Positions 1-64,000 of a DNA stretch of 64,000 bases are shown piece by piece. A model generated the notes under the pieces. The model had not been told where the DNA came from and ran no database searches. It saw only the letters and a list, made by a program, of their open reading frames with translations. Source of the stretch: an uncultured Granulosicoccaceae bacterium (GTDB taxonomy: Bacteria; Pseudomonadota; Gammaproteobacteria; Granulosicoccales; Granulosicoccaceae); the NCBI GenBank assembly GCA_937920585.1, contig CAKZSB010000046.1, positions 1 to 64,000 of the forward strand. Reading direction: 5' to 3'. Positions within the stretch are counted from its first letter, which is position 1; every line of letters begins with the position of its first letter. A program made the position numbers and the translations under genes.

Positions 1-223
1 TTGCCAGCACATCGCCCTGAATCTGGATGCGGGTGTCGCTGTCGGCGGACACGCTCTCGATTTTGAATTCTTCCAGAAAGTAGCTGGTCTCGTTGCTCAA
101 CGCGCTAACCTCGGCGGTTTGCCGGTCGCCGGATGGCGCGCGTTCGTCGAGCCATTGCCACGACAGCACGGCGATTACCAGCAGGGCCAGAACCAGCAGC
201 TTGCGAATGAGCGTCTTTGGCAT
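1..223 (-). CDS. lptC: LPS export protein LptC, N-terminal part (cut by window edge)
   Basis: The first 74 codons are visible; the 3' part lies outside the window. LptC is the bitopic inner-membrane protein that takes LPS from LptB2FG and passes it to LptA in the periplasmic bridge. The visible part has a short basic N-terminus (MPKTLIRK), one hydrophobic segment (about residues 9-22) and the start of the periplasmic domain with the family-like NETSYFLEEF stretch. It lies 51 bases downstream of kdsC on the same strand, in the standard kdsD-kdsC-lptC order, which strongly supports the name. The ATG at 223 has only a weak ribosome binding site. Confidence 0.85.
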   Translation of the reverse strand, partial: MPKTLIRKLLVLALLVIAVLSWQWLDERAPSGDRQTAEVSALSNETSYFLEEFKIESVSADSDTRIQIQGDVLA

Positions 224-274
224 TTCAGTTGAGCACCGGGATTATTCGGCTCGTTGTTATCGGCTGAGGGCCCA

Positions 275-799
275 CTAGACCAGATAGCGCTCGATGGCAT
301 TGCTGTACTGACCTTTGGCCCGCAGGATGAATTCGCAGGCCTCGCGCGCCGCACCGTTGCCACCGGAGGCGCTGCTGACCCAGTGCGATATGGCGGCAAT
401 CTCGTCGCAGGCATTGGGCACGGTGAGCGCCAGGCCGACTCGGCTCATCACCGGCAGATCGACGATGTCATCGCCCATGTAGGCAATTTCATCCGGGGTT
501 TTTCCGGTCGCTTTGCAGAGTTCCTCGAAGGCGGGCAGCTTGTCCTTGCGGCCCTGATAGACGTGCTTTATGTCGAGTTCGCTGCTGCGGTGGGCGACTA
601 CCCCCGAGGTTCGCCCGGTGATGATTGCCAGTTCTACGCCAGCGCTTTGCAGCATCCGCAGGCCGAGCCCGTCGCGTGCGTGAAAGCGCTTGCTCTCGAC
701 GCCGTTGTCGTCCAGATAGAGGCCGCCGTCGGTCAAAACGCCGTCGACATCGAATATTGCCAGGCTGATGCTCTGTGCCCGGTTTGTCGCCGTTACCAT
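275..799 (-). CDS. kdsC: 3-deoxy-D-manno-octulosonate 8-phosphate phosphatase KdsC
   Basis: A 174-residue HAD-superfamily phosphatase that dephosphorylates Kdo-8-phosphate to Kdo, the inner-core sugar of LPS, in the cytoplasm. HAD motif I (DVDGVLTDG, with the nucleophile Asp17 and acid/base Asp19), the ITGRTS motif, and the late GDD motif (in YMGDDIVDLPV) are all present, and the length is near the family norm. The small cap-less form is typical of tetrameric KdsC. It sits between kdsD (30-base gap upstream) and lptC, so the three are probably co-transcribed. No clear Shine-Dalgarno sequence precedes the ATG at 799. Confidence 0.95.
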   Translation of the reverse strand: MVTATNRAQSISLAIFDVDGVLTDGGLYLDDNGVESKRFHARDGLGLRMLQSAGVELAIITGRTSGVVAHRSSELDIKHVYQGRKDKLPAFEELCKATGKTPDEIAYMGDDIVDLPVMSRVGLALTVPNACDEIAAISHWVSSASGGNGAAREACEFILRAKGQYSNAIERYLV

Positions 800-829
800 A
801 GTGTGCTCGCTTGCGTTGATGTCTTCACC

Positions 830-1801
830 CTACACGACACCGGCGCGAAACAGGGAATGCATATTGAGTGCGCCGGCGATTGATCCGTCTGCCTCGACAA
901 CGGGCAACGCCATGATCTTTTGCTGCTCCATCAGGTTGAGCGCGTCGACTGCCATGCGATCGGGTTCGATGGTTTGGCCGCCGCGGGTCATGATTTCGCC
1001 GATGCGGGTTTCGTAGATATTGATGTCGTGATCCAGCGAGCGTCGCAGATCGCCATCGGTGAAAACGCCGATATATTTGCGGTTTTCGTCGCCAATCAGC
1101 AGCATGCCGAGTTGCCGGGCGCTCATTTCAACCAGCGCCTCCTTGACCACAACATCGGCGCTCACGAGCGGTATATCGGTGCCGCTGACCATGACGTCAG
1201 AGACGCGCAGCAGTAGCCGCTTGCCGAGCGATCCACCGGGATGCGAGAAGGCGAAATCCTCTTCGTTGAAACCACGCGTTTGTAATACCGCCACTGCAAG
1301 TGCATCGCCCATTGCCAGTGTGGCGGTGGTGCTGGAGGTGGGCGCCAGGCCGAGCGGGCAGGCTTCGTGTGCTACTGCGACGTTCAGGTTGACGGTGGCG
1401 GTGCGCGCAAGTGTCGAGGCTGGCTTGCCGGTGATTGAGATCATCTGGCAACCGATGCGCTGAAGCACTGGCAGTATCACCATCAGCTCGGCCGTTTCGC
1501 CGCTGTGTGAAATGGCGATGACGATATCTTCCGGCCGGATCATGCCCAGATCACCGTGCGATGCCTCGCCGGGATGGACGAAGAACGCGGCGGTGCCGGT
1601 GCTCGCGAGTGTGGCGGCAATTTTGCCGGCAATGTGGCCTGATTTTCCGATCCCGCAAACCACCACGCGCCCGCTGCACGACAACAGCAAATCGCAGGCG
1701 CGCAGGAAATCGTCGTCGATTCGCTGACGCAGGGCCAATATGGCATTGGCCTCGGTGTTCAGCACATCAATCGCGAGCTGCTGTGTTTGTTCTCTATTCA
1801 A
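830..1801 (-). CDS. kdsD: D-arabinose 5-phosphate isomerase KdsD
   Basis: A 323-residue enzyme that interconverts ribulose 5-phosphate and arabinose 5-phosphate, the first committed step of Kdo synthesis. An N-terminal SIS sugar-isomerase domain carries GIGKSGH at residues 50-56, and two CBS domains fill roughly residues 205-323 (the repeats begin near VSDVMVSG and IGEIMTRG). The reading frame opens with TTG at 1801. The N-terminus aligns well in length with known KdsD proteins and no better start lies nearby, so a TTG start is likely. It is the first gene of kdsD-kdsC-lptC; no convincing promoter was seen in the 109 bases before it. Confidence 0.94.
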   Translation of the reverse strand: MNREQTQQLAIDVLNTEANAILALRQRIDDDFLRACDLLLSCSGRVVVCGIGKSGHIAGKIAATLASTGTAAFFVHPGEASHGDLGMIRPEDIVIAISHSGETAELMVILPVLQRIGCQMISITGKPASTLARTATVNLNVAVAHEACPLGLAPTSSTTATLAMGDALAVAVLQTRGFNEEDFAFSHPGGSLGKRLLLRVSDVMVSGTDIPLVSADVVVKEALVEMSARQLGMLLIGDENRKYIGVFTDGDLRRSLDHDINIYETRIGEIMTRGGQTIEPDRMAVDALNLMEQQKIMALPVVEADGSIAGALNMHSLFRAGVV

Positions 1802-1910
1802 TTCTATTTGAGGCCGATCTACCCGGCCGGTATTGTCGTTTCAGGCGGGGGGTAAGTCTACTGAGCAGAAGGAAAGGCCAGGTGCGGCTGGTCGGGAGAT
1901 AGCCAGGTTG

Positions 1911-2843
1911 CTAATCGAGTTGATCGAGTTGATCGAGTTGGTCTATTTCGTCCAGCTCATCGGGGGCATCGGTCTCTTCGAGCTCGTCCATTCGATCGAT
2001 CTCGTCGATTTCATCCGGCTGGTCCAATTGATCGAGTTCGTCGAGTTCGTCGAGTTCGTCGAGTTCATCGAGTTGGTCGCGCCTGGTCTGGCTGTCGATC
2101 GACTGGCTGGTTCGCTGCCTGGCGGCGGGTGGTGTTGCGATGCGCCCGTCGTTGATCAGTCGGCGGCGGCGCTTGACATAGCTGTCGCGAACAAAGGTGT
2201 AGGGGTCCAGCGCGGCGGTTTCCAGAATAGACGAGGCGGCCAGAAATCTTGCTCGCGCGCTGATCACATTCAGTGTGACCAGTTTGCTTCGCGCGGAGCT
2301 GTTGAGATCCATGTTGTTCAAAGCGGCCAGCTCGCTGTCGGCCAGCAGACCTGCGGTGCCACGCAATGTGCGGGAACCGAAAAACGGCAACACGATATAG
2401 GGCCCTTCCGGCACGCCCCAGACGCCGAGGGTCTGGCCGAAATCCTCCTCGTGGCGATCGAGTTTGAGCGCGGTGGCGACATCGAGCAGGCCTCCCAGGC
2501 CGATCGTGGAATTGACTGCCACGCGCGCCGTGTCGTGCAGCCCCTGTTCGAACTTGCCCTGCAGGAACACATTGGCTGCAACGGTGACATCGGCCAGATT
2601 GCCAAAGAAATTGCTCACGCCCTGGCGCACAAACCCGGGAGTGAGGCCTTTGTATCCGCGTGCCAAAGGCTGCAGCGCGAAGCGATCGAGCCTGTCGTTG
2701 AAGCTGTAAACCGTTCTATTGACCTTTTCGAACGGGTCGTTGATTGGCTTGCTTACGTCCACTACACGTGCCGCACAGGCACTGCAGGCGAGTGCCATGA
2801 ACATGAGTAATGTCCATTGTTTGATTGCTGTCGTTGATCTCAT
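1911..2843 (-). CDS. mlaA: Phospholipid-asymmetry lipoprotein MlaA (VacJ) with acidic repeat tail
   Basis: MlaA is an outer-membrane lipoprotein that removes misplaced phospholipids from the outer leaflet and hands them to periplasmic MlaC. A lipoprotein signal (hydrophobic TLLMFMALACSAC, two candidate lipid-modified cysteines) is followed by the family core: NDPFEKVNRTVYSFND, GVSNFFGNL, VNSTIGLGGLLDVA and the GVPEGPYIVLPFFG segment. After the core come about 55 extra residues of D-E-L and D-Q-L repeats to the stop codon, which is not usual for the family. ATG at 2843 gives a normal-length signal peptide; an in-frame GTG at 2864 would add seven residues. It diverges from mlaC. Confidence 0.93.
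   Translation of the reverse strand: MRSTTAIKQWTLLMFMALACSACAARVVDVSKPINDPFEKVNRTVYSFNDRLDRFALQPLARGYKGLTPGFVRQGVSNFFGNLADVTVAANVFLQGKFEQGLHDTARVAVNSTIGLGGLLDVATALKLDRHEEDFGQTLGVWGVPEGPYIVLPFFGSRTLRGTAGLLADSELAALNNMDLNSSARSKLVTLNVISARARFLAASSILETAALDPYTFVRDSYVKRRRRLINDGRIATPPAARQRTSQSIDSQTRRDQLDELDELDELDELDQLDQPDEIDEIDRMDELEETDAPDELDEIDQLDQLDQLD
1914..2078 (-). repeat. 9-bp tandem repeats encoding the (D-E/Q-L)n tail of MlaA
   Basis: On the plus strand, ttgatcgag-type units recur near 1914-1940 and ttcgtcgag-type units near 2035-2074, with degenerate copies between them. Each 9-base unit encodes three residues (DEL, DQL or DEI). The encoded 55 residues contain 29 Asp or Glu and almost no basic residues. 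Because the unit is a multiple of three, gain or loss of copies would change tail length without shifting the frame. Confidence 0.9.
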
Positions 2844-2981
2844 GCCAGTGTTTGGGCAGTGCACCTGTTTCGTCTATGAATACTAGCACCCGAATGGTGT
2901 ACGGGCAGCCAACCCGTGGCTGAAGTTGTTGCAGATGCAACCGTGTCACAGTGTGAGCGATCACGCGAGTTTATTGCCGAC

Positions 2982-2997
2982 TGCTAATATTGAACGA
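2982..2997 (+). promoter_or_regulatory. Extended -10 promoter candidate upstream of the mlaC leader
   Basis: TG-C-TAATAT at 2982-2990 is a good extended -10 element. No good -35 hexamer is seen 16-18 bases upstream, as is common for extended -10 promoters. The predicted start point is about 2997, roughly 310 bases before the mlaC start codon. Confidence 0.45.
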
Positions 2998-3256
2998 TGT
3001 GGCATTTGATTATCTGCATTGGTACCACCAGAATTCAGACTGGCAAGGCGGGATGCGGCTGCCTTTGTATTCCACGGGGCTTTGCCTCGGTCAAACGGCT
3101 GATTCAGCGTCTGTTTGGTGTTGGCGTGGTTAACTGCCACGCAGCAGGTGAGGCGTGCAGTTCGCGAGGTGGATATCGCCAGCCAGGGCGGCAAGGCGCG
3201 CGGCGGAATCAGCGCTCTGCCGCTTCACCAGGGCCAGCGACGGGCTGGCCAGTTTT
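2997..3256 (+). ncRNA. Candidate structured leader or small RNA upstream of mlaC
   Basis: This is the segment between the extended -10 at 2982-2990 and an intrinsic terminator at 3232-3256. It contains a perfect 6-bp hairpin (GCGTGG at 3124-3129 with CCACGC at 3137-3142). A GCCAGCC segment at 3178-3184 can pair with GGCTGGC at 3243-3249, which would open the terminator stem. It could be an attenuator for mlaC or a free-standing RNA ending at the terminator. No known RNA family was recognised, and a spurious coincidence of repeats cannot be excluded. Confidence 0.35.
3232..3256 (+). terminator. Intrinsic terminator inside the mlaA-mlaC gap
   Basis: GGCCAGC (3232-3238), a 5-base loop and GCTGGCC (3244-3250) form a 7-bp GC-rich stem followed by AGTTTTAATT. 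It lies about 55 bases before the mlaC start, with no gene upstream on this strand, so it would end a leader or small RNA. Confidence 0.55.
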
Positions 3257-3266
3257 AATTCGAAAT

Positions 3267-3291
3267 TCGGGTGCTTCACGCTCGCACCCGA
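3267..3291 (+). promoter_or_regulatory. Hairpin just upstream of the mlaC ribosome binding site
   Basis: TCGGGTGC (3267-3274) pairs perfectly with GCACCCGA (3284-3291) across a 9-base loop. The mlaC Shine-Dalgarno (AGGGG, about 3298-3302) follows directly. It may influence mlaC translation or mRNA stability. Confidence 0.4.
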
Positions 3292-3309
3292 TGCCTAAAG
3301 GGGATTGAT

Positions 3310-3897
3310 ATGTTCAGGAAATTATTTGCGGTTGTAATGGCGATGGCTTTGCTGCCGACCGTTGCTCTGGCTGGCCATCCGGCAGAGGATCTGGTCAAGC
3401 GGGTGACGTCAGAGATCATTGAGACGCTGGAAAAGCCGCAAGCCAAGGTGGACAAGAAATTCGTTCAAACCGCGCTTGAGCGCGATGTGGTACCGCACAT
3501 TGACTTCACCCTGATGACCAAGCTCGCAGTCGGCAAACACTGGACGACCGCGACTGCCGAGCAAAAGAAATCGCTGGTTGCAGAGTTCCAGGATTTGCTG
3601 GTAAACACCTACACGCGCGCTTTAAACGAGTACTCGGGGCAATCGCTTGAGTTTTTGCCGTTCAAGCCGGAGGAGCGCGAAGACCGGGCGGTGGTCAGTT
3701 CGATCTTTAAAGACAGCGGTGGAGTGAAGTTTCCGGTCGACTACAAGCTGCGCAACAAGGACGCCTGGCTGATTTACGATATCGAAGTCGAGAATATCAG
3801 CCTGGTGCTTGGTTACCGTTCGGACTTTTCAAGCCAGATCGCGAAAGGCGGGCTCGATGGTCTGATCCGGACATTGCGCGAGAAAAACGGCGCCTGA
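3310..3897 (+). CDS. mlaC: Periplasmic phospholipid-transport protein MlaC (Ttg2D)
   Basis: A 195-residue protein of the MlaC/Tgt2 family, which carries phospholipids across the periplasm between MlaA and the MlaFEDB inner-membrane complex. A Sec signal peptide (residues 1-21, cleavage after ALA) precedes the mature region with family-like segments VVPHIDFTLMTKLAVGKHW and NTYTRALNEYSGQ. The ATG at 3310 is chosen because AGGGG sits about 8 bases upstream and because it begins the signal peptide. In many gammaproteobacteria mlaC follows mlaFED and precedes mlaB; here it stands alone beside mlaA, and the ABC components must be elsewhere. Confidence 0.94.
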   Translation: MFRKLFAVVMAMALLPTVALAGHPAEDLVKRVTSEIIETLEKPQAKVDKKFVQTALERDVVPHIDFTLMTKLAVGKHWTTATAEQKKSLVAEFQDLLVNTYTRALNEYSGQSLEFLPFKPEEREDRAVVSSIFKDSGGVKFPVDYKLRNKDAWLIYDIEVENISLVLGYRSDFSSQIAKGGLDGLIRTLREKNGA

Positions 3898-4281
3898 TTC
3901 GGCGCCCGCGGCGGGCTGTTTTTACGGTCCGCCTCAACAAGGGTATTGGCCGCAGAGGCGAACGCCTGTGCGGCTTTGTGGTTCCGGATCCTTGTCTGTC
4001 GCCGTTCTCCCGGTGCGCAAATTCTTGCGGGCAGCGGTCGCTGGACACCGGGTTATAACGCAATTGTTTTTCAATAGCCCGCTAATCCGTTAAGATCGCG
4101 CTTTGCGCGCGTTCTGTACGCTCTTTTCCGCTCCTGCCGATCGATCGATTCGGGCGATGGCCGCTTGTGTTGTGCGCCATATGGTCCCAGTTGATCCACC
4201 AAGCTGTCAGGGCGTGCGCCTGCGTCTGCCGCAACGACCGCGAGCAGCGTGGTGTATCAGGTCGAACAGCCTCAGATTTGA
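3898..4281. other. mlaC-murA intergenic region
   Basis: 384 bases. In relatives this gap usually holds mlaB (STAS) and ibaG (BolA-like); neither is recognisable here. It contains the mlaC terminator (3949-3977) and a possible murA promoter: TTTCAA at 4069-4074 and TAAGAT at 4091-4096 with 16 bases between, followed by the GC palindrome CGCGC-ttt-GCGCG. Nothing else was supported. Confidence 0.5.
3949..3977 (+). terminator. Probable intrinsic terminator of mlaC
   Basis: GCCGCA (3949-3954) pairs with TGCGGC (3969-3974), with an inner GGC-gaac-GCC stem, followed by TTTG. A weaker GCCC/GGGC stem with a five-T run lies earlier at 3904-3923. Either could stop mlaC transcription. Confidence 0.5.
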
Positions 4282-5541
<1,260 letters not shown>

Positions 5542-5599
5542 CTCTCGTTTAATGTTGTTGGCCGCACGCCACTGCGCCGGATCGGAAAACCCTGGTATC

Positions 5600-6250
5600 G
5601 TGTCTAAAACCCTGTCGATAGCTCTGTCTAAAGGGCGAATCCTCGAGCATACGCTGCCGCTGCTGGCTGGCGCCGGTATTCGCCCGACTGAAGATGCAAG
5701 CACGACGCGCAAGTTGCGTGTCGATACCGATGATCCATCGGTGAAGATTTTGCTGGTGCGGGCCTCGGACGTGCCAGCCTATGTGCAATATGGCGGCGCC
5801 GATGTCGGTATTACCGGTAAGGATATTCTGCTGGAACACACCGGCGGTGGCATTTACGAGCCGCTTGATCTGGGTATCAGCCGCTGCCGGCTGGTGCTGG
5901 CTGGCAAGCCTGGCGCCGATCAGAAAACCGGTTCCCGGCTACGCGTAGCGACCAAATATCCGCTCGTCACTCGTGATTACTTTGCCCGCCGCGGGCAACA
6001 GGTAGAGGTGATCAAACTGTACGGGTCGATGGAGCTGGCACCGCTGGTGGGTATGGCGGATCTTATCGTCGACATCACCGACACAGGCAGCACGCTGAAA
6101 GCCAACGGGCTGGATGTGCTTGCGCCGATCGCAGAAATCAGTTCGCGGTTGATCGTCAATAAAGCCTCGATGAAAATGAAGCATGAGCGCATTCACGCGC
6201 TGATTGCCGATCTACGAAAAACTCTGCTGGACTCCACTGAAAATGAATGA
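5600..6250 (+). CDS. hisG: ATP phosphoribosyltransferase, short form (HisG)
   Basis: A 216-residue enzyme condensing ATP and PRPP, the first step of histidine synthesis. It is the short form that lacks the C-terminal regulatory domain; short HisG proteins work as a hetero-octamer with HisZ, which is not in this window. Visible signatures are [10 protein letters not shown] at the N-terminus, [12 protein letters not shown], and the PRPP-binding [14 protein letters not shown]. The GTG at 5600 starts the conserved [12 protein letters not shown] region; an upstream ATG at 5552 would add 16 unconserved residues. Its 3' end overlaps the DAHP synthase gene by 8 bases. Confidence 0.94.
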
Positions 6251-7322
6251 GCAAACGTCGCAGTTTGAAACCGATGATGTGCGTATCAAGGAGATGCGTG
6301 AGCTGCTGACGCCGGCCGCGCTGATGGAAGAGATACCGGTCAGCGCCGAGATCTCGCGGATTGTGCACGAGAGCCGAATGGGTATTCGCGATGTGCTCGA
6401 CGGCAACGACGATCGCGTGGTGGTGATTGTTGGTCCTTGCTCGATTCACGATCCCGATGCCGGGCTGGAGTATGCGCGTAAGCTGCAGCCGCTGCGCGAG
6501 TCGCTGGCCGACAATCTGCTCATCGTGATGCGGGTCTATTTTGAAAAGCCGCGCACCCGGGTTGGCTGGAAGGGGCTGATTAATGATCCCGGTCTCGATG
6601 ACAGCTTTCGGATCAATGACGGGCTGCGCATTGCCCGCGGTCTGCTGCGCGATATCAATGCGCTGGGAGTGCCGGCCGGCAGTGAGTATCTCGATCTGAT
6701 CAGCCCGCAGTACATCGCGGATCTGGTTGGCTGGGGCGCGATCGGTGCACGCACCACGGAGAGCCAGGGCCACCGAGAACTGGCATCCGGTTTGTCGTGT
6801 CCGGTGGGATTTAAGAACGGTACCGACGGCAATATGCAGATTGCCGTCGATGCGATCTGCTCTTCGAGTCGACCGCACCGCTTCCTGTCGGTGACCAAAA
6901 ATGGCGGTTCGGCCATTTTCACCACGACGGGCAACAACGATTGCCATGTTATTCTGCGTGGTGGCCTGCACACCAACTACGATGCAGCCAGTATTGACGA
7001 CGCCAGCGCGATGCTTGAAAAAGCCGGTTTGAAGGCGCGCGTGATGATCGATTGCAGCCACGCCAACAGCCGCAAGAAACATGAGCGCCAGCGCTACGTT
7101 TGCGGTGACATCTGCCGACAACTCGCCGACGGCGACGAGCGCATTATGGGCGTGATGATCGAGAGTAATCTGGTTGCCGGCCGGCAGGAACAGATTCCCG
7201 ATCGCGAACTCGTGCGCGGCCAGAGCATCACCGATGCCTGTATTGGCTGGGACGATACGGTTGAAATGCTCGAAGAGCTCGCCGCTGCTGTGGCGCGTCG
7301 TCGCGAGAAAGTCGCCCAGTGA
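6243..7322 (+). CDS. 3-deoxy-7-phosphoheptulonate synthase (type I DAHP synthase, AroG family)
   Basis: A 359-residue class-I DAHP synthase, which joins PEP and erythrose 4-phosphate in the first step of the shikimate pathway. It closely follows AroF/G/H throughout: [12 protein letters not shown] near the start, VGPCSIHDP with the metal-binding Cys, [35 protein letters not shown] and SITDACIGW. Which aromatic amino acid inhibits it cannot be read reliably, so no aroF/G/H symbol is given. The ATG at 6243 overlaps hisG, and the stop overlaps the hisD GTG, so it is translationally embedded in a his operon, an unusual place for it. Confidence 0.95.
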
Positions 7323-8614
7323 TTGAGCCACTTCGTCTTAATGTAAACGCAGCTGACTTTAACGAGCGGCTGGACGCGCTGCTGGCCTGGGAGGCCGTGT
7401 CGGATCAATCGGTCGAGACGACGGTCAGGGATATCATTCGCCAGATACGCGAGCGCGGTGATGAGGCGCTGGTTGAGCTGACGAATCAGTTCGACAGACG
7501 CAAGCTTACATCCGCCGCCGCTCTCGAAGTGGCGCCGCAACAGCTTCAGCAGGCGCTGCAATCAATCGATAGCGATACCCGTGATGCGCTGCAGGCCGCC
7601 GCAACGCGGATTCGCGATTATCACGAACGGCAATGTTCCGAGTCATGGGACTACACCGATGAGCTTGGCAATCGGCTGGGTCAGCTGGTGCGTCCGCTCG
7701 ATCGAGCGGGGCTCTATGTGCCGGGTGGCAAGGCCGCTTATCCGTCGTCGGTGCTAATGAACAGTATTCCCGCCAAGGTCGCCGGTGTGGCTGAACTGAT
7801 CATGGTGGTACCTGCGCCGGATGATCAGCTCAATCCGCTGGTGCTGGCCGCGGCTGCGATCGGCGGCGTCGACCGGCTTTTCACCGTTGGCGGTGCGCAG
7901 GCGGTGGCGGCACTTGCCTACGGTACAGATACGGTGCCCGCTGTCGACAAAATTGTAGGACCCGGTAACATTTTTGTCGCAACGGCCAAACGCGAGGTGT
8001 TTGGCAAGGTTGGCATCGACATGATTGCGGGTCCGTCGGAAATCTGTGTGGTTTGCGATGGCAAGACCGACGCTGACTGGATTGCGCTCGATCTTTTTTC
8101 GCAGGCCGAACACGATGAAGACGCACAGGCGATTCTGGTGTCTCTCGATGCGGATTTTACGCATCGGGTCGCGGAGGCGATGGAGCGACTGGTTGTGGAT
8201 CAACCGCGTGCGGCGGTGATTGGCGAATCGATGCGCAGCCGAGGCTGTTTGATCGATGTGCAGACGCAGCAGCAGGCCATTGATCTGGTTAACCGGATCG
8301 CACCCGAGCACCTTGAGCTGTCAGTTGATGATGCTGACAGCTGGCTGCCCGGGATTCGACATGCCGGCGCCATTTTTCTCGGCCGCTATACGCCGGAGGC
8401 GCTCGGTGATTACTGTGCTGGTCCGAATCATGTGTTGCCAACGGCGGGTACGGCAAGGTTTTCCAGTCCGCTGGGCGTTTACGATTTTCAAAAACGAAGC
8501 AGTATTATCGGTTGTAGCAGGCAGGGTTCGTCGGCTCTGGCCGGCACAGCATCTGTGCTGGCGCGAGGCGAGGGGCTGGTCGCGCATGCGCAATCTGCCG
8601 AGGCTCGACTATAA
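7319..8614 (+). CDS. hisD: Histidinol dehydrogenase HisD
   Basis: A 431-residue zinc enzyme performing the last two steps of histidine synthesis, histidinol to histidine with two NAD+. Signatures include [58 protein letters not shown] and [16 protein letters not shown]. The start is GTG at 7319, overlapping the stop of the DAHP synthase gene (GTGA), implying coupled translation. In related genomes hisC commonly follows; here 310 bases without a gene lead to petA instead. Confidence 0.95.
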
Positions 8615-8924
8615 GTTGAGTATTGACAGGCGCTTGCGCGGAGATCTGGCGGTACAAGGCGGTGCACACGGATGGCATTTTTATGGCACGGAGCATGGGT
8701 ATTGGTTGAACGGGATGTCCGGCTGGACAATCAATTCTGTTACATGGTGTGATAGAATTCGGGGTTGTCTGACTGCGTAGCTTCTGAAGCGACCCCGCAA
8801 TGCCCGGTCCCGAAGTTTCACGAGTGATACAGCCCTTTGCTAATGCTCCGTCGCCGGTGCGTGCACAAGTATGTCGGGGCTGTATCCACAGCAAAAGTTT
8901 CTTTTTACTCTTTTGGAGCATTCA
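8615..8924. other. hisD-petA intergenic region with petABC promoter candidate
   Basis: 310 bases without a gene. An extended -10 (TGA-TAGAAT, hexamer at 8753-8758) is the best promoter candidate for petABC; no good -35 lies at the right spacing. Just after the expected start point, CGGGGT (8760-8765) can pair with ACCCCG (8792-8797), enclosing a GCTTC/GAAGC dyad, so the leader may be folded. A TTGACA at 8623-8628 has no matching -10. Confidence 0.4.
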
Positions 8925-9551
8925 ATGGCGACAGACAATGTTGCGTCTGAGGGAGCGCTGGTTTCCGGTAACGTCGACACTAAAAGACGCAGGCTGCTGA
9001 CAGCCGGCGTCGGTGTGGTTGGCGCGGTCGGAGCCATAGCGTTGGCAGGACCACTTATTTCATCGATGTCACCGAGTGCGCGGGCGCGGTCTGCGGGAGC
9101 ACCGGTAGAAGTTGATATCAGCAAACTCGAACCGGGACAGCGCGTCATCGTCGAATGGCGCGGTAAGCCGGTCTGGGTTGTGCTGCGTACCGAGGAGTTG
9201 CTGGCCAGTCTGGAGGAGGTGACGGATGAATTGCGCGACGCCGAGTCCGAGGATTCACTGCAACCTGAATTTGCCGTCAATACCTACCGGTCGTTGAAAC
9301 CCGAGATCATGGTGATGGTCGGCGTCTGCACCCATCTGGGTTGCTCGCCAAGCTATCGGCCCGATGTCGCGGCAGCCGATCTCGGGGCCGACTGGCTCGG
9401 TGGTTTCTTCTGCCCCTGCCACGGTTCCAAGTTCGACATTGCCGGACGCGTTTACAAAGGGGTTCCGGCGCCGACTAACCTGGAAGTGCCCCCCTATACC
9501 TTTCTTACCGATACGAACATCCTTATCGGTGCGGACGGAGGCAACGCCTAA
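8925..9551 (+). CDS. petA: Rieske iron-sulfur subunit of cytochrome bc1 (PetA)
   Basis: A 208-residue ubiquinol-cytochrome c reductase iron-sulfur subunit. The N-terminus has a twin-arginine-like signal anchor (KRRRLLTAG followed by a hydrophobic segment). The [2Fe-2S] ligands lie in CTHLGC and CPCHGS, with two Cys and two His, plus the extra disulfide Cys pair. The ATG at 8925 has GGAG 10 bases upstream, and an earlier in-frame start would put residues before the signal anchor. It is the first gene of petA-petB-petC, with the stop overlapping petB. Confidence 0.96.
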   Translation: MATDNVASEGALVSGNVDTKRRRLLTAGVGVVGAVGAIALAGPLISSMSPSARARSAGAPVEVDISKLEPGQRVIVEWRGKPVWVVLRTEELLASLEEVTDELRDAESEDSLQPEFAVNTYRSLKPEIMVMVGVCTHLGCSPSYRPDVAAADLGADWLGGFFCPCHGSKFDIAGRVYKGVPAPTNLEVPPYTFLTDTNILIGADGGNA

Positions 9552-10774
9552 TGAGTAAAGTTACCGACACCATTGCCTGGATAGACGAGCGCTTCCCGCT
9601 CACCAAGAGCTGGGAGACACATGTCTCCAAGTACTACGCGCCGAAGAACTTCAATTTCTGGTACTACTTTGGCTCGCTGGCGCTGGTCGTACTGGTCATA
9701 CAGATCGTGACCGGTATCTTCTTAACAATGAACTACAAGCCTGATGGCGAACTGGCGTTCAAGTCGGTTGAGTACATCATGCGTGATGTCAACTGGGGCT
9801 GGCTGATTCGCTATATGCACTCGACTGGCGCCTCGATGTTTTTTGTCGTGGTGTATCTGCACATGTTCCGGGCGCTGATGTACGGCTCGTACAAGAAGCC
9901 GCGCGAACTGCTGTGGATTTTCGGCATGTTCATTTATCTGGCGCTGATGGCTGAAGCATTCATGGGCTATCTGTTGCCCTGGGGACAGATGTCGTTCTGG
10001 GGTGCGCAGGTGATCATTTCGCTGTTTGGTGCCATCCCGTTTGGTATCGGCGATGCGCTGACACTCTGGCTGCGAGGCGATTACGTGGTGTCGGATGCCA
10101 CGCTGAATCGCTTCTTTGCCCTGCATGTTATCGCGGTGCCGCTGGTGCTGGTGTTCCTGGTGATTGCACACATTGTGGCGCTGCACGAAGTCGGGTCGAA
10201 CAACCCTGATGGTGTGGATATCAAGAAGCTCAAGGATGCCAACGGCGTACCGCTCGACGGCATTCCCTTTCACCCGTACTACACCGTCAAGGATATGGTC
10301 GGTCTGGCCGTGTTCCTGATCATCTTCTTTGCAATTGTCTTTTATGCACCGGAGATGGGCGGGTACTTCCTTGAGCACGCGAACTACATTCCGGCTGATC
10401 CGCTGAAGACGCCCGAGCACATCGCACCGGTTTGGTACTTCACGCCGTTCTACGCGATCCTGCGTGCGGTGCCCGACAAGCTGGGTGGTGTGATCGCGAT
10501 GTTCATGGCGATTGTGGTGCTGTTCTTCCTGCCCTGGATCGACCGCAATAACGTCAGATCAATCCGCTACCGCTCACTGGCCTACAAAGGCATTCTGGCC
10601 GCGTTTGTCATTGCTTTCATCGTGCTGGGTTACCTGGGCATGCAACAGCCCACCCCATTCAGAACGTTTCTGTCGCAGTTTTGTTCGCTGGTTTACTTCG
10701 GCTTCTTTGTCGCGCTGTTCTTTATCAGTCGCAATGAACAAACCCGGCGCGTACCGGACAGGGTGACTCACTGA
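9551..10774 (+). CDS. petB: Cytochrome b subunit of cytochrome bc1 (PetB)
   Basis: A 407-residue polytopic membrane protein carrying hemes bL and bH and both quinone sites of complex III. Heme-ligand histidines are His90/His104 and His192/His207. The quinol-oxidation loop reads PVWY, the variant usual in beta- and gammaproteobacteria. About eight membrane helices are visible. It starts in the petA stop codon (TAATG) and its stop overlaps petC (ATGA), so all three subunits are translationally coupled. Confidence 0.97.
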   Translation: MSKVTDTIAWIDERFPLTKSWETHVSKYYAPKNFNFWYYFGSLALVVLVIQIVTGIFLTMNYKPDGELAFKSVEYIMRDVNWGWLIRYMHSTGASMFFVVVYLHMFRALMYGSYKKPRELLWIFGMFIYLALMAEAFMGYLLPWGQMSFWGAQVIISLFGAIPFGIGDALTLWLRGDYVVSDATLNRFFALHVIAVPLVLVFLVIAHIVALHEVGSNNPDGVDIKKLKDANGVPLDGIPFHPYYTVKDMVGLAVFLIIFFAIVFYAPEMGGYFLEHANYIPADPLKTPEHIAPVWYFTPFYAILRAVPDKLGGVIAMFMAIVVLFFLPWIDRNNVRSIRYRSLAYKGILAAFVIAFIVLGYLGMQQPTPFRTFLSQFCSLVYFGFFVALFFISRNEQTRRVPDRVTH

Positions 10775-11526
10775 TGAAAACTACACGTCTATTGGTTCTT
10801 GGTCTGTGTGCGGCGCTGATGCCCGCACTGGGTTCAGCCGCCGGTGGCGGTGCCAGCCTGGATGAGTTTGAAAGCACTGACTCGAAGCGTTCTCTGCAGC
10901 GCGGCGCCAGAGTGTTCCTAAACTATTGTCTGGGTTGTCATACCGCCGACTACCATCGCTACAGTCGCATGGCGACGGATATTGGCTTGAGCGATGAGTT
11001 TGTCGCCGACAACATGATATTCACCACCGACAAGGAAGGTGATGCGACCAAAGTCGGCGCATTGATGGCCAGTAGCATGACCGAGGACTACGGCGAAAAG
11101 TCTTTCGGTATCGTGCCGCCCAATCTAGCGCTTACTGCGCGTTCGCGCGGGGTCGATTGGCTGTACACTTACATGCGTTCGTTCTACCTCGACGAGTCGC
11201 GGCCCTTCGGTGCGAATAATGTGGTGTTGCCCCAGGTGGGCATGCCGCACGTGCTCGCGCATCTGCAGGGATGGCAGACGGCAAATTACGAGGACAGGGA
11301 TGGCCAGGAGGTGTTCACCGGTTTCGAGAAACTGACTCGCGGTGAACTGAGTCCCGATGAATACGACGGCTTGATTCGCGACCTGGTAAGTTTTATGGAT
11401 TACCTGGGCGATCCGAATCGTGCGACCCGACATGCCGTTGGTTTTTGGGTTATGTTGTTTCTGATTATCTTTCTGGTGCTCGCAATAATGCTGAAAAAAG
11501 AGTACTGGAAGGACGTCAGGCACTAG
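10774..11526 (+). CDS. petC: Cytochrome c1 subunit of cytochrome bc1 (PetC)
   Basis: A 250-residue membrane-anchored c-type cytochrome. A Sec signal peptide (residues 1-22, ending GSAAG) is followed by the heme-binding CLGCH at residues 52-56, and a single C-terminal transmembrane anchor (FWVMLFLIIFLVLAIMLKKEYW) holds it in the membrane. It passes electrons from the Rieske protein to soluble cytochrome c. Its ATG overlaps the petB stop. About 70 bases separate it from sspA. Confidence 0.96.
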   Translation: MKTTRLLVLGLCAALMPALGSAAGGGASLDEFESTDSKRSLQRGARVFLNYCLGCHTADYHRYSRMATDIGLSDEFVADNMIFTTDKEGDATKVGALMASSMTEDYGEKSFGIVPPNLALTARSRGVDWLYTYMRSFYLDESRPFGANNVVLPQVGMPHVLAHLQGWQTANYEDRDGQEVFTGFEKLTRGELSPDEYDGLIRDLVSFMDYLGDPNRATRHAVGFWVMLFLIIFLVLAIMLKKEYWKDVRH

Positions 11527-11598
11527 GCAGGTCACGGCGAAGGCGAGCAGAACCGGTGAATCGGTTCTGCTCAATCCCGTCCTGTCCTGGAGATAAAT

Positions 11599-12222
11599 TT
11601 GGCCGAGCCCGTCACCTGCAGATCTGTCATGACACTTTATTCTGACCCCGCTTCAATTTACAGCCATCGAGTCCGCATCGTTCTGTTCGAGAAAGATATA
11701 ACGGTGGAAATCGAGGATGTAGACCCTGACAACAAGCCGTCAGAACTGTTGCATTTGAACCCGTACAACAGTTTGCCTACCCTGGTTGACCGCGATCTGG
11801 TGCTCTATGACTCCAGAGTGGTGGCCGAATATCTCGACGAGCGATTTCCTCATCCGCCGTTAATGCCGGTGGATCCGGTGTCCCGGGCGCGATCAAGGCT
11901 TGCGCTGTTCCGTATCGAGACCGACTGGTACGCCTTGCTGCCCGATCTCGAAGGCAGCGATTCGCGGGCGGCAGACAAGGCGCGCAAAGCCTTGCGCGAG
12001 TCCCTGGTGGCATCTGCTGATGTGTTTGGTGCCAAGCCTTTCTTCCTTAGTGACGAGTACACACTTGTCGACGCGACTGTGGCTCCGATGTTGTGGCGCC
12101 TTAAGCACTATGGCATTGAATTACCAAAAGAGGCCGGAGCTGTCACGAAATATGCAAAAAGGATGTTTGACCGTGAGGGATTTCAACTGAGTCTCACCGA
12201 GAGTGAGCGAGAGATGCGTTAA
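11599..12222 (+). CDS. sspA: Stringent starvation protein A
   Basis: A 207-residue glutathione-S-transferase-fold protein that binds RNA polymerase and remodels transcription in stationary phase or under acid stress in relatives. LNPYNSLPTLVDRDL and YLDERFPHPPLMPV are family hallmarks. The start is called at TTG 11599: GGAG lies 7 bases upstream, and the residues that follow (MAEPVTCRSVMTLYS) align with the N-terminus of E. coli SspA (RSVMTL). The later ATG at 11629 would remove ten residues that belong to the family and has no comparable ribosome binding site. sspB follows, as is usual. Confidence 0.95.
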   Translation: MAEPVTCRSVMTLYSDPASIYSHRVRIVLFEKDITVEIEDVDPDNKPSELLHLNPYNSLPTLVDRDLVLYDSRVVAEYLDERFPHPPLMPVDPVSRARSRLALFRIETDWYALLPDLEGSDSRAADKARKALRESLVASADVFGAKPFFLSDEYTLVDATVAPMLWRLKHYGIELPKEAGAVTKYAKRMFDREGFQLSLTESEREMR

Positions 12223-12253
12223 ACCAGTGACGTCAGAAACAACAACACCAAGC

Positions 12254-12667
12254 ATGAGCTCCAGCCAGCCTTATCTGGTTAGGGCTATTTACGAATGGAT
12301 CGTTGACAACGATCTGACGCCGTACCTGCTTGTGGATGGTTCGAAAGAGGGCGTTGAAGTGCCGGAAGGCTACCTCGACGAACAACAGCGCATCATTCTG
12401 AACATCAGCCCGACCGCGACCAGCGAACTGCTGATGAACAATGACGAGATCACTTTCAACGCCCGGTTCAGTGGCCGGGCGGTGTGCATCATTGTGCCCA
12501 CCTACTGCGTGCTCGCGATCTATGCGCGTGAAAATGGTCAGGGCATGATGTTCAACGAAAACGAGAATCCCCCCACGCCGCCGACCGATCGCAAGCCGGG
12601 TGATGCGTCTCCCAAGGCTGAGAAGCAGCCGGAAGTAACGCGACCGCAGTTGAAGGTGGTCAAGTAG
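12254..12667 (+). CDS. sspB: ClpXP adaptor protein SspB
   Basis: A 137-residue specificity factor that binds ssrA-tagged proteins and delivers them to ClpXP. The folded domain (PYLVRAIYEWIVDNDLTPYL, NDEITFNARFSG, VLAIYARENG) is followed by a flexible acidic linker and the conserved ClpX-binding tail RPQLKVVK. ATG 12254 is preferred because it is nearest the conserved domain. A GTG at 12227, five bases after the sspA stop, is an alternative that would add nine residues. It is convergent with yraN, with nine bases between the stops. Confidence 0.93.
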   Translation: MSSSQPYLVRAIYEWIVDNDLTPYLLVDGSKEGVEVPEGYLDEQQRIILNISPTATSELLMNNDEITFNARFSGRAVCIIVPTYCVLAIYARENGQGMMFNENENPPTPPTDRKPGDASPKAEKQPEVTRPQLKVVK

Positions 12668-12676
12668 CGGCAGGTC

Positions 12677-13027
12677 TCACAGCGGTGAGTCAAACGCCGC
12701 TTCTATCCAGTTGATGTCCGGGCCGGTGAAGGCGATGACATCGAATCGGCAGGTCATCTGCCGCGCCTTGTACTCCCCGATAAACACCTGGGCAGTCTGT
12801 GCAATTCGACGTTGCTTGGCCGGCGTGACACTGCTTGCAGCACCCCCGAAGTCTTTGTGTTTGCGGTATCTCACTTCAATGAAAACCAGCACTTTGGCGT
12901 GCAGCATGATGAGATCGATCTCGCCAAACGGCGAGTGATAGTTCTGTTCGATCAGCTTCAGGCCTTTTGACTGCAGGTATTCCAGCGCTCTGGATTCGAA
13001 CGCCTGGCCGGTCTCGGTGGTCTTCAT
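12677..13027 (-). CDS. yraN: UPF0102 / YraN family endonuclease-fold protein
   Basis: A 116-residue protein of the YraN family, which has a restriction-endonuclease-like fold and no settled function. The core motif GEIDLIMLH...VFIEVRYRK is present, matching the E/D-x(n)-E-V-K-type catalytic pattern with Arg in place of the usual Lys in E-V-[RK]. In many gammaproteobacteria it lies beside lpoA and rsmI, as here; it is 59 bases downstream of lpoA on the same strand. Confidence 0.93.
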   Translation of the reverse strand: MKTTETGQAFESRALEYLQSKGLKLIEQNYHSPFGEIDLIMLHAKVLVFIEVRYRKHKDFGGAASSVTPAKQRRIAQTAQVFIGEYKARQMTCRFDVIAFTGPDINWIEAAFDSPL

Positions 13028-13086
13028 TACTGCTTACTTCCTTACTGCTGTTGCGGGTTGCTTCCCCGCGTGGACTTGCGCGTGGC

Positions 13087-15066
13087 TTAAAGGCCGCTGG
13101 TCAGCGCCGGCAATACCGTATTGACTGGCAGTGGGCCGCGCCGCTTTACTGGCTCTCCAGCCTCAAATTCAACCCAGTTCAGTCTGCGCCGGATTCGATT
13201 GCCGTCAGCCAGTGTGAGGGCGCCGGTTGTACCCGTGACGGAAAATGCGCGGTCAAAGCGCATGGTCTCGAGTTTACTGTGCAGGTTCCAGGCGTCGATT
13301 CCCAGTGCATTGAGGCGTGACATGCGCGGCGTAGGGTCGGCGGTAACGTCGGCAATCTGGCGATACAACTTGGAGGGGCTGCGGCTGTTGTCGATTATCC
13401 AGGGCATTTCGTTGTAGATCACGCCGGTCAGATCGCCGTCGGCACGTTTGTCTATTTTGCCGCTAAAAATTTGCGAGGTGCTGACCAGCGGCAGATTGTT
13501 CGCATGGTGGAATTGCAGCTGCGGGCGAAGCAAACGTGCCTGCTCTGCACCGAGAGCGAGAAAAATGGCCTCGACGTCACCGCGTATCGCGGGCTCGAAT
13601 TCGAGTTTGGTGTCGAGCAGGGTGCGCAGTTGGCTGGCTCTGGCGTTGCTTTGGTTGATCGCCAGCAGTTTTTTCAGCTGTGGCGAATAGTCGTAGCTGT
13701 CCTGCGGGATTTTCTCTACCCCGAGTACCGTGCCGCCGTTTTGGGTGAAGGTTTCGTTGAATGCTTCGGCCAGCCGCGAGCCAACGGTGTTTTCCGATGC
13801 CACGACCAGTACTTTTTTCAAGCCCTCACCGATGATGTAGCTGGCTGCATCGCGAGCTTCATCTTCCGGTAACAGGCCAAACTGATAGAGGTTGGCGCTC
13901 GGGGTGGTGTCGGCCGAGGTGTAATTGAGGGACAGAGTCGGGATGGTAATGCGATTGGTGGCGGCGAGCTTTATCACTGCAGCCTTGCTCAATGGCCCGA
14001 CGATCAGCGATGCGCCACTGGCGACGGCGGCCTCGTACTGGTTCATCGCTTTGCCGAGGTTGCTGCCAGTGTCGAAAATGGTGATCTGCGCGTTCGGGTT
14101 GGGATTGCTGTTGTAGCGAGCAGCGAGAAAACCGGTTTTGATGGCATTGCCGATTTTGCTGAATTTACCTGTCAATGGCAGCAGTAGAGCGACGCGATCG
14201 GTGGAGATCGCGGTGCTGCCGGCGAAATCGTTGCCGGTTTGATAATCACTCTCGCTCAGTGACGCCGGGTGGCCGGGATAGCGATTGCTCCAGACCTGTG
14301 TGCGGCGGCTGATCGCATCCTGGCTCGCGGTGCCTGCAGAGCGTTGCAGCAGCATGAATTCAACCCAGCCGCGGTAAACGGTGCCACCGGTGACGTTCGC
14401 CATTTGCTGCAAACTGGGGGTATCTACCTTCGAGAGCATTGAGCGGGTTGCTTCACGGTTATTGGCAATCGTGGTGGGCAGGGTTAGATTGGCTTCGATC
14501 AGAATTCTCGCTTTCAGCGCCTGGACCGGATCGGCGAGCAATTCATGCGCGCGTGCCTGTATCTCCAGTGCGCGGATCCGCAGTATGCGATCACTAATAG
14601 AGCGAGGTTGTGGTGCTGTGGCCAACGCCTCTGCGGGATTGTCCTGGGCCAGGTGCACGTAGGCGTCAACCAAAGTCTTGCGCTCGCGCAGCGACGGTTC
14701 GAACAGCTCATCGGGGAGTAGTTCAAAGGCGCGCATAGCCTCGCGATAGAGTTGGCTGTCGAAGTAGAGTTCGGTGGCCAGCAGCTGATATTGCAGCGCC
14801 AGGCCCGGGTCGACTTCGTCGCTTGCCAGTTGCGCATACACATGTGCGGCCTGGGCCGTGTCGCCCTCACTGACGAGGCTTGCCGCCAGTTGCGGTGTCG
14901 GCACGATTTGCGACAACGGCGAGCTGATGCGCCTGCCGTTGCCGGGATTGCCGCAGCCCTGCAAAATCGCAAGGACAAGCGCAAGAAGCACAGCGATGCC
15001 AGGTTTGGAGTTCGTGAGCGCGCGCGAAATGGTAGTGTTCACTGGTTCATCTGTTGGGTTGATCAT
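13087..15066 (-). CDS. lpoA: Outer-membrane lipoprotein LpoA, activator of PBP1A
   Basis: A 659-residue lipoprotein that reaches from the outer membrane to activate the class A penicillin-binding protein PBP1A. The N-terminus has a hydrophobic segment ending in the lipobox LQGC (cysteine near residue 38). An N-terminal TPR-like helical region (about residues 55-250) is followed by a periplasmic-binding-protein-like LppC domain (RVALLLPLTGKFSKIGNAIKTGF onward). It is divergent from rsmI with 167 bases between, and co-directional with yraN. The signal region is longer than usual, so a later start is possible. Confidence 0.93.
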   Translation of the reverse strand: MINPTDEPVNTTISRALTNSKPGIAVLLALVLAILQGCGNPGNGRRISSPLSQIVPTPQLAASLVSEGDTAQAAHVYAQLASDEVDPGLALQYQLLATELYFDSQLYREAMRAFELLPDELFEPSLRERKTLVDAYVHLAQDNPAEALATAPQPRSISDRILRIRALEIQARAHELLADPVQALKARILIEANLTLPTTIANNREATRSMLSKVDTPSLQQMANVTGGTVYRGWVEFMLLQRSAGTASQDAISRRTQVWSNRYPGHPASLSESDYQTGNDFAGSTAISTDRVALLLPLTGKFSKIGNAIKTGFLAARYNSNPNPNAQITIFDTGSNLGKAMNQYEAAVASGASLIVGPLSKAAVIKLAATNRITIPTLSLNYTSADTTPSANLYQFGLLPEDEARDAASYIIGEGLKKVLVVASENTVGSRLAEAFNETFTQNGGTVLGVEKIPQDSYDYSPQLKKLLAINQSNARASQLRTLLDTKLEFEPAIRGDVEAIFLALGAEQARLLRPQLQFHHANNLPLVSTSQIFSGKIDKRADGDLTGVIYNEMPWIIDNSRSPSKLYRQIADVTADPTPRMSRLNALGIDAWNLHSKLETMRFDRAFSVTGTTGALTLADGNRIRRRLNWVEFEAGEPVKRRGPLPVNTVLPALTSGL

Positions 15067-15233
15067 AGGAAAGTCGAAAGTACCTTGCCATGTGTGGGCG
15101 ACATCCAGATTGACTACTACCGGCTGGCAGGCTGCTGAATACCTGTTGTGCGAACATGACCGCTCGGCCCCTCGCTCGTGAGGTCCTCATCACCCGGCTG
15201 GCCCGGCTCCACTGTGAAAGGTCCGATTGTACT

Positions 15234-16085
15234 ATGTCTGTTATAGAAGGCGTTTTTTATGTCATCGCCACGCCGATTGGCAATCTGTCCGACATCACGC
15301 AAAGGGCGGCGCAAGTGCTCGCCGAGGTCGATCATCTGTTCGCTGAGGATACGCGCCACACGATGAACCTGTGCCGTCATCTCGGCGTCAATCCGCCGCT
15401 GCATTCACTGCATGAGCACAACGAGGACGCCCGTATCACGCAGGTGATCGAGTTGTTGCAGTCGGGTTGTGCGGTCGGGTTGGTGTCGGATGCGGGCACG
15501 CCGTTGATCAGTGATCCGGGTTACCGGATCGTCGCGGCCTGTCACGAGGCCGGCATTAAGGTGAGTCCGGTGCCGGGCGTGTCGTCTCTGTCGGCGGCGC
15601 TGTCGGTGTGCGGATTGCCGACAGACCGATTCAGTTATTGCGGTTTTCCGCCAGCGCGACGCAGCGCCCGGCAGAAAATGTTCGAAGCGTTGAAAGGCGA
15701 AAGCGCAAGCCTGGTGTTCTTCGAATCGCGCCATCGCATTGTTGAATCGCTGGAAGATATGGTTCAGGTGTTCGATGCGCAGCGTTCTGCGGCGATCTGT
15801 CGGGAATTGACCAAGGCATTCGAAACTATCTGGCGCGCGCCGCTGGGCGAGTTGCTGGCGCGAACCAGCGCTGACCCTAACGCGCAACGCGGGGAGTTTG
15901 TCATTGTGGTCAGCGGCGCCGAGGCGGCCGGGCCGGCGGTGCTGTGCGCCGCGACGGAAAAATTGTTGATGCAACTGGGGCAGCAGTTGCCGCCGCGTGT
16001 GGCCGCCGGTCTGATAGCCGATTTCTCCGGTGTGCCCAAGCGGGAGGTTTATCAGCGATTGATCGCTTTGCAACAGCAGGGATAA
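15234..16085 (+). CDS. rsmI: 16S rRNA (cytidine1402-2'-O)-methyltransferase RsmI
   Basis: A 283-residue tetrapyrrole-methylase-fold enzyme that 2'-O-methylates C1402 of 16S rRNA; RsmH (17360-18292) modifies the same nucleotide at N4. Signatures are YVIATPIGNLSDIT, FAEDTRHT, SDAGTPLISDPGYR and PGVSSLSAALS. ATG 15234 starts the conserved region; upstream in-frame sequence is unconserved. The stop lies 46 bases before the RNase P RNA. Confidence 0.95.
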   Translation: MSVIEGVFYVIATPIGNLSDITQRAAQVLAEVDHLFAEDTRHTMNLCRHLGVNPPLHSLHEHNEDARITQVIELLQSGCAVGLVSDAGTPLISDPGYRIVAACHEAGIKVSPVPGVSSLSAALSVCGLPTDRFSYCGFPPARRSARQKMFEALKGESASLVFFESRHRIVESLEDMVQVFDAQRSAAICRELTKAFETIWRAPLGELLARTSADPNAQRGEFVIVVSGAEAAGPAVLCAATEKLLMQLGQQLPPRVAAGLIADFSGVPKREVYQRLIALQQQG

Positions 16086-16093
16086 CGTTTTTG

Positions 16094-16125
16094 TTGACGG
16101 GGCGGGCGACATCTGGTGCTAACAT
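16094..16125 (+). promoter_or_regulatory. Promoter candidate for rnpB
   Basis: An extended -10, TG-C-TAACAT (hexamer at 16120-16125), lies six to eight bases before the expected RNA 5' end. TTGACG at 16094-16099 is 20 bases away, which is long for a -35, so the extended -10 probably carries most of the strength. Confidence 0.45.
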
Positions 16126-16130
16126 GGGCG

Positions 16131-16490
<360 letters not shown>

Positions 16491-16794
16491 CTCGTTACCC
16501 GTCACTACTTTTTCGCGCGCATCCCGCGTGCCGCTGTCATTTCTATACAGATTGACAAGGTAGCCGCCATCGGCGCCTTGCGGCAATCGCCGTTCACGTA
16601 AAAATTCCACAACCCATTCGGCTTCTCGGCCTCGTTTTTTACAGAGGCTTGGATTGCATAGCTCTAGTAGTTTATCTGTCAAGTCGTATAACCCATTGAT
16701 TTTCATTCTCCGCCTGACCTTTGTTGGCAGCTGCATCAGCTGCTAAGTGTTTGTCTGTGCGTCTGTTTTTCTCACGCGAAAAGTTCGCTGTAAC

Positions 16795-16823
16795 TTGAAT
16801 GTCGTCAACTCAATGGATAAAGT
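16795..16823 (+). promoter_or_regulatory. Sigma-70 promoter candidate for the dcw cluster
   Basis: TTGAAT (16795-16800) and TAAAGT (16818-16823) are separated by exactly 17 bases, about 80 bases before mraZ. It is the best-spaced pair in the gap and a reasonable main promoter for the division cluster. Confidence 0.5.
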
Positions 16824-16833
16824 GCAATGCAAG

Positions 16834-16887
16834 TGGGGCGTTGTGTCGGTAAGTGGCCCAATATGGGGCAAAAGGGCTGAGATCGGG
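16834..16887 (+). promoter_or_regulatory. Possible MraZ operator repeats (TGGG-type)
   Basis: MraZ of other bacteria represses its own operon by binding direct TGGG repeats spaced at about 9-10 bases. Here TGGGG (16833-16838 region), TGGC (16854), TGGG (16864), AGGG (16873) and CGGG (16884) occur between the promoter and mraZ at roughly that period, though degenerate. Confidence 0.35.
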
Positions 16888-16901
16888 TTTGTCAATCATT
16901 C

Positions 16902-17363
16902 ATGTTTCGCGGTAGTCACAACCTGAATCTCGATGCCAAAGGGCGGATTGCTATTCCCGCTCGATATCGCGAGCGCCTGCGTGAAATGTGTGAAGGGGAG
17001 CTTGTCGTCACGTTCAATCCCTACGACGAATGCCTGCCGATCTATCCGCTCAGTGAGTGGGAAGAGTGCGAGCGAAAAATGGAGGCGGTTGAAGACGAGA
17101 GTGAAGATTTTCGAGAGATGCAACGCATGCTCTATTACTACACCCACGATGTTGAAATGGATGGCAGCGGTCGAATTTTGGTGCCACAGCAGTTGCGGGA
17201 ACTGGTTTCTCTCGAAAAAAGTGCAGTGCTCATCGGACATGGGAAGAAGTTTGAGCTGTGGGGTGAGCAGCGTTGGTTACAGCATAGTCAAAGCGGCCGG
17301 GAGAAATTCGCGGAGCGTATGAGAACCCGCAGCGAGCGGATGCATCTGGGCTTCAAGCTTTGA
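16902..17363 (+). CDS. mraZ: Transcriptional regulator MraZ
   Basis: A 153-residue DNA-binding protein with two tandem SpoVT/AbrB-like repeats: FRGSHNLNLDAKGRIAIPARYR and DVEMDGSGRILVPQQLRE. It represses its own dcw operon in E. coli. It opens the cluster as in most bacteria. ATG 16902 begins the conserved region, although no Shine-Dalgarno is evident. Its stop overlaps the TTG start of rsmH. Confidence 0.95.
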   Translation: MFRGSHNLNLDAKGRIAIPARYRERLREMCEGELVVTFNPYDECLPIYPLSEWEECERKMEAVEDESEDFREMQRMLYYYTHDVEMDGSGRILVPQQLRELVSLEKSAVLIGHGKKFELWGEQRWLQHSQSGREKFAERMRTRSERMHLGFKL

Positions 17364-18292
17364 CTGCCGCTGCTTTCGGCGGGCATATATCGGTTCTGAA
17401 GGATCCGGCAACACAGGCGCTGGTCGGGGATCGCAACGGAATGTATATCGACGCCACCTACGGACGTGGCGGCCACAGCGCAAACATTCTGGCGCAACTC
17501 GATAAGGGCGCGAGTTTGCTGGCCATTGATCGCGATGTCGATGCAGTAGCCGATGCCAGCGCCAGATTTGCCGATGAACCGAGGTTCCGTATCGCACACG
17601 GTAACTACAGCCAGATCGCGGAGCTCGCCGGCGACTGGCGCGGGCAGGTGGCAGGTGTGTTGTTTGATCTGGGGGTGTCGTCACCACAGCTGGATCAGGC
17701 TCAGCGCGGATTCAGTTTCGATCGCGACGGCCCGCTCGATATGCGAATGGATGTGACGTCGGGGCAACCGTTGTCGGCCTGGCTGGCAACCGTCGATGTG
17801 CAAACACTCACGGATGTGTTTCGCGACTATGGCGAGGAGCGCTATGCAAAACGTATTGCTCGCAGGGTGGTTGAACACGTGGCGAGCGCACCATTGACCG
17901 GCACACTTGAGCTGGCAGAAATCATCAAGGCGGCACACCCGCGTTGGGAGAAACACAAGCATCCGGCAACCCGGTGTTTTCAGGCGATGAGAATCTATAT
18001 CAACGGCGAACTCGATCATCTGCAAACCGCCCTCGAAGCGGCAGTAGGGTTGCTGCGTCCGGGTGCGCGGATTGTTGTGATTAGTTTTCACTCTCTCGAA
18101 GATCGCATTGTTAAGCGATTTTTTCGCGCTGAGTCGAGCGCGCCCGAATTGCCGCGTGGTCTGCCCGTTCAGCAGCAGGATTTGCCGTGTCGGCTCAAGC
18201 TGGTTGGCAAGGCTGCAAAGCCGGATCAGGCCGAGGTCGGTGTCAATCCGCGGGCGCGTTCATCCATTATGCGAGTGGCGGAAAAATTGTGA
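17360..18292 (+). CDS. rsmH: 16S rRNA (cytosine1402-N4)-methyltransferase RsmH (MraW)
   Basis: A 310-residue SAM-dependent methyltransferase acting on C1402 of 16S rRNA. The SAM-binding DATYGRGGHS, the FDLGVSSPQLD motif, RRVVEH and VVISFHSLEDRIVKRFF are present, with the family's helical insertion between. The start is TTG at 17360, overlapping the mraZ stop (TTGA); the conserved GGHISVLKD begins a few residues later. Its own stop overlaps the ftsL GTG. Confidence 0.95.
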   Translation: MTAAAFGGHISVLKDPATQALVGDRNGMYIDATYGRGGHSANILAQLDKGASLLAIDRDVDAVADASARFADEPRFRIAHGNYSQIAELAGDWRGQVAGVLFDLGVSSPQLDQAQRGFSFDRDGPLDMRMDVTSGQPLSAWLATVDVQTLTDVFRDYGEERYAKRIARRVVEHVASAPLTGTLELAEIIKAAHPRWEKHKHPATRCFQAMRIYINGELDHLQTALEAAVGLLRPGARIVVISFHSLEDRIVKRFFRAESSAPELPRGLPVQQQDLPCRLKLVGKAAKPDQAEVGVNPRARSSIMRVAEKL

Positions 18293-18561
18293 TTCGACGT
18301 GATTTGCTACTGGTGATTTTTCTTGCGGCGGCAACTTTTGCCACGGCGTTTGCCGTTGTGCACAGCAAGCACACCAGTCGAATGTTGTTCAAGCAGTCGC
18401 GTGTGTTGCAGGACTTGATCGATCAGGCGAGCATCGAAGAGGGGCGGTTGCAAATTGAAGAAAGTACTCTGGCCCGTTATGGCCGAATCGAAGAGCTGGC
18501 AACCGACGAGCTCGGTATGATCTCTCCGGCGCACGAAGCAATTCGCACGGTGGTCGAATGA
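18289..18561 (+). CDS. ftsL: Cell division protein FtsL
   Basis: A 90-residue bitopic membrane protein of the FtsQLB divisome subcomplex that activates FtsWI. It has a short cytoplasmic tail (IRRD), one membrane helix (LLLVIFLAAATFATAFAVV) and a periplasmic coiled coil (QSRVLQDLIDQASIEEGRLQIEE shows the heptad pattern). The start is GTG 18289 in a GTGA overlap with rsmH; its stop overlaps ftsI. Identification rests on position, size and topology as well as sequence, as FtsL is poorly conserved. Confidence 0.92.
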   Translation: MIRRDLLLVIFLAAATFATAFAVVHSKHTSRMLFKQSRVLQDLIDQASIEEGRLQIEESTLARYGRIEELATDELGMISPAHEAIRTVVE

Positions 18562-20285
18562 GTGTCTCTATCGAGGGTGAACAGGGGTTTGCTGGTCGGC
18601 GAAACTTTTTGCTTGGCTTTTTTGCCGTGCTGGGGATTGTGTTGCTGGTTCGGGCGTTCTGGTTGCAGGGCCTGCACCAGGAGTTTTATGCCGAGCAGGG
18701 TGACGTCAGGCAAATACGCACGCTGCCGATTGCCGCTCACCGCGGCACTATGCTTGATCGAAACCACGAGCCTCTGGCGGTCAGTTCGCCGATTCAGTCG
18801 ATATGGTCTGATCCGCGTATTCTCCTGCAGCACAGTGAGCAGTTCGAGCTACTTGGCTACATTCTGCAGATAGATCCGGGTCGTTTGCGCGAACGGGTAC
18901 AAAGTGCGGCCGACAACGGCAAGGGATTTGTCTACTTGCGCCGGCATGTGCCGCCGCGTATCGCCGCAGCGTTGCAAAAAGCGCGCGAACGCCAGCAAAT
19001 AAAAGGGGTCAGTGTTCAGCGCGAATACGGTCGCTACTATCCCAGTGCTGAAATCACCGCGCATTTGCTCGGCTTTACAGACATTGACGGCAATGGTCAG
19101 GAAGGTCTGGAAATGACATTCAATGACTGGCTCGACAGTCGCGCCGGCAGTCGTCGAGTGGTAACCGATTTACTGGGCGAGGCAATTGAAGATATTGAAC
19201 TGATTTCAGAGCCCGATCAGGGTGGTGATCTGGTGCTCAGCATCGACAAGCGAATTCAATATTTGGCCTACCGCGAGTTGCAGCAGGCAGTGATTCAAAA
19301 CGGCGCGGTATCCGGGTCGGTGGTTGTACTCGATGCGCGCTCAGGCGAGGTGCTCGCGATGGTCAATCATCCATCTTACAACCCGAATCAATTCTCCCAG
19401 CGTGGCGATGCGGCAGCGATGCGAAATCGTGCAGTGACCGACGTGCTTGAACCGGGATCGACAATCAAGCCGTTTACGATTGCCGCGGCACTGGAGCTTG
19501 GGATTTTGCAGTCAGACGATGTGATCGACACGTCTCCCGGGCGCTTTAATGTCGGCAAGTATGTGGTGCGTGACTTTACCGACTACGGCACGTTGAGCCT
19601 TACCGATATTCTCAAAAAATCCAGCAACATCGGTGCGAGCAAAATTGCATTGCAAATGGATCGTACGCAGTTGTGGAATGTTTTTGACCGCTTGGGTTTT
19701 GGCCGACCCAGCGTAATGGAGTTTCCAGGTGCCGTGGCGGGTTCCATGCCTCACGCATCGTCGTGGTCGGTAGTGCGGCAGGCTACCGTATCCTATGGCT
19801 ATGGTATATCCACCACAGTGCTGCACCTGGCGCAGGCTTATGCAGCCATTGCATCGGATGGATTAATGCCCGAGATCAGTTTTCAAAGGCTCGATGGCGA
19901 ACCTGAGACGCAACGGGTATTTTCCGCCGCGGTCGCTCGGCAGGTGCGGGGCATGATGGAGTCAGTAGTGGCCAGTGGCACCGGTAAGAAGGCGGCGATA
20001 CCCGGGTACACGGTTGCCGGTAAAACCGGTACGACGCATATTTCCGAGGGTGGATCCTACGCGGACGATCGCTACATCTCGCAGTTTGCAGGTATGTCAC
20101 CGGCGACTGATCCGGATATGATTGCCATCGTGGTTATAAATGAGCCTCGCGGGCGCTATTTTGGTGGCGAAGTCGCCGCACCGGTGTTTGCCAGAATCGT
20201 CGCCGGAGCGCTCAGGATTCGCAACATCAAGCCCGATGTGCACCGTGCCGAAAACGGTGCGACTAACAAGGTTCTGTCGCAATGA
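18558..20285 (+). CDS. ftsI: Septal peptidoglycan transpeptidase FtsI (PBP3)
   Basis: A 575-residue class B penicillin-binding protein that cross-links septal peptidoglycan. One N-terminal membrane anchor (LLGFFAVLGIVLLVRAFWLQ, about residues 18-37) is followed by the pedestal domain and a transpeptidase domain with SxxK (EPGSTIKPF, active serine), SxN (SSNIGASK) and KTG (AGKTGTTH). It overlaps ftsL and murE by four bases (ATGA at each end). Confidence 0.97.
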   Translation: MSVSIEGEQGFAGRRNFLLGFFAVLGIVLLVRAFWLQGLHQEFYAEQGDVRQIRTLPIAAHRGTMLDRNHEPLAVSSPIQSIWSDPRILLQHSEQFELLGYILQIDPGRLRERVQSAADNGKGFVYLRRHVPPRIAAALQKARERQQIKGVSVQREYGRYYPSAEITAHLLGFTDIDGNGQEGLEMTFNDWLDSRAGSRRVVTDLLGEAIEDIELISEPDQGGDLVLSIDKRIQYLAYRELQQAVIQNGAVSGSVVVLDARSGEVLAMVNHPSYNPNQFSQRGDAAAMRNRAVTDVLEPGSTIKPFTIAAALELGILQSDDVIDTSPGRFNVGKYVVRDFTDYGTLSLTDILKKSSNIGASKIALQMDRTQLWNVFDRLGFGRPSVMEFPGAVAGSMPHASSWSVVRQATVSYGYGISTTVLHLAQAYAAIASDGLMPEISFQRLDGEPETQRVFSAAVARQVRGMMESVVASGTGKKAAIPGYTVAGKTGTTHISEGGSYADDRYISQFAGMSPATDPDMIAIVVINEPRGRYFGGEVAAPVFARIVAGALRIRNIKPDVHRAENGATNKVLSQ

Positions 20286-21826
20286 CCGCAAATGAGTCTC
20301 TGGCGGTGCCGCATGTCAGTGCCGGCGAGCGCGTGACACTATCGGCGTTGCTGTCTCGTTGGATTGCACTGCAGCCCGAACTGGATCGCGAGGTTACCGG
20401 TGTTGAAATTGATAGTCGTCAACTGCAGCCAGGCAATGTTTTTATCGCGTTGGCGGGTGAAACATCGCACGGGCTGGATTTTCTGGACGACGCCATAGGT
20501 GCAGGTATTGGTGCGGTTCTGGTTGATAGTGGTGATCAACGTCTGCCGCAGCTGGATACCGAGGCGCTGCTTTCGGCCGGTGTGGTTACACTTGAGATTG
20601 CGAGGCTTGGTGCAAGCGCCGGTGAGATCGCCAGCGGGTTCTACGACAATCCATCTCGAATGATGAAACTTGTGGGTATAACCGGCACCGATGGTAAAAC
20701 ATCGGTCTGTGAACTGCTGGCGCAGGCGCTCAATGCGGGAACAGACAGTTGCGCGAGTATTGGCACGCTGGGCAGCAGTTTTGCCTCGATACGCAGTGAT
20801 TTTGGTCTTACTACACCAGACGCAGTATCGCTGCAGAAAATGCTTGCGGGATTCAGAGATAAAGGGGCCAGATATGTTTCGATGGAAGTGTCTTCGCACG
20901 CAATATGCCAGAGCCGTATATCCGGTGTTTCCTATGACGTAGCGGTGTTGACCAATCTTGGTCGTGATCATCTGGATTATCACGGCAGTATGGAACATTA
21001 TCGCGCCGCTAAAGAGATGTTGTTTCAAACGCCGGAATTGCGGGCCGCTGTACTGAATGCCGATGACGAATTCGGTCAGGCGCTTCTGCAGCGTCTTGAG
21101 CATCTGGATTGCTATAGTTTCGGGCGCGCGCTGCGTGAATCCGATCAGCACGTGCAAGTGGTCAATATCGCGCGAGCCGCCGACGGGCTTCACTTCGAAC
21201 TGCACCATGCCGGTGCTGTGCATCAGGTGCACAGCAATTTGATTGGTGACTTCAACGTTGACAACCTCGCGGCAGTGTTCACGATTTTACTGGCGCTGGG
21301 TATCTCACCCGAACTGGCAGTGCAATCCATTGGAAGATTGAAACCGGTGCGCGGCAGAATGGAACTTGCGACAGCGGCCAACGGTGCCAAAGTGCTGGTG
21401 GATTATGCGCACAACCCGCATGCGCTTGAATCTGCACTAAAGAGCATTCGTGACCATGTCGATGGCAGGCTGATACTCGTGTTTGGCTGTGGCGGAGACA
21501 GGGATCGTGGCAAGCGCCCGCTAATGGGTGCCGTGGCTGAGCAATATGCCGACTACTGCATCGTTACTGATGACAACCCGCGCGGTGAAGATGGCGATCT
21601 GATTGCGCAGCAGATTGTTGCGGGCGCAAGCCAGCCGGAACAAATTGCTATTGAGCGTGATCGCGCCAAAGCGATCGAGCAGGCGATATCAATGGGGCAA
21701 CCCGACGACTGGATTCTTATCGCCGGCAAAGGGCATGAGCAGTACCAGCAAACGGGAAGCACGCGTCGCCACTTCAGTGACAGCAGCGTGGTTGCCGAGT
21801 GTATTGCCCGTGGAGCGTCGCGATGA
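20282..21826 (+). CDS. murE: UDP-MurNAc-tripeptide synthetase MurE (meso-diaminopimelate adding)
   Basis: A 514-residue Mur ligase adding the third residue of the stem peptide. The ATP-binding loop GITGTDGKTS and the C-terminal DNPRGED motif are present; DNPR is the signature of ligases that add meso-diaminopimelate rather than lysine. It starts in the ftsI stop (ATGA) and ends in the murF start. Confidence 0.96.
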   Translation: MTANESLAVPHVSAGERVTLSALLSRWIALQPELDREVTGVEIDSRQLQPGNVFIALAGETSHGLDFLDDAIGAGIGAVLVDSGDQRLPQLDTEALLSAGVVTLEIARLGASAGEIASGFYDNPSRMMKLVGITGTDGKTSVCELLAQALNAGTDSCASIGTLGSSFASIRSDFGLTTPDAVSLQKMLAGFRDKGARYVSMEVSSHAICQSRISGVSYDVAVLTNLGRDHLDYHGSMEHYRAAKEMLFQTPELRAAVLNADDEFGQALLQRLEHLDCYSFGRALRESDQHVQVVNIARAADGLHFELHHAGAVHQVHSNLIGDFNVDNLAAVFTILLALGISPELAVQSIGRLKPVRGRMELATAANGAKVLVDYAHNPHALESALKSIRDHVDGRLILVFGCGGDRDRGKRPLMGAVAEQYADYCIVTDDNPRGEDGDLIAQQIVAGASQPEQIAIERDRAKAIEQAISMGQPDDWILIAGKGHEQYQQTGSTRRHFSDSSVVAECIARGASR

Positions 21827-23205
21827 ACGGTAGCCTGAAATTGTCGCAGCTGGCCAATGACGCCGGCGGGCATCTCGAGGGTGCTGACGTTTCCATCGCA
21901 GGTGTGTCAACTGATTCGCGATCGGTGGCGCCGGGCGATATATATTTCTGTTTGCGCGGTGAGCGTTTTGATGGCCACGATTACGCTGAGGCAGCGTTGC
22001 AGAAAGGGGTGGCGGCACTGGTTGTCGAGCGGCCAATTGCCACTGAAGTGACGCAGCTTGTTGTACCCGACACGCGGGTTGCATTCGGGCTGCTGGCGCG
22101 GCTTTGGCGTCGTACCATGGCGGCTGTTGTGATCGGCGTAACCGGCAGCAATGGCAAGACGACTGTCAAGCAGATGCTCGCCAGTGTTTGTGCGGCTGCG
22201 TGCGATGATGAGGGTCAGGTGCACTACACCCGCGCCAACGATAACAACGATATTGGCGTTCCGCAGACTTTGCTTGGTATTCAGGAGCATCATCGGTTTG
22301 CCGTCATTGAGATGGGCGCCAACCTGCGTGGTGAAATTGCCTGGCTGGGTAAAATTGTCGAACCTGATGTCGCGTTGATCACGAACGTTAGTGAATCGCA
22401 TCTTGAAGGTTTTGGCCTTGTTGAAGATGTGGCAGCTGAGAAAGCCGGTATTTATGATTCACTCGGCGATGATGGTGTCGCGGTAGTCAATCTGGATGAC
22501 GCCTTTGCCGGTGACTGGATGCAGCAAAACAGCAATCGACAGATCGTGACTTTTGGCTGGCAGAACCCGGCGGATGTGCAGGTAGTGGAGGGCGAAGACT
22601 CGCCGGTGCTGCTGCAAGTGCAGGATCGCCAGTTGGCCGTGCGCCTGCAACTGGCGGGCAAACACAACGCGATGAATGCTGCGGCGACGGTAGCCGTTGC
22701 CCAGGCGTTGCAACTGACCGATGCAGTGGTGATTGCCGGCCTCGAAAACACCACACCGGTAAAAGGACGGTTAAATTATCACACGCTGGCCGACGGCTTC
22801 ACCGTTATTGACGATACCTACAACGCGAATCCGGCATCGACTCGTGCGGCGATCGATGTTTTGGTTAAAGCATCGGGACGGCGCGTATTGGTGCTCGGCG
22901 ATCTGCGCGAACTGGGCGATGATGCGGAGCAGCTTCACCAGGCGATAGGGTCGTATGCACGGGAGGCGGGAGTGGAGCAGATTTTTGCAACCGGCGCACT
23001 GACCCGTCACACTGTCGATGCCTTCGGGATAGACGGTCGCTGGTTTGAAAGTCGTGATGAATTGCTGGGCGAATTGTTATCACTTGGCAAATCAGACACC
23101 TCGTTTTTGATTAAGGGTTCACGCTCGATGCAAATGAACCTTGTCGTCGATGCGTTGTTGCAACAGCCGACTGTTGCGAGTGTCAGTGGAGGGTCACTGG
23201 CATGA
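21823..23205 (+). CDS. murF: UDP-MurNAc-pentapeptide synthetase MurF
   Basis: A 460-residue Mur ligase that adds D-Ala-D-Ala to the tripeptide precursor. The P-loop [15 protein letters not shown], the NDNNDIGVP segment and the GDLRELGD motif match MurF. ATG 21823 in the murE stop codon is preferred; it begins the conserved LKLSQLAND domain. Its stop overlaps mraY. Confidence 0.96.
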
Positions 23206-24284
23206 TGCTGATACTCGGTGAGTGGCTGGCCGGCTTCAACGATGGTTTTCGCGTCGTTGAATACATTACGTTGCGGTCGATTTTTGCAGCGCTAACGTCA
23301 CTTGTTTTTTGCCTGCTGTGTGGTCCTTTGATGATCAATTGGCTGGTCCGCGCCAGTATCGGCCAGAGCGTGCGTGAGGATGGTCCCAGCACGCATCTGT
23401 CGAAAGCCGGTACACCCACTATGGGTGGTGCAATGATTCTGGTGGCAGTGGGTTTGAGTGTAATCTTGTGGGCAGATTTGACGGTAAGGCATGTGTGGGT
23501 GGTGCTTTTCATCACCACTGCCTTTGGGGCAATTGGCTGGATAGATGACTATCGCAAGGTTCTGTTGAAGAACTCGGCGGGATTGTCGGCGCGTGCCAAG
23601 TACTTCTGGCAATCGGTGGCGGCGCTGGCTGCGGCGATTTTTATATTTCTCACCGCTCGAAGTGTTGCCGAAGTCAATCTGCTTATCCCGTTCGTAAAAG
23701 ACGTATCTTTGTACATGGGCTGGTTGTTCATACCCTTCACCTACTTTGTAATCGTTGGCAGCAGCAACGCTGTCAATCTGACCGACGGGCTGGACGGTCT
23801 TGCCATCATGCCTACGGTGATGGTGGCCGCGGCCCTGGGAATTTTTGCCTATGTCACGGGGCACTCGGGCTTTGCCGACTACCTGGGGATACCCGGAATT
23901 CAGGGCGTAGGTGAGTTGACTGTTTTTTGTGCGAGTCTGGTCGGTGCCGGGCTTGGTTTTTTGTGGTTCAACACCTACCCCGCACAAGTATTCATGGGTG
24001 ATGTGGGCGCGCTTGCATTGGGTGCTGCGCTCGGTGTCGTGGCGGTGTTGGTGCGCCAGGAACTGATTCTGTTTGTGATGGGCGGCGTTTTCGTCATGGA
24101 GACGCTGAGCGTTGTCGTGCAGGTGGCTTCATTCAAGCTCACGGGCAAGCGTGTCTTTCGCATGGCGCCGCTGCATCACCATTTCGAGTTGAAAGGATGG
24201 CCGGAGCCGCGTGTCATTGTGCGCTTCTGGATCATCACTTTCGTATTGGTGCTGGTTGGCATGTCCAGCCTGAAGATACGCTGA
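23202..24284 (+). CDS. mraY: Phospho-MurNAc-pentapeptide translocase MraY
   Basis: A 360-residue, ten-helix membrane enzyme that makes lipid I from UDP-MurNAc-pentapeptide and undecaprenyl phosphate. Signatures are AGTPTMGG, the aspartate motif [28 protein letters not shown] and the [12 protein letters not shown] loop. The length matches the family. It overlaps murF by four bases and ends one base before murD. Confidence 0.97.
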
Positions 24285-24285
24285 C

Positions 24286-25614
24286 ATGCTCGATACGAAA
24301 CTTCGCTATCTGATTCTCGGCGCCGGCGTGACGGGGCAGTCCGTGCTGCGGTATTTGTTGGCCAACGGCTGCGATTGCAGTGTCGCCGACCAGGTGCCAG
24401 CGCTGCCTGCAAGCGCGCTTGAAAAAGAGCCATTACTCGCGGACGTTCCATTCATCGGTGGTGAATTCACCGCGTCGCATCTGTGTCAATTCGACTGCCT
24501 GGTCGTCAGCCCCGGGATTTCGGTTCGATCTGCTGCGATCGCCAGTGCGGCGCGCGCAGGAGTGGAAGTGATCGGAGATGTCGAACTGTTTGCCCGCGAG
24601 ACACAGCGCCCGGTTTTGGCAGTAACCGGATCTAACGGTAAAAGCACAGTAGTGTCACTGATCGACTGCATGTTGCGTGCGGCTGGAAAGTCTGTGTCAC
24701 TGGTGGGCAATCTTGGCAAGCCCTGTCTTGAAGCGGTAAGTACCAATGATGATGTAGTAGTTATCGAGTTATCCAGTTTTCAGTTGGAGACGCTGAGTTC
24801 ATTGCGTCCTCTGGCGGCAACGGTACTGAACATCAGCGCCGATCACCTCGATCGCTATGATGATCTGGCCGACTACGCAACGGCAAAGCGTCGGATCTAT
24901 CGCAATGCGGAGCACAGTCTGTTTAACCACGATGATTCACTGACTCATCCGGATCATGACGACAGCGGGTCACATGCGTTTTCAATGTTGAACCAGAGCG
25001 CTGACTGGTTTGTTGACGATCCGGAGGATCCGTCGGCATTGCTCAGTGCAACTGGCAGTCGGATATCGGTATCGGGAATGCAGATTAGCGGGCGACACAA
25101 TGTAGCCAATGCGCTGGTTGCGGCCGCCATGAGTTCATTCGTTATCAATGATGACATTGCGATCGAGCGCGGCCTGAATTCCTTTGCAGGGTTGCCACAC
25201 CGCATGCGTCTGGTGGGCTCGGCGCAAGGGGTGAAGTGGTACAACGACTCGAAAGGCACTAATGCCGGTGCGACGATCAGCGCTATTCAGGGCATGGATG
25301 GTCCGGTTGTATTGATTGCGGGTGGCAGGGGAAAGAACGCGGATTACGAGGAGCTTGCCAATACCATCGCCTCGTCCTGCCGAGCCGTGATGTTGATTGG
25401 TGAAGAGGCATCGCGAATTGCAAGCGTCGTGGGTGACAGAGTGCCACTGCACTATTGCGACAGCATGTCGCAAGCGGTGGCGTGTGCAGCCGGTATTGCC
25501 CGGCGAGGTGATCGCGTGTTGTTGTCGCCAGCTTGCGCGAGCTTCGATATGTTTCAGAACTTTGAGGCTCGTGGTAAAGCCTTTGAAGAGGAGGTGCAAA
25601 AACAGTGCGCGTAG
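24286..25614 (+). CDS. murD: UDP-MurNAc-L-alanine:D-glutamate ligase MurD
   Basis: A 442-residue Mur ligase adding D-glutamate. It has an N-terminal Rossmann-like domain (YLILGAGVTGQSVLRYL), the P-loop AVTGSNGKSTVVSLI, the middle-domain HLDRY and the C-terminal YNDSKGTNAGATISAI and LLSPACASFDMFQNFEARG motifs. It lies between mraY and ftsW, overlapping ftsW by 10 bases. Confidence 0.96.
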   Translation: MLDTKLRYLILGAGVTGQSVLRYLLANGCDCSVADQVPALPASALEKEPLLADVPFIGGEFTASHLCQFDCLVVSPGISVRSAAIASAARAGVEVIGDVELFARETQRPVLAVTGSNGKSTVVSLIDCMLRAAGKSVSLVGNLGKPCLEAVSTNDDVVVIELSSFQLETLSSLRPLAATVLNISADHLDRYDDLADYATAKRRIYRNAEHSLFNHDDSLTHPDHDDSGSHAFSMLNQSADWFVDDPEDPSALLSATGSRISVSGMQISGRHNVANALVAAAMSSFVINDDIAIERGLNSFAGLPHRMRLVGSAQGVKWYNDSKGTNAGATISAIQGMDGPVVLIAGGRGKNADYEELANTIASSCRAVMLIGEEASRIASVVGDRVPLHYCDSMSQAVACAAGIARRGDRVLLSPACASFDMFQNFEARGKAFEEEVQKQCA

Positions 25615-26822
25615 AAGATGAAATCGAAGACGTGCCGCAGACCGTTCTGGTGCCGGAATATAAAACCGTCGACTGGACGCTGCTAACACTGTTGGTAGCA
25701 CTGACAGGCTTTGGGCTGGTAATGGTTTTTTCGGCATCGATCGCACAGGCCGACCGAGTCCTGGACAATCCCTTTCACTACTGGCACAACCAGCTGATGT
25801 ACATCGGTCTTGGCTGTGTGGCGGGTTATGTTGCATGGATGGTTCCCCTGCGTCACCTTGAGCGATTTGGCCCGGCACTGATTTGTTTCATGTTGCTGAT
25901 GCTGCTAATTGTGCTTATTCCAGGCGTCGGCAAGACAGTCAACGGCAGTCAGCGCTGGTTGCAGGTGGGTATCTCCGTTCAGCCCTCCGAGGCTTTCAAG
26001 CTTGCATTAATCATCTACCTTGCCGGTTACCTGGTACGCAAGGGGGCTGGCTTGAAAAATTCGTTTTCTGTATTTTTTAATCCGCTGCTTGTCGCCGCGC
26101 TTGGTGGTTTGTTGTTGATGCTCGAGCCTGATTTTGGCGCGACCGTTGTGGTTGTTTCAACTGTCATTGCGATGATGTTTGTCGCTGGTGCCCGGTTGTC
26201 GCATCTGCTTTTGATGGCCAGCCTGCTGGCACCGCTGGCGGCCGTGCTGGTGGTCACTTCGCCCTATCGCTTTGCGCGACTGCTGAGTTTTATGCGGCCG
26301 TGGGAAGATCCATTCAATACGGGATTTCAGTTAACTCAGTCACTGATCGCGATTGGTCGCGGGGCGTGGACTGGTGTGGGGCTGGGCAATAGTGTGCAAA
26401 AGATGGCCTATCTGCCAGAGGCGCATACGGATTTTGTTTTTGCGGTACTTGCGGAGGAAACCGGCTTTGTCGGTGTGTGTGTGGTTATTGGATTGTTTGC
26501 CGCCATCATTTATCGCTGTTTTCGAATCTCTGCCATGGCGGAACGAGCCAGTAACCCGTTCGGTGCACATCTCGCACTGGGTATCGGCTTCTGGATTGGT
26601 GTGCAGGCGTTCATCAATATCGGTGCGAATACGGGCGTGTTGCCAACCAAGGGTATAACCTTGCCGTTGTTCAGCTATGGCGGTAGCAGTGCAGTTATTA
26701 TGTGCATCACCTGCGGGATCCTGTTTCGAATTTTCCGCGAGAGCTCCGAGATTCAGGCGCGCGACTCTGTGCGCGATGTTGAGCAGCGGCTGATGTACGG
26801 CAACCCGGCAACTGCAACATGA
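25605..26822 (+). CDS. ftsW: Septal peptidoglycan glycosyltransferase FtsW
   Basis: A 405-residue SEDS-family polymerase that works with FtsI at the septum. About ten membrane helices, with FGLVMVFSAS in the first, the extracytoplasmic KTVNGSQRWLQVGISVQPSE segment, EPDFGATVV, and the C-terminal LPTKGITLPLFSYGGSS signature. The start is GTG 25605 inside the 3' end of murD; the first 24 residues are a hydrophilic cytoplasmic tail. It overlaps murG by four bases. Confidence 0.96.
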   Translation: MRVEDEIEDVPQTVLVPEYKTVDWTLLTLLVALTGFGLVMVFSASIAQADRVLDNPFHYWHNQLMYIGLGCVAGYVAWMVPLRHLERFGPALICFMLLMLLIVLIPGVGKTVNGSQRWLQVGISVQPSEAFKLALIIYLAGYLVRKGAGLKNSFSVFFNPLLVAALGGLLLMLEPDFGATVVVVSTVIAMMFVAGARLSHLLLMASLLAPLAAVLVVTSPYRFARLLSFMRPWEDPFNTGFQLTQSLIAIGRGAWTGVGLGNSVQKMAYLPEAHTDFVFAVLAEETGFVGVCVVIGLFAAIIYRCFRISAMAERASNPFGAHLALGIGFWIGVQAFINIGANTGVLPTKGITLPLFSYGGSSAVIMCITCGILFRIFRESSEIQARDSVRDVEQRLMYGNPATAT

Positions 26823-27907
26823 ATGACTCGCCTGTACTCATTGTGGCCGGTGGAACCGGCGGGCATATTTTCCCGGCGCTTGCTATCGCACGTGCACTGC
26901 GTGAGCGCAATGTGCCGGTGCAGTGGGTTGGGTCGCCTGGCGGTATGGAGGCCACCGTTGTACCGGCCGCGAGTTTTAATTTGCATACTATAAGAGTGAC
27001 CGCGCTGCGCGGCCGCGGACTGTTGGCAAGGCTACGTGGATTGGTGAACGTGGTGCGTGCATTGTTTCTGTCTGCCGGGCTGATTCAGCGTTTGAAGCCG
27101 CGCGCGGTTCTGGGTATGGGGGGTTATGTTTCGGGTCCGGTTTGTCTGGCTGCAAAGTTGTGCGGTAAGCGACTGCTGGTGCACGAACAAAATGCCGTGT
27201 CCGGCTTTACCAATCGCGTGCTAAAGCGTTTCGCCAACCGGGTGCTGGAGGCGATGCCGGGAACATTTGCGCCAGCAGCCGATGTCGTGCACACCGGCAA
27301 TCCGGTGCGTCAGGAAATACTGGCGATAGACGACCCCCGGCAACGAAAGGGTGAGCGCCTTTCCGCCACTTCCGATGTGGCTGTCAGAGTGCTTGTGCTG
27401 GGTGGTAGCCAGGGCGCAAAAAAGCTCAATGAAGTGGTGCCGGCAGCACTCGGTTCGGTGCGGTCGAAGCTTGATATTCGACATCAGGCGGGCGCTAACT
27501 GGCAACCTGAAACAGAGCGTCGTTACAGCAATGCGTTGCATCGTGTTTCGGTTGTTCGGTTTATCGATGACATGGCTGATGCCTATGCCTGGGCCGATCT
27601 GGTTATTTGCCGTGCCGGCGCCATGACTGTTGCCGAACTTGCCGCCGCCGGTGCTGCATCCATCCTGGTTCCGTTCCCACACGCTGTCGATGATCACCAG
27701 ACCGCCAACGCGCGATTTCTGGAGCGCGCCGGTGCTGCAATATTGTTACCGGAGCAGCAGTTGAGCGAGCAGCACCTGGAAGAGATTGTCAGTGCATTTT
27801 GCAAGGACAAACCGGCACTGCTGAAGATGGCACTGGCCGCGCGCGAGCTCGCCTGTGCCGATGCGACGCAACGTATCGTTAACGAATTGCTAGAGCAAAA
27901 CAAATAA
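26819..27907 (+). CDS. murG: UDP-GlcNAc:lipid I N-acetylglucosaminyltransferase MurG
   Basis: A 362-residue GT-B glycosyltransferase at the inner face of the membrane that converts lipid I to lipid [16 protein letters not shown] at the N-terminus, [33 protein letters not shown] and the donor-site [15 protein letters not shown] are all present. It starts in the ftsW stop (ATGA), and its TAA shares a base with the murC ATG. Confidence 0.97.
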
Positions 27908-29349
27908 TGGTTAAGGTCCGTCCACAAGGTGCGCAGAACTGGATGCGGCGAGTCGATCACATTCACTTCGTCGGCATTGGCGGTGTGGGAATGGGTGGCA
28001 TAGCTGAAGTATTGATCAATCTGGGTTACAGCGTCAGCGGCGCTGACCCGTCGCGCAATGCATTGGTGGAAAGGCTGGAGTCGCTTGGTGCGCGGGTGTA
28101 CCAGCAACATGCGGCGACGAATGTTGAAGGTGTCGATGTCGTTGTAGTGTCCTCGGCTATTGCCGCAGATAACCCGGAGGTGCTGGCTGCACGCGAGCGG
28201 CGTATACCGGTGATCAGACGCGCCGAGATGCTCGGCGAGTTAATGCGATTCAAGCAGGGTATCGCGGTGGCGGGTACACATGGAAAAACCACCACTACCA
28301 GCCTGGTCGCCAGTATGCTTAGTGAAGGCGGACTCGATCCCACTTATGTGATTGGTGGCAAGCTGAACAGCTCGTCTGCCAATGCCTATCTGGGGCAATC
28401 GGAGTGGCTGGTTGCAGAAGCCGACGAGAGCGATGCGTCATTTCTTACGCTGCAGCCGGTGATTGCCATTGTCACCAATATCGATGCGGATCATCTCTCG
28501 TCTTACGAGAACGATTTTGAGCGACTGAAGCAGGCATTTGTCGAATTTCTTCATCATTTGCCGTTCTACGGCCTCGCTGTCGTCTGTATCGACGATCCGG
28601 TAGTCGAGGCTTTGCTGGCGCAAATTGCGCGTCCGGTGATGACCTATGGTTTTGCCGAGGCTGCAGATGTAAAGGGTGTCAATTTTCGGCAGGAGAAAAT
28701 GAAATCCAGCTTTGATGTGCAATTGCCTGACGGCAGCGAAATGCGGCAGATAACATTGAATTTGCCCGGACTGCACAACGCCCAGAACGCGCTGGCTGCC
28801 ATCGCTGTTGGCTGGGAGCTGGGATTGCGCTCCACCGATATCAGGCGTGCCTTTCAACATTTTCAGGGCATTGGCCGGCGCGTTCAGCCGCACGGCAATC
28901 TCTATCTGAAAAACGGTACTGCAGAACTGGTTGATGACTACGGGCACCACCCCCGCGAAGTCGCTGCAACGCTGGATGCAATGCGCCGAGGCCACCCGGA
29001 CAATCGCCTGGTGGTAGTTTTTCAGCCGCATCGCTATAGTCGAACCCGCGATTTGTTCGATGACTTTACCGAGGTGTTGAGTCATGTCGATGTATTGGTG
29101 CTGACAGAAGTCTATCCTGCTGGTGAGGCGCCGATCAGCGGAGCAGACGGACGCGCGCTGGCGCGCGCGATTCGACAGCGCGGTGGCATTGACCCCATTT
29201 TTTGTGAAGATGTGCATGCGGTCGCGGCCACGCTTGAACCTCTGCTGGTTGATGGCGATGTGGTGCTAACGCTGGGTGCAGGTTCGATTGGCGCCGTGGC
29301 AGCTGCGTTGCCGCAGGCCTTTTCGGCACAGGGTAACGCCAATGGCTAA
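27907..29349 (+). CDS. murC: UDP-N-acetylmuramate:L-alanine ligase MurC
   Basis: A 480-residue Mur ligase adding the first amino acid of the stem peptide. [17 protein letters not shown] at the start, the P-loop [31 protein letters not shown] and the C-terminal [10 protein letters not shown] and [12 protein letters not shown] motifs are clear. It directly follows murG. In many bacteria murB comes next; here ddl does. Confidence 0.97.
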
Positions 29350-30277
29350 TTTCGAAATACCGACTGCAGCAGCGATGGGGCGTGTCGCGGTGTTGATCGG
29401 CGGCTGGTCAGCTGAGCGCGAGGTGTCGCTTAAGAGCGGGGAGCAGGTACTCGCGGCGCTGAAGTCTGCCGGCGTCGATGCGTTTGGTGTGGATGTGCAG
29501 CGCGATGAGCTCTATAACGCGCTGGTGGGTAAGTGCGATCGCGTGTTCAATTTGCTGCATGGAACCTGGGGTGAGGATGGCAATCTGCAGGGGTTTCTCG
29601 ACACGACAGGTATCCCTTACACCGGGTCTGCGGCGTTGGCGAGTGCGCTGGCGATGGACAAGGATCTTGCCAAGGCAGTCTGCCGACAGCACGGCATTGA
29701 AACGCCGCAATGGCAGACTGTAGCCAGTGTGGATGAATGCCATCGTGCGGCTGAAGCATTCGGCTATCCCATGGTTCTGAAGCCTGTTGCCGAGGGCTCG
29801 AGCATTGGCGTTTCACTGGTGATGCAGAACGAGGTTGCCAGCGCTTATGAGCAGGCCGCGCAATACGGCAGTGTGATGGCGGAGCAATACATCGATGGAA
29901 GCGAAATTACGGTCGGGATTTTAAACGGAGAGATTCTGCCGGCTGTGAAAATTACCTCACCGAACCAGTTCTACGATTACGATGCCAAGTACCTCAATGA
30001 TTCCACTGTTTATGATTGTCCGTGCGGGCTCGATGCGAGCCTGGAGCGACAGATAGCAGAGACTGCAGCCCGTGTGTTTGATTTATTGCAGTGTCACGGC
30101 TGGGGCCGAGTTGATTTCCTGCTCGATAAAAACAATCGATTCTATCTGCTCGAGGTAAATACTGTGCCAGGCATGACAGATCACAGCCTGGTGCCGATGG
30201 CCGCACGCCAGGCAGGTATTGAATTTCCGGAGTTGGTCGTGCGCATTCTGGCTACCTCAATGGAGCCACGCACATGA
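29342..30277 (+). CDS. ddl: D-alanine:D-alanine ligase
   Basis: A 311-residue ATP-grasp enzyme making the D-Ala-D-Ala dipeptide used by MurF. The N-terminal [11 protein letters not shown], the [16 protein letters not shown] segment (most homologues read HGxxGEDG), [12 protein letters not shown] and the C-terminal [16 protein letters not shown] fit DdlB. The size and place before ftsQ match ddlB of E. coli. ATG 29342 overlaps murC by eight bases; its own stop overlaps ftsQ. Confidence 0.95.
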
Positions 30278-31071
30278 ATAGTTTCCATGCAGTCGCAACG
30301 CCGGTCGACGACAACCGCTTGTTCAACCTTGTCGGCAGTCTGCTGGGCGGTGCGGTGATACTGGGGCTGGCGATGTTGGTTGCGCAAATCGCTCTGGATC
30401 ATTTTCGCGATCCGGCTCGATTCCCGATTCACAGCGTAGTCGTTGAAGGAGACTATCGACACAGCGATCAGAATTTGCTCAAGGAACAAGTGTTGAGTGA
30501 GGCGACGCGTGGCTTTTTTAACCTCGATATTGCAGGCATACAACAGAAAGTGCAGAAACTTCCCTGGGTAGATAAGGCCTATGTAAGAAGAATCTGGCCG
30601 GAGAGTATCAGCGTCACACTCGAGGAGCACTACCCGGTTGCACGGTGGAACAAGGATGGCTTGATCAGTGGAAACTATGAGTTGTTTAATCCGCCTGGTC
30701 TTGAGAATTTGAGTGATCCTGTGCTTGCAGAAAAACTGGCACAATTACCCGCTCTTTCTTCTCCCTACCGTCGGCATGTCGCGATGTTTAAACTGTTTAA
30801 TGAAATAAAGCCTATTCTCGACAGCGGAAAGGTTCCATTAGCTGGCATAATAGAGGACGAGAGACGTTCGGTGAGTCTGCAGCTGCAGGGAGGCTTGCAG
30901 GTTATTGTTGGTCACCGGGACCTCCTGGAACGCACGAGGCGTTTTGCGCGTATCTTCGAAACTCATGTAGCACCTGTATATGATGATGTGCTGCGAGTTG
31001 ACATGCGTCATACAAATGGATTCGCCATGGCGCACAAGAGCACCGCTACCACCGCTTCGGGAGCAGATTAA
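30274..31071 (+). CDS. ftsQ: Cell division protein FtsQ
   Basis: A 265-residue bitopic divisome protein. After a cytoplasmic N-terminus there is one membrane helix (about residues 24-42), then a POTRA domain (FPIHSVVVEGDYRHSDQNLLKEQV) and the beta domain with KLPWVDKAYVRRIWPESISVTLEEH. It binds FtsB/FtsL and recruits later division proteins. It overlaps ddl, and its stop (TAATG) overlaps the ftsA start. Confidence 0.95.
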   Translation: MNSFHAVATPVDDNRLFNLVGSLLGGAVILGLAMLVAQIALDHFRDPARFPIHSVVVEGDYRHSDQNLLKEQVLSEATRGFFNLDIAGIQQKVQKLPWVDKAYVRRIWPESISVTLEEHYPVARWNKDGLISGNYELFNPPGLENLSDPVLAEKLAQLPALSSPYRRHVAMFKLFNEIKPILDSGKVPLAGIIEDERRSVSLQLQGGLQVIVGHRDLLERTRRFARIFETHVAPVYDDVLRVDMRHTNGFAMAHKSTATTASGAD

Positions 31072-32312
31072 TGGCTGTACAAAGTGAAAACAGAATTGTT
31101 GTCGGCCTGGATATCGGCACTTCAAAAATCGTTGCCATCATTGCCAAGATCATCGATGACTCCCGGGTAGAAATTATTGGCCTTGGGCACAAGCCGTCGC
31201 AGGGATTAAAAAAGGGAGTGGTAATAAACATAGAGTCTACCGTGTCGGCCATACAGGCGGCGGTTGATGAAGCCGAGCTGATGGCGGGCACAAAGGTCAA
31301 TGCGGTCTACGCCGGGATCGCGGGAAGCCACATCAAGAGTCTCAACTCGCACGGCATTGTTGCTATCAAGGACAAAGAAGTAACGCCCGGTGATGTCGAG
31401 CGCGTGATCGATGCCGCCAAGGCCGTTGCGATTCCCGCCGATCAGAAAATCCTGCACGTGTTGCCGCAGGAATTCATCATCGACAATCAAGAGGGGATTC
31501 GCGAGCCAATTGGTATGGCCGGCGTCCGGCTGGAAGCCAAAGTTCACCTTGTGACCGGTGCTTTGAGCGCCGCGCAAAACATCGCCAAGTGCGTGCAGCG
31601 TTGCGGGCTGACTGTTAACGATGTCATTCTCGAGCAACTGGCATCGTCGTACTCGGTGTTAACCGAAGATGAAAAAGACCTGGGCGTTTGTCTGGTCGAC
31701 ATCGGCGGCGGTACCACCGATATCGCAGTGTTCACTGAAGGGGCTATTCGTCACACCGCCGTGATCCCGATTGCCGGTGATCAGGTGACCAACGATATTG
31801 CCGTGGCGCTGCGAACACCAACCCAGTATGCCGAGGACATAAAAGTTCGCTATGCCTGCGCGCTGCGCCAACTGGCGAACCCCGATGAAGTCATCGAGGT
31901 GCCGGGTGTCGGTGATCGCGATTCACGTGAACTGGCCAGGCAAACACTGGCCGAAGTAGTCGAACCAAGATACGAAGAGCTGCTCGGGCTGGTTTATGCC
32001 GAGTTGCAACGCAGTGGATTTGAGGAGTTGTGTGCCTCCGGCATTGTTCTGACCGGAGGCAGTTCAAAAATGGAGGGGGTGGTGGAACTGGCAGAGGAGG
32101 TTTTCCATATGCCGGTTCGATTAGGAGAGCCGCAGAACATATTTGGCCTGGTTGATGTCGTTTGCAATCCCATTCACGCGACCGGTGTCGGTCTCGTGAT
32201 GTACGGGCAACGGGCAGGGGGTGGCGCGGGTGCAGACAATCCGATAGCTGATGGATTGTCAGAGGAGACTTTACTGCAGCGTATGAAGGGATGGTTTCAA
32301 CGCAATTTTTAG
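31071..32312 (+). CDS. ftsA: Cell division protein FtsA
   Basis: A 413-residue actin-family ATPase that tethers FtsZ to the membrane. The phosphate-1 motif VGLDIGTSKIVAII, the 1C domain (GVVINIESTVSAIQ region), LVDIGGGTTDIAVF and LTGGSSKMEG are present, and it ends in the conserved amphipathic membrane-targeting helix (MKGWFQRNF). It directly follows ftsQ; 53 bases separate it from ftsZ. Confidence 0.97.
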   Translation: MAVQSENRIVVGLDIGTSKIVAIIAKIIDDSRVEIIGLGHKPSQGLKKGVVINIESTVSAIQAAVDEAELMAGTKVNAVYAGIAGSHIKSLNSHGIVAIKDKEVTPGDVERVIDAAKAVAIPADQKILHVLPQEFIIDNQEGIREPIGMAGVRLEAKVHLVTGALSAAQNIAKCVQRCGLTVNDVILEQLASSYSVLTEDEKDLGVCLVDIGGGTTDIAVFTEGAIRHTAVIPIAGDQVTNDIAVALRTPTQYAEDIKVRYACALRQLANPDEVIEVPGVGDRDSRELARQTLAEVVEPRYEELLGLVYAELQRSGFEELCASGIVLTGGSSKMEGVVELAEEVFHMPVRLGEPQNIFGLVDVVCNPIHATGVGLVMYGQRAGGGAGADNPIADGLSEETLLQRMKGWFQRNF

Positions 32313-32365
32313 CCGCTAGCTAAATTTTTTACAGGTTTGCATTTCAAACTACGAGGGGATTTTCG

Positions 32366-33592
32366 ATGTTTCAATACGATATGAATCAAAATCAGGCTGC
32401 AGTGATCAAATTGATCGGTGTCGGCGGTGGCGGCGGCAACGCTGTCGATCACATGATGAGCTCCAACATTCATGGCGTTGAGTTTATCTGCGCCAACACG
32501 GATGCGCAGGTGCTCGCAAAAATGGGAGCTAAAAGCACAATCCAGCTTGGCACCGAAATTACCAAGGGGCTTGGCGCTGGAACCAATCCGGACATTGGTC
32601 GCCAGGCAGCGCAGGAAGATCGCGATCATATCGCGCAGGTTATAAACGGAGCTGACATGCTCTTCCTGACTGCCGGAATGGGTGGTGGCACAGGCACAGG
32701 TGCGATACCGGTTATCGCCTCGATCGCAAAGGATCTCGGTATTCTTACTGTAGCGGTCGTTACCAAGCCGTTTCCGTTCGAAGGTGGCAAGCGCCGCCAG
32801 GTGGCTGAAGATGGTTTGGCAGAGCTGCGTCAGCACGTCGATTCGCTTATTGTTATCCCGAACGAAAAGTTGCTGACTGCACTTGGACCCAATGTGTCCA
32901 TGCTGCAGGCATTCAAAGCGGCGAATGATGTACTGAAGAACGCGGTTCAGGGTATTGCTGAAATCATCACCAATCCTGGTTTGATCAACGTCGATTTCGC
33001 CGACGTGCGCGCGGTGATGTCTGAAATGGGTCAGGCGATGATGGGTACGGGTAGTGCGCATGGTGAAAATCGCGCGGCCGAAGCTGCAGAGATGGCTACT
33101 CAAAGCCCGCTGCTCGAAGATATCAACCTTAAAGGCGCGCGGGGCATACTGGCCAACATTACAGCTGGTGCCGATCTTGGTATGCATGAGTTTCAGACTG
33201 TCGGCGATATCATCGAGGGAATCGCGGCAGATGATGCCAACGTCGTTATCGGTACATCGATCGACAACGAGATCGAAGGCGAGATTCGTGTGACTGTCGT
33301 GGCCACTGGTCTTGAGCAGGGTCGCAAGTCGATGAAGGTCGTCAAGTCTTCAGGCGACAAACGCAGCGACACCTACCGCGATCTCGACAAGCCGGCGATC
33401 ACCCGGGTTTCACCCGGCACCGGCCGTAATGCGGGCAGGGGTGCACCGGCCGCGTCTCGTCCGGTCACGCCAAAAGTACCGTCGGATGCTGGCCGTGGTC
33501 GTCCACAGTACGAGTCGGGAACGTCTTCGCGTGACGACGAGCTGGTCGAGTATCTCGATTTGCCTACATTTCTACGACGTCAGGCCGACTAG
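32366..33592 (+). CDS. ftsZ: Cell division GTPase FtsZ
   Basis: A 408-residue tubulin homologue that forms the Z ring. The nucleotide-binding GGGTGTG lies at residues 106-112, with NTDAQVL and the T7 loop ([13 protein letters not shown]). A low-complexity linker (about residues 335-390) leads to the conserved C-terminal peptide [16 protein letters not shown] that binds FtsA and ZipA. GAGGGG about 10 bases before the ATG is one of the stronger ribosome binding sites of the cluster, fitting high expression. Confidence 0.98.
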
Positions 33593-33614
33593 CAACAAGC
33601 GGTCGACGGTATAG

Positions 33615-33645
33615 CGCGGCGGAAATCTCCGCCGCGTTCTCATTT
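33615..33645 (+). terminator. Hairpin terminator after ftsZ
   Basis: CGCGGCGGA (33615-33623) and TCCGCCGCG (33628-33636) form a perfect 9-bp stem with an AATC loop, followed by TTCTCATTT. The tail is only moderately T-rich, so some read-through into lpxC is possible. Confidence 0.65.
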
Positions 33646-33885
33646 CATGCTTACCGAATGTAAACACTGCACCGTGCGGCACTCGACTTGCGTGGGCCTG
33701 CCGGGATTGGGTGTCGTCTTACTTACCGTCAATTAACGAGAAAGTGAGTCGTTGGGGTGTTAGTCTAGCCGCCCGTTTTGAGGGAAGTGTTTCGGTTTTG
33801 TGCCAGTCGCTATTCAGCGTCTGGACAGCAGACAGTCTTACTATTCCCACATAAGAAAAAAGTTCGGACAAGGGATAAGAAAAGA

Positions 33886-34803
33886 GTGACCCACCAGCGA
33901 ACACTGAACAACCCGATACACGCTACCGGCGTTGGATTGCATTCAGGCCAGAAAGTTTTTCTGACGCTTGCACCGGCGCCAGTCAATACAGGCATCGTAT
34001 TTCGTCGGCACGTAGAAGATCGAGTTGTCAATATTCCGGCGACTGCTGACAACGTCGTGTCAACAAATCTTGCCACTACCATTGGCGACGGTGAGGGTAC
34101 TACGGTCTCGACGGTAGAGCATTTGATGGCGGCCTTCGCCGGTCTCGGCATCGACAACTGCTTTGTTGACGTGAGTGCTGCGGAAGTGCCCATCATGGAT
34201 GGCAGCTCCGCTCCGTTTATTTTTCTGATTCAATCTGCTGGCATTCGTGAGCAGCGCGAACCTAAGCGATTCGTCAAGATTCTCAAGCCAATCGTGATCG
34301 AAGAAGACGACAAATGGGTGCGGTTTGACCCATTCAATGGTTTTCGAGTCAATTTCGAAATCAGCTTCGATCACCCTGCAATTGACCAGGGCTCACAGCG
34401 CGCCACGATCGATTTTTCATCGACCTCCTTCGTTCGGGAGATTAGCCGCGCGCGTACATTCGGCTTCATGCGTGACATCGAAGCGCTGCGCAAGCGCGAT
34501 CTGGCGCTGGGGGGTTGCCTGGACAATGCGATTGTCGTCGACGAATTCAAGGTGCTCAACGCCGATGGTCTGCGCTATCCGGACGAGTTCGTGCGGCACA
34601 AGATTCTCGATGCGATCGGCGATCTGTTCCAGTTGGGGCGCGGCATTGTCGGCCAGTTCACCGGCTACAAGTCTGGTCATGGACTGAACAACAAGCTTGT
34701 CACAGCGCTGCTTGAACAGCCCGGTAGCTGGGAAGAGGTGACTTTCGAGGAAACTGCAGAGGGTCCGATCCTCTATACCCAGCCGTTAGAAGCGCTGGGC
34801 TAA
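33886..34803 (+). CDS. lpxC: UDP-3-O-acyl-N-acetylglucosamine deacetylase LpxC
   Basis: A 305-residue zinc amidase that commits UDP-GlcNAc to lipid A synthesis. The zinc ligands lie in [10 protein letters not shown] and [11 protein letters not shown] (His and Asp), and the general-acid His is in [12 protein letters not shown] 33886 is chosen because [20 protein letters not shown] immediately after it matches the family N-terminus; an in-frame ATG at 33778 would add 36 unconserved residues. GGGA at 33872-33875 is a possible ribosome binding site. About 290 bases and a terminator separate it from ftsZ, so it may have its own promoter. Confidence 0.95.
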
Positions 34804-34835
34804 TCGCTAGCCAGCCTCTGCGATAACCAGAAAGA

Positions 34836-35123
34836 CTAATCCGCGCCAGGCATGGTTCCAGGCGCGGTTTTCACCTGTACATAGCGCAGTTTGCGCCCGT
34901 TCTGGGCCATGCATTTCAGAATTTCGCTGTCGTAAAAGCGGATCTTTGCCGTCCAGGCGGCTGAGTCGGTGAAAATCGAGATGGTTTTTTCATCGGTAAC
35001 GGCATAGGTAACATGTGCCAGGTACTCCGGTGGCAGTGCGGGAACAAGCACTTTTCGCAAATCTGACCAGGCCTCACTGCGTCTGACCAGTTCGTTACTG
35101 AAGAAACTTCCGACCCCCTTCAT
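34836..35123 (-). CDS. DciA-like (DUF721) protein
   Basis: A 95-residue protein of the DUF721/DciA type. DciA loads or helps the DnaB helicase in bacteria lacking DnaC. The SFFSNELVRRSEAWSDLRKVLVPALPPEYLAHV start and the VTDEKTISIFTDSAAWTAKIRFYDSEILK core fit the family. It is convergent with lpxC and divergent from secA, the place where this family is commonly found in gammaproteobacteria. Its short length is close to that of other small gammaproteobacterial members. Confidence 0.82.
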   Translation of the reverse strand: MKGVGSFFSNELVRRSEAWSDLRKVLVPALPPEYLAHVTYAVTDEKTISIFTDSAAWTAKIRFYDSEILKCMAQNGRKLRYVQVKTAPGTMPGAD

Positions 35124-35392
35124 TGACTGTGCTCCTGTTCGGTCAATCTTTGTCTGTTGCTAAACGCCTTTTATCGACGCTTGCAGATTACGTCGCCTTA
35201 ACCGTGCTGTGGAATGACTTTTTCTCGCGAAAATGAGGCTGATGCTCATTGGCTCGGCGGCAATATTGCTGCCTGTTGCACTGCAGGTTCTACTATTCGG
35301 TTGCGTGCAGCGGAAATGTCCACATGTTTACCGGTTGGCAGGCGCCCGGATTATGCCCGAAACTGTTGCTGCGCGAGCGGCGCACAAACACC

Positions 35393-35405
35393 TATAATAC
35401 AACGC
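35393..35405 (+). promoter_or_regulatory. secA promoter -10 element
   Basis: A perfect TATAAT at 35393-35398 predicts a start near 35405. No clear -35 hexamer is present at 16-18 bases (the positions read TGCGCG or CTGCGC). The transcript would carry a leader of about 130 nucleotides. Confidence 0.5.
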
Positions 35406-35409
35406 AGAG

Positions 35410-35495
35410 CTGCAGGTGTCGTCCTGCAGGCAACGACGCCTGTCAAAGGTGTCGCCAGTTTACCCACATGCAGAACCTACAGCTTGTAGTTCTGC
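35410..35495 (+). promoter_or_regulatory. secA leader with alternative hairpins
   Basis: Hairpin A: CTGCAGG (35410-35416) with CCTGCAG (35423-35429). Hairpin B: AGGTGTCGT (35414-35422) with ACGACGCCT (35433-35441), nine pairs including one G-U. Hairpin C: CGACGCCT (35434-35441) with AGGTGTCG (35447-35454), eight pairs including one G-U. B excludes both A and C. Hairpin D: GCAGAACCTACA (35470-35481) with TGTAGTTCTGC (35485-35495), 11 pairs and one bulge. This topology resembles attenuator or translational switches. Confidence 0.5.
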
Positions 35496-35509
35496 CAGCT
35501 CGACCTTAG
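35468..35509 (+). CDS. Candidate 13-residue leader peptide upstream of secA
   Basis: ATG 35468 opens a 13-codon ORF ([13 protein letters not shown], stop TAG) that covers hairpin D of the secA leader. A ribosome moving through it would melt that hairpin. There is no good Shine-Dalgarno sequence and no match to a known leader peptide, so translation is unproven. Confidence 0.25.
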
Positions 35510-35539
35510 ATGCGCGCGGCGCAGGTAATCCATACATGA
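35510..35539 (+). CDS. Candidate 9-residue ORF overlapping the secA start
   Basis: Directly after the stop of the 13-codon ORF, ATG 35510 opens MRAAQVIHT, whose TGA overlaps the secA ATG as ATGA. Such an overlap would couple secA translation to the short ORF. It could equally be a chance reading through the secA ribosome binding site (AGG at 35523-35525). Confidence 0.22.
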
Positions 35540-38247
35540 TTGGCAGTCTGGTAAGAAAAATCGTCGGCAGCCGCAATGATCGGCTGGTCAAACAGTACGA
35601 AAAGACTGTCGCATCGGCTAATCACCTGGCCGATATCACGGCGTCGCTGACAGACGAGCAGCTGAGCGGCAAGACTGACGAGCTACGTCAGAGGCTGACT
35701 GACGGTGCAACGCTCGAAGACCTGCTGCCCGAAGCCTTTGCTGTTTGCCGCGAGGCGGGGCTGCGCAAGTTGTCGATGCGACACCACGATGTTCAGCTAA
35801 TCGGTGGGTGCGTGCTGAACGACGGGCGCATTGCCGAAATGGGCACCGGGGAAGGCAAGACACTGGTGGCCACTGCCGCGGTCTATCTCAATGCGTTGTC
35901 CGGCAAAGGTGTGCACGTCGTGACAGTCAACGACTACCTGGCTCGCCGCGATGCCGAATGGATGGGGACGATCTATCGGTTTCTGGGGCTGTCGGTCGGG
36001 GTTATTGTCAGCGGACTGAGTTCTCCCGAGCGTCGTGAGGCGTACGCTGCCGATGTCACCTATGGAACCAACAACGAATTTGGCTTTGACTACCTGCGCG
36101 ATAACATGGCGCTGTCGCTGGACGACAAGGTCCAGCGCGGATTGAATTTCGCAATTGTCGATGAGGTCGATTCGATCCTGATCGACGAGGCGCGAACCCC
36201 GTTGATCATATCCGGTCCGGCCAGTGAGAGCAGCGATACCTACTCGGCGATCGATAAGGTTATTCCCAGCCTGGTCAAGCAGGAGGAGGAAGAAGGGCCT
36301 GGCGATTTCACCCTCGACGAGAAGGGTAAGCAGGTTTTCCTGACCGAAGCCGGCATGGATCACGTTGAAAAGTTGCTCGAGGAAGAAGGGCTGCTTGGCG
36401 AAAACGAGAGTCTCTACGATCCGACCCACATCGGACTGTTGCATCATCTCAATGCCGCATTGCGCGCTCATGCGATCTACAAGAAGGACATTGATTACAT
36501 CGTCAAAGACGACCAGATCGTGATCGTCGATGAGTTTACCGGCCGTACAATGGCAGGGCGACGTTGGTCGGATGGCCTGCACCAGGCGATCGAGGCCAAG
36601 GAGAAGGTTTCGATTCAGCAGGAAAATCAGACGCTTGCATCGATTACTTACCAGAATTATTTCCGCCTATACGAAAAACTTGCCGGCATGACGGGCACCG
36701 CCGACACCGAGGCGTTCGAGTTCCAGCAGATTTACGGTCTGGAAGTCGTTGTCATTCCGTCTAACAGGCCGTTGGTCAGAGATGATCGTGGCGATCTGAT
36801 CTTCCTGACACAAAAGGAAAAGTACGATGCGATCGTCGAAGATATCGAGGATTGCAAGAAGCGCGAACAGCCTGTGCTGGTGGGGACAACATCAATTGAA
36901 ACCTCTGAATACCTCGCCAATCTGCTCAAAAGCAAAGGCATAGCCCACGAGGTTTTGAACGCCAAGCAGCACGAGCGGGAGGCGCAGATTATTGCCGATG
37001 CCGGTCGATCCGGCGCGGTCACAATCGCAACCAATATGGCCGGGCGCGGAACCGACATTGTGCTCGGTGGAAACCTTGAAGCAGAAATGCTTGAACTTGG
37101 TGACGCCAGCGAGGAAGAGATAGACAAGCTCAAGGCCGAGTGGCAACAGCGACACGACAATGTGCTGAAGGCGGGTGGATTGCATATTATCGGCACCGAA
37201 CGGCACGAGAGTCGCCGGATCGATAATCAGCTGCGTGGTCGATCGGGCCGTCAGGGTGATGCCGGATCGTCGCGCTTTTATCTGTCCCTCGAAGACAACC
37301 TGATGCGGATTTTTGCCTCCGAACGGGTGGCCGGCATCATGCAAAAGCTCGGCATGGAAGATGGTGAGGCGATTGAGCACTCGCTGGTTACCCGCGCCAT
37401 TGAAAATGCTCAGCGCAAAGTGGAAGGGCACAACTTCGACATTCGCAAGCACTTGCTCGAGTACGACGATGTCGCGAATGATCAGCGCAAGGTAATCTAT
37501 GAGCAGCGCGACGACCTGATGGCTGCCGAAGATGTCTCTGAGTCAGTTGAGGCGATGCGCGGTGACGCGCTTGGCAACCTGATGGATCAATACGTGCCAC
37601 CGGGTTCGCTGGATGAAAGCTGGGACTTGCCGGCCGCCCGTGAGGCACTGCGCAGCGAGTTCGAACTGGACGTCGATCTAGTCCAGATAATGGAAGATGA
37701 CGCAGAGCTCGACGAAGCCGAGTTAAAAGAAAAAGTTACCGATCTGCTGACCGAAAAGTATCGTGAGACCGAAGCCAGTGCGGGCTCGGAGAATTTGCGC
37801 CGGTTCGAGAAATTCGTACTCCTGAAAACGCTTGATGATCACTGGAAGGATCACCTCGCATCAATGGATTATCTGCGCCAGAGCGTTGGCCTGCGCGGCT
37901 ATGCGCAGAAGAATCCGAAACAGGAATACAAACGCGAGTCTTTCGAGCTGTTCTCCAACATGCTTGATTCCTACAAGCTCGAAGTCGCGAGTGTGTTGTG
38001 CAAGGTGCAGGTGCGGGATCCTGAAGAGGTAGCGCGAGCCGAGGCCGCTGCGCAGGCAGCACAAGCGCAGCCCGTCAGTTATGAACACGCCGAGGCAGCC
38101 AGCGCGACCGCCTCGGAACCACCGGTGCAGGTCGCCGACACGGGCGATGAGCCGTTCGTGCGCAGTGATCCCAAAGTAGGTCGCAACGATCCGTGCTGGT
38201 GTGGATCGGGTAAGAAATTTAAACGCTGTCATGGTCAGCTCGGTTGA
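35536..38247 (+). CDS. secA: Preprotein translocase ATPase SecA
   Basis: A 903-residue motor that drives preproteins through SecYEG. Walker A MGTGEGKT lies at residues 102-109, followed by [19 protein letters not shown], the second nucleotide domain with [16 protein letters not shown] and RGRSGRQGD, and a C-terminal zinc finger ([14 protein letters not shown]) that binds SecB and phospholipids. ATG 35536 starts the conserved [16 protein letters not shown]. Expression may be controlled through the structured leader. argJ follows after 15 bases. Confidence 0.97.
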
Positions 38248-38262
38248 GCAGGGGCTGATCCG

Positions 38263-39483
38263 ATGGCAGTAGGGCTTGCGCAGCCAGCGGCAATTGTTCC
38301 GATTCAGGGTGTGCGGTTTGCCACGGCAGCAGCCGGGCTTAAGAGCGATGGCGCCAAAGACATGGTGTTGCTCGCGTTGCCGGCGAGTGCTGCCGTTGCC
38401 GGTGTGTTCACGCGCAATGCCTACTGCGCCGCACCGGTTGAAATCTGCCGCACGCATCTTGCCGCAGGTGCTGGCAACCGGGCACTGTTGATCAACTCAG
38501 GCAACGCCAACGCCGGCACCGGAGCGCTCGGTCATCGCAACGCCATGGCGCTTTGTGAGGCAGTCGCCGAGGCGCTTGGACTTACCCCGTCACAAGTACT
38601 GCCATTTTCTACCGGTGTGATTGGCGCGCAGTTACCGCTCGATGCGATGCTGGCGCAAATTCCCGCGATGGCTGATCATCTGGACGAAGATCGCTGGCAT
38701 GATGCCGCCTGTGGAATTATGACAACCGATACGATCCCCAAGGCCGTGTCGGCCGAATGTGTGGTCGACGGCCAGCCGATTCGAATCAGCGGAATGTCGA
38801 AAGGATCCGGCATGATTCATCCAGATATGGCGACTATGCTTGCGTTTATGGCAACCGATGCGACCGTGCAGGCGGGCGCTCTGCAGCAGTTGCTGGATGA
38901 TCAGGTCCAACGCAGTTTCAATTGCATCACCGTGGATGGCGATACCTCGACTAACGATTCGTGCATCTACATTGCTGCAGGCACTGCCTCGAATCAGCCG
39001 CTGCAACCCGCGCATCCCGATTGGGAAAGCTTCGCCTCGGCGATGGAATCCGTGGCACTACAACTGGCCCATGCGATTGTTCGCGACGGCGAGGGTGCTA
39101 CGCGTTTTATCGAAATCAAAATTGCTGGCGGGAATACAAACGCCGACTGTCGGGAAGTGGGGCTGACAGTCGCGCATTCGCCGCTGGTAAAAACGGCATT
39201 TTTTGCCGGCGACCCGAATCTGGGGCGAATAATGGCGGCGATCGGGCGCAGCCGGATTGACGGGCTGGATATGGCTCGCGTCGATTTATCGCTGGGTGAT
39301 TTGCCGGTCGTCAGCCAGGGTGAGCCAGACCCGCGTTATTCCGAGGCGCGGGCCAATGAAATCATGGCTGCTGAAGAAGTATCGGTTGGTATTCGATTGG
39401 GAGATGGTGCCGGCGAGGCAACGGTCTGGACAACGGATTTGTCGTATGAGTATGTCAGGATAAACGCAGAGTACCGCAGCTGA
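38263..39483 (+). CDS. argJ: Bifunctional glutamate N-acetyltransferase / ornithine acetyltransferase ArgJ
   Basis: A 406-residue self-processing enzyme that recycles the acetyl group between N-acetylornithine and glutamate in arginine synthesis. The precursor is cut between Ala190 and Thr191 in the conserved KGSGMIHPDMATMLAFMATD stretch; Thr191 is the nucleophile. The N-terminal GVRFATAAAGLK and LINSGNANAGTG segments fit. Having the whole sequence does not by itself tell whether it is mono- or bifunctional. It lies just after secA, a common gammaproteobacterial order. Confidence 0.95.
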   Translation: MAVGLAQPAAIVPIQGVRFATAAAGLKSDGAKDMVLLALPASAAVAGVFTRNAYCAAPVEICRTHLAAGAGNRALLINSGNANAGTGALGHRNAMALCEAVAEALGLTPSQVLPFSTGVIGAQLPLDAMLAQIPAMADHLDEDRWHDAACGIMTTDTIPKAVSAECVVDGQPIRISGMSKGSGMIHPDMATMLAFMATDATVQAGALQQLLDDQVQRSFNCITVDGDTSTNDSCIYIAAGTASNQPLQPAHPDWESFASAMESVALQLAHAIVRDGEGATRFIEIKIAGGNTNADCREVGLTVAHSPLVKTAFFAGDPNLGRIMAAIGRSRIDGLDMARVDLSLGDLPVVSQGEPDPRYSEARANEIMAAEEVSVGIRLGDGAGEATVWTTDLSYEYVRINAEYRS

Positions 39484-39494
39484 ATTGCTGGCGA

Positions 39495-40106
39495 TCAGCC
39501 TTGAGCCAGTACGCGAAATGTCGCGTCCAGTGCCTGCACCCGGGCTTTCAGATCATCCAGGCTGTCGTCGGCATTATTCTCGATGGTGTAGTCGGCAATC
39601 TGCAGACGCTGATCGCGAGTGGCCTGGCTTGCGATGATACGGCGTGATTGCGCCTCACTGTTGCCATCGCGCGCCAGCAGGCGGCCAAGCTGAGTTTCCT
39701 GATCGACGTCAACCACCAGCACGTGATCGTATTGATTTTCGCGGCCTGACTCGGCAAGTAATGGCACCACGGTTAGTGAGTAGGGCGCACCGTTCGATTC
39801 GGCCAGTGCCAGTTGTTGCTGTGTCAGTTCGCGTACCCGCGGATGAATAATCGCCTCAAGGTCGCGGCGAGCCTGCTCATCGCTGAATATGATCTCTCGC
39901 AATCCGGCGCGATCGAGGTTGCCATCCGAATCGACTATATCAGCGCCGAACCGGGCTATAACCTGCGCCAGACCCCGGGTGCCTTTGGCAACGGCTTCGC
40001 GTGCCAGCAGATCGGCATCGATGATCGGCACACCCAGATCCGCGAACATATCACTGACGGTGGTTTTTCCACTGGCGATCCCGCCGGTTAGCACAATTTT
40101 CAGCAA
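39495..40106 (-). CDS. coaE: Dephospho-CoA kinase CoaE
   Basis: A 203-residue P-loop kinase performing the last step of coenzyme A synthesis. Walker A GGIASGKT at residues 8-15, the DADLLAREAV motif and the lid region (RRDLEAIIHPRVRE) are present. It lies 12 bases downstream of pilD on the same strand, the arrangement seen in pseudomonads, and converges on argJ. Confidence 0.95.
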   Translation of the reverse strand: MLKIVLTGGIASGKTTVSDMFADLGVPIIDADLLAREAVAKGTRGLAQVIARFGADIVDSDGNLDRAGLREIIFSDEQARRDLEAIIHPRVRELTQQQLALAESNGAPYSLTVVPLLAESGRENQYDHVLVVDVDQETQLGRLLARDGNSEAQSRRIIASQATRDQRLQIADYTIENNADDSLDDLKARVQALDATFRVLAQG

Positions 40107-40118
40107 AGCATTTTCCGT

Positions 40119-40994
40119 TCAGGGGGATAGTATTTGCTGGTAGTAGAGTGTAATTTCCTCTCCCCACATGAGGGTTAGCCAGCCGGCAATAGCCAGGTAG
40201 GGGCCAAAGGGTATTGCCTGGTCACGGCGGTGTTTTACCAGCACCATCAGCATGATACCGATGACAGCACCTGTCAATGATGAGAGCAGAATGATGGCCG
40301 GCAGTTGCTCCCAGCCCAGCCATGCGCCCAGTGCGGCAAGTAATTTGAAATCGCCGAAGCCCATACCCTCTTTGCCGGTAAACAACTTGAAGGCCTGGAA
40401 CACCAGCCACAGGGCAAGGTAGCCTGCCATCGCTCCGATCAGGGCGCTGTGGGTGTCAACGAAGACCGGGATCAGGCTCGCCAGCAAACCCAGCCACATC
40501 AGTGGCAACGTGATACTGTCGGGTAACAACGAGGTATCGAAGTCGATCATTGACAGGGCGACCAGTGCCCACGTCAACAACAGGGCAAAACACGTTTCCA
40601 CGGTTGCGCCAAAGCGATAGGCTACGGCCAGTGACAATAGGGCGGTAACCAGCTCAACTAATGGGTAGCGGGCGCTGATCGGATTTTTGCAGGCGCTGCA
40701 TTTACCGCGCAGTAACAGCCACGAAAGCAACGGTATGTTTTCCCAGGCCGCGATGGGTTTGGCACATTTGGGACACCTAGAACGCGGTGTGACGAGATTG
40801 AACGGTGTGTTAGTTTTATCGGCGGGTTGCTCTATTTCGAGCAGTTCCCTGCAGTCACACTCCCAGGTGTTCTGCATCATGATGGGCAGTCGATGGATGA
40901 CAACGTTTAAAAAGCTGCCGACAAAAAGGCCTAATACGCAGCAGGTGCCCAGCAGAAAGGGCTGGCTGCTTTGCAATACTTCCAGAATAGTCAT
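40119..40994 (-). CDS. pilD: Type IV prepilin peptidase / N-methyltransferase PilD
   Basis: A 291-residue polytopic aspartic protease that cleaves and N-methylates prepilins. The cytoplasmic zinc-binding loop has two CxxC pairs (CPKC and CSAC), and the catalytic Asp residues lie in DFDTSLLPDSIT and GFGDFK (GxGD motif). It also serves type II secretion pseudopilins in relatives. It follows pilC after a gap holding a strong terminator, so it may be partly uncoupled from pilBC. GGA at about 8 bases before the ATG is the likely ribosome binding site. Confidence 0.96.
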   Translation of the reverse strand: MTILEVLQSSQPFLLGTCCVLGLFVGSFLNVVIHRLPIMMQNTWECDCRELLEIEQPADKTNTPFNLVTPRSRCPKCAKPIAAWENIPLLSWLLLRGKCSACKNPISARYPLVELVTALLSLAVAYRFGATVETCFALLLTWALVALSMIDFDTSLLPDSITLPLMWLGLLASLIPVFVDTHSALIGAMAGYLALWLVFQAFKLFTGKEGMGFGDFKLLAALGAWLGWEQLPAIILLSSLTGAVIGIMLMVLVKHRRDQAIPFGPYLAIAGWLTLMWGEEITLYYQQILSP

Positions 40995-41008
40995 GGGAGT
41001 TCCGTAGC

Positions 41009-41033
41009 AAAAGGTGCCGCAGGGTGCGGCACC
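41009..41033 (-). terminator. Intrinsic terminator between pilC and pilD
   Basis: On the minus strand GGTGCCGC (41033-41026), a 5-base loop and GCGGCACC (41020-41013) form a perfect 8-bp stem followed by TTTTGC. It lies after pilC and only about 18 bases before the pilD ATG. Confidence 0.65.
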
Positions 41034-41099
41034 GTCTGGAAGTCTAGGGGATGTTACGACATCTGCAATTACAGGCTGTTAGTCCTGCAACGAACGTCA

Positions 41100-42314
41100 C
41101 TAGAACGCATCGCCCATCTGAAAGATTGGCAGATACATCGCAACCACCAGTCCGCCCACGACTACACCGAGAAAGGCCATGATCATGGGTTCCATCAAAC
41201 TGGTGAGTGCATCGACTGAGTTGTCGACTTCCTCTTCGTAGTAATCGGCAACCTTGGCCAGCATGTCATCGAGCGCGCCCGATTCTTCACCGATCGCCAC
41301 CATCTGCACACACATGTTCGAGAACAATGCTGTCTGGCGCATTGATGCTGTGAGGCGTTGACCTGTCGATGCATCATCACGCATCTTCAGGATCGCATCG
41401 CGGTACACCGCATTGCCAGCAGCACCTGCCACCGAATCCATTGCTTCAACCAATGGAACACCCGCAGAGGACATCGTGGCCAGTGTACGAGCGAATTTCG
41501 AGGTCGCCGCCTTGTGCATGATCTCGCCGATGATCGGCATTTTCAGGATCATGCGGTCGGTACCATCACGAAATTTTTGCGAGCTGCCGTGAACTTTGGC
41601 CAGTGCAAAAATTAACGCGCCGAGACCACCGAAAATAACGTACCACCATGCCTGCATGAATTCACTCAGGTTGACCACCATGCGGGTAAACGCCGGCAGA
41701 TCCGACCCCACGCCTTCGAACAGTGTTTCAAACTGTGGCACAACAAAAACCAGCAGAATCGCAGTTACGATAAAGGCAACAACCAGAACCGCTATGGGGT
41801 AGAACAACGCTTTTTTGATTTTTGCCTTGAGCGCTTCGGTTTTTTCCTTGTAGGTGGCAACCTCATTGAGCAATCGCTCGAGCGTTCCGGACTGCTCACC
41901 TGCTGCCACCAGATTGCAAAACAGATCATCGAATTGTTTGGGGTGTGCTTTTAAGGCGACGGTGAGACTGCTACCGCCCTCGACATCGGCCTTGATCGCG
42001 GTTACCACCCGGGCCATGGCTTTGTTATCGAGGCCTTCGGCCACAATTTCAAACGCCTGAACCAAGGGTACACCTGATCCCATCATGGTTGTAAGCTGGC
42101 GGGCGAAAATCGCAATATCACTCGGTGTGATGCTATTGCCGCCACCCTTCATGGGCTTTTGTTTACGAACCTTGGTCGGCTTGATGCCCTGGCGTCGCAG
42201 TTGAGCCTTGATCAAATCAATGCTCTTGCTCGACATCTCGCCTTTGACGGTCTGACCTTTGGCGTCCTTGCCTTCCCAAATGTATATTTCTTTCGCAGCA
42301 GCGGTTGCAGCCAT
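41100..42314 (-). CDS. pilC: Type IV pilus inner-membrane platform protein PilC
   Basis: A 404-residue GspF-family membrane protein that couples the PilB/PilT motors to pilin assembly. Two repeated GspF domains are visible (FARQLTTMMGSGVPLVQAFEIV and FARTLATMSSAGVPLVEAMDSV), each ending in a membrane region, with three hydrophobic segments, the last near the C-terminus. The N-terminus YIWEGKDAKGQTVKGEM is typical. It is five bases downstream of pilB. Confidence 0.96.
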   Translation of the reverse strand: MAATAAAKEIYIWEGKDAKGQTVKGEMSSKSIDLIKAQLRRQGIKPTKVRKQKPMKGGGNSITPSDIAIFARQLTTMMGSGVPLVQAFEIVAEGLDNKAMARVVTAIKADVEGGSSLTVALKAHPKQFDDLFCNLVAAGEQSGTLERLLNEVATYKEKTEALKAKIKKALFYPIAVLVVAFIVTAILLVFVVPQFETLFEGVGSDLPAFTRMVVNLSEFMQAWWYVIFGGLGALIFALAKVHGSSQKFRDGTDRMILKMPIIGEIMHKAATSKFARTLATMSSAGVPLVEAMDSVAGAAGNAVYRDAILKMRDDASTGQRLTASMRQTALFSNMCVQMVAIGEESGALDDMLAKVADYYEEEVDNSVDALTSLMEPMIMAFLGVVVGGLVVAMYLPIFQMGDAF

Positions 42315-42319
42315 GATTA

Positions 42320-44047
42320 TTACTCCTGCGTAACGCGGTTAGCTTCTTCGAGGCTTGTTAAACCGTTGGCGACTTTTTTCAGTGCGGACTGACGCAGATC
42401 GGCGATGCCTTCCTTCTGCGCCTGATCAGCCACATCTATTGAAGTGCCTTCAGCCATGATGATGCGACTCATATCTTCGGAAATTGGCATCACCTGATAA
42501 ATACCCACTCGGCCCTTGTAGCCCTCGGAACACTTGTTACAACCCACGGCTTTGTAAATGGTTGCGTCGGCCAACATGTCCTCGGGCATGCCTTCTTTCA
42601 ACAGGGTCTCCTTTGGAACGTCTGCTGGTTCTTTGCAATCGCTGCATAATCTTCGCGCCAGCCGCTGGGCAATAATCAGTGACACTGCACTGGCGACGTT
42701 AAACGGGGGCACACCCATATTCATGAGTCGCGAGATAGTTTGCGGGGCATCATTGGTGTGCAGAGTAGACATCACCATATGGCCGGTTTGCGCCGCCTTA
42801 ATAGCGATATTGGCAGTTTCAAGGTCACGAATCTCACCTACCATGATGACATCGGGATCCTGACGCAGGAACGACTTCAGTGCTTCCGCGAACGTCAGTC
42901 CTGCCTTCACGTTGACGTTGACCTGGTTGATACCAGCGAGGTTGATTTCCGCCGGATCTTCTGCAGTGGATATGTTGGTGTCGGGTTTGTTGAGTATGTT
43001 CAGGCCGGTGTATAGAGAAACCGTTTTACCACTACCGGTTGGCCCGGTGACCAGTATCATGCCGTAGGGGTTTGCCAGAGCCTTGAGGTATTGTGCTTTT
43101 TGCTCGGGTTCATAGCCCAGTACATCAATGCCTAATTGCGCGCTACTGGGATCGAGAATACGCAGAACCGTTTTCTCACCAAACAGTGTCGGGCAGGTAT
43201 TGACACGAAAATCAATGGCGCGGTTGCGTGAGATTTTCAGTTTGATTCGGCCATCCTGTGGCACTCGTCGTTCGGAGATGTCCATTCGAGACATAACTTT
43301 CAGGCGTGCGGTAATACGACCAGCCAGATTCAATGGCGGCGCGGCAACTTCCTGCAGAATGCCGTCAACGCGGAATCGCACGCGGAATACTTTTTCGTAG
43401 GGCTCGATATGAATATCTGAAGCGCCTCGTTTAATCGCATCCAGCAGCACTTTGTTCACAAAGCGCACAACGGGTGTATCGTCGACATCGGAGCCGTCAC
43501 CATCATCGGTGTCCTGCTCATCACCACCGAGTTCCAGGTTGTCAAAGCTCTCGTCCAGGCCTTCGCCCAGAGAGCCGCCACCGGCACCGGACAGGGCTTG
43601 CTCAATGGTCTGTTGCAGCTTGTCTTCTTCAACCAGAATCGGGACAACTGTTTTACCCGAGCTGAACTTGATCTGATCAAGCGCTGTTGTGTTGGTTGGA
43701 TCCGAGATTGCAACGAACAGACGTGAGCCGCGAAGAAATATGGGTAGTGCATTATTCTTGGCAACTGTTTCTTCGTTGATCTGTTCGTGTGGAAGACTTT
43801 CAATCGAAAGCGATCCCAGGTCGAACAGTGACAGGCCAAATTCCTGCGAGGCGATGCTCGCGATGCGGCTGGCAGAGATGTCGAGGTGGTGCACAAGATG
43901 GCTGATAAACTGGCGCTTGTTGGCGCCGGCGTCAGCAAGCGCTTTCAGTGCATCCTGCTCACTGATTATCTCTTCCTTAACGAGTCTCCTTGGCAGACCT
44001 GATAGAGACTGTTTTGCATCATTTGCCGCTGGCGCTTTGCTGGCCAT
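42320..44047 (-). CDS. pilB: Type IV pilus extension ATPase PilB
   Basis: A 575-residue secretion-superfamily hexameric ATPase that powers pilus extension. The N-terminal MshEN-type domain (about residues 10-150) precedes the motor domain with DIHIEPYEKVFRVRFRVDG, Walker A GPTGSGKTVSLYTGL, the Asp box and Walker B region (DPDVIMVGEIRD), and the tetracysteine zinc site (CSDC...CNKC). The linker between (about residues 160-190) is rich in Asp and Gly. No pilT is seen in the window. The gene lies 205 bases after pilA on the same strand. Confidence 0.96.
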   Translation of the reverse strand: MASKAPAANDAKQSLSGLPRRLVKEEIISEQDALKALADAGANKRQFISHLVHHLDISASRIASIASQEFGLSLFDLGSLSIESLPHEQINEETVAKNNALPIFLRGSRLFVAISDPTNTTALDQIKFSSGKTVVPILVEEDKLQQTIEQALSGAGGGSLGEGLDESFDNLELGGDEQDTDDGDGSDVDDTPVVRFVNKVLLDAIKRGASDIHIEPYEKVFRVRFRVDGILQEVAAPPLNLAGRITARLKVMSRMDISERRVPQDGRIKLKISRNRAIDFRVNTCPTLFGEKTVLRILDPSSAQLGIDVLGYEPEQKAQYLKALANPYGMILVTGPTGSGKTVSLYTGLNILNKPDTNISTAEDPAEINLAGINQVNVNVKAGLTFAEALKSFLRQDPDVIMVGEIRDLETANIAIKAAQTGHMVMSTLHTNDAPQTISRLMNMGVPPFNVASAVSLIIAQRLARRLCSDCKEPADVPKETLLKEGMPEDMLADATIYKAVGCNKCSEGYKGRVGIYQVMPISEDMSRIIMAEGTSIDVADQAQKEGIADLRQSALKKVANGLTSLEEANRVTQE

Positions 44048-44184
44048 AGAGTTCCCCGAACAAATCTTGTTGTTAAATTAGCAGGCTACTAATGGGGAAT
44101 CGGCAAGAGTAGAAACAAATTGAAGGAAGTGGATGATTTTGCGTGAAAATGAGCAAAGAGTAGCTAACTACACGTGAATACAAC

Positions 44185-44217
44185 ACAAAAAAAACCGGCT
44201 GCCAGAGGCAGCCGGTT
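44185..44217 (-). terminator. Intrinsic terminator of pilA
   Basis: On the minus strand AACCGGCTGCC (44217-44207), a TCT loop and GGCAGCCGGTT (44203-44193) form a perfect 11-bp stem followed by a run of T residues (44192-44185). It is the strongest terminator in the window and separates pilA from pilBC. Confidence 0.9.
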
Positions 44218-44252
44218 CCATTACAACGTTTGCCGGTTAACCGGCCTGCCAA

Positions 44253-44696
44253 TTAGCAGTACTTGCTTGCACCCAAATTACAGGTGCTTGCAGTGTCAAA
44301 GACCCAATCCATAGTGTTCTTGGTGTTGTCGTAAGTGCCGTCAACAATGTAAGTAGTATCGTTGAGGGCAGTTGTAGCAGTCATGGTCAGCTTGATGACG
44401 CCAGCAGCAGCAGGAGTCAATACAGCTGTAGCGAGGTTCGGTGAACGACCTTCGATGTCAGCTTGAACCAGACCGATCTCGCCATATTCATCACAGGAAG
44501 CAGCGTCTTGCTCGGTTTGCAGGCAGACGTCTACACCAGTTTTGATCGGGGCAGTGGCAGCAACGACCTCGGCGAACTTGGCGCGCTTGGTGTACGCACC
44601 GTACTGCGGTACGGCTACGGCTGCCAGAATACCGATGATCGCGATTACGATCATCAATTCGATCAGAGTAAAACCTTTTTGGGCTTGCTTGTACAT
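44253..44696 (-). CDS. pilA: Type IV major pilin PilA
   Basis: A 147-residue type IVa prepilin. The short leader MYKQAQKG is cut by PilD before Phe9; the mature start [24 protein letters not shown] is a textbook pilin helix with the essential Glu at mature position 5. A C-terminal Cys pair ([11 protein letters not shown]) can form the D-region disulfide, and another pair ([11 protein letters not shown]) lies in the middle. GGAG nine bases before the ATG is a good ribosome binding site. Pilins are often expressed from sigma-54 promoters, but no TGGCAC-N5-TTGC element is evident; a weak CTGTCA-N16-TATATC pair lies near 44715-44745. Confidence 0.95.
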
Positions 44697-44948
44697 TTAT
44701 AAGTCTCCAGAGATATAGATATAGTGCTTTCTAATAAATTGACAGTGACAAGCGCTGTCGCTGGAGTTATCGCCCGGAAACAGTAAAGCTTAAACTTATT
44801 GCAATTATCAGTGAATTGTCTGTAGACGGTGAAACGGGCGGTCATTCAGTCACTTCGGCGGCTCTTTTGACGCTGAGTCTGAGCCTCGTAACCGTGAGCA
44901 ATTGAAAAAACTGTGAATTCGTTGGGTTTATATGTGCGCAGTTGCCGA

Positions 44949-45722
44949 CTACACCTGCTCTCGCAGGCTTCTCAAATCCGGGTGTTGCGGCGCATTGAGT
45001 TCCAGTGTTTTCAGGGTGTCACTGGCCAGTTGCTTGTCGCCCAGTTTCAGATACGCTTTGGTCAGCAGTGCTAGTCCGTCGGCCGAGTAGGGGCTGTCGG
45101 CAAATTGTTCAAGCATGTAATTGACGCGATTAATGACGGCGATCATCGCACTGCGCTTATAGTAGTACTCGGCGATGGACAGCTCATGGCGTGCCATCTC
45201 GTTGCGCAGGAAGATCAGTCGCTGTCGGGCATCGGCAGCATAGCTGCTGTCTGGATACTGGCGCACCACCATCGAAAAGTCGTTGAACGAGTTGCGCAGC
45301 CAGCTTTGATCCAGTTTGTAGGGCTTGCGCGGCACCAGTCTTTCCAGCAGTGTCTTGCCGCGAGAGAAGTTAACCAGTCCCTTCAGGTACCAGGCGTAGT
45401 CGATAAAATCGCTTTGCGGATACAGCTTTAAAAACCGTTCGGTGCTGGTTACCGCGTTGTCGTACTCGCCCTGCTTGAAGTACGCGTACGCCACATCCAG
45501 CTGTGCCTGTTGGGCATGATCGCCAAAGGGATAGGTCGCCTCGAGGTTCTCGAACTCGGCGATGGCGGTATCGAACTGGTTGTTGTCCAGTGCCCGTTTG
45601 GCTCTCTTATATATGGTGCCGGCTTCACTGGTGGCGACATCATCCGTATCGCCCCTTTTTTGCGGGCTGCTGCAAGCCGCCAGGAGCAGGGCAGTGGCAA
45701 CTGCGATAATGGCTGATCTCAT
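44949..45722 (-). CDS. bamD: Outer-membrane assembly lipoprotein BamD
   Basis: A 257-residue lipoprotein of the beta-barrel assembly machine. The signal peptide ends in the lipobox LAAC (Cys17), giving the start at ATG 45722; upstream in-frame codons are unconserved. Five TPR-like repeats follow, for example AKRALDNNQFDTAIAEFENLEATYPFG and LDVAYAYFKQGEYDNAVTSTERFLKLYP. It is divergent from rluD with 80 bases between, the common gammaproteobacterial arrangement. Confidence 0.96.
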   Translation of the reverse strand: MRSAIIAVATALLLAACSSPQKRGDTDDVATSEAGTIYKRAKRALDNNQFDTAIAEFENLEATYPFGDHAQQAQLDVAYAYFKQGEYDNAVTSTERFLKLYPQSDFIDYAWYLKGLVNFSRGKTLLERLVPRKPYKLDQSWLRNSFNDFSMVVRQYPDSSYAADARQRLIFLRNEMARHELSIAEYYYKRSAMIAVINRVNYMLEQFADSPYSADGLALLTKAYLKLGDKQLASDTLKTLELNAPQHPDLRSLREQV

Positions 45723-45802
45723 TGCGCTAAACCGTGTAATCTGATCGCGCGAGTATAGCCAAGCTGCCGCTGCTTGTGTGCTTGCGATACCGTCAGTAAC
45801 CG

Positions 45803-46768
45803 ATGCCCTGTTCAGCCGGATCGAAGATCTTGAATACCGAAATTGAAATTCCCGAAGAGCTCGCCGGTGTGCGGTTTGACCGTGCGTTGGCAAAAATGCT
45901 CAGCCAGTATTCCAGAGCCAGGCTGCAGCAGTGGATACGTGCTGGCGATATTCGGCTAAATACGGCAATAGTGCCAACCCGGCAGGCAGTGCAGGCCGGC
46001 GATCTGGTGCAGGTACAGGTTGACGATTCGGTGGTCAGCGACGATAGCGTGCGGCCCGAGCCCATCGATTTGAATGTTCACTATGAAGATGAATCGGTAC
46101 TGGTCATCAACAAGCCCGTGGGGCTGGTCATGCATGTGGCACCCGGTAACTACACGGGTACCATGCAAAACGCGCTGCTGCACCACGATCCCGGACTTGC
46201 GGCGGTGCCAAGATCGGGCATTGTCCATCGGCTCGACAAAGACACTTCGGGCCTCGTGATGGTGGCACGCAATCTCAGTGCGCACAATCACCTGGTGCAG
46301 CAGCTCCAGGAGCGACGTGTCCATCGAATCTACGATGCGGTGGTGTCCGGCGTGCCAGTGTCGGGCAGCACGGTGGATGAACCGATCGGGCGGCACCCGG
46401 TCGATCGCAAGCGCATGTGTGTCAACGACGCCGGAAAGCCGGCGATCACTCACTTTCGGCTGGTTAAAAAGTACCAGCGACACTGCCATATCAGGGTGCA
46501 ACTGGAAACCGGGCGCACGCACCAGATTCGCGTGCACATGGCTCACATTCGCTATCCGTTAGTCGGAGATGCCGTTTATGCCGGGCGCGGTCGGCTGCCA
46601 GGGGGTGTCAGCGATGAGTTGCGTAACGCGATAGCGGCATTCCCGCGCCAGGCGCTGCACGCAAGAGAGCTGGGGATCGAACATCCGGTAACAGGCGAAT
46701 ACATCCAGTGGGACAGTGATCTGCCCGCGGACATGCAGCAATTGCTTGTCGCGCTGGAAGCGGGCTGA
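45803..46768 (+). CDS. rluD: 23S rRNA pseudouridine synthase RluD
   Basis: A 321-residue pseudouridine synthase modifying U1911/1915/1917 of 23S rRNA helix 69. An N-terminal S4 domain (GVRFDRALAKMLSQYSRARLQQWIRAGDI) precedes the catalytic domain with HRLDKDTSGL (catalytic Asp) and LETGRTHQIRVHM. The start may be ATG 45803 or the TTG at 45830; the conserved sequence begins soon after either. Its stop overlaps the pgeF start. Confidence 0.95.
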   Translation: MPCSAGSKILNTEIEIPEELAGVRFDRALAKMLSQYSRARLQQWIRAGDIRLNTAIVPTRQAVQAGDLVQVQVDDSVVSDDSVRPEPIDLNVHYEDESVLVINKPVGLVMHVAPGNYTGTMQNALLHHDPGLAAVPRSGIVHRLDKDTSGLVMVARNLSAHNHLVQQLQERRVHRIYDAVVSGVPVSGSTVDEPIGRHPVDRKRMCVNDAGKPAITHFRLVKKYQRHCHIRVQLETGRTHQIRVHMAHIRYPLVGDAVYAGRGRLPGGVSDELRNAIAAFPRQALHARELGIEHPVTGEYIQWDSDLPADMQQLLVALEAG

Positions 46769-47514
46769 TGAATGAGGCCACAATTGGGCCCGACTGGCCG
46801 GCACCGACTGGCATCGAGTCAGTCGTCACTACTCGTGCGGGCGGCGTCAGTAGCGGGGCATGGCAAAGCCTGAATCTGGGCGACCATGTCGACGATGAGC
46901 CCGCAGCAGTCGCGCAGAATCGCCAGTTGCTTAGAACAAACCTGGCTTTGCCCGCTGACCCTCTGTGGCTTTCGCAGGTGCATGGCACGGTAGTCGTCGA
47001 TGCAAGCCTTGTAAGGCCCGGCGTTGTGCCTACAGCTGATGCGGCATGGACAGACCAGCCCAATCGCGTGCTGGCGGTGATGACCGCCGATTGTCTGCCC
47101 GTGTTGCTGACTTCGCGCTGCGGCGCGGTCATCGCGGCTGCACACGGTGGCTGGCGCGGCCTCGCAGGCGGCATTGTGTCGCAAACCGTCGGTGCCCTTC
47201 CGGTGCCTGCCGATCAGTTGATTGCATGGCTCGGGCCCGCGATTGGCCCGAATCATTTCGAGGTTGGAGTGGATGTGCTCGAGGCGTTTACCGCGCTGGA
47301 TTCAGCTTTCGGCCGATACTTCTGCGCGCGTGCTGGCCTGCCGGGCAAATACCTGGCCGATATCTACGGCCTGGCGCGCGCGCAGCTACGCGCAACGGGG
47401 GTAACAGAGGTATACGGCGGACAGCATTGTACGGTTACTGACCCGCGTTTTTACTCTTACCGACGAGACGGTGGAATCACTGGACGAATGGCAGCGCTGA
47501 TCTGGCGACGTTAG
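46768..47514 (+). CDS. pgeF: Purine nucleoside phosphorylase / peptidoglycan editing factor PgeF (YfiH)
   Basis: A 248-residue multicopper-oxidase-like family protein (YfiH). Family members phosphorolyse purine nucleosides, and in E. coli the protein limits misincorporation of serine for alanine in peptidoglycan precursors. The zinc-site motifs QVHGT, ADCLPVLL and AHGGWRGLAGG are present, plus VYGGQHCTVTDPRFYSYRRDG at the C-terminus. It is co-translated with rluD and precedes clpB, the usual order. Confidence 0.92.
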   Translation: MNEATIGPDWPAPTGIESVVTTRAGGVSSGAWQSLNLGDHVDDEPAAVAQNRQLLRTNLALPADPLWLSQVHGTVVVDASLVRPGVVPTADAAWTDQPNRVLAVMTADCLPVLLTSRCGAVIAAAHGGWRGLAGGIVSQTVGALPVPADQLIAWLGPAIGPNHFEVGVDVLEAFTALDSAFGRYFCARAGLPGKYLADIYGLARAQLRATGVTEVYGGQHCTVTDPRFYSYRRDGGITGRMAALIWRR

Positions 47515-47527
47515 TGGCCGCGCGCGA

Positions 47528-47556
47528 GTTGAAATGCTTACGTTGACACCACATGT
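47528..47556 (+). promoter_or_regulatory. Heat-shock (sigma-32) promoter of clpB
   Basis: GTTGAAA (47528-47534) and CCACATGT (47549-47556), 14 bases apart, match the RpoH consensus CTTGAAA-N11-16-CCCCATNT at most positions. The site lies 40 bases before the clpB start, as expected for a heat-shock disaggregase gene. Confidence 0.7.
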
Positions 47557-47595
47557 TTGACACAACTTCGTAAACAATTTCAAGGGGTTAAATTC

Positions 47596-50196
47596 ATGCG
47601 AATGGATAAACTCACGAGCAAATTCCAGCAGGCGCTGCAAGATGCCCAATCACTCGCAATCGGTCGCGAGCACCAATTTATCGAGCCGGTACACCTGTTG
47701 GCTGCATTTCTCGATCAACAGGGTAGTGGTGTCCGGCATCTGTTGAACAAGGCTGGTGTCGATGTCACCGGTCTGCGATCGGCGCTGGGTAAAAAGCTCG
47801 ATCGAATATCGTCCGTTCAGGGCAGTGGCGAGATGCATGTCTCGCGCGAACTGGGCAAGTTGCTGAATGCCACTGAAAAGCTGGCGCAGGACGGTGGCGA
47901 TCAATACATCTCAACCGAGCTGTTCGTCATCGCTGCGGTTCAGGACAAAGGCGCCGAACTGGGCAAGCTGCTGCAGGAGTTCGGTGCGGCAGAGGCGCGT
48001 ATTAAGGAGGTTGTCGATGAATTGCGTGGTGGACAGAACGTCGATGATCAGAATGCCGAGGAGCATCGACAGGCACTCGAAAAATACACTATCGATCTTA
48101 CTGAACGGGCAGAGCAGGGCAAACTCGACCCGGTGATTGGTCGCGATGACGAGATTCGCCGGGCGATTCAGGTGCTGCAACGGCGAACTAAAAACAACCC
48201 GGTGATGATCGGGGAGCCCGGGGTGGGCAAAACCGCGATCATCGAAGGTCTGGCGCAACGCATCGTCAATGGCGAAGTGCCTGAGGGCATCAAGGGCAAG
48301 CGCTTGCTCTCGCTGGATCTGGCCGGTTTGATCGCCGGTGCGAAATTTCGCGGCGAATTCGAGGAGCGGCTGAAGGCGTTGCTCAGTGATCTTGGCAAAC
48401 AGGATGGCCAGGTTATCCTGTTTATCGATGAAATACACATGATTGCCGGGGCTGGCAAGGCGGAAGGTTCGATGGATGCGGGCAATATGCTTAAACCCGC
48501 GCTGGCCCGGGGTGAATTGCACTGCATTGGCGCCACCACGCTCGATGAGTACCGGCAACACATCGAAAAGGATGCGGCACTGGAACGACGCTTTCAGAAA
48601 GTGCTGGTTGACGAGCCCAGCCTGGAAGATACCGTGGCTATTTTGCGCGGCCTGAAGGAGCGTTACGAAGTTCATCACGGTGTCGATATCAGTGACCCCG
48701 CCATAGTCGCGGCGGCCACACTGTCCAATCGCTATATCAGTGATCGCCAGTTGCCGGACAAGGCCATTGATCTGATCGATGAAGCGGCCAGTCGCATCCG
48801 CATGGAGATCGACTCCAAGCCGGAGGCGCTGGATAAACTGGAACGGCGCCTGATACAGCTGAAAATCGAACGTCAGGCGCTCAGTCAGGAAGAAGACGAC
48901 GCCTCGCGCAAAAGACTCGGCGATCTCGAGCAACGCATCACCGATCGCGAGCGTGAATACGCTGATCTTGAAGAGATCTGGACCGCCGAGAAAGCGGTCG
49001 TGCAGGGGGCCAGTCACGACAAAGAGGCGCTGGAACGCGCGCGTGCCGAACTGGAGACCGCCACGCGGGCGCGTGACTATGAGCGCATGTCCGAGTTGCA
49101 GTACGGTCGTATCCCGGAGCTTGAAAAAAAGCTCGAAGAGGCTGCTTCAACCGATCAGGAACAACTGCAGTTGTTGCGCAACAGCGTAACCGCTGACGAG
49201 ATTGCCGAAGTCGTCGCGCGCTGGACCGGGATCCCGGTCAGCAAGATGCTGGAGGGCGAGCGAGAAAAGCTGCTGCGTATGGAAGAGGAAATCGGCAAGC
49301 GTGTGATCGGTCAGCATGAGGCGGTGGCCTCGGTATCTGACGCGGTGCGTCGAGCCCGTGCCGGTCTTGCGCCACCCGAGCGCCCGAATGGCTCAGTCCT
49401 GTTCCTGGGCCCCACCGGTGTGGGCAAGACCGAGCTGACCAAAGCGCTGGCAGAATTTCTGTTCGACAGCAGCGATGCGATGGTGCGGCTCGATATGTCC
49501 GAATTCATGGAAAAGCATTCCGTTGCGCGGATGATCGGTGCACCGCCCGGCTATGTTGGCTATGACGAGGGCGGTTACCTGACTGAAGCGGTCCGTCGCC
49601 GACCCTATTCGGTTGTGCTGCTCGATGAAGTCGAGAAAGCGCACCCGGATGTCTTCAATATCCTGCTACAGGTGCTTGACGATGGCCGACTGACCGACGG
49701 GCAGGGCCGCACGGTTGATTTTCGGAATACTGTCATCGTCATGACGTCCAACCTCGGCAGTCATGTCATTCAGGAGAAGGCCGGCACTGCCAGTTACGAC
49801 GACATGAAGGACGCTGTACTGGAGATTGTTGGCGATCACTTCCGGCCGGAGTTTCTGAACCGGGTTGACGACATGGTCGTGTTTCATCCGCTCTCGAGGG
49901 AGAATATTCGGGCCATTACCGCCATTCAGGTCGATGTGCTGGCCGGGCGGTTGCGCAACACGGGCATTGAAATCGAGGTGAGTGATGCGACGCTGGATAT
50001 GCTCGGCGACGCGGGCTACGACCCGGTTTATGGAGCGCGCCCATTGCGCAGGGCGATTCAGCAGAAGCTTGAAAATCGACTGGCGCGCGAAATTCTGCGC
50101 GGTGAATTCGCGCCGGGTGATCGAGTGTTGATTGACTATGTCGACGGCGAACTAACGTTCACCGAGACAATGCCGGAAGACTCCGCTGCCGCCTGA
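47596..50196 (+). CDS. clpB: Protein disaggregase ClpB
   Basis: An 866-residue AAA+ hexameric disaggregase that rescues aggregated proteins with DnaK. It has an N-terminal Clp-N repeat domain, NBD1 with GEPGVGKT, the long coiled-coil middle domain (about residues 400-530, typical of ClpB and absent from ClpA), and NBD2 with GPTGVGKT and the C-terminal [17 protein letters not shown] 47596 has AGGGG about nine bases upstream; the in-frame ATG at 47557 lies at the promoter's start region and is unlikely. Confidence 0.97.
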
Positions 50197-50224
50197 CCAT
50201 ACTGCCTGATCAGGCACTCTCGCT

Positions 50225-51007
50225 TCAGGCCGGCAGCTGTTCGGCCTGAATCACAATGGCGGTAGTGTTGTCGCTACCGCCGCGTTGCAGTGCGTGATCA
50301 ACCAGGCTGCGTACCGCCAGCTCGATCGAAGCGCCGCCCATTCCAGTGGCAATCTCGGCGGCAGTCAGGTCTTTATACAGGCCATCGCTGCAGATCAGGT
50401 AACGATCGCCGGGTTCTACCAGGGCGTACTGAATTTCCAGTTGCAGTTCGGTGTGCACGCCAACGGCACGGGTAATAATGTGTGATGAAGGGTGGCGCTC
50501 CATGTCTTCACGTTTCAGCTCGCCCATCGAGACCAGCTCCTGCACCAGGCTGTGGTCTTCGGTGACCTGAGTCAGTTCACCACCGCGATAGCGATAGATT
50601 CGGCTATCACCCGCCCACAGAAAAAAGCAGTACGGGTCGCTGGCATAGAGCGCCGCTACGGTGCTGCCCATGACGCTGCCTTCAGCCATGCGTCGACATT
50701 CGGAGTTAGCGGTGATAATACGCCGTTCGAGATCCTGAATATCGTTGGCCATATCGGCTCCGGGGCGAAAGTCGACCAGCTGCTCGATGATGGTTTGGCT
50801 GGCTTTGTCGCCGAAACTGTGCCCGCCCATACCGTCCGCAACAACCCAGAGGTTGTTCTCGCGGGCGTCCAGATGGGCGTCTTCGTTGACGGTTCTTACG
50901 TAGCCGATATCACTCAGGCCGGTGGAACGCCAGCTTAGTCGGAGTTGTTGCTTGTCGCCCGTTGGTGGGCTGAACGAAGATTTGGGTGTCGGTCCGGCGG
51001 TGGCCAT
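50225..51007 (-). CDS. PP2C-family serine/threonine protein phosphatase
   Basis: A 260-residue soluble PPM phosphatase. The metal-binding motifs GYVRTVNEDAH, VVADGMGGH, LWAGDSRIYRYR, ITRAVG, SDGLYKDL and GSDNTTAIVI are all present, so it should be active with Mn2+ or Mg2+. Similar enzymes (PppA, Stp1) control type VI secretion or reverse Hanks-type kinases, but no kinase gene lies nearby, so its target is unknown. ATG 51007, with GGA seven bases upstream, is preferred over an in-frame GTG at 51055. It converges on clpB and diverges from gltX. Confidence 0.9.
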   Translation of the reverse strand: MATAGPTPKSSFSPPTGDKQQLRLSWRSTGLSDIGYVRTVNEDAHLDARENNLWVVADGMGGHSFGDKASQTIIEQLVDFRPGADMANDIQDLERRIITANSECRRMAEGSVMGSTVAALYASDPYCFFLWAGDSRIYRYRGGELTQVTEDHSLVQELVSMGELKREDMERHPSSHIITRAVGVHTELQLEIQYALVEPGDRYLICSDGLYKDLTAAEIATGMGGASIELAVRSLVDHALQRGGSDNTTAIVIQAEQLPA

Positions 51008-51073
51008 TGGTTTCCGGGGAATGATTGAATTGCTCACCCCGTATCGCACACGCAATAGTCGACGGTGATCGGA

Positions 51074-51101
51074 TTACTGTCTTTCGACAGTAAAGTATAG
51101 A
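51074..51101 (+). promoter_or_regulatory. Perfect dyad and -10 element before gltX
   Basis: TTACTGTC (51074-51081) and GACAGTAA (51086-51093) form a perfect 8-bp inverted repeat with a TTTC spacer. TATAGA (51096-51101) follows immediately. The left arm would double as a poor -35 (TTACTG, 16 bases from the -10). It may be an operator for the divergent PP2C/gltX promoters. Confidence 0.4.
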
Positions 51102-51136
51102 CTACTCGATTTGCCAACCTGATCGGAATATCCTGC

Positions 51137-52546
51137 ATGACAGTTCGTACCAGATTCGCGCCCAGCCCCACCGGGTATTTGCATATCGGTGGCGCTCGCA
51201 CAGCACTGTTCAACTGGTTGTTCGCCCGACGACACGGCGGACAGTTCGTGCTGCGCATTGAAGATACCGATCGCGAGCGTTCAACGGAAGCGTCGGTGCA
51301 GGCAATCCTTGACGGAATGCAGTGGCTCACACTCGACTACGATGAAGGGCCGTTCTACCAGACCAAACGCTATGATCGTTACAACGAAGTGGTCGATCAA
51401 CTGCTGGAGCAAGGCCATGCGTATCACTGCTACTGCAGTCGCGAGGCACTGGATGAAATGCGCGAGAAGGCGATCAGTGAGAAGCGCAAACCGCGCTACG
51501 ACGGCACCTGCAGACATCGCACCGAAGCCGTGCCGGGTGTTGATCCCGTCGTGCGTTTTTGCACACCTGAGTCGGGTGCGGTGACGGTAGAGGACATGAT
51601 CAAGGGCGAGATCGTGATCGACAACCGCGAGCTCGATGACCTCGTCATTCGCCGATCCGACGGCAATCCAACCTACAACCTCACCGTCGTGGTCGACGAC
51701 ATCGATATGCGTATCAGCCATGTGGTTCGCGGAGACGATCATCTCAATAACACGCCGCGCCAGATCCACATTTTCAACGCGCTTGGAGCCGAACTGCCGA
51801 AATTTGCACATTTACCCATGATTCTGGGTGACGATGGCAAGCGGATGTCGAAACGGCACGGTGCTGTGAGTGTGATGCAGTACCAGGCCGACGGTATTCT
51901 GCCGGACGCCATGCTGAATTATCTCGCCAGACTCGGTTGGTCGCATGGAGATCAGGAGCTGTTTGCGCGGCAGGAAATGATCGATCTTTTTGATCTTGAG
52001 AAGTGCCAGCGTTCCGGCTCGGTTTTCGATAACGCCAAACTGCAGTGGGTGAACCAGCAGTACATGGCCCAATTGCAGCCGCAGGAACTGGCGGCCGGAC
52101 TCGATGCGGCGCTGACGGATAGACAGATCGAAACCGCGAATGGCCCGGACAGCGCTGCAGTGGGCGAGTTGTTGCGCGACAGAGCGTCGAACTTTTCATC
52201 CATGGCCGACCAGGCTATTCCTTTCTATGCAGATTCGATTGAATATGATGAGAAGGGCGCCAAAAAGCATTTACGTCCGGTTGCTGCCCCTGTGCTGCAG
52301 GCAGTTCGCGAGCGGCTTGAAAACCTCGATGACTGGCAGGCTGGTGCTATTGGTGAAGCGCTGGAAAAGCTGGCGAGCGATCTCGACATTGGCTTTGGCA
52401 AGATTGGTTTACCATTGCGCGTGGCGCTCACTGGTGGCGCGGCGTCACCTGATATCGGATCGACAGTCGCGTTGATAGGGCGTGAGCGCGTGCTCTCGCG
52501 CCTCGATGTCGCCTTGCAGTGGATTGCCAACCGGGCAGCCGGTTGA
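51137..52546 (+). CDS. gltX: Glutamyl-tRNA synthetase
   Basis: A 469-residue class I aminoacyl-tRNA synthetase. The HIGH-like motif (SPTGYLHIGGARTALFN) and the KMSKS-like motif (DDGKRMSKRHGAVSV) are intact, with the stem-contact and C-terminal anticodon-binding helical domains. Whether it also charges tRNA-Gln is not decidable here. It precedes tRNA-Ala. A tRNA-Glu gene lies about 6 kb downstream. Confidence 0.96.
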   Translation: MTVRTRFAPSPTGYLHIGGARTALFNWLFARRHGGQFVLRIEDTDRERSTEASVQAILDGMQWLTLDYDEGPFYQTKRYDRYNEVVDQLLEQGHAYHCYCSREALDEMREKAISEKRKPRYDGTCRHRTEAVPGVDPVVRFCTPESGAVTVEDMIKGEIVIDNRELDDLVIRRSDGNPTYNLTVVVDDIDMRISHVVRGDDHLNNTPRQIHIFNALGAELPKFAHLPMILGDDGKRMSKRHGAVSVMQYQADGILPDAMLNYLARLGWSHGDQELFARQEMIDLFDLEKCQRSGSVFDNAKLQWVNQQYMAQLQPQELAAGLDAALTDRQIETANGPDSAAVGELLRDRASNFSSMADQAIPFYADSIEYDEKGAKKHLRPVAAPVLQAVRERLENLDDWQAGAIGEALEKLASDLDIGFGKIGLPLRVALTGGAASPDIGSTVALIGRERVLSRLDVALQWIANRAAG

Positions 52547-52631
52547 ATTGTGACTGGCGCGATTCGATATGGACTGAATTTTGAATGGTCGGTCAGGCAG
52601 CACTTTGGCCAGGGTTATTTTTCGCATACGA

Positions 52632-52660
52632 TTGACAAGCGCGTGCACAGACCGTAGCAT
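52632..52660 (+). promoter_or_regulatory. Sigma-70 promoter of tRNA-Ala
   Basis: TTGACA (52632-52637) and TAGCAT (52655-52660) are separated by exactly 17 bases, 15 bases before the tRNA gene. The -35 is perfect. Confidence 0.75.
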
Positions 52661-52675
52661 AGAGCGGCTTAGCAC

Positions 52676-52751
52676 GGGGCTATAGCTCAGCTGGGAGAGC
52701 GCCTGCATGGCATGCAGGAGGTCGGCGGTTCGATCCCGCCTAGCTCCACCA
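52676..52751 (+). tRNA. tRNA-Ala (anticodon GGC)
   Basis: A complete 76-base cloverleaf with encoded CCA. Acceptor stem GGGGCTA/TAGCTCC with one G-U pair, D arm with GCTCAGCTGGGAGAGC, anticodon stem CCTGC/GCAGG around the loop ATGGCAT (anticodon GGC), and T arm GGCGGTTCGATCCCGCC. Confidence 0.97.
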
Positions 52752-52763
52752 AATACTCGTGCA

Positions 52764-52793
52764 AAGGGCCCGCAATGCGGGCCCTTGTCATTT
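52764..52793 (+). terminator. Terminator of tRNA-Ala
   Basis: AAGGGCCCGC (52764-52773), an AAT loop and GCGGGCCCTT (52777-52786) form a perfect 10-bp GC-rich stem followed by GTCATTT. It may also serve flgM on the opposite strand. Confidence 0.8.
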
Positions 52794-52827
52794 GTGCTTC
52801 AGGTGCTTCGGGAATGTGTCGGCTCCG

Positions 52828-53136
52828 CTACTTGTGCAGGCGTTCCAGCTCTCCCTCGATGGCTAACAGCTTGGTCGCGATGCTCTCGGCGTCCACATTA
52901 TATGTACCAGCTGCCACAGCAGCCTTGATGGCTTTTACTTTCTCTTTATCCACTATCGATCCTCTGTCGAAATCTTGCGATAGCTCCCGAACTCGGCGGT
53001 CGTGAGTGCCGGGATTTATTCTGGTTATTGTATTGCCGCCAGCGGCGATATCGTGCTGACTATCCTCTGCTAGCGACTCCGCTACCTCTACAATATTCCC
53101 GAGACCGGGTTGGCCCGTGACTGGTTGTTCTTTCAT
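52828..53136 (-). CDS. flgM: Negative regulator of flagellin synthesis FlgM (anti-sigma-28)
   Basis: A 102-residue protein whose C-terminal half (IVDKEKVKAIKAAVAAGTYN followed by VDAESIATKLLAIEGEL) matches the sigma-28-binding helices of FlgM, while the N-terminal half is polar and probably disordered, as in known FlgM. It would hold FliA (57723-58454) inactive until it is exported through a finished hook-basal body. The usual partner flgN is absent; tRNA-Ala lies downstream instead. It diverges from fleQ with 537 bases between. Confidence 0.85.
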   Translation of the reverse strand: MKEQPVTGQPGLGNIVEVAESLAEDSQHDIAAGGNTITRINPGTHDRRVRELSQDFDRGSIVDKEKVKAIKAAVAAGTYNVDAESIATKLLAIEGELERLHK

Positions 53137-53673
53137 TTTGTCACGCCCCGGTTGTTGTTGGTGCTTGTATCGGGAACAAAGGTAACGGCCGGCAAAAGCG
53201 GTTCTTGATTTCCCGGCAACATTTGGAGGTCTGTGTCCCGGGCAAATGATAAAGCTATCATGGTGTATAACACCTGTCAGTCGGGCGACATCGCTAACTG
53301 TAGTCTATTGGCACGAAAATAACAGTGTGGCGCCAGCGGATTGAAATGTGAATTTAAACACATGGGATAACCGTCAAACTAATTCTTATGTAGTGTCCGG
53401 CTCGCAAGCCCTGTAATTCATGTTCTCAAACTGAATCACACAGGTTCAGGAATCGATCATTTACTTGTTCAATCGTAATCGGAATCGGCTTTTGCTGTTG
53501 CCTGAGTGTGTTTAAGGTGTCGGGTTGACCCGGGCTCAAATAAAACAGCCGCTCGGGGATACGGAGCCCGACAAACAGAAATTGCCGTCTATACTCCTCT
53601 GGATAACCTAGCGCGTTGCTGCTGTTCTCTCGACTGCAGTAACACCTACCATTCGACTCAACCGGACTTATCG
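53137..53673. other. flgM-fleQ divergent intergenic region
   Basis: 537 bases without a convincing gene. Two adjacent perfect hairpins lie at 53246-53261 (ATGATA/TATCAT) and 53262-53274 (GGTGT/ACACC). No sigma-54 or sigma-28 promoter with correct spacing was recognised; TTGGCAC near 53307 lacks the matching -12 element. In-frame codons upstream of fleQ (from 53506) are unconserved and Cys-rich, so they are not counted as coding. Confidence 0.5.
53246..53274. repeat. Two adjacent short inverted repeats upstream of flgM
   Basis: ATGATA-aagc-TATCAT (53246-53261) abuts GGTGT-ata-ACACC (53262-53274). They lie about 110 bases before the flgM start and could be operator or leader structures. Confidence 0.45.
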
Positions 53674-55170
53674 ATGGGGAAAAACAAGCAGAACCAAATC
53701 CTGGTCATCGACTCTGACAGTGATCGTGCGCAGAAGTTGCTGCACCAGCTTGAGTTCGTTGATTACGATGCGAAGGCAGTCAGTTCACCATCGTTGCTTG
53801 ACGGCTATCCGGGCATCTCCGATAAGCTGGCAATCATAATCGGTAATTGCCCGGGCATATTGACCCATGTTCAAAAGGCGCGGCAGGATCTCGATCCTTG
53901 TCCACCTTTCATTCTGGTGTCGGGTACGGCGCCGCTGGATATGACCGCAGAGCAGGTTGAAACTAACTTTCTGGGCTGCATCACCGCTGACACCAGATTT
54001 GCGGACCTGTCCAACATACTGCACCGCGCCGAAGTCGAGAGCGGCCGGGTTAACACTGCGGCGGCAAACGAACAAGCGGCAAACGCGGCGGCAGCACCGG
54101 CTGCGAGCAGTAGCAATTCGCCGGAACTGTTCCGCAGTCTGGTGGGCAACAGTCGCGATGTTCGCCGGGTGCGCAAAATGGTAGAGCAAGTTGCGCCTAC
54201 CGAAGCCACCGTGCTGGTGTTAGGGGAATCTGGCACCGGTAAGGAAGTCGTGGCCCGCAATATCCATTACCATTCGCAACGACGCTCCAAACCGTTCGTA
54301 CCGATCAACTGCGGTGCGATCCCGGGCGAGTTGCTGGAGAGCGAGCTTTTCGGTCACGAGAAAGGATCATTTACCGGTGCGATCGGCGCCCGCCAGGGGC
54401 GTTTCGAGCTTGCTCAGGGTGGCACGATATTTTTGGACGAAATCGGCGACATGCCGCTGGCGATGCAAGTCAAACTGCTTCGTGTATTACAAGAGCGCTC
54501 GTTCGAACGAGTGGGCAGCAACAAGAGCATCAAATGTGACGTTCGTATTGTGGCAGCAACCCACCGCAACCTTGAAAAGCATATAGCGGAAGGAAAATTT
54601 CGCGAAGATCTCTACTACCGGTTGAATGTTTTTCCGGTCGAGATGCCACGATTGAAAGATCGGGTTGAAGACTTGCCGCTGTTGATCAACGAACTCATCA
54701 CCCGGCTCGAACACGAGAAAAATGCATCTGTGCGTTTGACGCCAGCGGCGGTCATGGCGCTTTGCAACTACGATTGGCCCGGAAACGTCAGAGAGCTTGC
54801 AAACCTGATGGAACGCATGACGATTCTGCATCCTTACGGTGTAGTCGACGTTGCCGATCTGCCAGCCAAGGTTGTGCCCGGGCCTCGGGCGGCCTCTGCG
54901 GAGTCAGCGGCTCCCGCAGCACCAACGACCACGCTGGATATGGCCGCAGGCGTGCCGACCTTGCCGGTACTGAATGAGCCCCGATTGCCCAGAGACGGAA
55001 TAGACCTCAAGCAGCACCTGACTAACATTGAAGTCAGCTTGATCCAACAGGCTCTGGACGACTGCAATGGCGTTGTGGCGCATGCGGCCAAGCGGCTGCA
55101 GATTCGCCGCACAACGCTGGTTGAAAAAATGCGCAAGTACCAGATTCATCGCCCTGAAGAGATTTCCTGA
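53674..55170 (+). CDS. fleQ: Flagellar master regulator FleQ (sigma-54 activator)
   Basis: A 498-residue enhancer-binding protein. An N-terminal receiver-like FleQ domain (about residues 8-120) has no Asp where the phosphoacceptor would be (IIIGNC), as in FleQ. The AAA+ domain has Walker A GESGTGKE (184-191), sigma-54-contacting GSFTGA (231-236, a variant of GAFTGA), Walker B TIFLDEIGD (251-259) and the Arg-finger region FREDLYYRLNVF. The C-terminal HTH (NGVVAHAAKRLQIRRTTLVEKMRKY) is nearly diagnostic of FleQ. In pseudomonads it binds c-di-GMP and FleN. ATG 53674 starts the conserved domain. Confidence 0.93.
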   Translation: MGKNKQNQILVIDSDSDRAQKLLHQLEFVDYDAKAVSSPSLLDGYPGISDKLAIIIGNCPGILTHVQKARQDLDPCPPFILVSGTAPLDMTAEQVETNFLGCITADTRFADLSNILHRAEVESGRVNTAAANEQAANAAAAPAASSSNSPELFRSLVGNSRDVRRVRKMVEQVAPTEATVLVLGESGTGKEVVARNIHYHSQRRSKPFVPINCGAIPGELLESELFGHEKGSFTGAIGARQGRFELAQGGTIFLDEIGDMPLAMQVKLLRVLQERSFERVGSNKSIKCDVRIVAATHRNLEKHIAEGKFREDLYYRLNVFPVEMPRLKDRVEDLPLLINELITRLEHEKNASVRLTPAAVMALCNYDWPGNVRELANLMERMTILHPYGVVDVADLPAKVVPGPRAASAESAAPAAPTTTLDMAAGVPTLPVLNEPRLPRDGIDLKQHLTNIEVSLIQQALDDCNGVVAHAAKRLQIRRTTLVEKMRKYQIHRPEEIS

Positions 55171-55295
55171 CTGGCATCTGTGCAGCCTGCCGGGATCGAG
55201 AGTGCCAGCTGAGCGGCTGGTCTGCGCCGCGAGCTGTGGTGTATCCGGTTGGCACACAGGTTGCGCATTGAGGGAAACTTCAATGTGGATGATGC

Positions 55296-56297
55296 GTGCT
55301 TTCTGAACACGAAATTCTTGAACTGCTTGAGCGACTCAAGAGCAACCCCGAGCCAATAGGCCGCGGCCAGGCCGATTCCCCTGCACACTGGCCGCTACTG
55401 GTCGCCAGCGGCCTTTGCCTCAATCTACAGAATGTCGCCGAGGCAGAGTTTGCGCGGCATCCTGAGCGCATCTCGATTGCAGCCGGAGGCGCCGCCTGCG
55501 ACGGGCGCGACACCAGGCCGCTGGCAGATATCTGTTCGGACTATCGGCTTGTCCATCACGTGGACACAGGTTACGAGCAATGCAGCCTGCTGGTTGCCTA
55601 CGACACCCGGTGTCTGCAGGTCCTCGCGCTATTGTGTGGCAACGACAACGTCAACGGCTTCAGCGCGGCCAGTGCCTACGACTTCTCCCTGTCGCTGGCC
55701 GACTGCATAGAAGCCAGCAGTAATGCAGCGCGGCGCACAGGCGGGTTTCTGGCGCTGGAGTTTGAAGCATCCATGCAGTGTGAAGCGGGATGGTGTTTAA
55801 CCATATCAGCAGGCGGTATCAGCGGTTCACTGTATGTTGGTCTGGTCGGGATACCCTCGCCCGAAGTGGCCCGCCAGCCGCGCACAGCGGATCCGTGTTG
55901 GCTAGAAGTCAAATTGCGACCAGCGAGGATAAGTCGATCCCGGCAATCAGGTGAATTGGCGATTGTTTTTTCCGAGAGCAGTGTTTTACCCCTGGCTTGC
56001 CAGCCAACAGCCGTCGAGCCGCGCAGTGAACGGCGAATCCAGTCATCCATGGTTCATCAATCGCTTCGATTGTCGATGGCCGATGTCTACGTACTGGCGC
56101 TGGAGGCACTTGGCGTAGGCGATACGCTGACGCTGCAATGTGATGCTCGATCCATCACCGAAAGTGAGCGGACTGACGGGGCTGTGTTACTTGAAGACGG
56201 TGCACAGTTGCCGTGCGTGTCGCTGGATTACCTACCATTGCGCAATGGCGAACTCACCCGGCGCGGTGAGCAGCTGATTTTTGTTGGCCGGGCCTGA
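55296..56297 (+). CDS. Unrecognised protein, possibly FliM/FliN (SpoA)-like
   Basis: A 333-residue protein from GTG 55296 (GGATG just upstream). I do not recognise it with confidence. It is cysteine-rich for a cytoplasmic protein, with no signal peptide or membrane segment. The central part (LALLCGNDNVNGFSAASAYD to GGISGSLYVGLVG) resembles the layout of the FliM middle domain. The last 75 residues (SLRLSMADVYVLALEALGVG to GELTRRGEQLIFVGRA) have the strand pattern and final basic-hydrophobic ending of SpoA domains from flagellar switch proteins. That is inference from pattern only. Its position between fleQ and fleN supports a flagellar role. Confidence 0.45.
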   Translation: MLSEHEILELLERLKSNPEPIGRGQADSPAHWPLLVASGLCLNLQNVAEAEFARHPERISIAAGGAACDGRDTRPLADICSDYRLVHHVDTGYEQCSLLVAYDTRCLQVLALLCGNDNVNGFSAASAYDFSLSLADCIEASSNAARRTGGFLALEFEASMQCEAGWCLTISAGGISGSLYVGLVGIPSPEVARQPRTADPCWLEVKLRPARISRSRQSGELAIVFSESSVLPLACQPTAVEPRSERRIQSSMVHQSLRLSMADVYVLALEALGVGDTLTLQCDARSITESERTDGAVLLEDGAQLPCVSLDYLPLRNGELTRRGEQLIFVGRA

Positions 56298-56835
56298 CGC
56301 GTTAATCAAAAGTTTTTTGGCGTCGGTGTGAGCTTTTTGTGCTCCGCTGTGTGGTACGTACGTCAACATTAATTCTGCAATGTCAGCGAACCGCTGACAC
56401 ATTCAAAGATCGTCCCTGACGATAAAACCGGTAGCGCGTCTCAGAGATTCGCAGGCGTGCCAAAGCACGCTATGGGGATTGTTTGAATTGTTGTTCGAAT
56501 TCGGCGCTGCAGTTCAACTTTTATGGCGTGATGGCAAAGCTAATCCACCATGTTTCACGTTTTCGAAAAGCCTGTAAACCGGGCCAAATCCGTGGCCTGT
56601 CGATTGCTTTGATACATACAAGGCCGAAGTGATCGGCTGCGTAAAGCTTTGATTGACGGCATTCTTGTTAGTTCATTTCAATGTTGGAAATGAGTTAGAT
56701 ATTTATAAGTTGTTTTAAGGTTTTCAAGAAACAAGTCGATTATTTTAATTGCGTAAGGGAGGGTTTCCCGCTAGGTCGGTACAGGGTAGTTGCTGATCCG
56801 GAAGGATCAAAAATTATAACAACGAGGATCAATGC
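56298..56835. other. Intergenic region before fleN
   Basis: 538 bases, more AT-rich than the surroundings near its right end (56660-56760), with no supportable gene. It contains a perfect 8-3-8 inverted repeat (56381-56399), a hairpin GCGTGC-caaa-GCACGC (56455-56470), an AT-rich promoter-like stretch near 56693-56710 and a GATCC-ggaa-GGATC hairpin shortly before fleN. No sigma-54 element was found. Confidence 0.5.
56381..56399. repeat. Perfect inverted repeat upstream of fleN
   Basis: TGTCAGCG-aac-CGCTGACA, an 8-bp perfect dyad. It could be an operator for a dimeric regulator or a short hairpin at the end of the preceding gene, though no T-run follows. Confidence 0.45.
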
Positions 56836-57714
56836 ATGGTGGCCAGTGACTTGGCGCTGGATGTGACCGAGAACGTGAGTGGTAACCCGGGTAGTTGTCA
56901 GCCAGTTCAGGTAATGGCGGTAACCGGTGGTAAAGGTGGGGTTGGTAAATCCAGTATTGCAGTGAATCTGTCTATTGAATTGGGCAGAACTGGTCGAAAT
57001 GTGCTGCTTCTCGATGGTGATTTGGGGATGGCAAATATCGATGTGCTCTGTGGATTAAAACCAACCGGCACACTCGCTGAGGTTTTTTCAGGTGCACTGC
57101 GTCTGGATGACATTTTGATCCGTCTCGATGACAACGTCAGTGTATTGCCAGCAGCAAGTGGTGCTGCGGCGATGACTGGAATGACAGCAGCCGAGTATGG
57201 TGGATTGATCCAGTATTTCAGTGAATTGCGGGCGCCTATCGATACGATGGTAATCGATACTCCCGCGGGAATTAGTAGCCAGGTGACATCGTTTTGCAGG
57301 GCAGCCAGAGAGGTACTTGTGGTGGTTTGTGACGAGCCTACGTCGATTACTGATGCCTACGCAATGATAAAAGTTTTACGTACCGAGTATCAGGTTAAGC
57401 GGTTCAACGTGATAGTTAACAGAGCCAGATCTTCACAACACGGGGTCGAATTGTTTGAAAAAATTGTCCGCGTCGCCGAGAAAAACATGGAAGTAATGCT
57501 GAGCTATCTCGGTTGTATACCCGATGATCCGCAACTTAAACAAGGTGTGTGGGAGCAGAGTCCGGTTGTTGTTTCTTACCCGCGCTCCCGAGCATCGCTG
57601 GCTTTTCAAAAGCTGGCAAAAAAGATAGATGGCTGGCCAGAGCCGACTCAACCCATTGGGCATCTCGAATTTTTCGTCGAGAGACTCGTCAGCTACGGCA
57701 CCAGCGCAAGGTAA
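56836..57714 (+). CDS. fleN: Flagellar number regulator FleN (FlhG), MinD-like ATPase
   Basis: A 292-residue deviant-Walker ATPase. GGKGGVGKSS (residues 31-40), LLLDGDLGMANIDVLCGL and VIDTPAGI are the family motifs; the C-terminus has the amphipathic membrane-binding pattern. FleN/FlhG limits flagellar number by antagonising FleQ. It is usually preceded by flhF, which is missing here. GAGG at 56824-56827 supports the ATG at 56836; another ATG four bases earlier is out of frame. fliA begins eight bases after its stop. Confidence 0.93.
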   Translation: MVASDLALDVTENVSGNPGSCQPVQVMAVTGGKGGVGKSSIAVNLSIELGRTGRNVLLLDGDLGMANIDVLCGLKPTGTLAEVFSGALRLDDILIRLDDNVSVLPAASGAAAMTGMTAAEYGGLIQYFSELRAPIDTMVIDTPAGISSQVTSFCRAAREVLVVVCDEPTSITDAYAMIKVLRTEYQVKRFNVIVNRARSSQHGVELFEKIVRVAEKNMEVMLSYLGCIPDDPQLKQGVWEQSPVVVSYPRSRASLAFQKLAKKIDGWPEPTQPIGHLEFFVERLVSYGTSAR

Positions 57715-57722
57715 TTGTTTGA

Positions 57723-58454
57723 ATGAATGCTCATGCAATGTATAACGATGTGGAGCGTGTTTCGTCCGACGAGCTTGTTACCAAGCATGCCAAGTTGGTC
57801 AAACGGATCGCATTCCACCTGATGCATCGGCTGCCGCCAAATGTGCAAGCCGAAGATTTGATCCAGGCCGGTATGATTGGCCTGATCGAAGCCGCGAGAC
57901 AATACGATCCCACCCAGGGGGCGAGTTTCGAGACCTATGCCGGTATTCGCGTTCGTGGTGCGATGCTCGATGAAATTCGTCGCTCCGACTGGACGCCGCG
58001 ATCGGTGCATCGAAAATCTCGCGAGGCCGCCGAGGCGTTGCGCGGGATAGAGCAACAATCCGGTAATGATGCCAGTGATACCGAGGTGGCCGAGCGCCTG
58101 GGCATAACGCTAAGCGCCTACCACCAGATTCTAACGGAGAGTATGTCAGCACACATATTCAGCTTCGACCAGCCGGATGAAAACACCGGTGAGACCATCG
58201 CATTGCCTGAAAGCAAAGAGACTGGGCCATCGGAGTACATGCACCAGAGCAGTTTCAAGGAAGCGCTGGCACAGGGTATCAAGAACCTGCCGGAACGCGA
58301 GAGCCTGGTGATGTCACTCTACTACGACGAGGATCTGAATCTGCGCGAGATTGGCGAGATTCTGGGCGTCAGCGAAAGCCGGGTCTGTCAGATTCACGGT
58401 CAGGCATTGCTAAGGTTGAAGGCGCGTTTGAGCGAGTGGACCCGTCCCGATTAA
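57723..58454 (+). CDS. fliA: Flagellar sigma factor FliA (sigma-28)
   Basis: A 243-residue sigma-70-family factor for late flagellar genes. Region 2 (KRIAFHLMHRLPPNVQAEDLIQAG and FETYAGIRVRGAMLDEIR), region 3 (RKSREAAEALRGIEQQ) and the region 4 HTH (NLREIGEILGVSESRVCQIHGQAL) are complete, and region 1 is absent, as in FliA. FlgM (52828-53136) is its expected antagonist. A perfect hairpin follows the gene. Confidence 0.95.
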   Translation: MNAHAMYNDVERVSSDELVTKHAKLVKRIAFHLMHRLPPNVQAEDLIQAGMIGLIEAARQYDPTQGASFETYAGIRVRGAMLDEIRRSDWTPRSVHRKSREAAEALRGIEQQSGNDASDTEVAERLGITLSAYHQILTESMSAHIFSFDQPDENTGETIALPESKETGPSEYMHQSSFKEALAQGIKNLPERESLVMSLYYDEDLNLREIGEILGVSESRVCQIHGQALLRLKARLSEWTRPD

Positions 58455-58504
58455 TCTGTTTGCAGCGCCGCGCAAGTACAATTGCGTCGCAGCAGCCGCA
58501 GACC

Positions 58505-58530
58505 GTGGCGAGTAGCTTAATACTCGCCAC
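58505..58530 (+). terminator. Hairpin after fliA
   Basis: GTGGCGAGTA (58505-58514), a 6-base loop and TACTCGCCAC (58521-58530) form a perfect 10-bp stem. No T-run follows (CAGAATCAG), so termination without a helper factor is uncertain. Confidence 0.5.
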
Positions 58531-58560
58531 CAGAATCAGATAAATATTTGTTGTTGTCTG

Positions 58561-58597
58561 TTGACAAGCAGCGCGCTCAACTTTATAGTTGCGCGCT
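58561..58597 (+). promoter_or_regulatory. Sigma-70 promoter of tRNA-Glu, inside an inverted repeat
   Basis: TTGACA (58561-58566) and TATAGT (58584-58589), 17 bases apart, with a GC-rich discriminator (GCGCGC) typical of stringently controlled stable-RNA promoters. The spacer and -10 are flanked by AGCGCGC (58570-58576) plus AACT (58579-58582) and the matching AGTT (58587-58590) plus GCGCGCT (58591-58597), so the -10 sits in the loop of a near-perfect dyad. Confidence 0.8.
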
Positions 58598-58611
58598 TCT
58601 GTTTTGCCTGT

Positions 58612-58687
58612 GTCCCCTTCGTCTAGAGGCCTAGGACACCGCCCTTTCACGGCGGTAACAGGGGTTCGAATCCCCTAGGGGACGCCA
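58612..58687 (+). tRNA. tRNA-Glu (anticodon TTC)
   Basis: A complete 76-base cloverleaf with encoded CCA. Acceptor stem GTCCCCT/AGGGGAC, discriminator G, anticodon stem CCGCC/GGCGG around CTTTCAC (anticodon TTC), and T arm AGGGGTTCGAATCCCCT. Confidence 0.97.
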
Positions 58688-58785
58688 TTTACTCGTGGCG
58701 TTCAGCAGCGCAACCGCCGATCGGTCCTCGTCCGGCGAGAACATACTCATACTCGAAGCTGCAAGTGCGATATCACACCGAACCG

Positions 58786-58817
58786 CGAAAGACGGCCCTG
58801 CATCGCAGGACCGCCGT
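58786..58817 (-). terminator. Probable terminator of the liv operon
   Basis: On the minus strand ACGGC-ggt-CCTGC (58817-58805), a GAT loop and GCAGGGCCGT (58801-58792) form a 10-bp stem with a 3-base bulge, followed by CTTTCGC. It lies just after the livJ stop. Confidence 0.5.
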
Positions 58818-58825
58818 TACTTGCG

Positions 58826-60019
58826 CTAGTGGATCTTCATGGTCTCGAATTTTCCACCTTTGATTTCCAGCTCTTTGTAAGAACCGGCAGCTTCCCCTAC
58901 GTCTGAGAACAGCACGTTGGTCGCACCTTCGTAGTCGACTTCACCGCCACCGGCGAGAATCTCCAGTGCTTTGGCAAGCTCACCGGGATAGATCTTTTCG
59001 CCAGGTGCATTGGCAACCGCCATGACGTTTTCTGCAATGGATTTGCGGTCGGTTGAGTTGCCGGCCTGCATCGCCAGTACCAGCAGTGCTGCGGCGTCGT
59101 AAGCTTCGCCAGTGAAAGGACCGTCGCCTTTGGCGCCAGCGGCGTTGGCAAGTTCGGTGAATTTGGCAGCACCGTCAGAATCCGAACCGGGCAGGGTGCC
59201 AAAAGAACCGGCCAGGTCGCCGTCGACGTTTTCGATCAGTGAGTCGCCAACCATGCCGTCTGCAAAGATGAATCGTTCAAATGCGCCGGAATCGAGCGAG
59301 GCCTGAATGATGCCACGACCGCCCTGGTCGACGTAGCCGAAGACAGCCAGTTCGGGTGCACCGGATGCAGACAGCGCGCCGACTTCAGCGGAGTAGTCGG
59401 CTTTGCCGTCTTCGTGGGCGGCAGTCATCGCCACTTTTCCACCAGCGGCTTCGAAGGCCGCTGCGAATGAATCAGCCAGACCCTTGCCGTAGTCATTGTT
59501 GGTGTAGGTGACAGCCACTTCCGAGATATCGCGGGCTTTGAGTATGTCAGCCAGTACCTGACCCTGGCGAGCATCTGACGGCGATGTACGGAAGAAAAAG
59601 CCGTTGTCTTCGATGGTGCTCAGTGCCGGCGATGTGGCAGAGGGTGAAACCATTGTTACCCCATTGGGCACGGCGACGTTGTTGGCCACCGCAGTGGTTA
59701 CGCCGGAGCAATCAGCGCCCATGATGGCGACGACATTTTCGGCAGAAATCAGGCGCTCCGCCGCAGCTGTTGCCGCGGCAGAGTCAGTGCAGGTAGAGTC
59801 GCCGCGGGCAGAGCTGATGGTCTTGCCGCCCATGAACTTGCCGGAGTCGCTGGCTTCTTTGAGCGCCAGTTCGGCTGCGGCAGCCATATCCGGTGTCAGT
59901 GATTCGATCGGGCCGGTAAAGCCCAGCAGAATGCCGACTTTCACGTCGTCTGCGATAGCGGGGGCAGCCATGCCTGCCAGCAACAGTGCTGATGCAATGC
60001 CGGTGAGTGTTTTCTTCAT
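58826..60019 (-). CDS. livJ: Branched-chain amino-acid-type ABC transporter substrate-binding protein
   Basis: A 397-residue periplasmic binding protein of the LivJ class (type I fold). The signal peptide (MKKTLTGIASALLLAGMAAPAIA) fixes the start at ATG 60019, which has GGA about nine bases upstream. The mature part starts DDVKVGILLGFTGPIESLTP, typical of Leu/Ile/Val-binding proteins. The exact substrate cannot be told. It is the last gene of livG-F-H-M-J and has a 149-base gap before it that may hold its own promoter (TATATA near 60130 on the minus strand), fitting the need for excess binding protein. Confidence 0.88.
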   Translation of the reverse strand: MKKTLTGIASALLLAGMAAPAIADDVKVGILLGFTGPIESLTPDMAAAAELALKEASDSGKFMGGKTISSARGDSTCTDSAAATAAAERLISAENVVAIMGADCSGVTTAVANNVAVPNGVTMVSPSATSPALSTIEDNGFFFRTSPSDARQGQVLADILKARDISEVAVTYTNNDYGKGLADSFAAAFEAAGGKVAMTAAHEDGKADYSAEVGALSASGAPELAVFGYVDQGGRGIIQASLDSGAFERFIFADGMVGDSLIENVDGDLAGSFGTLPGSDSDGAAKFTELANAAGAKGDGPFTGEAYDAAALLVLAMQAGNSTDRKSIAENVMAVANAPGEKIYPGELAKALEILAGGGEVDYEGATNVLFSDVGEAAGSYKELEIKGGKFETMKIH

Positions 60020-60168
60020 TAGACAGTTCCTGGTTTGGATAAAAATTAAATCGAGCCCGGTAGTGACCGCTCTGCGTGAAAGGAGCGACCCCAACCTGGA
60101 GTCGCCGGCTATTCTGGCTCAATCAGCTTTATATATCCAACCACTCGTCGCATGCAGCGAGGTTGTTG

Positions 60169-61536
60169 TCAGCTGCGTCGTACCTGCTCGGGCAATATCC
60201 CGCGTGGACTAAAGCGCAGCACCAGCAGGAGTACCAGACCCATCAGGAACAGTCGCAGGTGTGGGGCGCTGTCGATCAGGTGCGTGCGCCAGGCGCTGGC
60301 ATCATCGAGGTGGCTGGTGAGAAACTGCATCACGAACAGTGACGCTGGTTCAGCCTCGATCCAGACGAACCAGATCAGAAATCCGCCGAGCACGGCACCC
60401 AGATTGTTGCCGCTGCCGCCAACGATCACCATCACCCAGATAAGAAACGTGTAGCGCAGTGGCTGATAGGTGCCAGGGGTAAACTGGCCATCGAGGGTGG
60501 TCAGCATGGCGCCGGCGATACCGAGTACGGCGCAGCCCAGCACAAACACCTGCAGGTGCCGGCGGGTGACATCCTTGCCCATCGCGCTGGCGGCTTCCTC
60601 GTTATCGCGGATGGCGCGCATCATACGCCCCCAAGGCGAGTTCAGGGCCCGGCCGCAAAGCCAGAGAATCAGCAACAGCATCGCGGCAAACAACGCGCTG
60701 TAACACAGCTTGACGAAAACGCTCGATCCCTCGATCACCATTTGCTGCAACGCCGCCGGGCGCGCGGTATCGCTGAGTAGCGCAAGCTTGCTTTCGCCAA
60801 ACCGCTGCACCAGTGAAATGAACCATTCGCTGTTTTGCAACTGGTATTCATAGGGTACCGGGCGACTCAGGCCGCTGACGTTCTTGACCCCGCGTGCCAG
60901 CCAGTCCTCGTTCTTGATCACGGCGATAACAATCTCGGATATGCCAAGCGTTGCAATCGCAAGGTAATCGGCGCGCAGACCGAGCGCGACGGTGCCGATC
61001 AACCAGGCGACTGCGGCAGCGAATACACCACCGATCACCCAGCTGAATAAAATCGGCATACCCAGGCCACCGAGAAAGCCGGTTTTAGCCGGATTGACTG
61101 CTTCTATCGACTGAACCGCGTCGTAGTAATGACTGCGCAATAGAACGAGGGCGGCGATTACCACCATGGCGGTGCAGAGTTTGCGCAGCGGGCCCGCGGC
61201 GAGCCAGCGCCGCAGCAACACAATAATGGCAATGCCAGCCATTACAATGAAGGCGCTGAGCAGCATGCCCAAACCACCAGCAGACCAGGCTTCACCGACC
61301 GGGTTCACCGACACCAGCACGGCCGCCAGGCCGCCGAGTGCGGTGAAAGCCATCACACCGGCGTTAAACAAGCCGGCGTAGCCCCACTGAATGTTGACAC
61401 CCAGCGACATCACTGCCGAGATCAGGCACAAATTGAGAATCGTCAGCGCGACGTTCCACGACTGATAAAACCCGACGAGCAGTAACAATGCCGCCATAAC
61501 TGTGAAGGCAAATGTAGCGCGAATGGTATTGCTCAT
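60169..61536 (-). CDS. livM: Branched-chain amino-acid ABC transporter permease LivM
   Basis: A 455-residue polytopic permease. The N-terminal half has several membrane helices with GVNIQWGYAGLFNAGVMAFTALG, the C-terminal half the EAA-like loop (SPWGRMMRAIRDNEEAASAMGKDV) that contacts the ATPases. A hydrophilic insertion (about residues 210-270) makes it longer than E. coli LivM. It overlaps livH by four bases (ATGA). Confidence 0.92.
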   Translation of the reverse strand: MSNTIRATFAFTVMAALLLLVGFYQSWNVALTILNLCLISAVMSLGVNIQWGYAGLFNAGVMAFTALGGLAAVLVSVNPVGEAWSAGGLGMLLSAFIVMAGIAIIVLLRRWLAAGPLRKLCTAMVVIAALVLLRSHYYDAVQSIEAVNPAKTGFLGGLGMPILFSWVIGGVFAAAVAWLIGTVALGLRADYLAIATLGISEIVIAVIKNEDWLARGVKNVSGLSRPVPYEYQLQNSEWFISLVQRFGESKLALLSDTARPAALQQMVIEGSSVFVKLCYSALFAAMLLLILWLCGRALNSPWGRMMRAIRDNEEAASAMGKDVTRRHLQVFVLGCAVLGIAGAMLTTLDGQFTPGTYQPLRYTFLIWVMVIVGGSGNNLGAVLGGFLIWFVWIEAEPASLFVMQFLTSHLDDASAWRTHLIDSAPHLRLFLMGLVLLLVLRFSPRGILPEQVRRS

Positions 61537-62555
61537 AGTACGCGCCCCCGAAAAATACCCGTTGGTCGAACCAGCAACACCACCACCAGAATAATAAACG
61601 ACACGGCGAACTTGTAGTCGGTGGACAGCAGTTGCGCCAGCCCCTCCGGCTCAGAGCCTTCGGGCAATAGATATTTGAGGAACTTCTTATAGGCGTAGGT
61701 GATCGATAATTCCGAAAACGCGATGACGTATCCGCCGACCACGGCACCAATCGGCTGGCCAATGCCGCCGACAATCGCGGCGGCAAAGATTGGCAGCAGC
61801 ATTTGAAAGTAGGTAAACGGTTTGAAGCTCTTGTCCAGCCCGTAGAGTACGCCGGCGATAGTCGCCAGTGCCGCGGCGATGATCCAGGTAACCAGTACTA
61901 TGCGCTCCGGATTGATGCCCGACAACAGCGCAAGATCTTCGTTATCGGAAAAGGCTCGCATGGCTTTGCCGGTTCGGGAACGCTGTAAAAACCAGAACAG
62001 TGCAGTGACAACAATCAAGGTGATAACCACCGTCAGCACGGTGGTCGATTTTATCGCCAGGCCTTCGTTCAGGCCGGTCATCGTTTTGAACTCACGCGCC
62101 TTGATGATAAATTTTTCGCCATCGGCAAAGCGCTGGTCATCGGGGCCGATAATAAAACGTACAATCGCGTTCATCATGAACATCACACCGACCGATGCAA
62201 TCGCAAGCATTACCGGCGGGCTCTTCTGGCGGCGGTAAAAAGAAAACACGGTTTTATCGAAAATAATTACGACAATCGCAGTGGCGAGAATGGCAAACGG
62301 CAATGCGAGCAGCGCCGTGGGCAGCGGCCCCAAAGACAAACCCAGTGACTGAAACCACCAGGTAATCAGAATGGCGATCATGGTGCCGAACGCCATAGTG
62401 TCGCCGTGCGCGAAATTCGCAAATCGCAAAATGCCGAATATCAGGGTTACCCCGAGCGCACCGAGTGCCAGTTGCGAGCCATACGACAAGGCGGGCAACA
62501 ATACAAAGTTGGCGAGCAGTGTGATGGCGTTTAATACATCGATTGTTTCAGGCAT
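61533..62555 (-). CDS. livH: Branched-chain amino-acid ABC transporter permease LivH
   Basis: A 340-residue polytopic permease, partner of LivM. LGALGVTLIFGILRFANFAHGD and the EAA-type loop SRTGKAMRAFSDNEDLALLSGI are family features. ATG 62555 is chosen because GGAGG lies nine bases upstream and it follows the livF stop by four bases; an in-frame ATG at 62636 would lie inside livF. It ends in the livM start. Confidence 0.92.
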   Translation of the reverse strand: MPETIDVLNAITLLANFVLLPALSYGSQLALGALGVTLIFGILRFANFAHGDTMAFGTMIAILITWWFQSLGLSLGPLPTALLALPFAILATAIVVIIFDKTVFSFYRRQKSPPVMLAIASVGVMFMMNAIVRFIIGPDDQRFADGEKFIIKAREFKTMTGLNEGLAIKSTTVLTVVITLIVVTALFWFLQRSRTGKAMRAFSDNEDLALLSGINPERIVLVTWIIAAALATIAGVLYGLDKSFKPFTYFQMLLPIFAAAIVGGIGQPIGAVVGGYVIAFSELSITYAYKKFLKYLLPEGSEPEGLAQLLSTDYKFAVSFIILVVVLLVRPTGIFRGRVL

Positions 62556-62559
62556 GTCG

Positions 62560-63264
62560 TCAACCTCCGAGAAATGATTTGCGAACGTTGGCGTCGGCCA
62601 GTAATTCTTCGCCGCTGCCGGTGTGTCGGTTTTCACCGCTCACCAGCACATACGCCTGATCGGCGATCTGCAGTGCCTGCCTGGCGTTTTGCTCCACCAT
62701 CACAATGGCCACGCCAGTGCGGCCCACTTCGATAATACGATCAAACAGTTCGTCCATCACAATCGGCGATACGCCGGCGGTGGGCTCATCGAGCATCAGT
62801 ACCGAGGGTTCAGTCATCATCGCGCGCGCCACTGCCACCTGCTGCCGTTGTCCGCCCGACAATTCGCCGGCCGCCTGCTTGCGTTTATCGCGCAGAATCG
62901 GAAACAACTCGTAGCATTGTTCGATGGTTGGCGTGATGTCATCAGTGCGCAGGTAGGCGCCCATCTGCAGATTTTCCTCTACCGTCATGCCGGTGAAAAT
63001 ATTACTGGTCTGCGGGACAAAGCCGATGCCCTTGGCCACTCGGGCCTGTGGACTCAGTGCGGTGATGTCTTCACCGTCCAGCACTACCTGGCCAGTGCGC
63101 AGTTGCAGTAAGCCGAGCATCGCCTTCATCGCGGTAGATTTGCCGGCACCATTCGGCCCTACAATCACCGCGATCTGACCGCGCTCCACAGCGATGGTGC
63201 AGCCATTGAGGATATCCGCGCCGCCATAACCACCGACCAGATCGACACCTGCCAGATAGCTCAT
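62560..63264 (-). CDS. livF: Branched-chain amino-acid ABC transporter ATP-binding protein LivF
   Basis: A 234-residue ABC ATPase. Walker A GPNGAGKST, the signature LSGGQRQQVAVARAM, Walker B VLMLDEPTAG and the switch His region (VEQNARQAL) are intact. The short form without an extended C-terminus is typical of LivF. It overlaps livG by four bases. Confidence 0.93.
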   Translation of the reverse strand: MSYLAGVDLVGGYGGADILNGCTIAVERGQIAVIVGPNGAGKSTAMKAMLGLLQLRTGQVVLDGEDITALSPQARVAKGIGFVPQTSNIFTGMTVEENLQMGAYLRTDDITPTIEQCYELFPILRDKRKQAAGELSGGQRQQVAVARAMMTEPSVLMLDEPTAGVSPIVMDELFDRIIEVGRTGVAIVMVEQNARQALQIADQAYVLVSGENRHTGSGEELLADANVRKSFLGG

Positions 63265-64000
63265 GCCGACGCTCCGGTTTTGTTTTTAAGGCCGCGGCCA
63301 AGGTAGGCCTCTATCACCTGCTCGTTGTTTTTCACCTCCTCTGCACTACCGGTGGCGAGTACGGATCCCTCTGCCATCACAATGACCGGATCACAGAGCC
63401 GGCCAATGAAATCCATGTCGTGCTCGATCATACAAAAGGTGTAGCCACGCTCCTGATTGAGTCTGATGATCGCATCGCCAACATCGTTCAATAGTGTCCG
63501 GTTGACTCCGGCGCCCACTTCATCGAGCAGCACGACCTTGGCGTCCACCATCATGGTGCGCCCTAATTCGAGCAGTTTTTTTTGTCCGCCGGAAAGATTG
63601 CCAGCCACTTCATCGGCGATGTGGCTGAGGTTCAGAAATTCGATAACCTCCATGGCACGACTGCGGATTTCAGCTTCCTGTTGCGCGATGCGAGCGCGGG
63701 CAAAAAACGTGTTCCAGATTTTCTCGCCGTGTTGGGCGCCGGGCACCATCATCAGATTTTCCGTCACTGTGAGGGTGCTGAACTCATGGGCGATCTGAAA
63801 CGTGCGCAACAGTCCGCGATTAAACAGCTCGTGCGGCTTGAGGCCGGTGATGTCCTGGCCGTCGAGCAGAATGCGTCCGCTGGTTGGCGACAGGTTGCCG
63901 GCGATGATGTTGAATAATGTTGTTTTACCCGCGCCGTTCGGGCCGATCAGCCCGGTTATGGAACCTTTTTCGATCTGCAGGGATGCATTGTCGACAGCGT
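63261..64000 (-). CDS. livG: Branched-chain amino-acid ABC transporter ATP-binding protein LivG, partial
   Basis: The C-terminal 245 codons of an ABC ATPase; the 5' end is beyond the window. Walker A (GPNGAGKTTLFNIIAGNLSP) lies at about 63928-63955 and the LivG-type LRTFQIAHEFSTLTVTENLMM, signature LSGGQKKLLELGR, and MIEHDMDFIGRLCDPVIVMAEG follow. The frame runs uninterrupted to the window end. Confidence 0.92.
   Translation of the reverse strand, partial: AVDNASLQIEKGSITGLIGPNGAGKTTLFNIIAGNLSPTSGRILLDGQDITGLKPHELFNRGLLRTFQIAHEFSTLTVTENLMMVPGAQHGEKIWNTFFARARIAQQEAEIRSRAMEVIEFLNLSHIADEVAGNLSGGQKKLLELGRTMMVDAKVVLLDEVGAGVNRTLLNDVGDAIIRLNQERGYTFCMIEHDMDFIGRLCDPVIVMAEGSVLATGSAEEVKNNEQVIEAYLGRGLKNKTGASA

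Follow-up and report, generated by a model that had tools for sequence, protein, structure and literature searches.

We analysed a window of 64,000 nucleotides, the whole stretch of DNA considered here, from an uncultured Granulosicoccaceae bacterium. It contains an mlaA gene whose product ends in an array of D-E/Q-L/I triplets, flanked by conserved neighbours (Table 1); kdsC also lies downstream of mlaA. Residues 42-234 of the 317-residue ORF match the Pfam MlaA family (E 1e-70), with a PF04333 profile score of 237.5 bits (cut-off, 25). By sequence, the nearest solved relatives are the MlaA proteins of 8i8r and 5nuo. The NCBIfam equivalog NF011672 returned 144.6 bits, below its cut-off of 375, and we therefore make no claim of equivalence with E. 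coli MlaA. The N-terminus carries a lipoprotein signal with a conserved cysteine: counted from the likely ATG, Cys23 is almost invariant across a 44-row MlaA alignment, and the lipobox, as assessed by eye, is not of the textbook type. A structure model derived from a 27-row alignment had a mean pLDDT of 65.9 and 44-56 in the tail blocks; the tail is modelled as low-confidence coil, and as such the model does not choose between the readings weighed below. Of note, a plus-strand ORF of 325 aa (1833-2810) runs antisense to mlaA across the repeat. We rejected it as a gene on account of this antisense position; it is probably a shadow ORF, of the kind that annotation pipelines may pick up.

Table 1. 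Features at the mlaA locus of the window
Feature	Coordinates	Strand	Basis or remark
mlaA ORF	1911-2864	-	317 aa; mechanical start GTG 2864
mlaA from its likely start	ATG 2843	-	310 residues
C-terminal array of D-E/Q-L/I triplets, with the mlaA stop codon	1911..2078	-	translation; Tandem Repeats Finder
Linker of 28 residues joining MlaA core and array	2079..2162	-	translation; low-confidence coil in the model
MlaA core domain, PF04333	2163..2741	-	E 9.4e-71 / 1.3e-70; PDB relatives 8i8r, 5nuo
Lipoprotein-like N-terminus from the likely ATG	2742..2843	-	translation; Cys23 of the ATG form in the alignment
kdsD, directly downstream of mlaA, conserved family neighbour	830..1801	-	SIS and CBS domains; synteny
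mlaC, divergent from mlaA, proposed binding partner	3310..3897	+	PF05494, E 1.6e-48

Read on the reverse strand of 1911-2078, the array translates as DQL DEL DEL DEL DEL DQL DQP DEI DEI DRM DEL EET DAP DEL DEI DQL DQL DQL D, followed by the stop codon. The 55 residues, 29 of them acidic, that the initial annotation had counted were recovered on re-translation. Its description of near-identical 9-bp copies holds for two short blocks delimited by Tandem Repeats Finder (1914-1940, 3.0 copies, 100%; 2032-2079, 5.3 copies, 92%), the remaining units having diverged. With 18 units, interrupted by Q, R, A, P and T, and near-identical copies in those two blocks only, the window array is a worn, degenerate version of the array found across the family; slippage is thus well supported in the family and weakly visible in the window. 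In-register D-x-hydrophobic triplets number 15 in the window tail, as compared with a maximum of eight among 100,000 tail shuffles. In the 5.34-Mb window genome, a four-unit degenerate DNA pattern gave five overlapping matches, all in mlaA (reversed control, 0), and we rejected a genome-wide satellite because the matches are confined to this gene. An artefact of frame or assembly was rejected as well, since the array recurs in independent assemblies, including the one single-contig genome (G401), where the tail (L326) takes a related form with higher-order repeats. Besides, the window genome encodes two further MlaA paralogs with acidic tails of 31 and 48 residues, ending in DEIDELDTLD and DEIDLLDELD, and a single MlaC.

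Across Granulosicoccaceae, MlaA was present in 51 of 57 relatives searched, and a second search was positive in ten of 13 genomes, among them one (G031) already in the first set. From the 61 family loci read, 56 complete tails were kept, four tails that run off their contigs (L013, L054, L057, L061) and one with an N gap (L032) being dropped; the comparison set comprised 102 tails of class members outside the family, including E. coli, drawn from the higher-ranked matches. At least three consecutive DEL triplets occurred in 36 of the 56 family tails (at least five in 28; longest run, 20) and in one of the 102 outside the family. The family shares with other PF04333 lipoproteins the core domain, the lipoprotein-like start and the mlaC neighbour, yet differs from those elsewhere in the class in the length of its tails (median 70.5 aa, range 31-126, n=56, vs 27 aa, n=102) and in their net charge (median -25.5 vs -5). 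The view that a normal MlaA core is followed here by an unusual extension is hence borne out.

A search of 369 genomes drawn from across the class turned up the five-unit DNA pattern in three, two of which are Granulosicoccaceae; within the family, 33 of 48 genomes had the four-unit pattern. Among the matches listed, named contigs in the genome collection placed arrays in Granulosicoccaceae, and family four-unit matches, where checkable, were MlaA tails or contig ends beside kdsD. For the contig-end matches in two genomes (G004 and G020), kdsD comes next, and we therefore take them as the far halves of arrays broken by the assembler. In the scan of collection contigs, again among the matches listed, 28 Granulosicoccaceae frames were MlaA by search, and the remaining three comprised a truncated tail, a tail with a gap and an array at a contig end next to kdsD; 87 of 120 frames with DEL or DEF runs were neither MlaA nor from Granulosicoccaceae. 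Assembly breaks or N gaps fall inside the DEL array at several loci (L013, L054/L363, L057/L129, L032). Gene models of mlaA in metagenome-assembled genomes may consequently be truncated or frameshifted, and our unit counts are minima, the more so as short-read assemblies possibly shorten arrays.

In-frame coding tandem repeats that grow by slipped-strand mispairing are a known class. The DEL array resembles them in its near-identical neighbours, its length steps of 9 bp and the assembly breaks within it. Unlike slipped-strand on/off switches, however, it preserves the reading frame, and on/off switching is not expected. In the 31 perfect runs of at least five units, 156 of 270 adjacent 9-mers were identical, as opposed to 111.0 (s.d. 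4.9) after permutation, and this excess vanished at a lag of four units, the signature of local duplication. Higher-order repeats of 15 residues (45 bp) were seen in three tails (L053, L059, L329). Tail lengths were unequal in nine of ten pairs with cores at least 85% identical, and the closest pair (core identity 95%) had DEL runs of 13 and 10. The triplet-preserving length variation anticipated from the window is thereby supported between species, each species being represented by one genome. In the core tree, long runs sit on separate branches, including different paralog clades beside array-less relatives (e.g. L030 and L048; L047; L017 and L029); expansion, or else loss, must therefore have happened repeatedly.

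What such a tail might do is suggested by work on E. coli. According to two reports (PMC10245069, PMC10719372), the acidic C-terminal tail of E. coli MlaA, residues 227-251, is an MlaC-binding element, pictured as a bait on a flexible linker. There, removal of the last nine residues, charge reversal at D243/D244 or D247/E251 and changes at L245 or I248 each abolished or strongly reduced the interaction with MlaC; exchanging the charges of MlaA D243/D244 with those of the basic MlaC pair brought it back. MlaA-MlaC recognition in E. coli is weak, the isolated tail (residues 227-251, fused to GFP) binding MlaC at a KD of 57 uM. The last nine residues of E. coli MlaA, DDL-KDI-DSE, comprise two triplets in the rhythm of the array, and D-[DE]-h-x-x-h-[DE] occurs in them once; each DEL-DEL-D stretch supplies one further copy. 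This motif is present in the window tail and altogether in 55 of the 56 complete family tails (9.1 in shuffles). Outside the family, where tails of fewer than 12 residues were excluded and 94 of 102 kept, it was found in eight of 94 (shuffle mean 1.8), two of the eight being E. coli and the DEL-bearing outsider. The acidic tail is thus general and the exact motif is not, and we rejected the motif as a class-wide MlaA signature.

The E. coli tail and the family array are alike in lying at the C-terminus after a flexible linker, in their acidity, in their spaced aliphatic residues and in their fit to the motif. They differ in that E. coli has one copy in a 29-residue tail with spacing 4-3 (I241/L245/I248), whereas family arrays run to as many as 20 units, spaced at 3, and differ in unit number between species. 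By analogy with E. coli (PMC10245069, PMC10719372), MlaC, which the initial annotation had named as one possible partner of the tail, is a plausible ligand. Beyond that annotation, the arrays prove to be family-wide, and the ordinary MlaA tail is itself already a short acidic docking element. The array is best read as a novel form of an already known MlaA element, with a function that we infer. Among open-licence papers, judged by title and the start of the abstract, we found no description of repeat-expanded MlaA tails.

On the side of the partner, MlaC was compared in 30 of 48 family matches and in 29 matches outside the family. Its median net charge is -5 in the family vs +3 elsewhere, and 0 vs +2 for residues 64-112. 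We accordingly rejected the idea that extra positive charge co-evolved on MlaC, as family MlaC is the less basic one. At K-12 position 83, Lys or Arg is found in 29 of 30 family loci; the window, the sole exception, has Thr there and keeps Lys at position 90. Of the two MlaC residues facing the acidic tail, both are basic at 19 of 30 loci in the family and at 19 of 29 elsewhere; the window has one of the two. As regards numbering, PMC10719372 gives the basic pair facing the acidic tail as K84/R90; in the K-12 MlaC record (L332 3257-3892), residue 84 is Ser and the Lys is residue 83, with R90 in agreement.

The gene order of the pathway differs within the family. A single contig carries both mlaA and mlaC in 29 of 30 family genomes; the two genes are divergent in 27, and the matches to their products are 656 bp apart in the window. 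The gap between the genes measures 2.5-3.2 kb in 22 genomes of other family genera and 364-850 bp in seven genomes of the window's genus and its sister group (g4), which leaves no room for mlaFED in the latter two. In one genome (G024; L111), three ORFs between mlaA and mlaC were read as mlaF, mlaE and mlaD, mlaD by search and the others by eye. All ten genomes searched from other family genera contained single-domain MlaD frames of 154-190 aa; the MCE search returned no clear single-domain MlaD in 14 genomes of the window's genus and g4. In 12 of these 14, MCE matches fell solely in long frames of 557-650 aa; one (G033) gave no MCE match, and another (G029) had two short MCE frames side by side, of 160 and 241 aa and of ambiguous class, in addition to a long one. 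The window genome, an assembly 91.6% complete, contains MlaC and, by the MCE search, a three-MCE frame of 571 aa only and no single-domain MlaD. MlaD has likely been lost in the window's lineage, a loss that the incompleteness of the assemblies keeps short of proof.

Since the family unit repeats the pattern of the residues that dock MlaC in E. coli, the array suggests itself as a multiplied docking element. Our preferred reading, to which we assign a probability of roughly 0.52, is that the array is an iterated, slippage-grown MlaC docking motif that would act as a multivalent bait. In E. coli, a single short acidic amphipathic C-terminal segment on a flexible linker catches apo-MlaC and holds it against the MlaA channel. 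In Granulosicoccaceae, tandem duplications of a unit of 9 bp, sometimes of 18 or 45 bp, would have turned such a segment into a run of overlapping, near-equivalent putative docking sites, each of the form D-[DE]-h-x-x-h-[DE]. Such an array would raise the local concentration and the reach of the bait, and MlaC could rebind or slide along it. We infer MlaC binding by the array and a gain in avidity or reach from additional units. In favour of this reading are the resemblance to the E. coli docking residues, the prevalence of the motif in family tails, the fixed residues of the three phases, the excess of silent over replacement differences, the confinement of family arrays to MlaA (among the matches listed) and the linkage of mlaA with mlaC. 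Counting against it, family MlaC is less basic, opposite to what simple charge co-evolution would give; the window has Thr at K-12 position 83 of MlaC; the exact motif is rare in tails outside the family; array-less MlaA paralogs persist; and a spacing of 3 departs from the 4-3 of E. coli. A more far-reaching version, which we put forward only tentatively and consider rather doubtful, makes the array a polyvalent ladder on which MlaC docks, the strength of capture depending on how many overlapping copies of a known protein-docking motif slippage has left in the receptor. In the window's lineage, with no clear single-domain MlaD in our search and two to three MlaA paralogs per single MlaC, avidity borne by the tail, and not MlaD, may then decide the whereabouts of MlaC.

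Alternatively, the docking unit could be the extreme C-terminal motif only, as in E. coli, and the array a length-tuned spacer or tether whose copy number matters through reach. The bait on a flexible linker pictured for E. coli (PMC10245069, PMC10719372) would accord with this, as would the low-confidence coil modelled for the window tail, and several tails do finish with a distinct non-repeat segment after the array, e.g. PPDELDLLDDLD or DELDLLDELD. Other tails, however, stop inside the array or in unrelated residues, and a mere spacer would have no need of fixed residues. When the 42 arrays (583 in-register units) are counted without a per-unit residue filter, D fills phase 1 in 549 units as against 9 with E; in phase 2, E occurs 469 times and D 11 times; and L occupies phase 3 in 512 units. 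We regard this alternative as unlikely, even if it fares best among the competitors of the multivalent bait.

Less probable still is the idea that 9-bp slippage, at a C-terminus that tolerates it, is the main origin of an array that is neutral or slightly harmful and adds no function to that of a short acidic tail. The homogeneity of the units, with identical neighbours beyond the permuted expectation, the variable lengths and the 45-bp higher-order repeats are what such a process would leave behind, and DEL or DEF runs of other organisms lie mostly in frames without an MlaA match (the above 87 of 120 among the matches listed). Yet the units have diverged silently with their residues conserved. 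Between adjacent units of 38 arrays of at least six units, codon differences were synonymous in 382 cases and replacements in 109 (expected synonymous, 21-28%), a ratio inflated by the unit pattern used to delimit the arrays, which admits only selected residues. Asp codons take T or C freely at the third base (GAT and GAC are both abundant) and hardly ever A or G; the asymmetry between D and E likewise speaks against neutrality. Besides, the family arrays are located in MlaA (among the matches listed), and long ones occur on several separate branches of the MlaA tree, different paralog clades included.

Since Asp and Glu are almost never interchanged and the third residue is kept hydrophobic, negative charge alone is insufficient to account for the array. 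The excess of silent over replacement divergence, the D/E fidelity and the hydrophobic third position thus point to neither bare slippage nor a loose polyanion, and the cation-binding polyanion proposed in the initial annotation finds no favour here. That the tail is an acidic ligand of divalent cations, porins or envelope polymers and not of MlaC strikes us as very improbable: the net charge of -10 to -46 over the 56 family tails and an MlaC that is not more basic would suit it, yet a tail that merely soaked up cations would allow D and E to replace each other and do without a hydrophobic third residue, and OmpC, in PMC10719372, is still pulled down by E. coli tail variants, which also tells against the porin binding suggested earlier. 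Either way, the array is a real, family-specific and repeatedly expanded C-terminal feature that is constrained at the protein level.

To our knowledge, what determines the strength and direction of lipid hand-over in the Mla pathway is still debated. With putative docking units ranging from one to about twenty on an unchanged core, these proteins offer natural variants for testing whether valency or reach of the tail limits lipid transport. If the multivalent bait holds true, the array would be an unusual case in which short-repeat growth acts on a docking motif instead of an on/off switch.

Some further observations concern loci outside the window. Our observations on the mlaA-mlaC gap and on MlaD also concern two other contigs of the window genome (G000:C374, i.e. 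L362, and G000:C469). The sole MlaE match of this genome (L362 1-1319) is preceded by a GAF plus cyclase-domain protein and followed by an MlaF-like ORF that is cut by the contig end; the latter matched the NCBIfam MlaF model with an E of 5e-6, far under the cut-off, and its P-loop is apparently degenerate in the alignment. Outside the family, a DEL run of five units closes one MlaA that sits on a long tree branch (L272 440-1249; G091, family code f57). An MlaA from Desulfobacteraceae (L165 7199-7999) has about 13 DEF triplets between N-terminus and core, and so at the other end of the protein from the family array; this run is possibly of independent origin.
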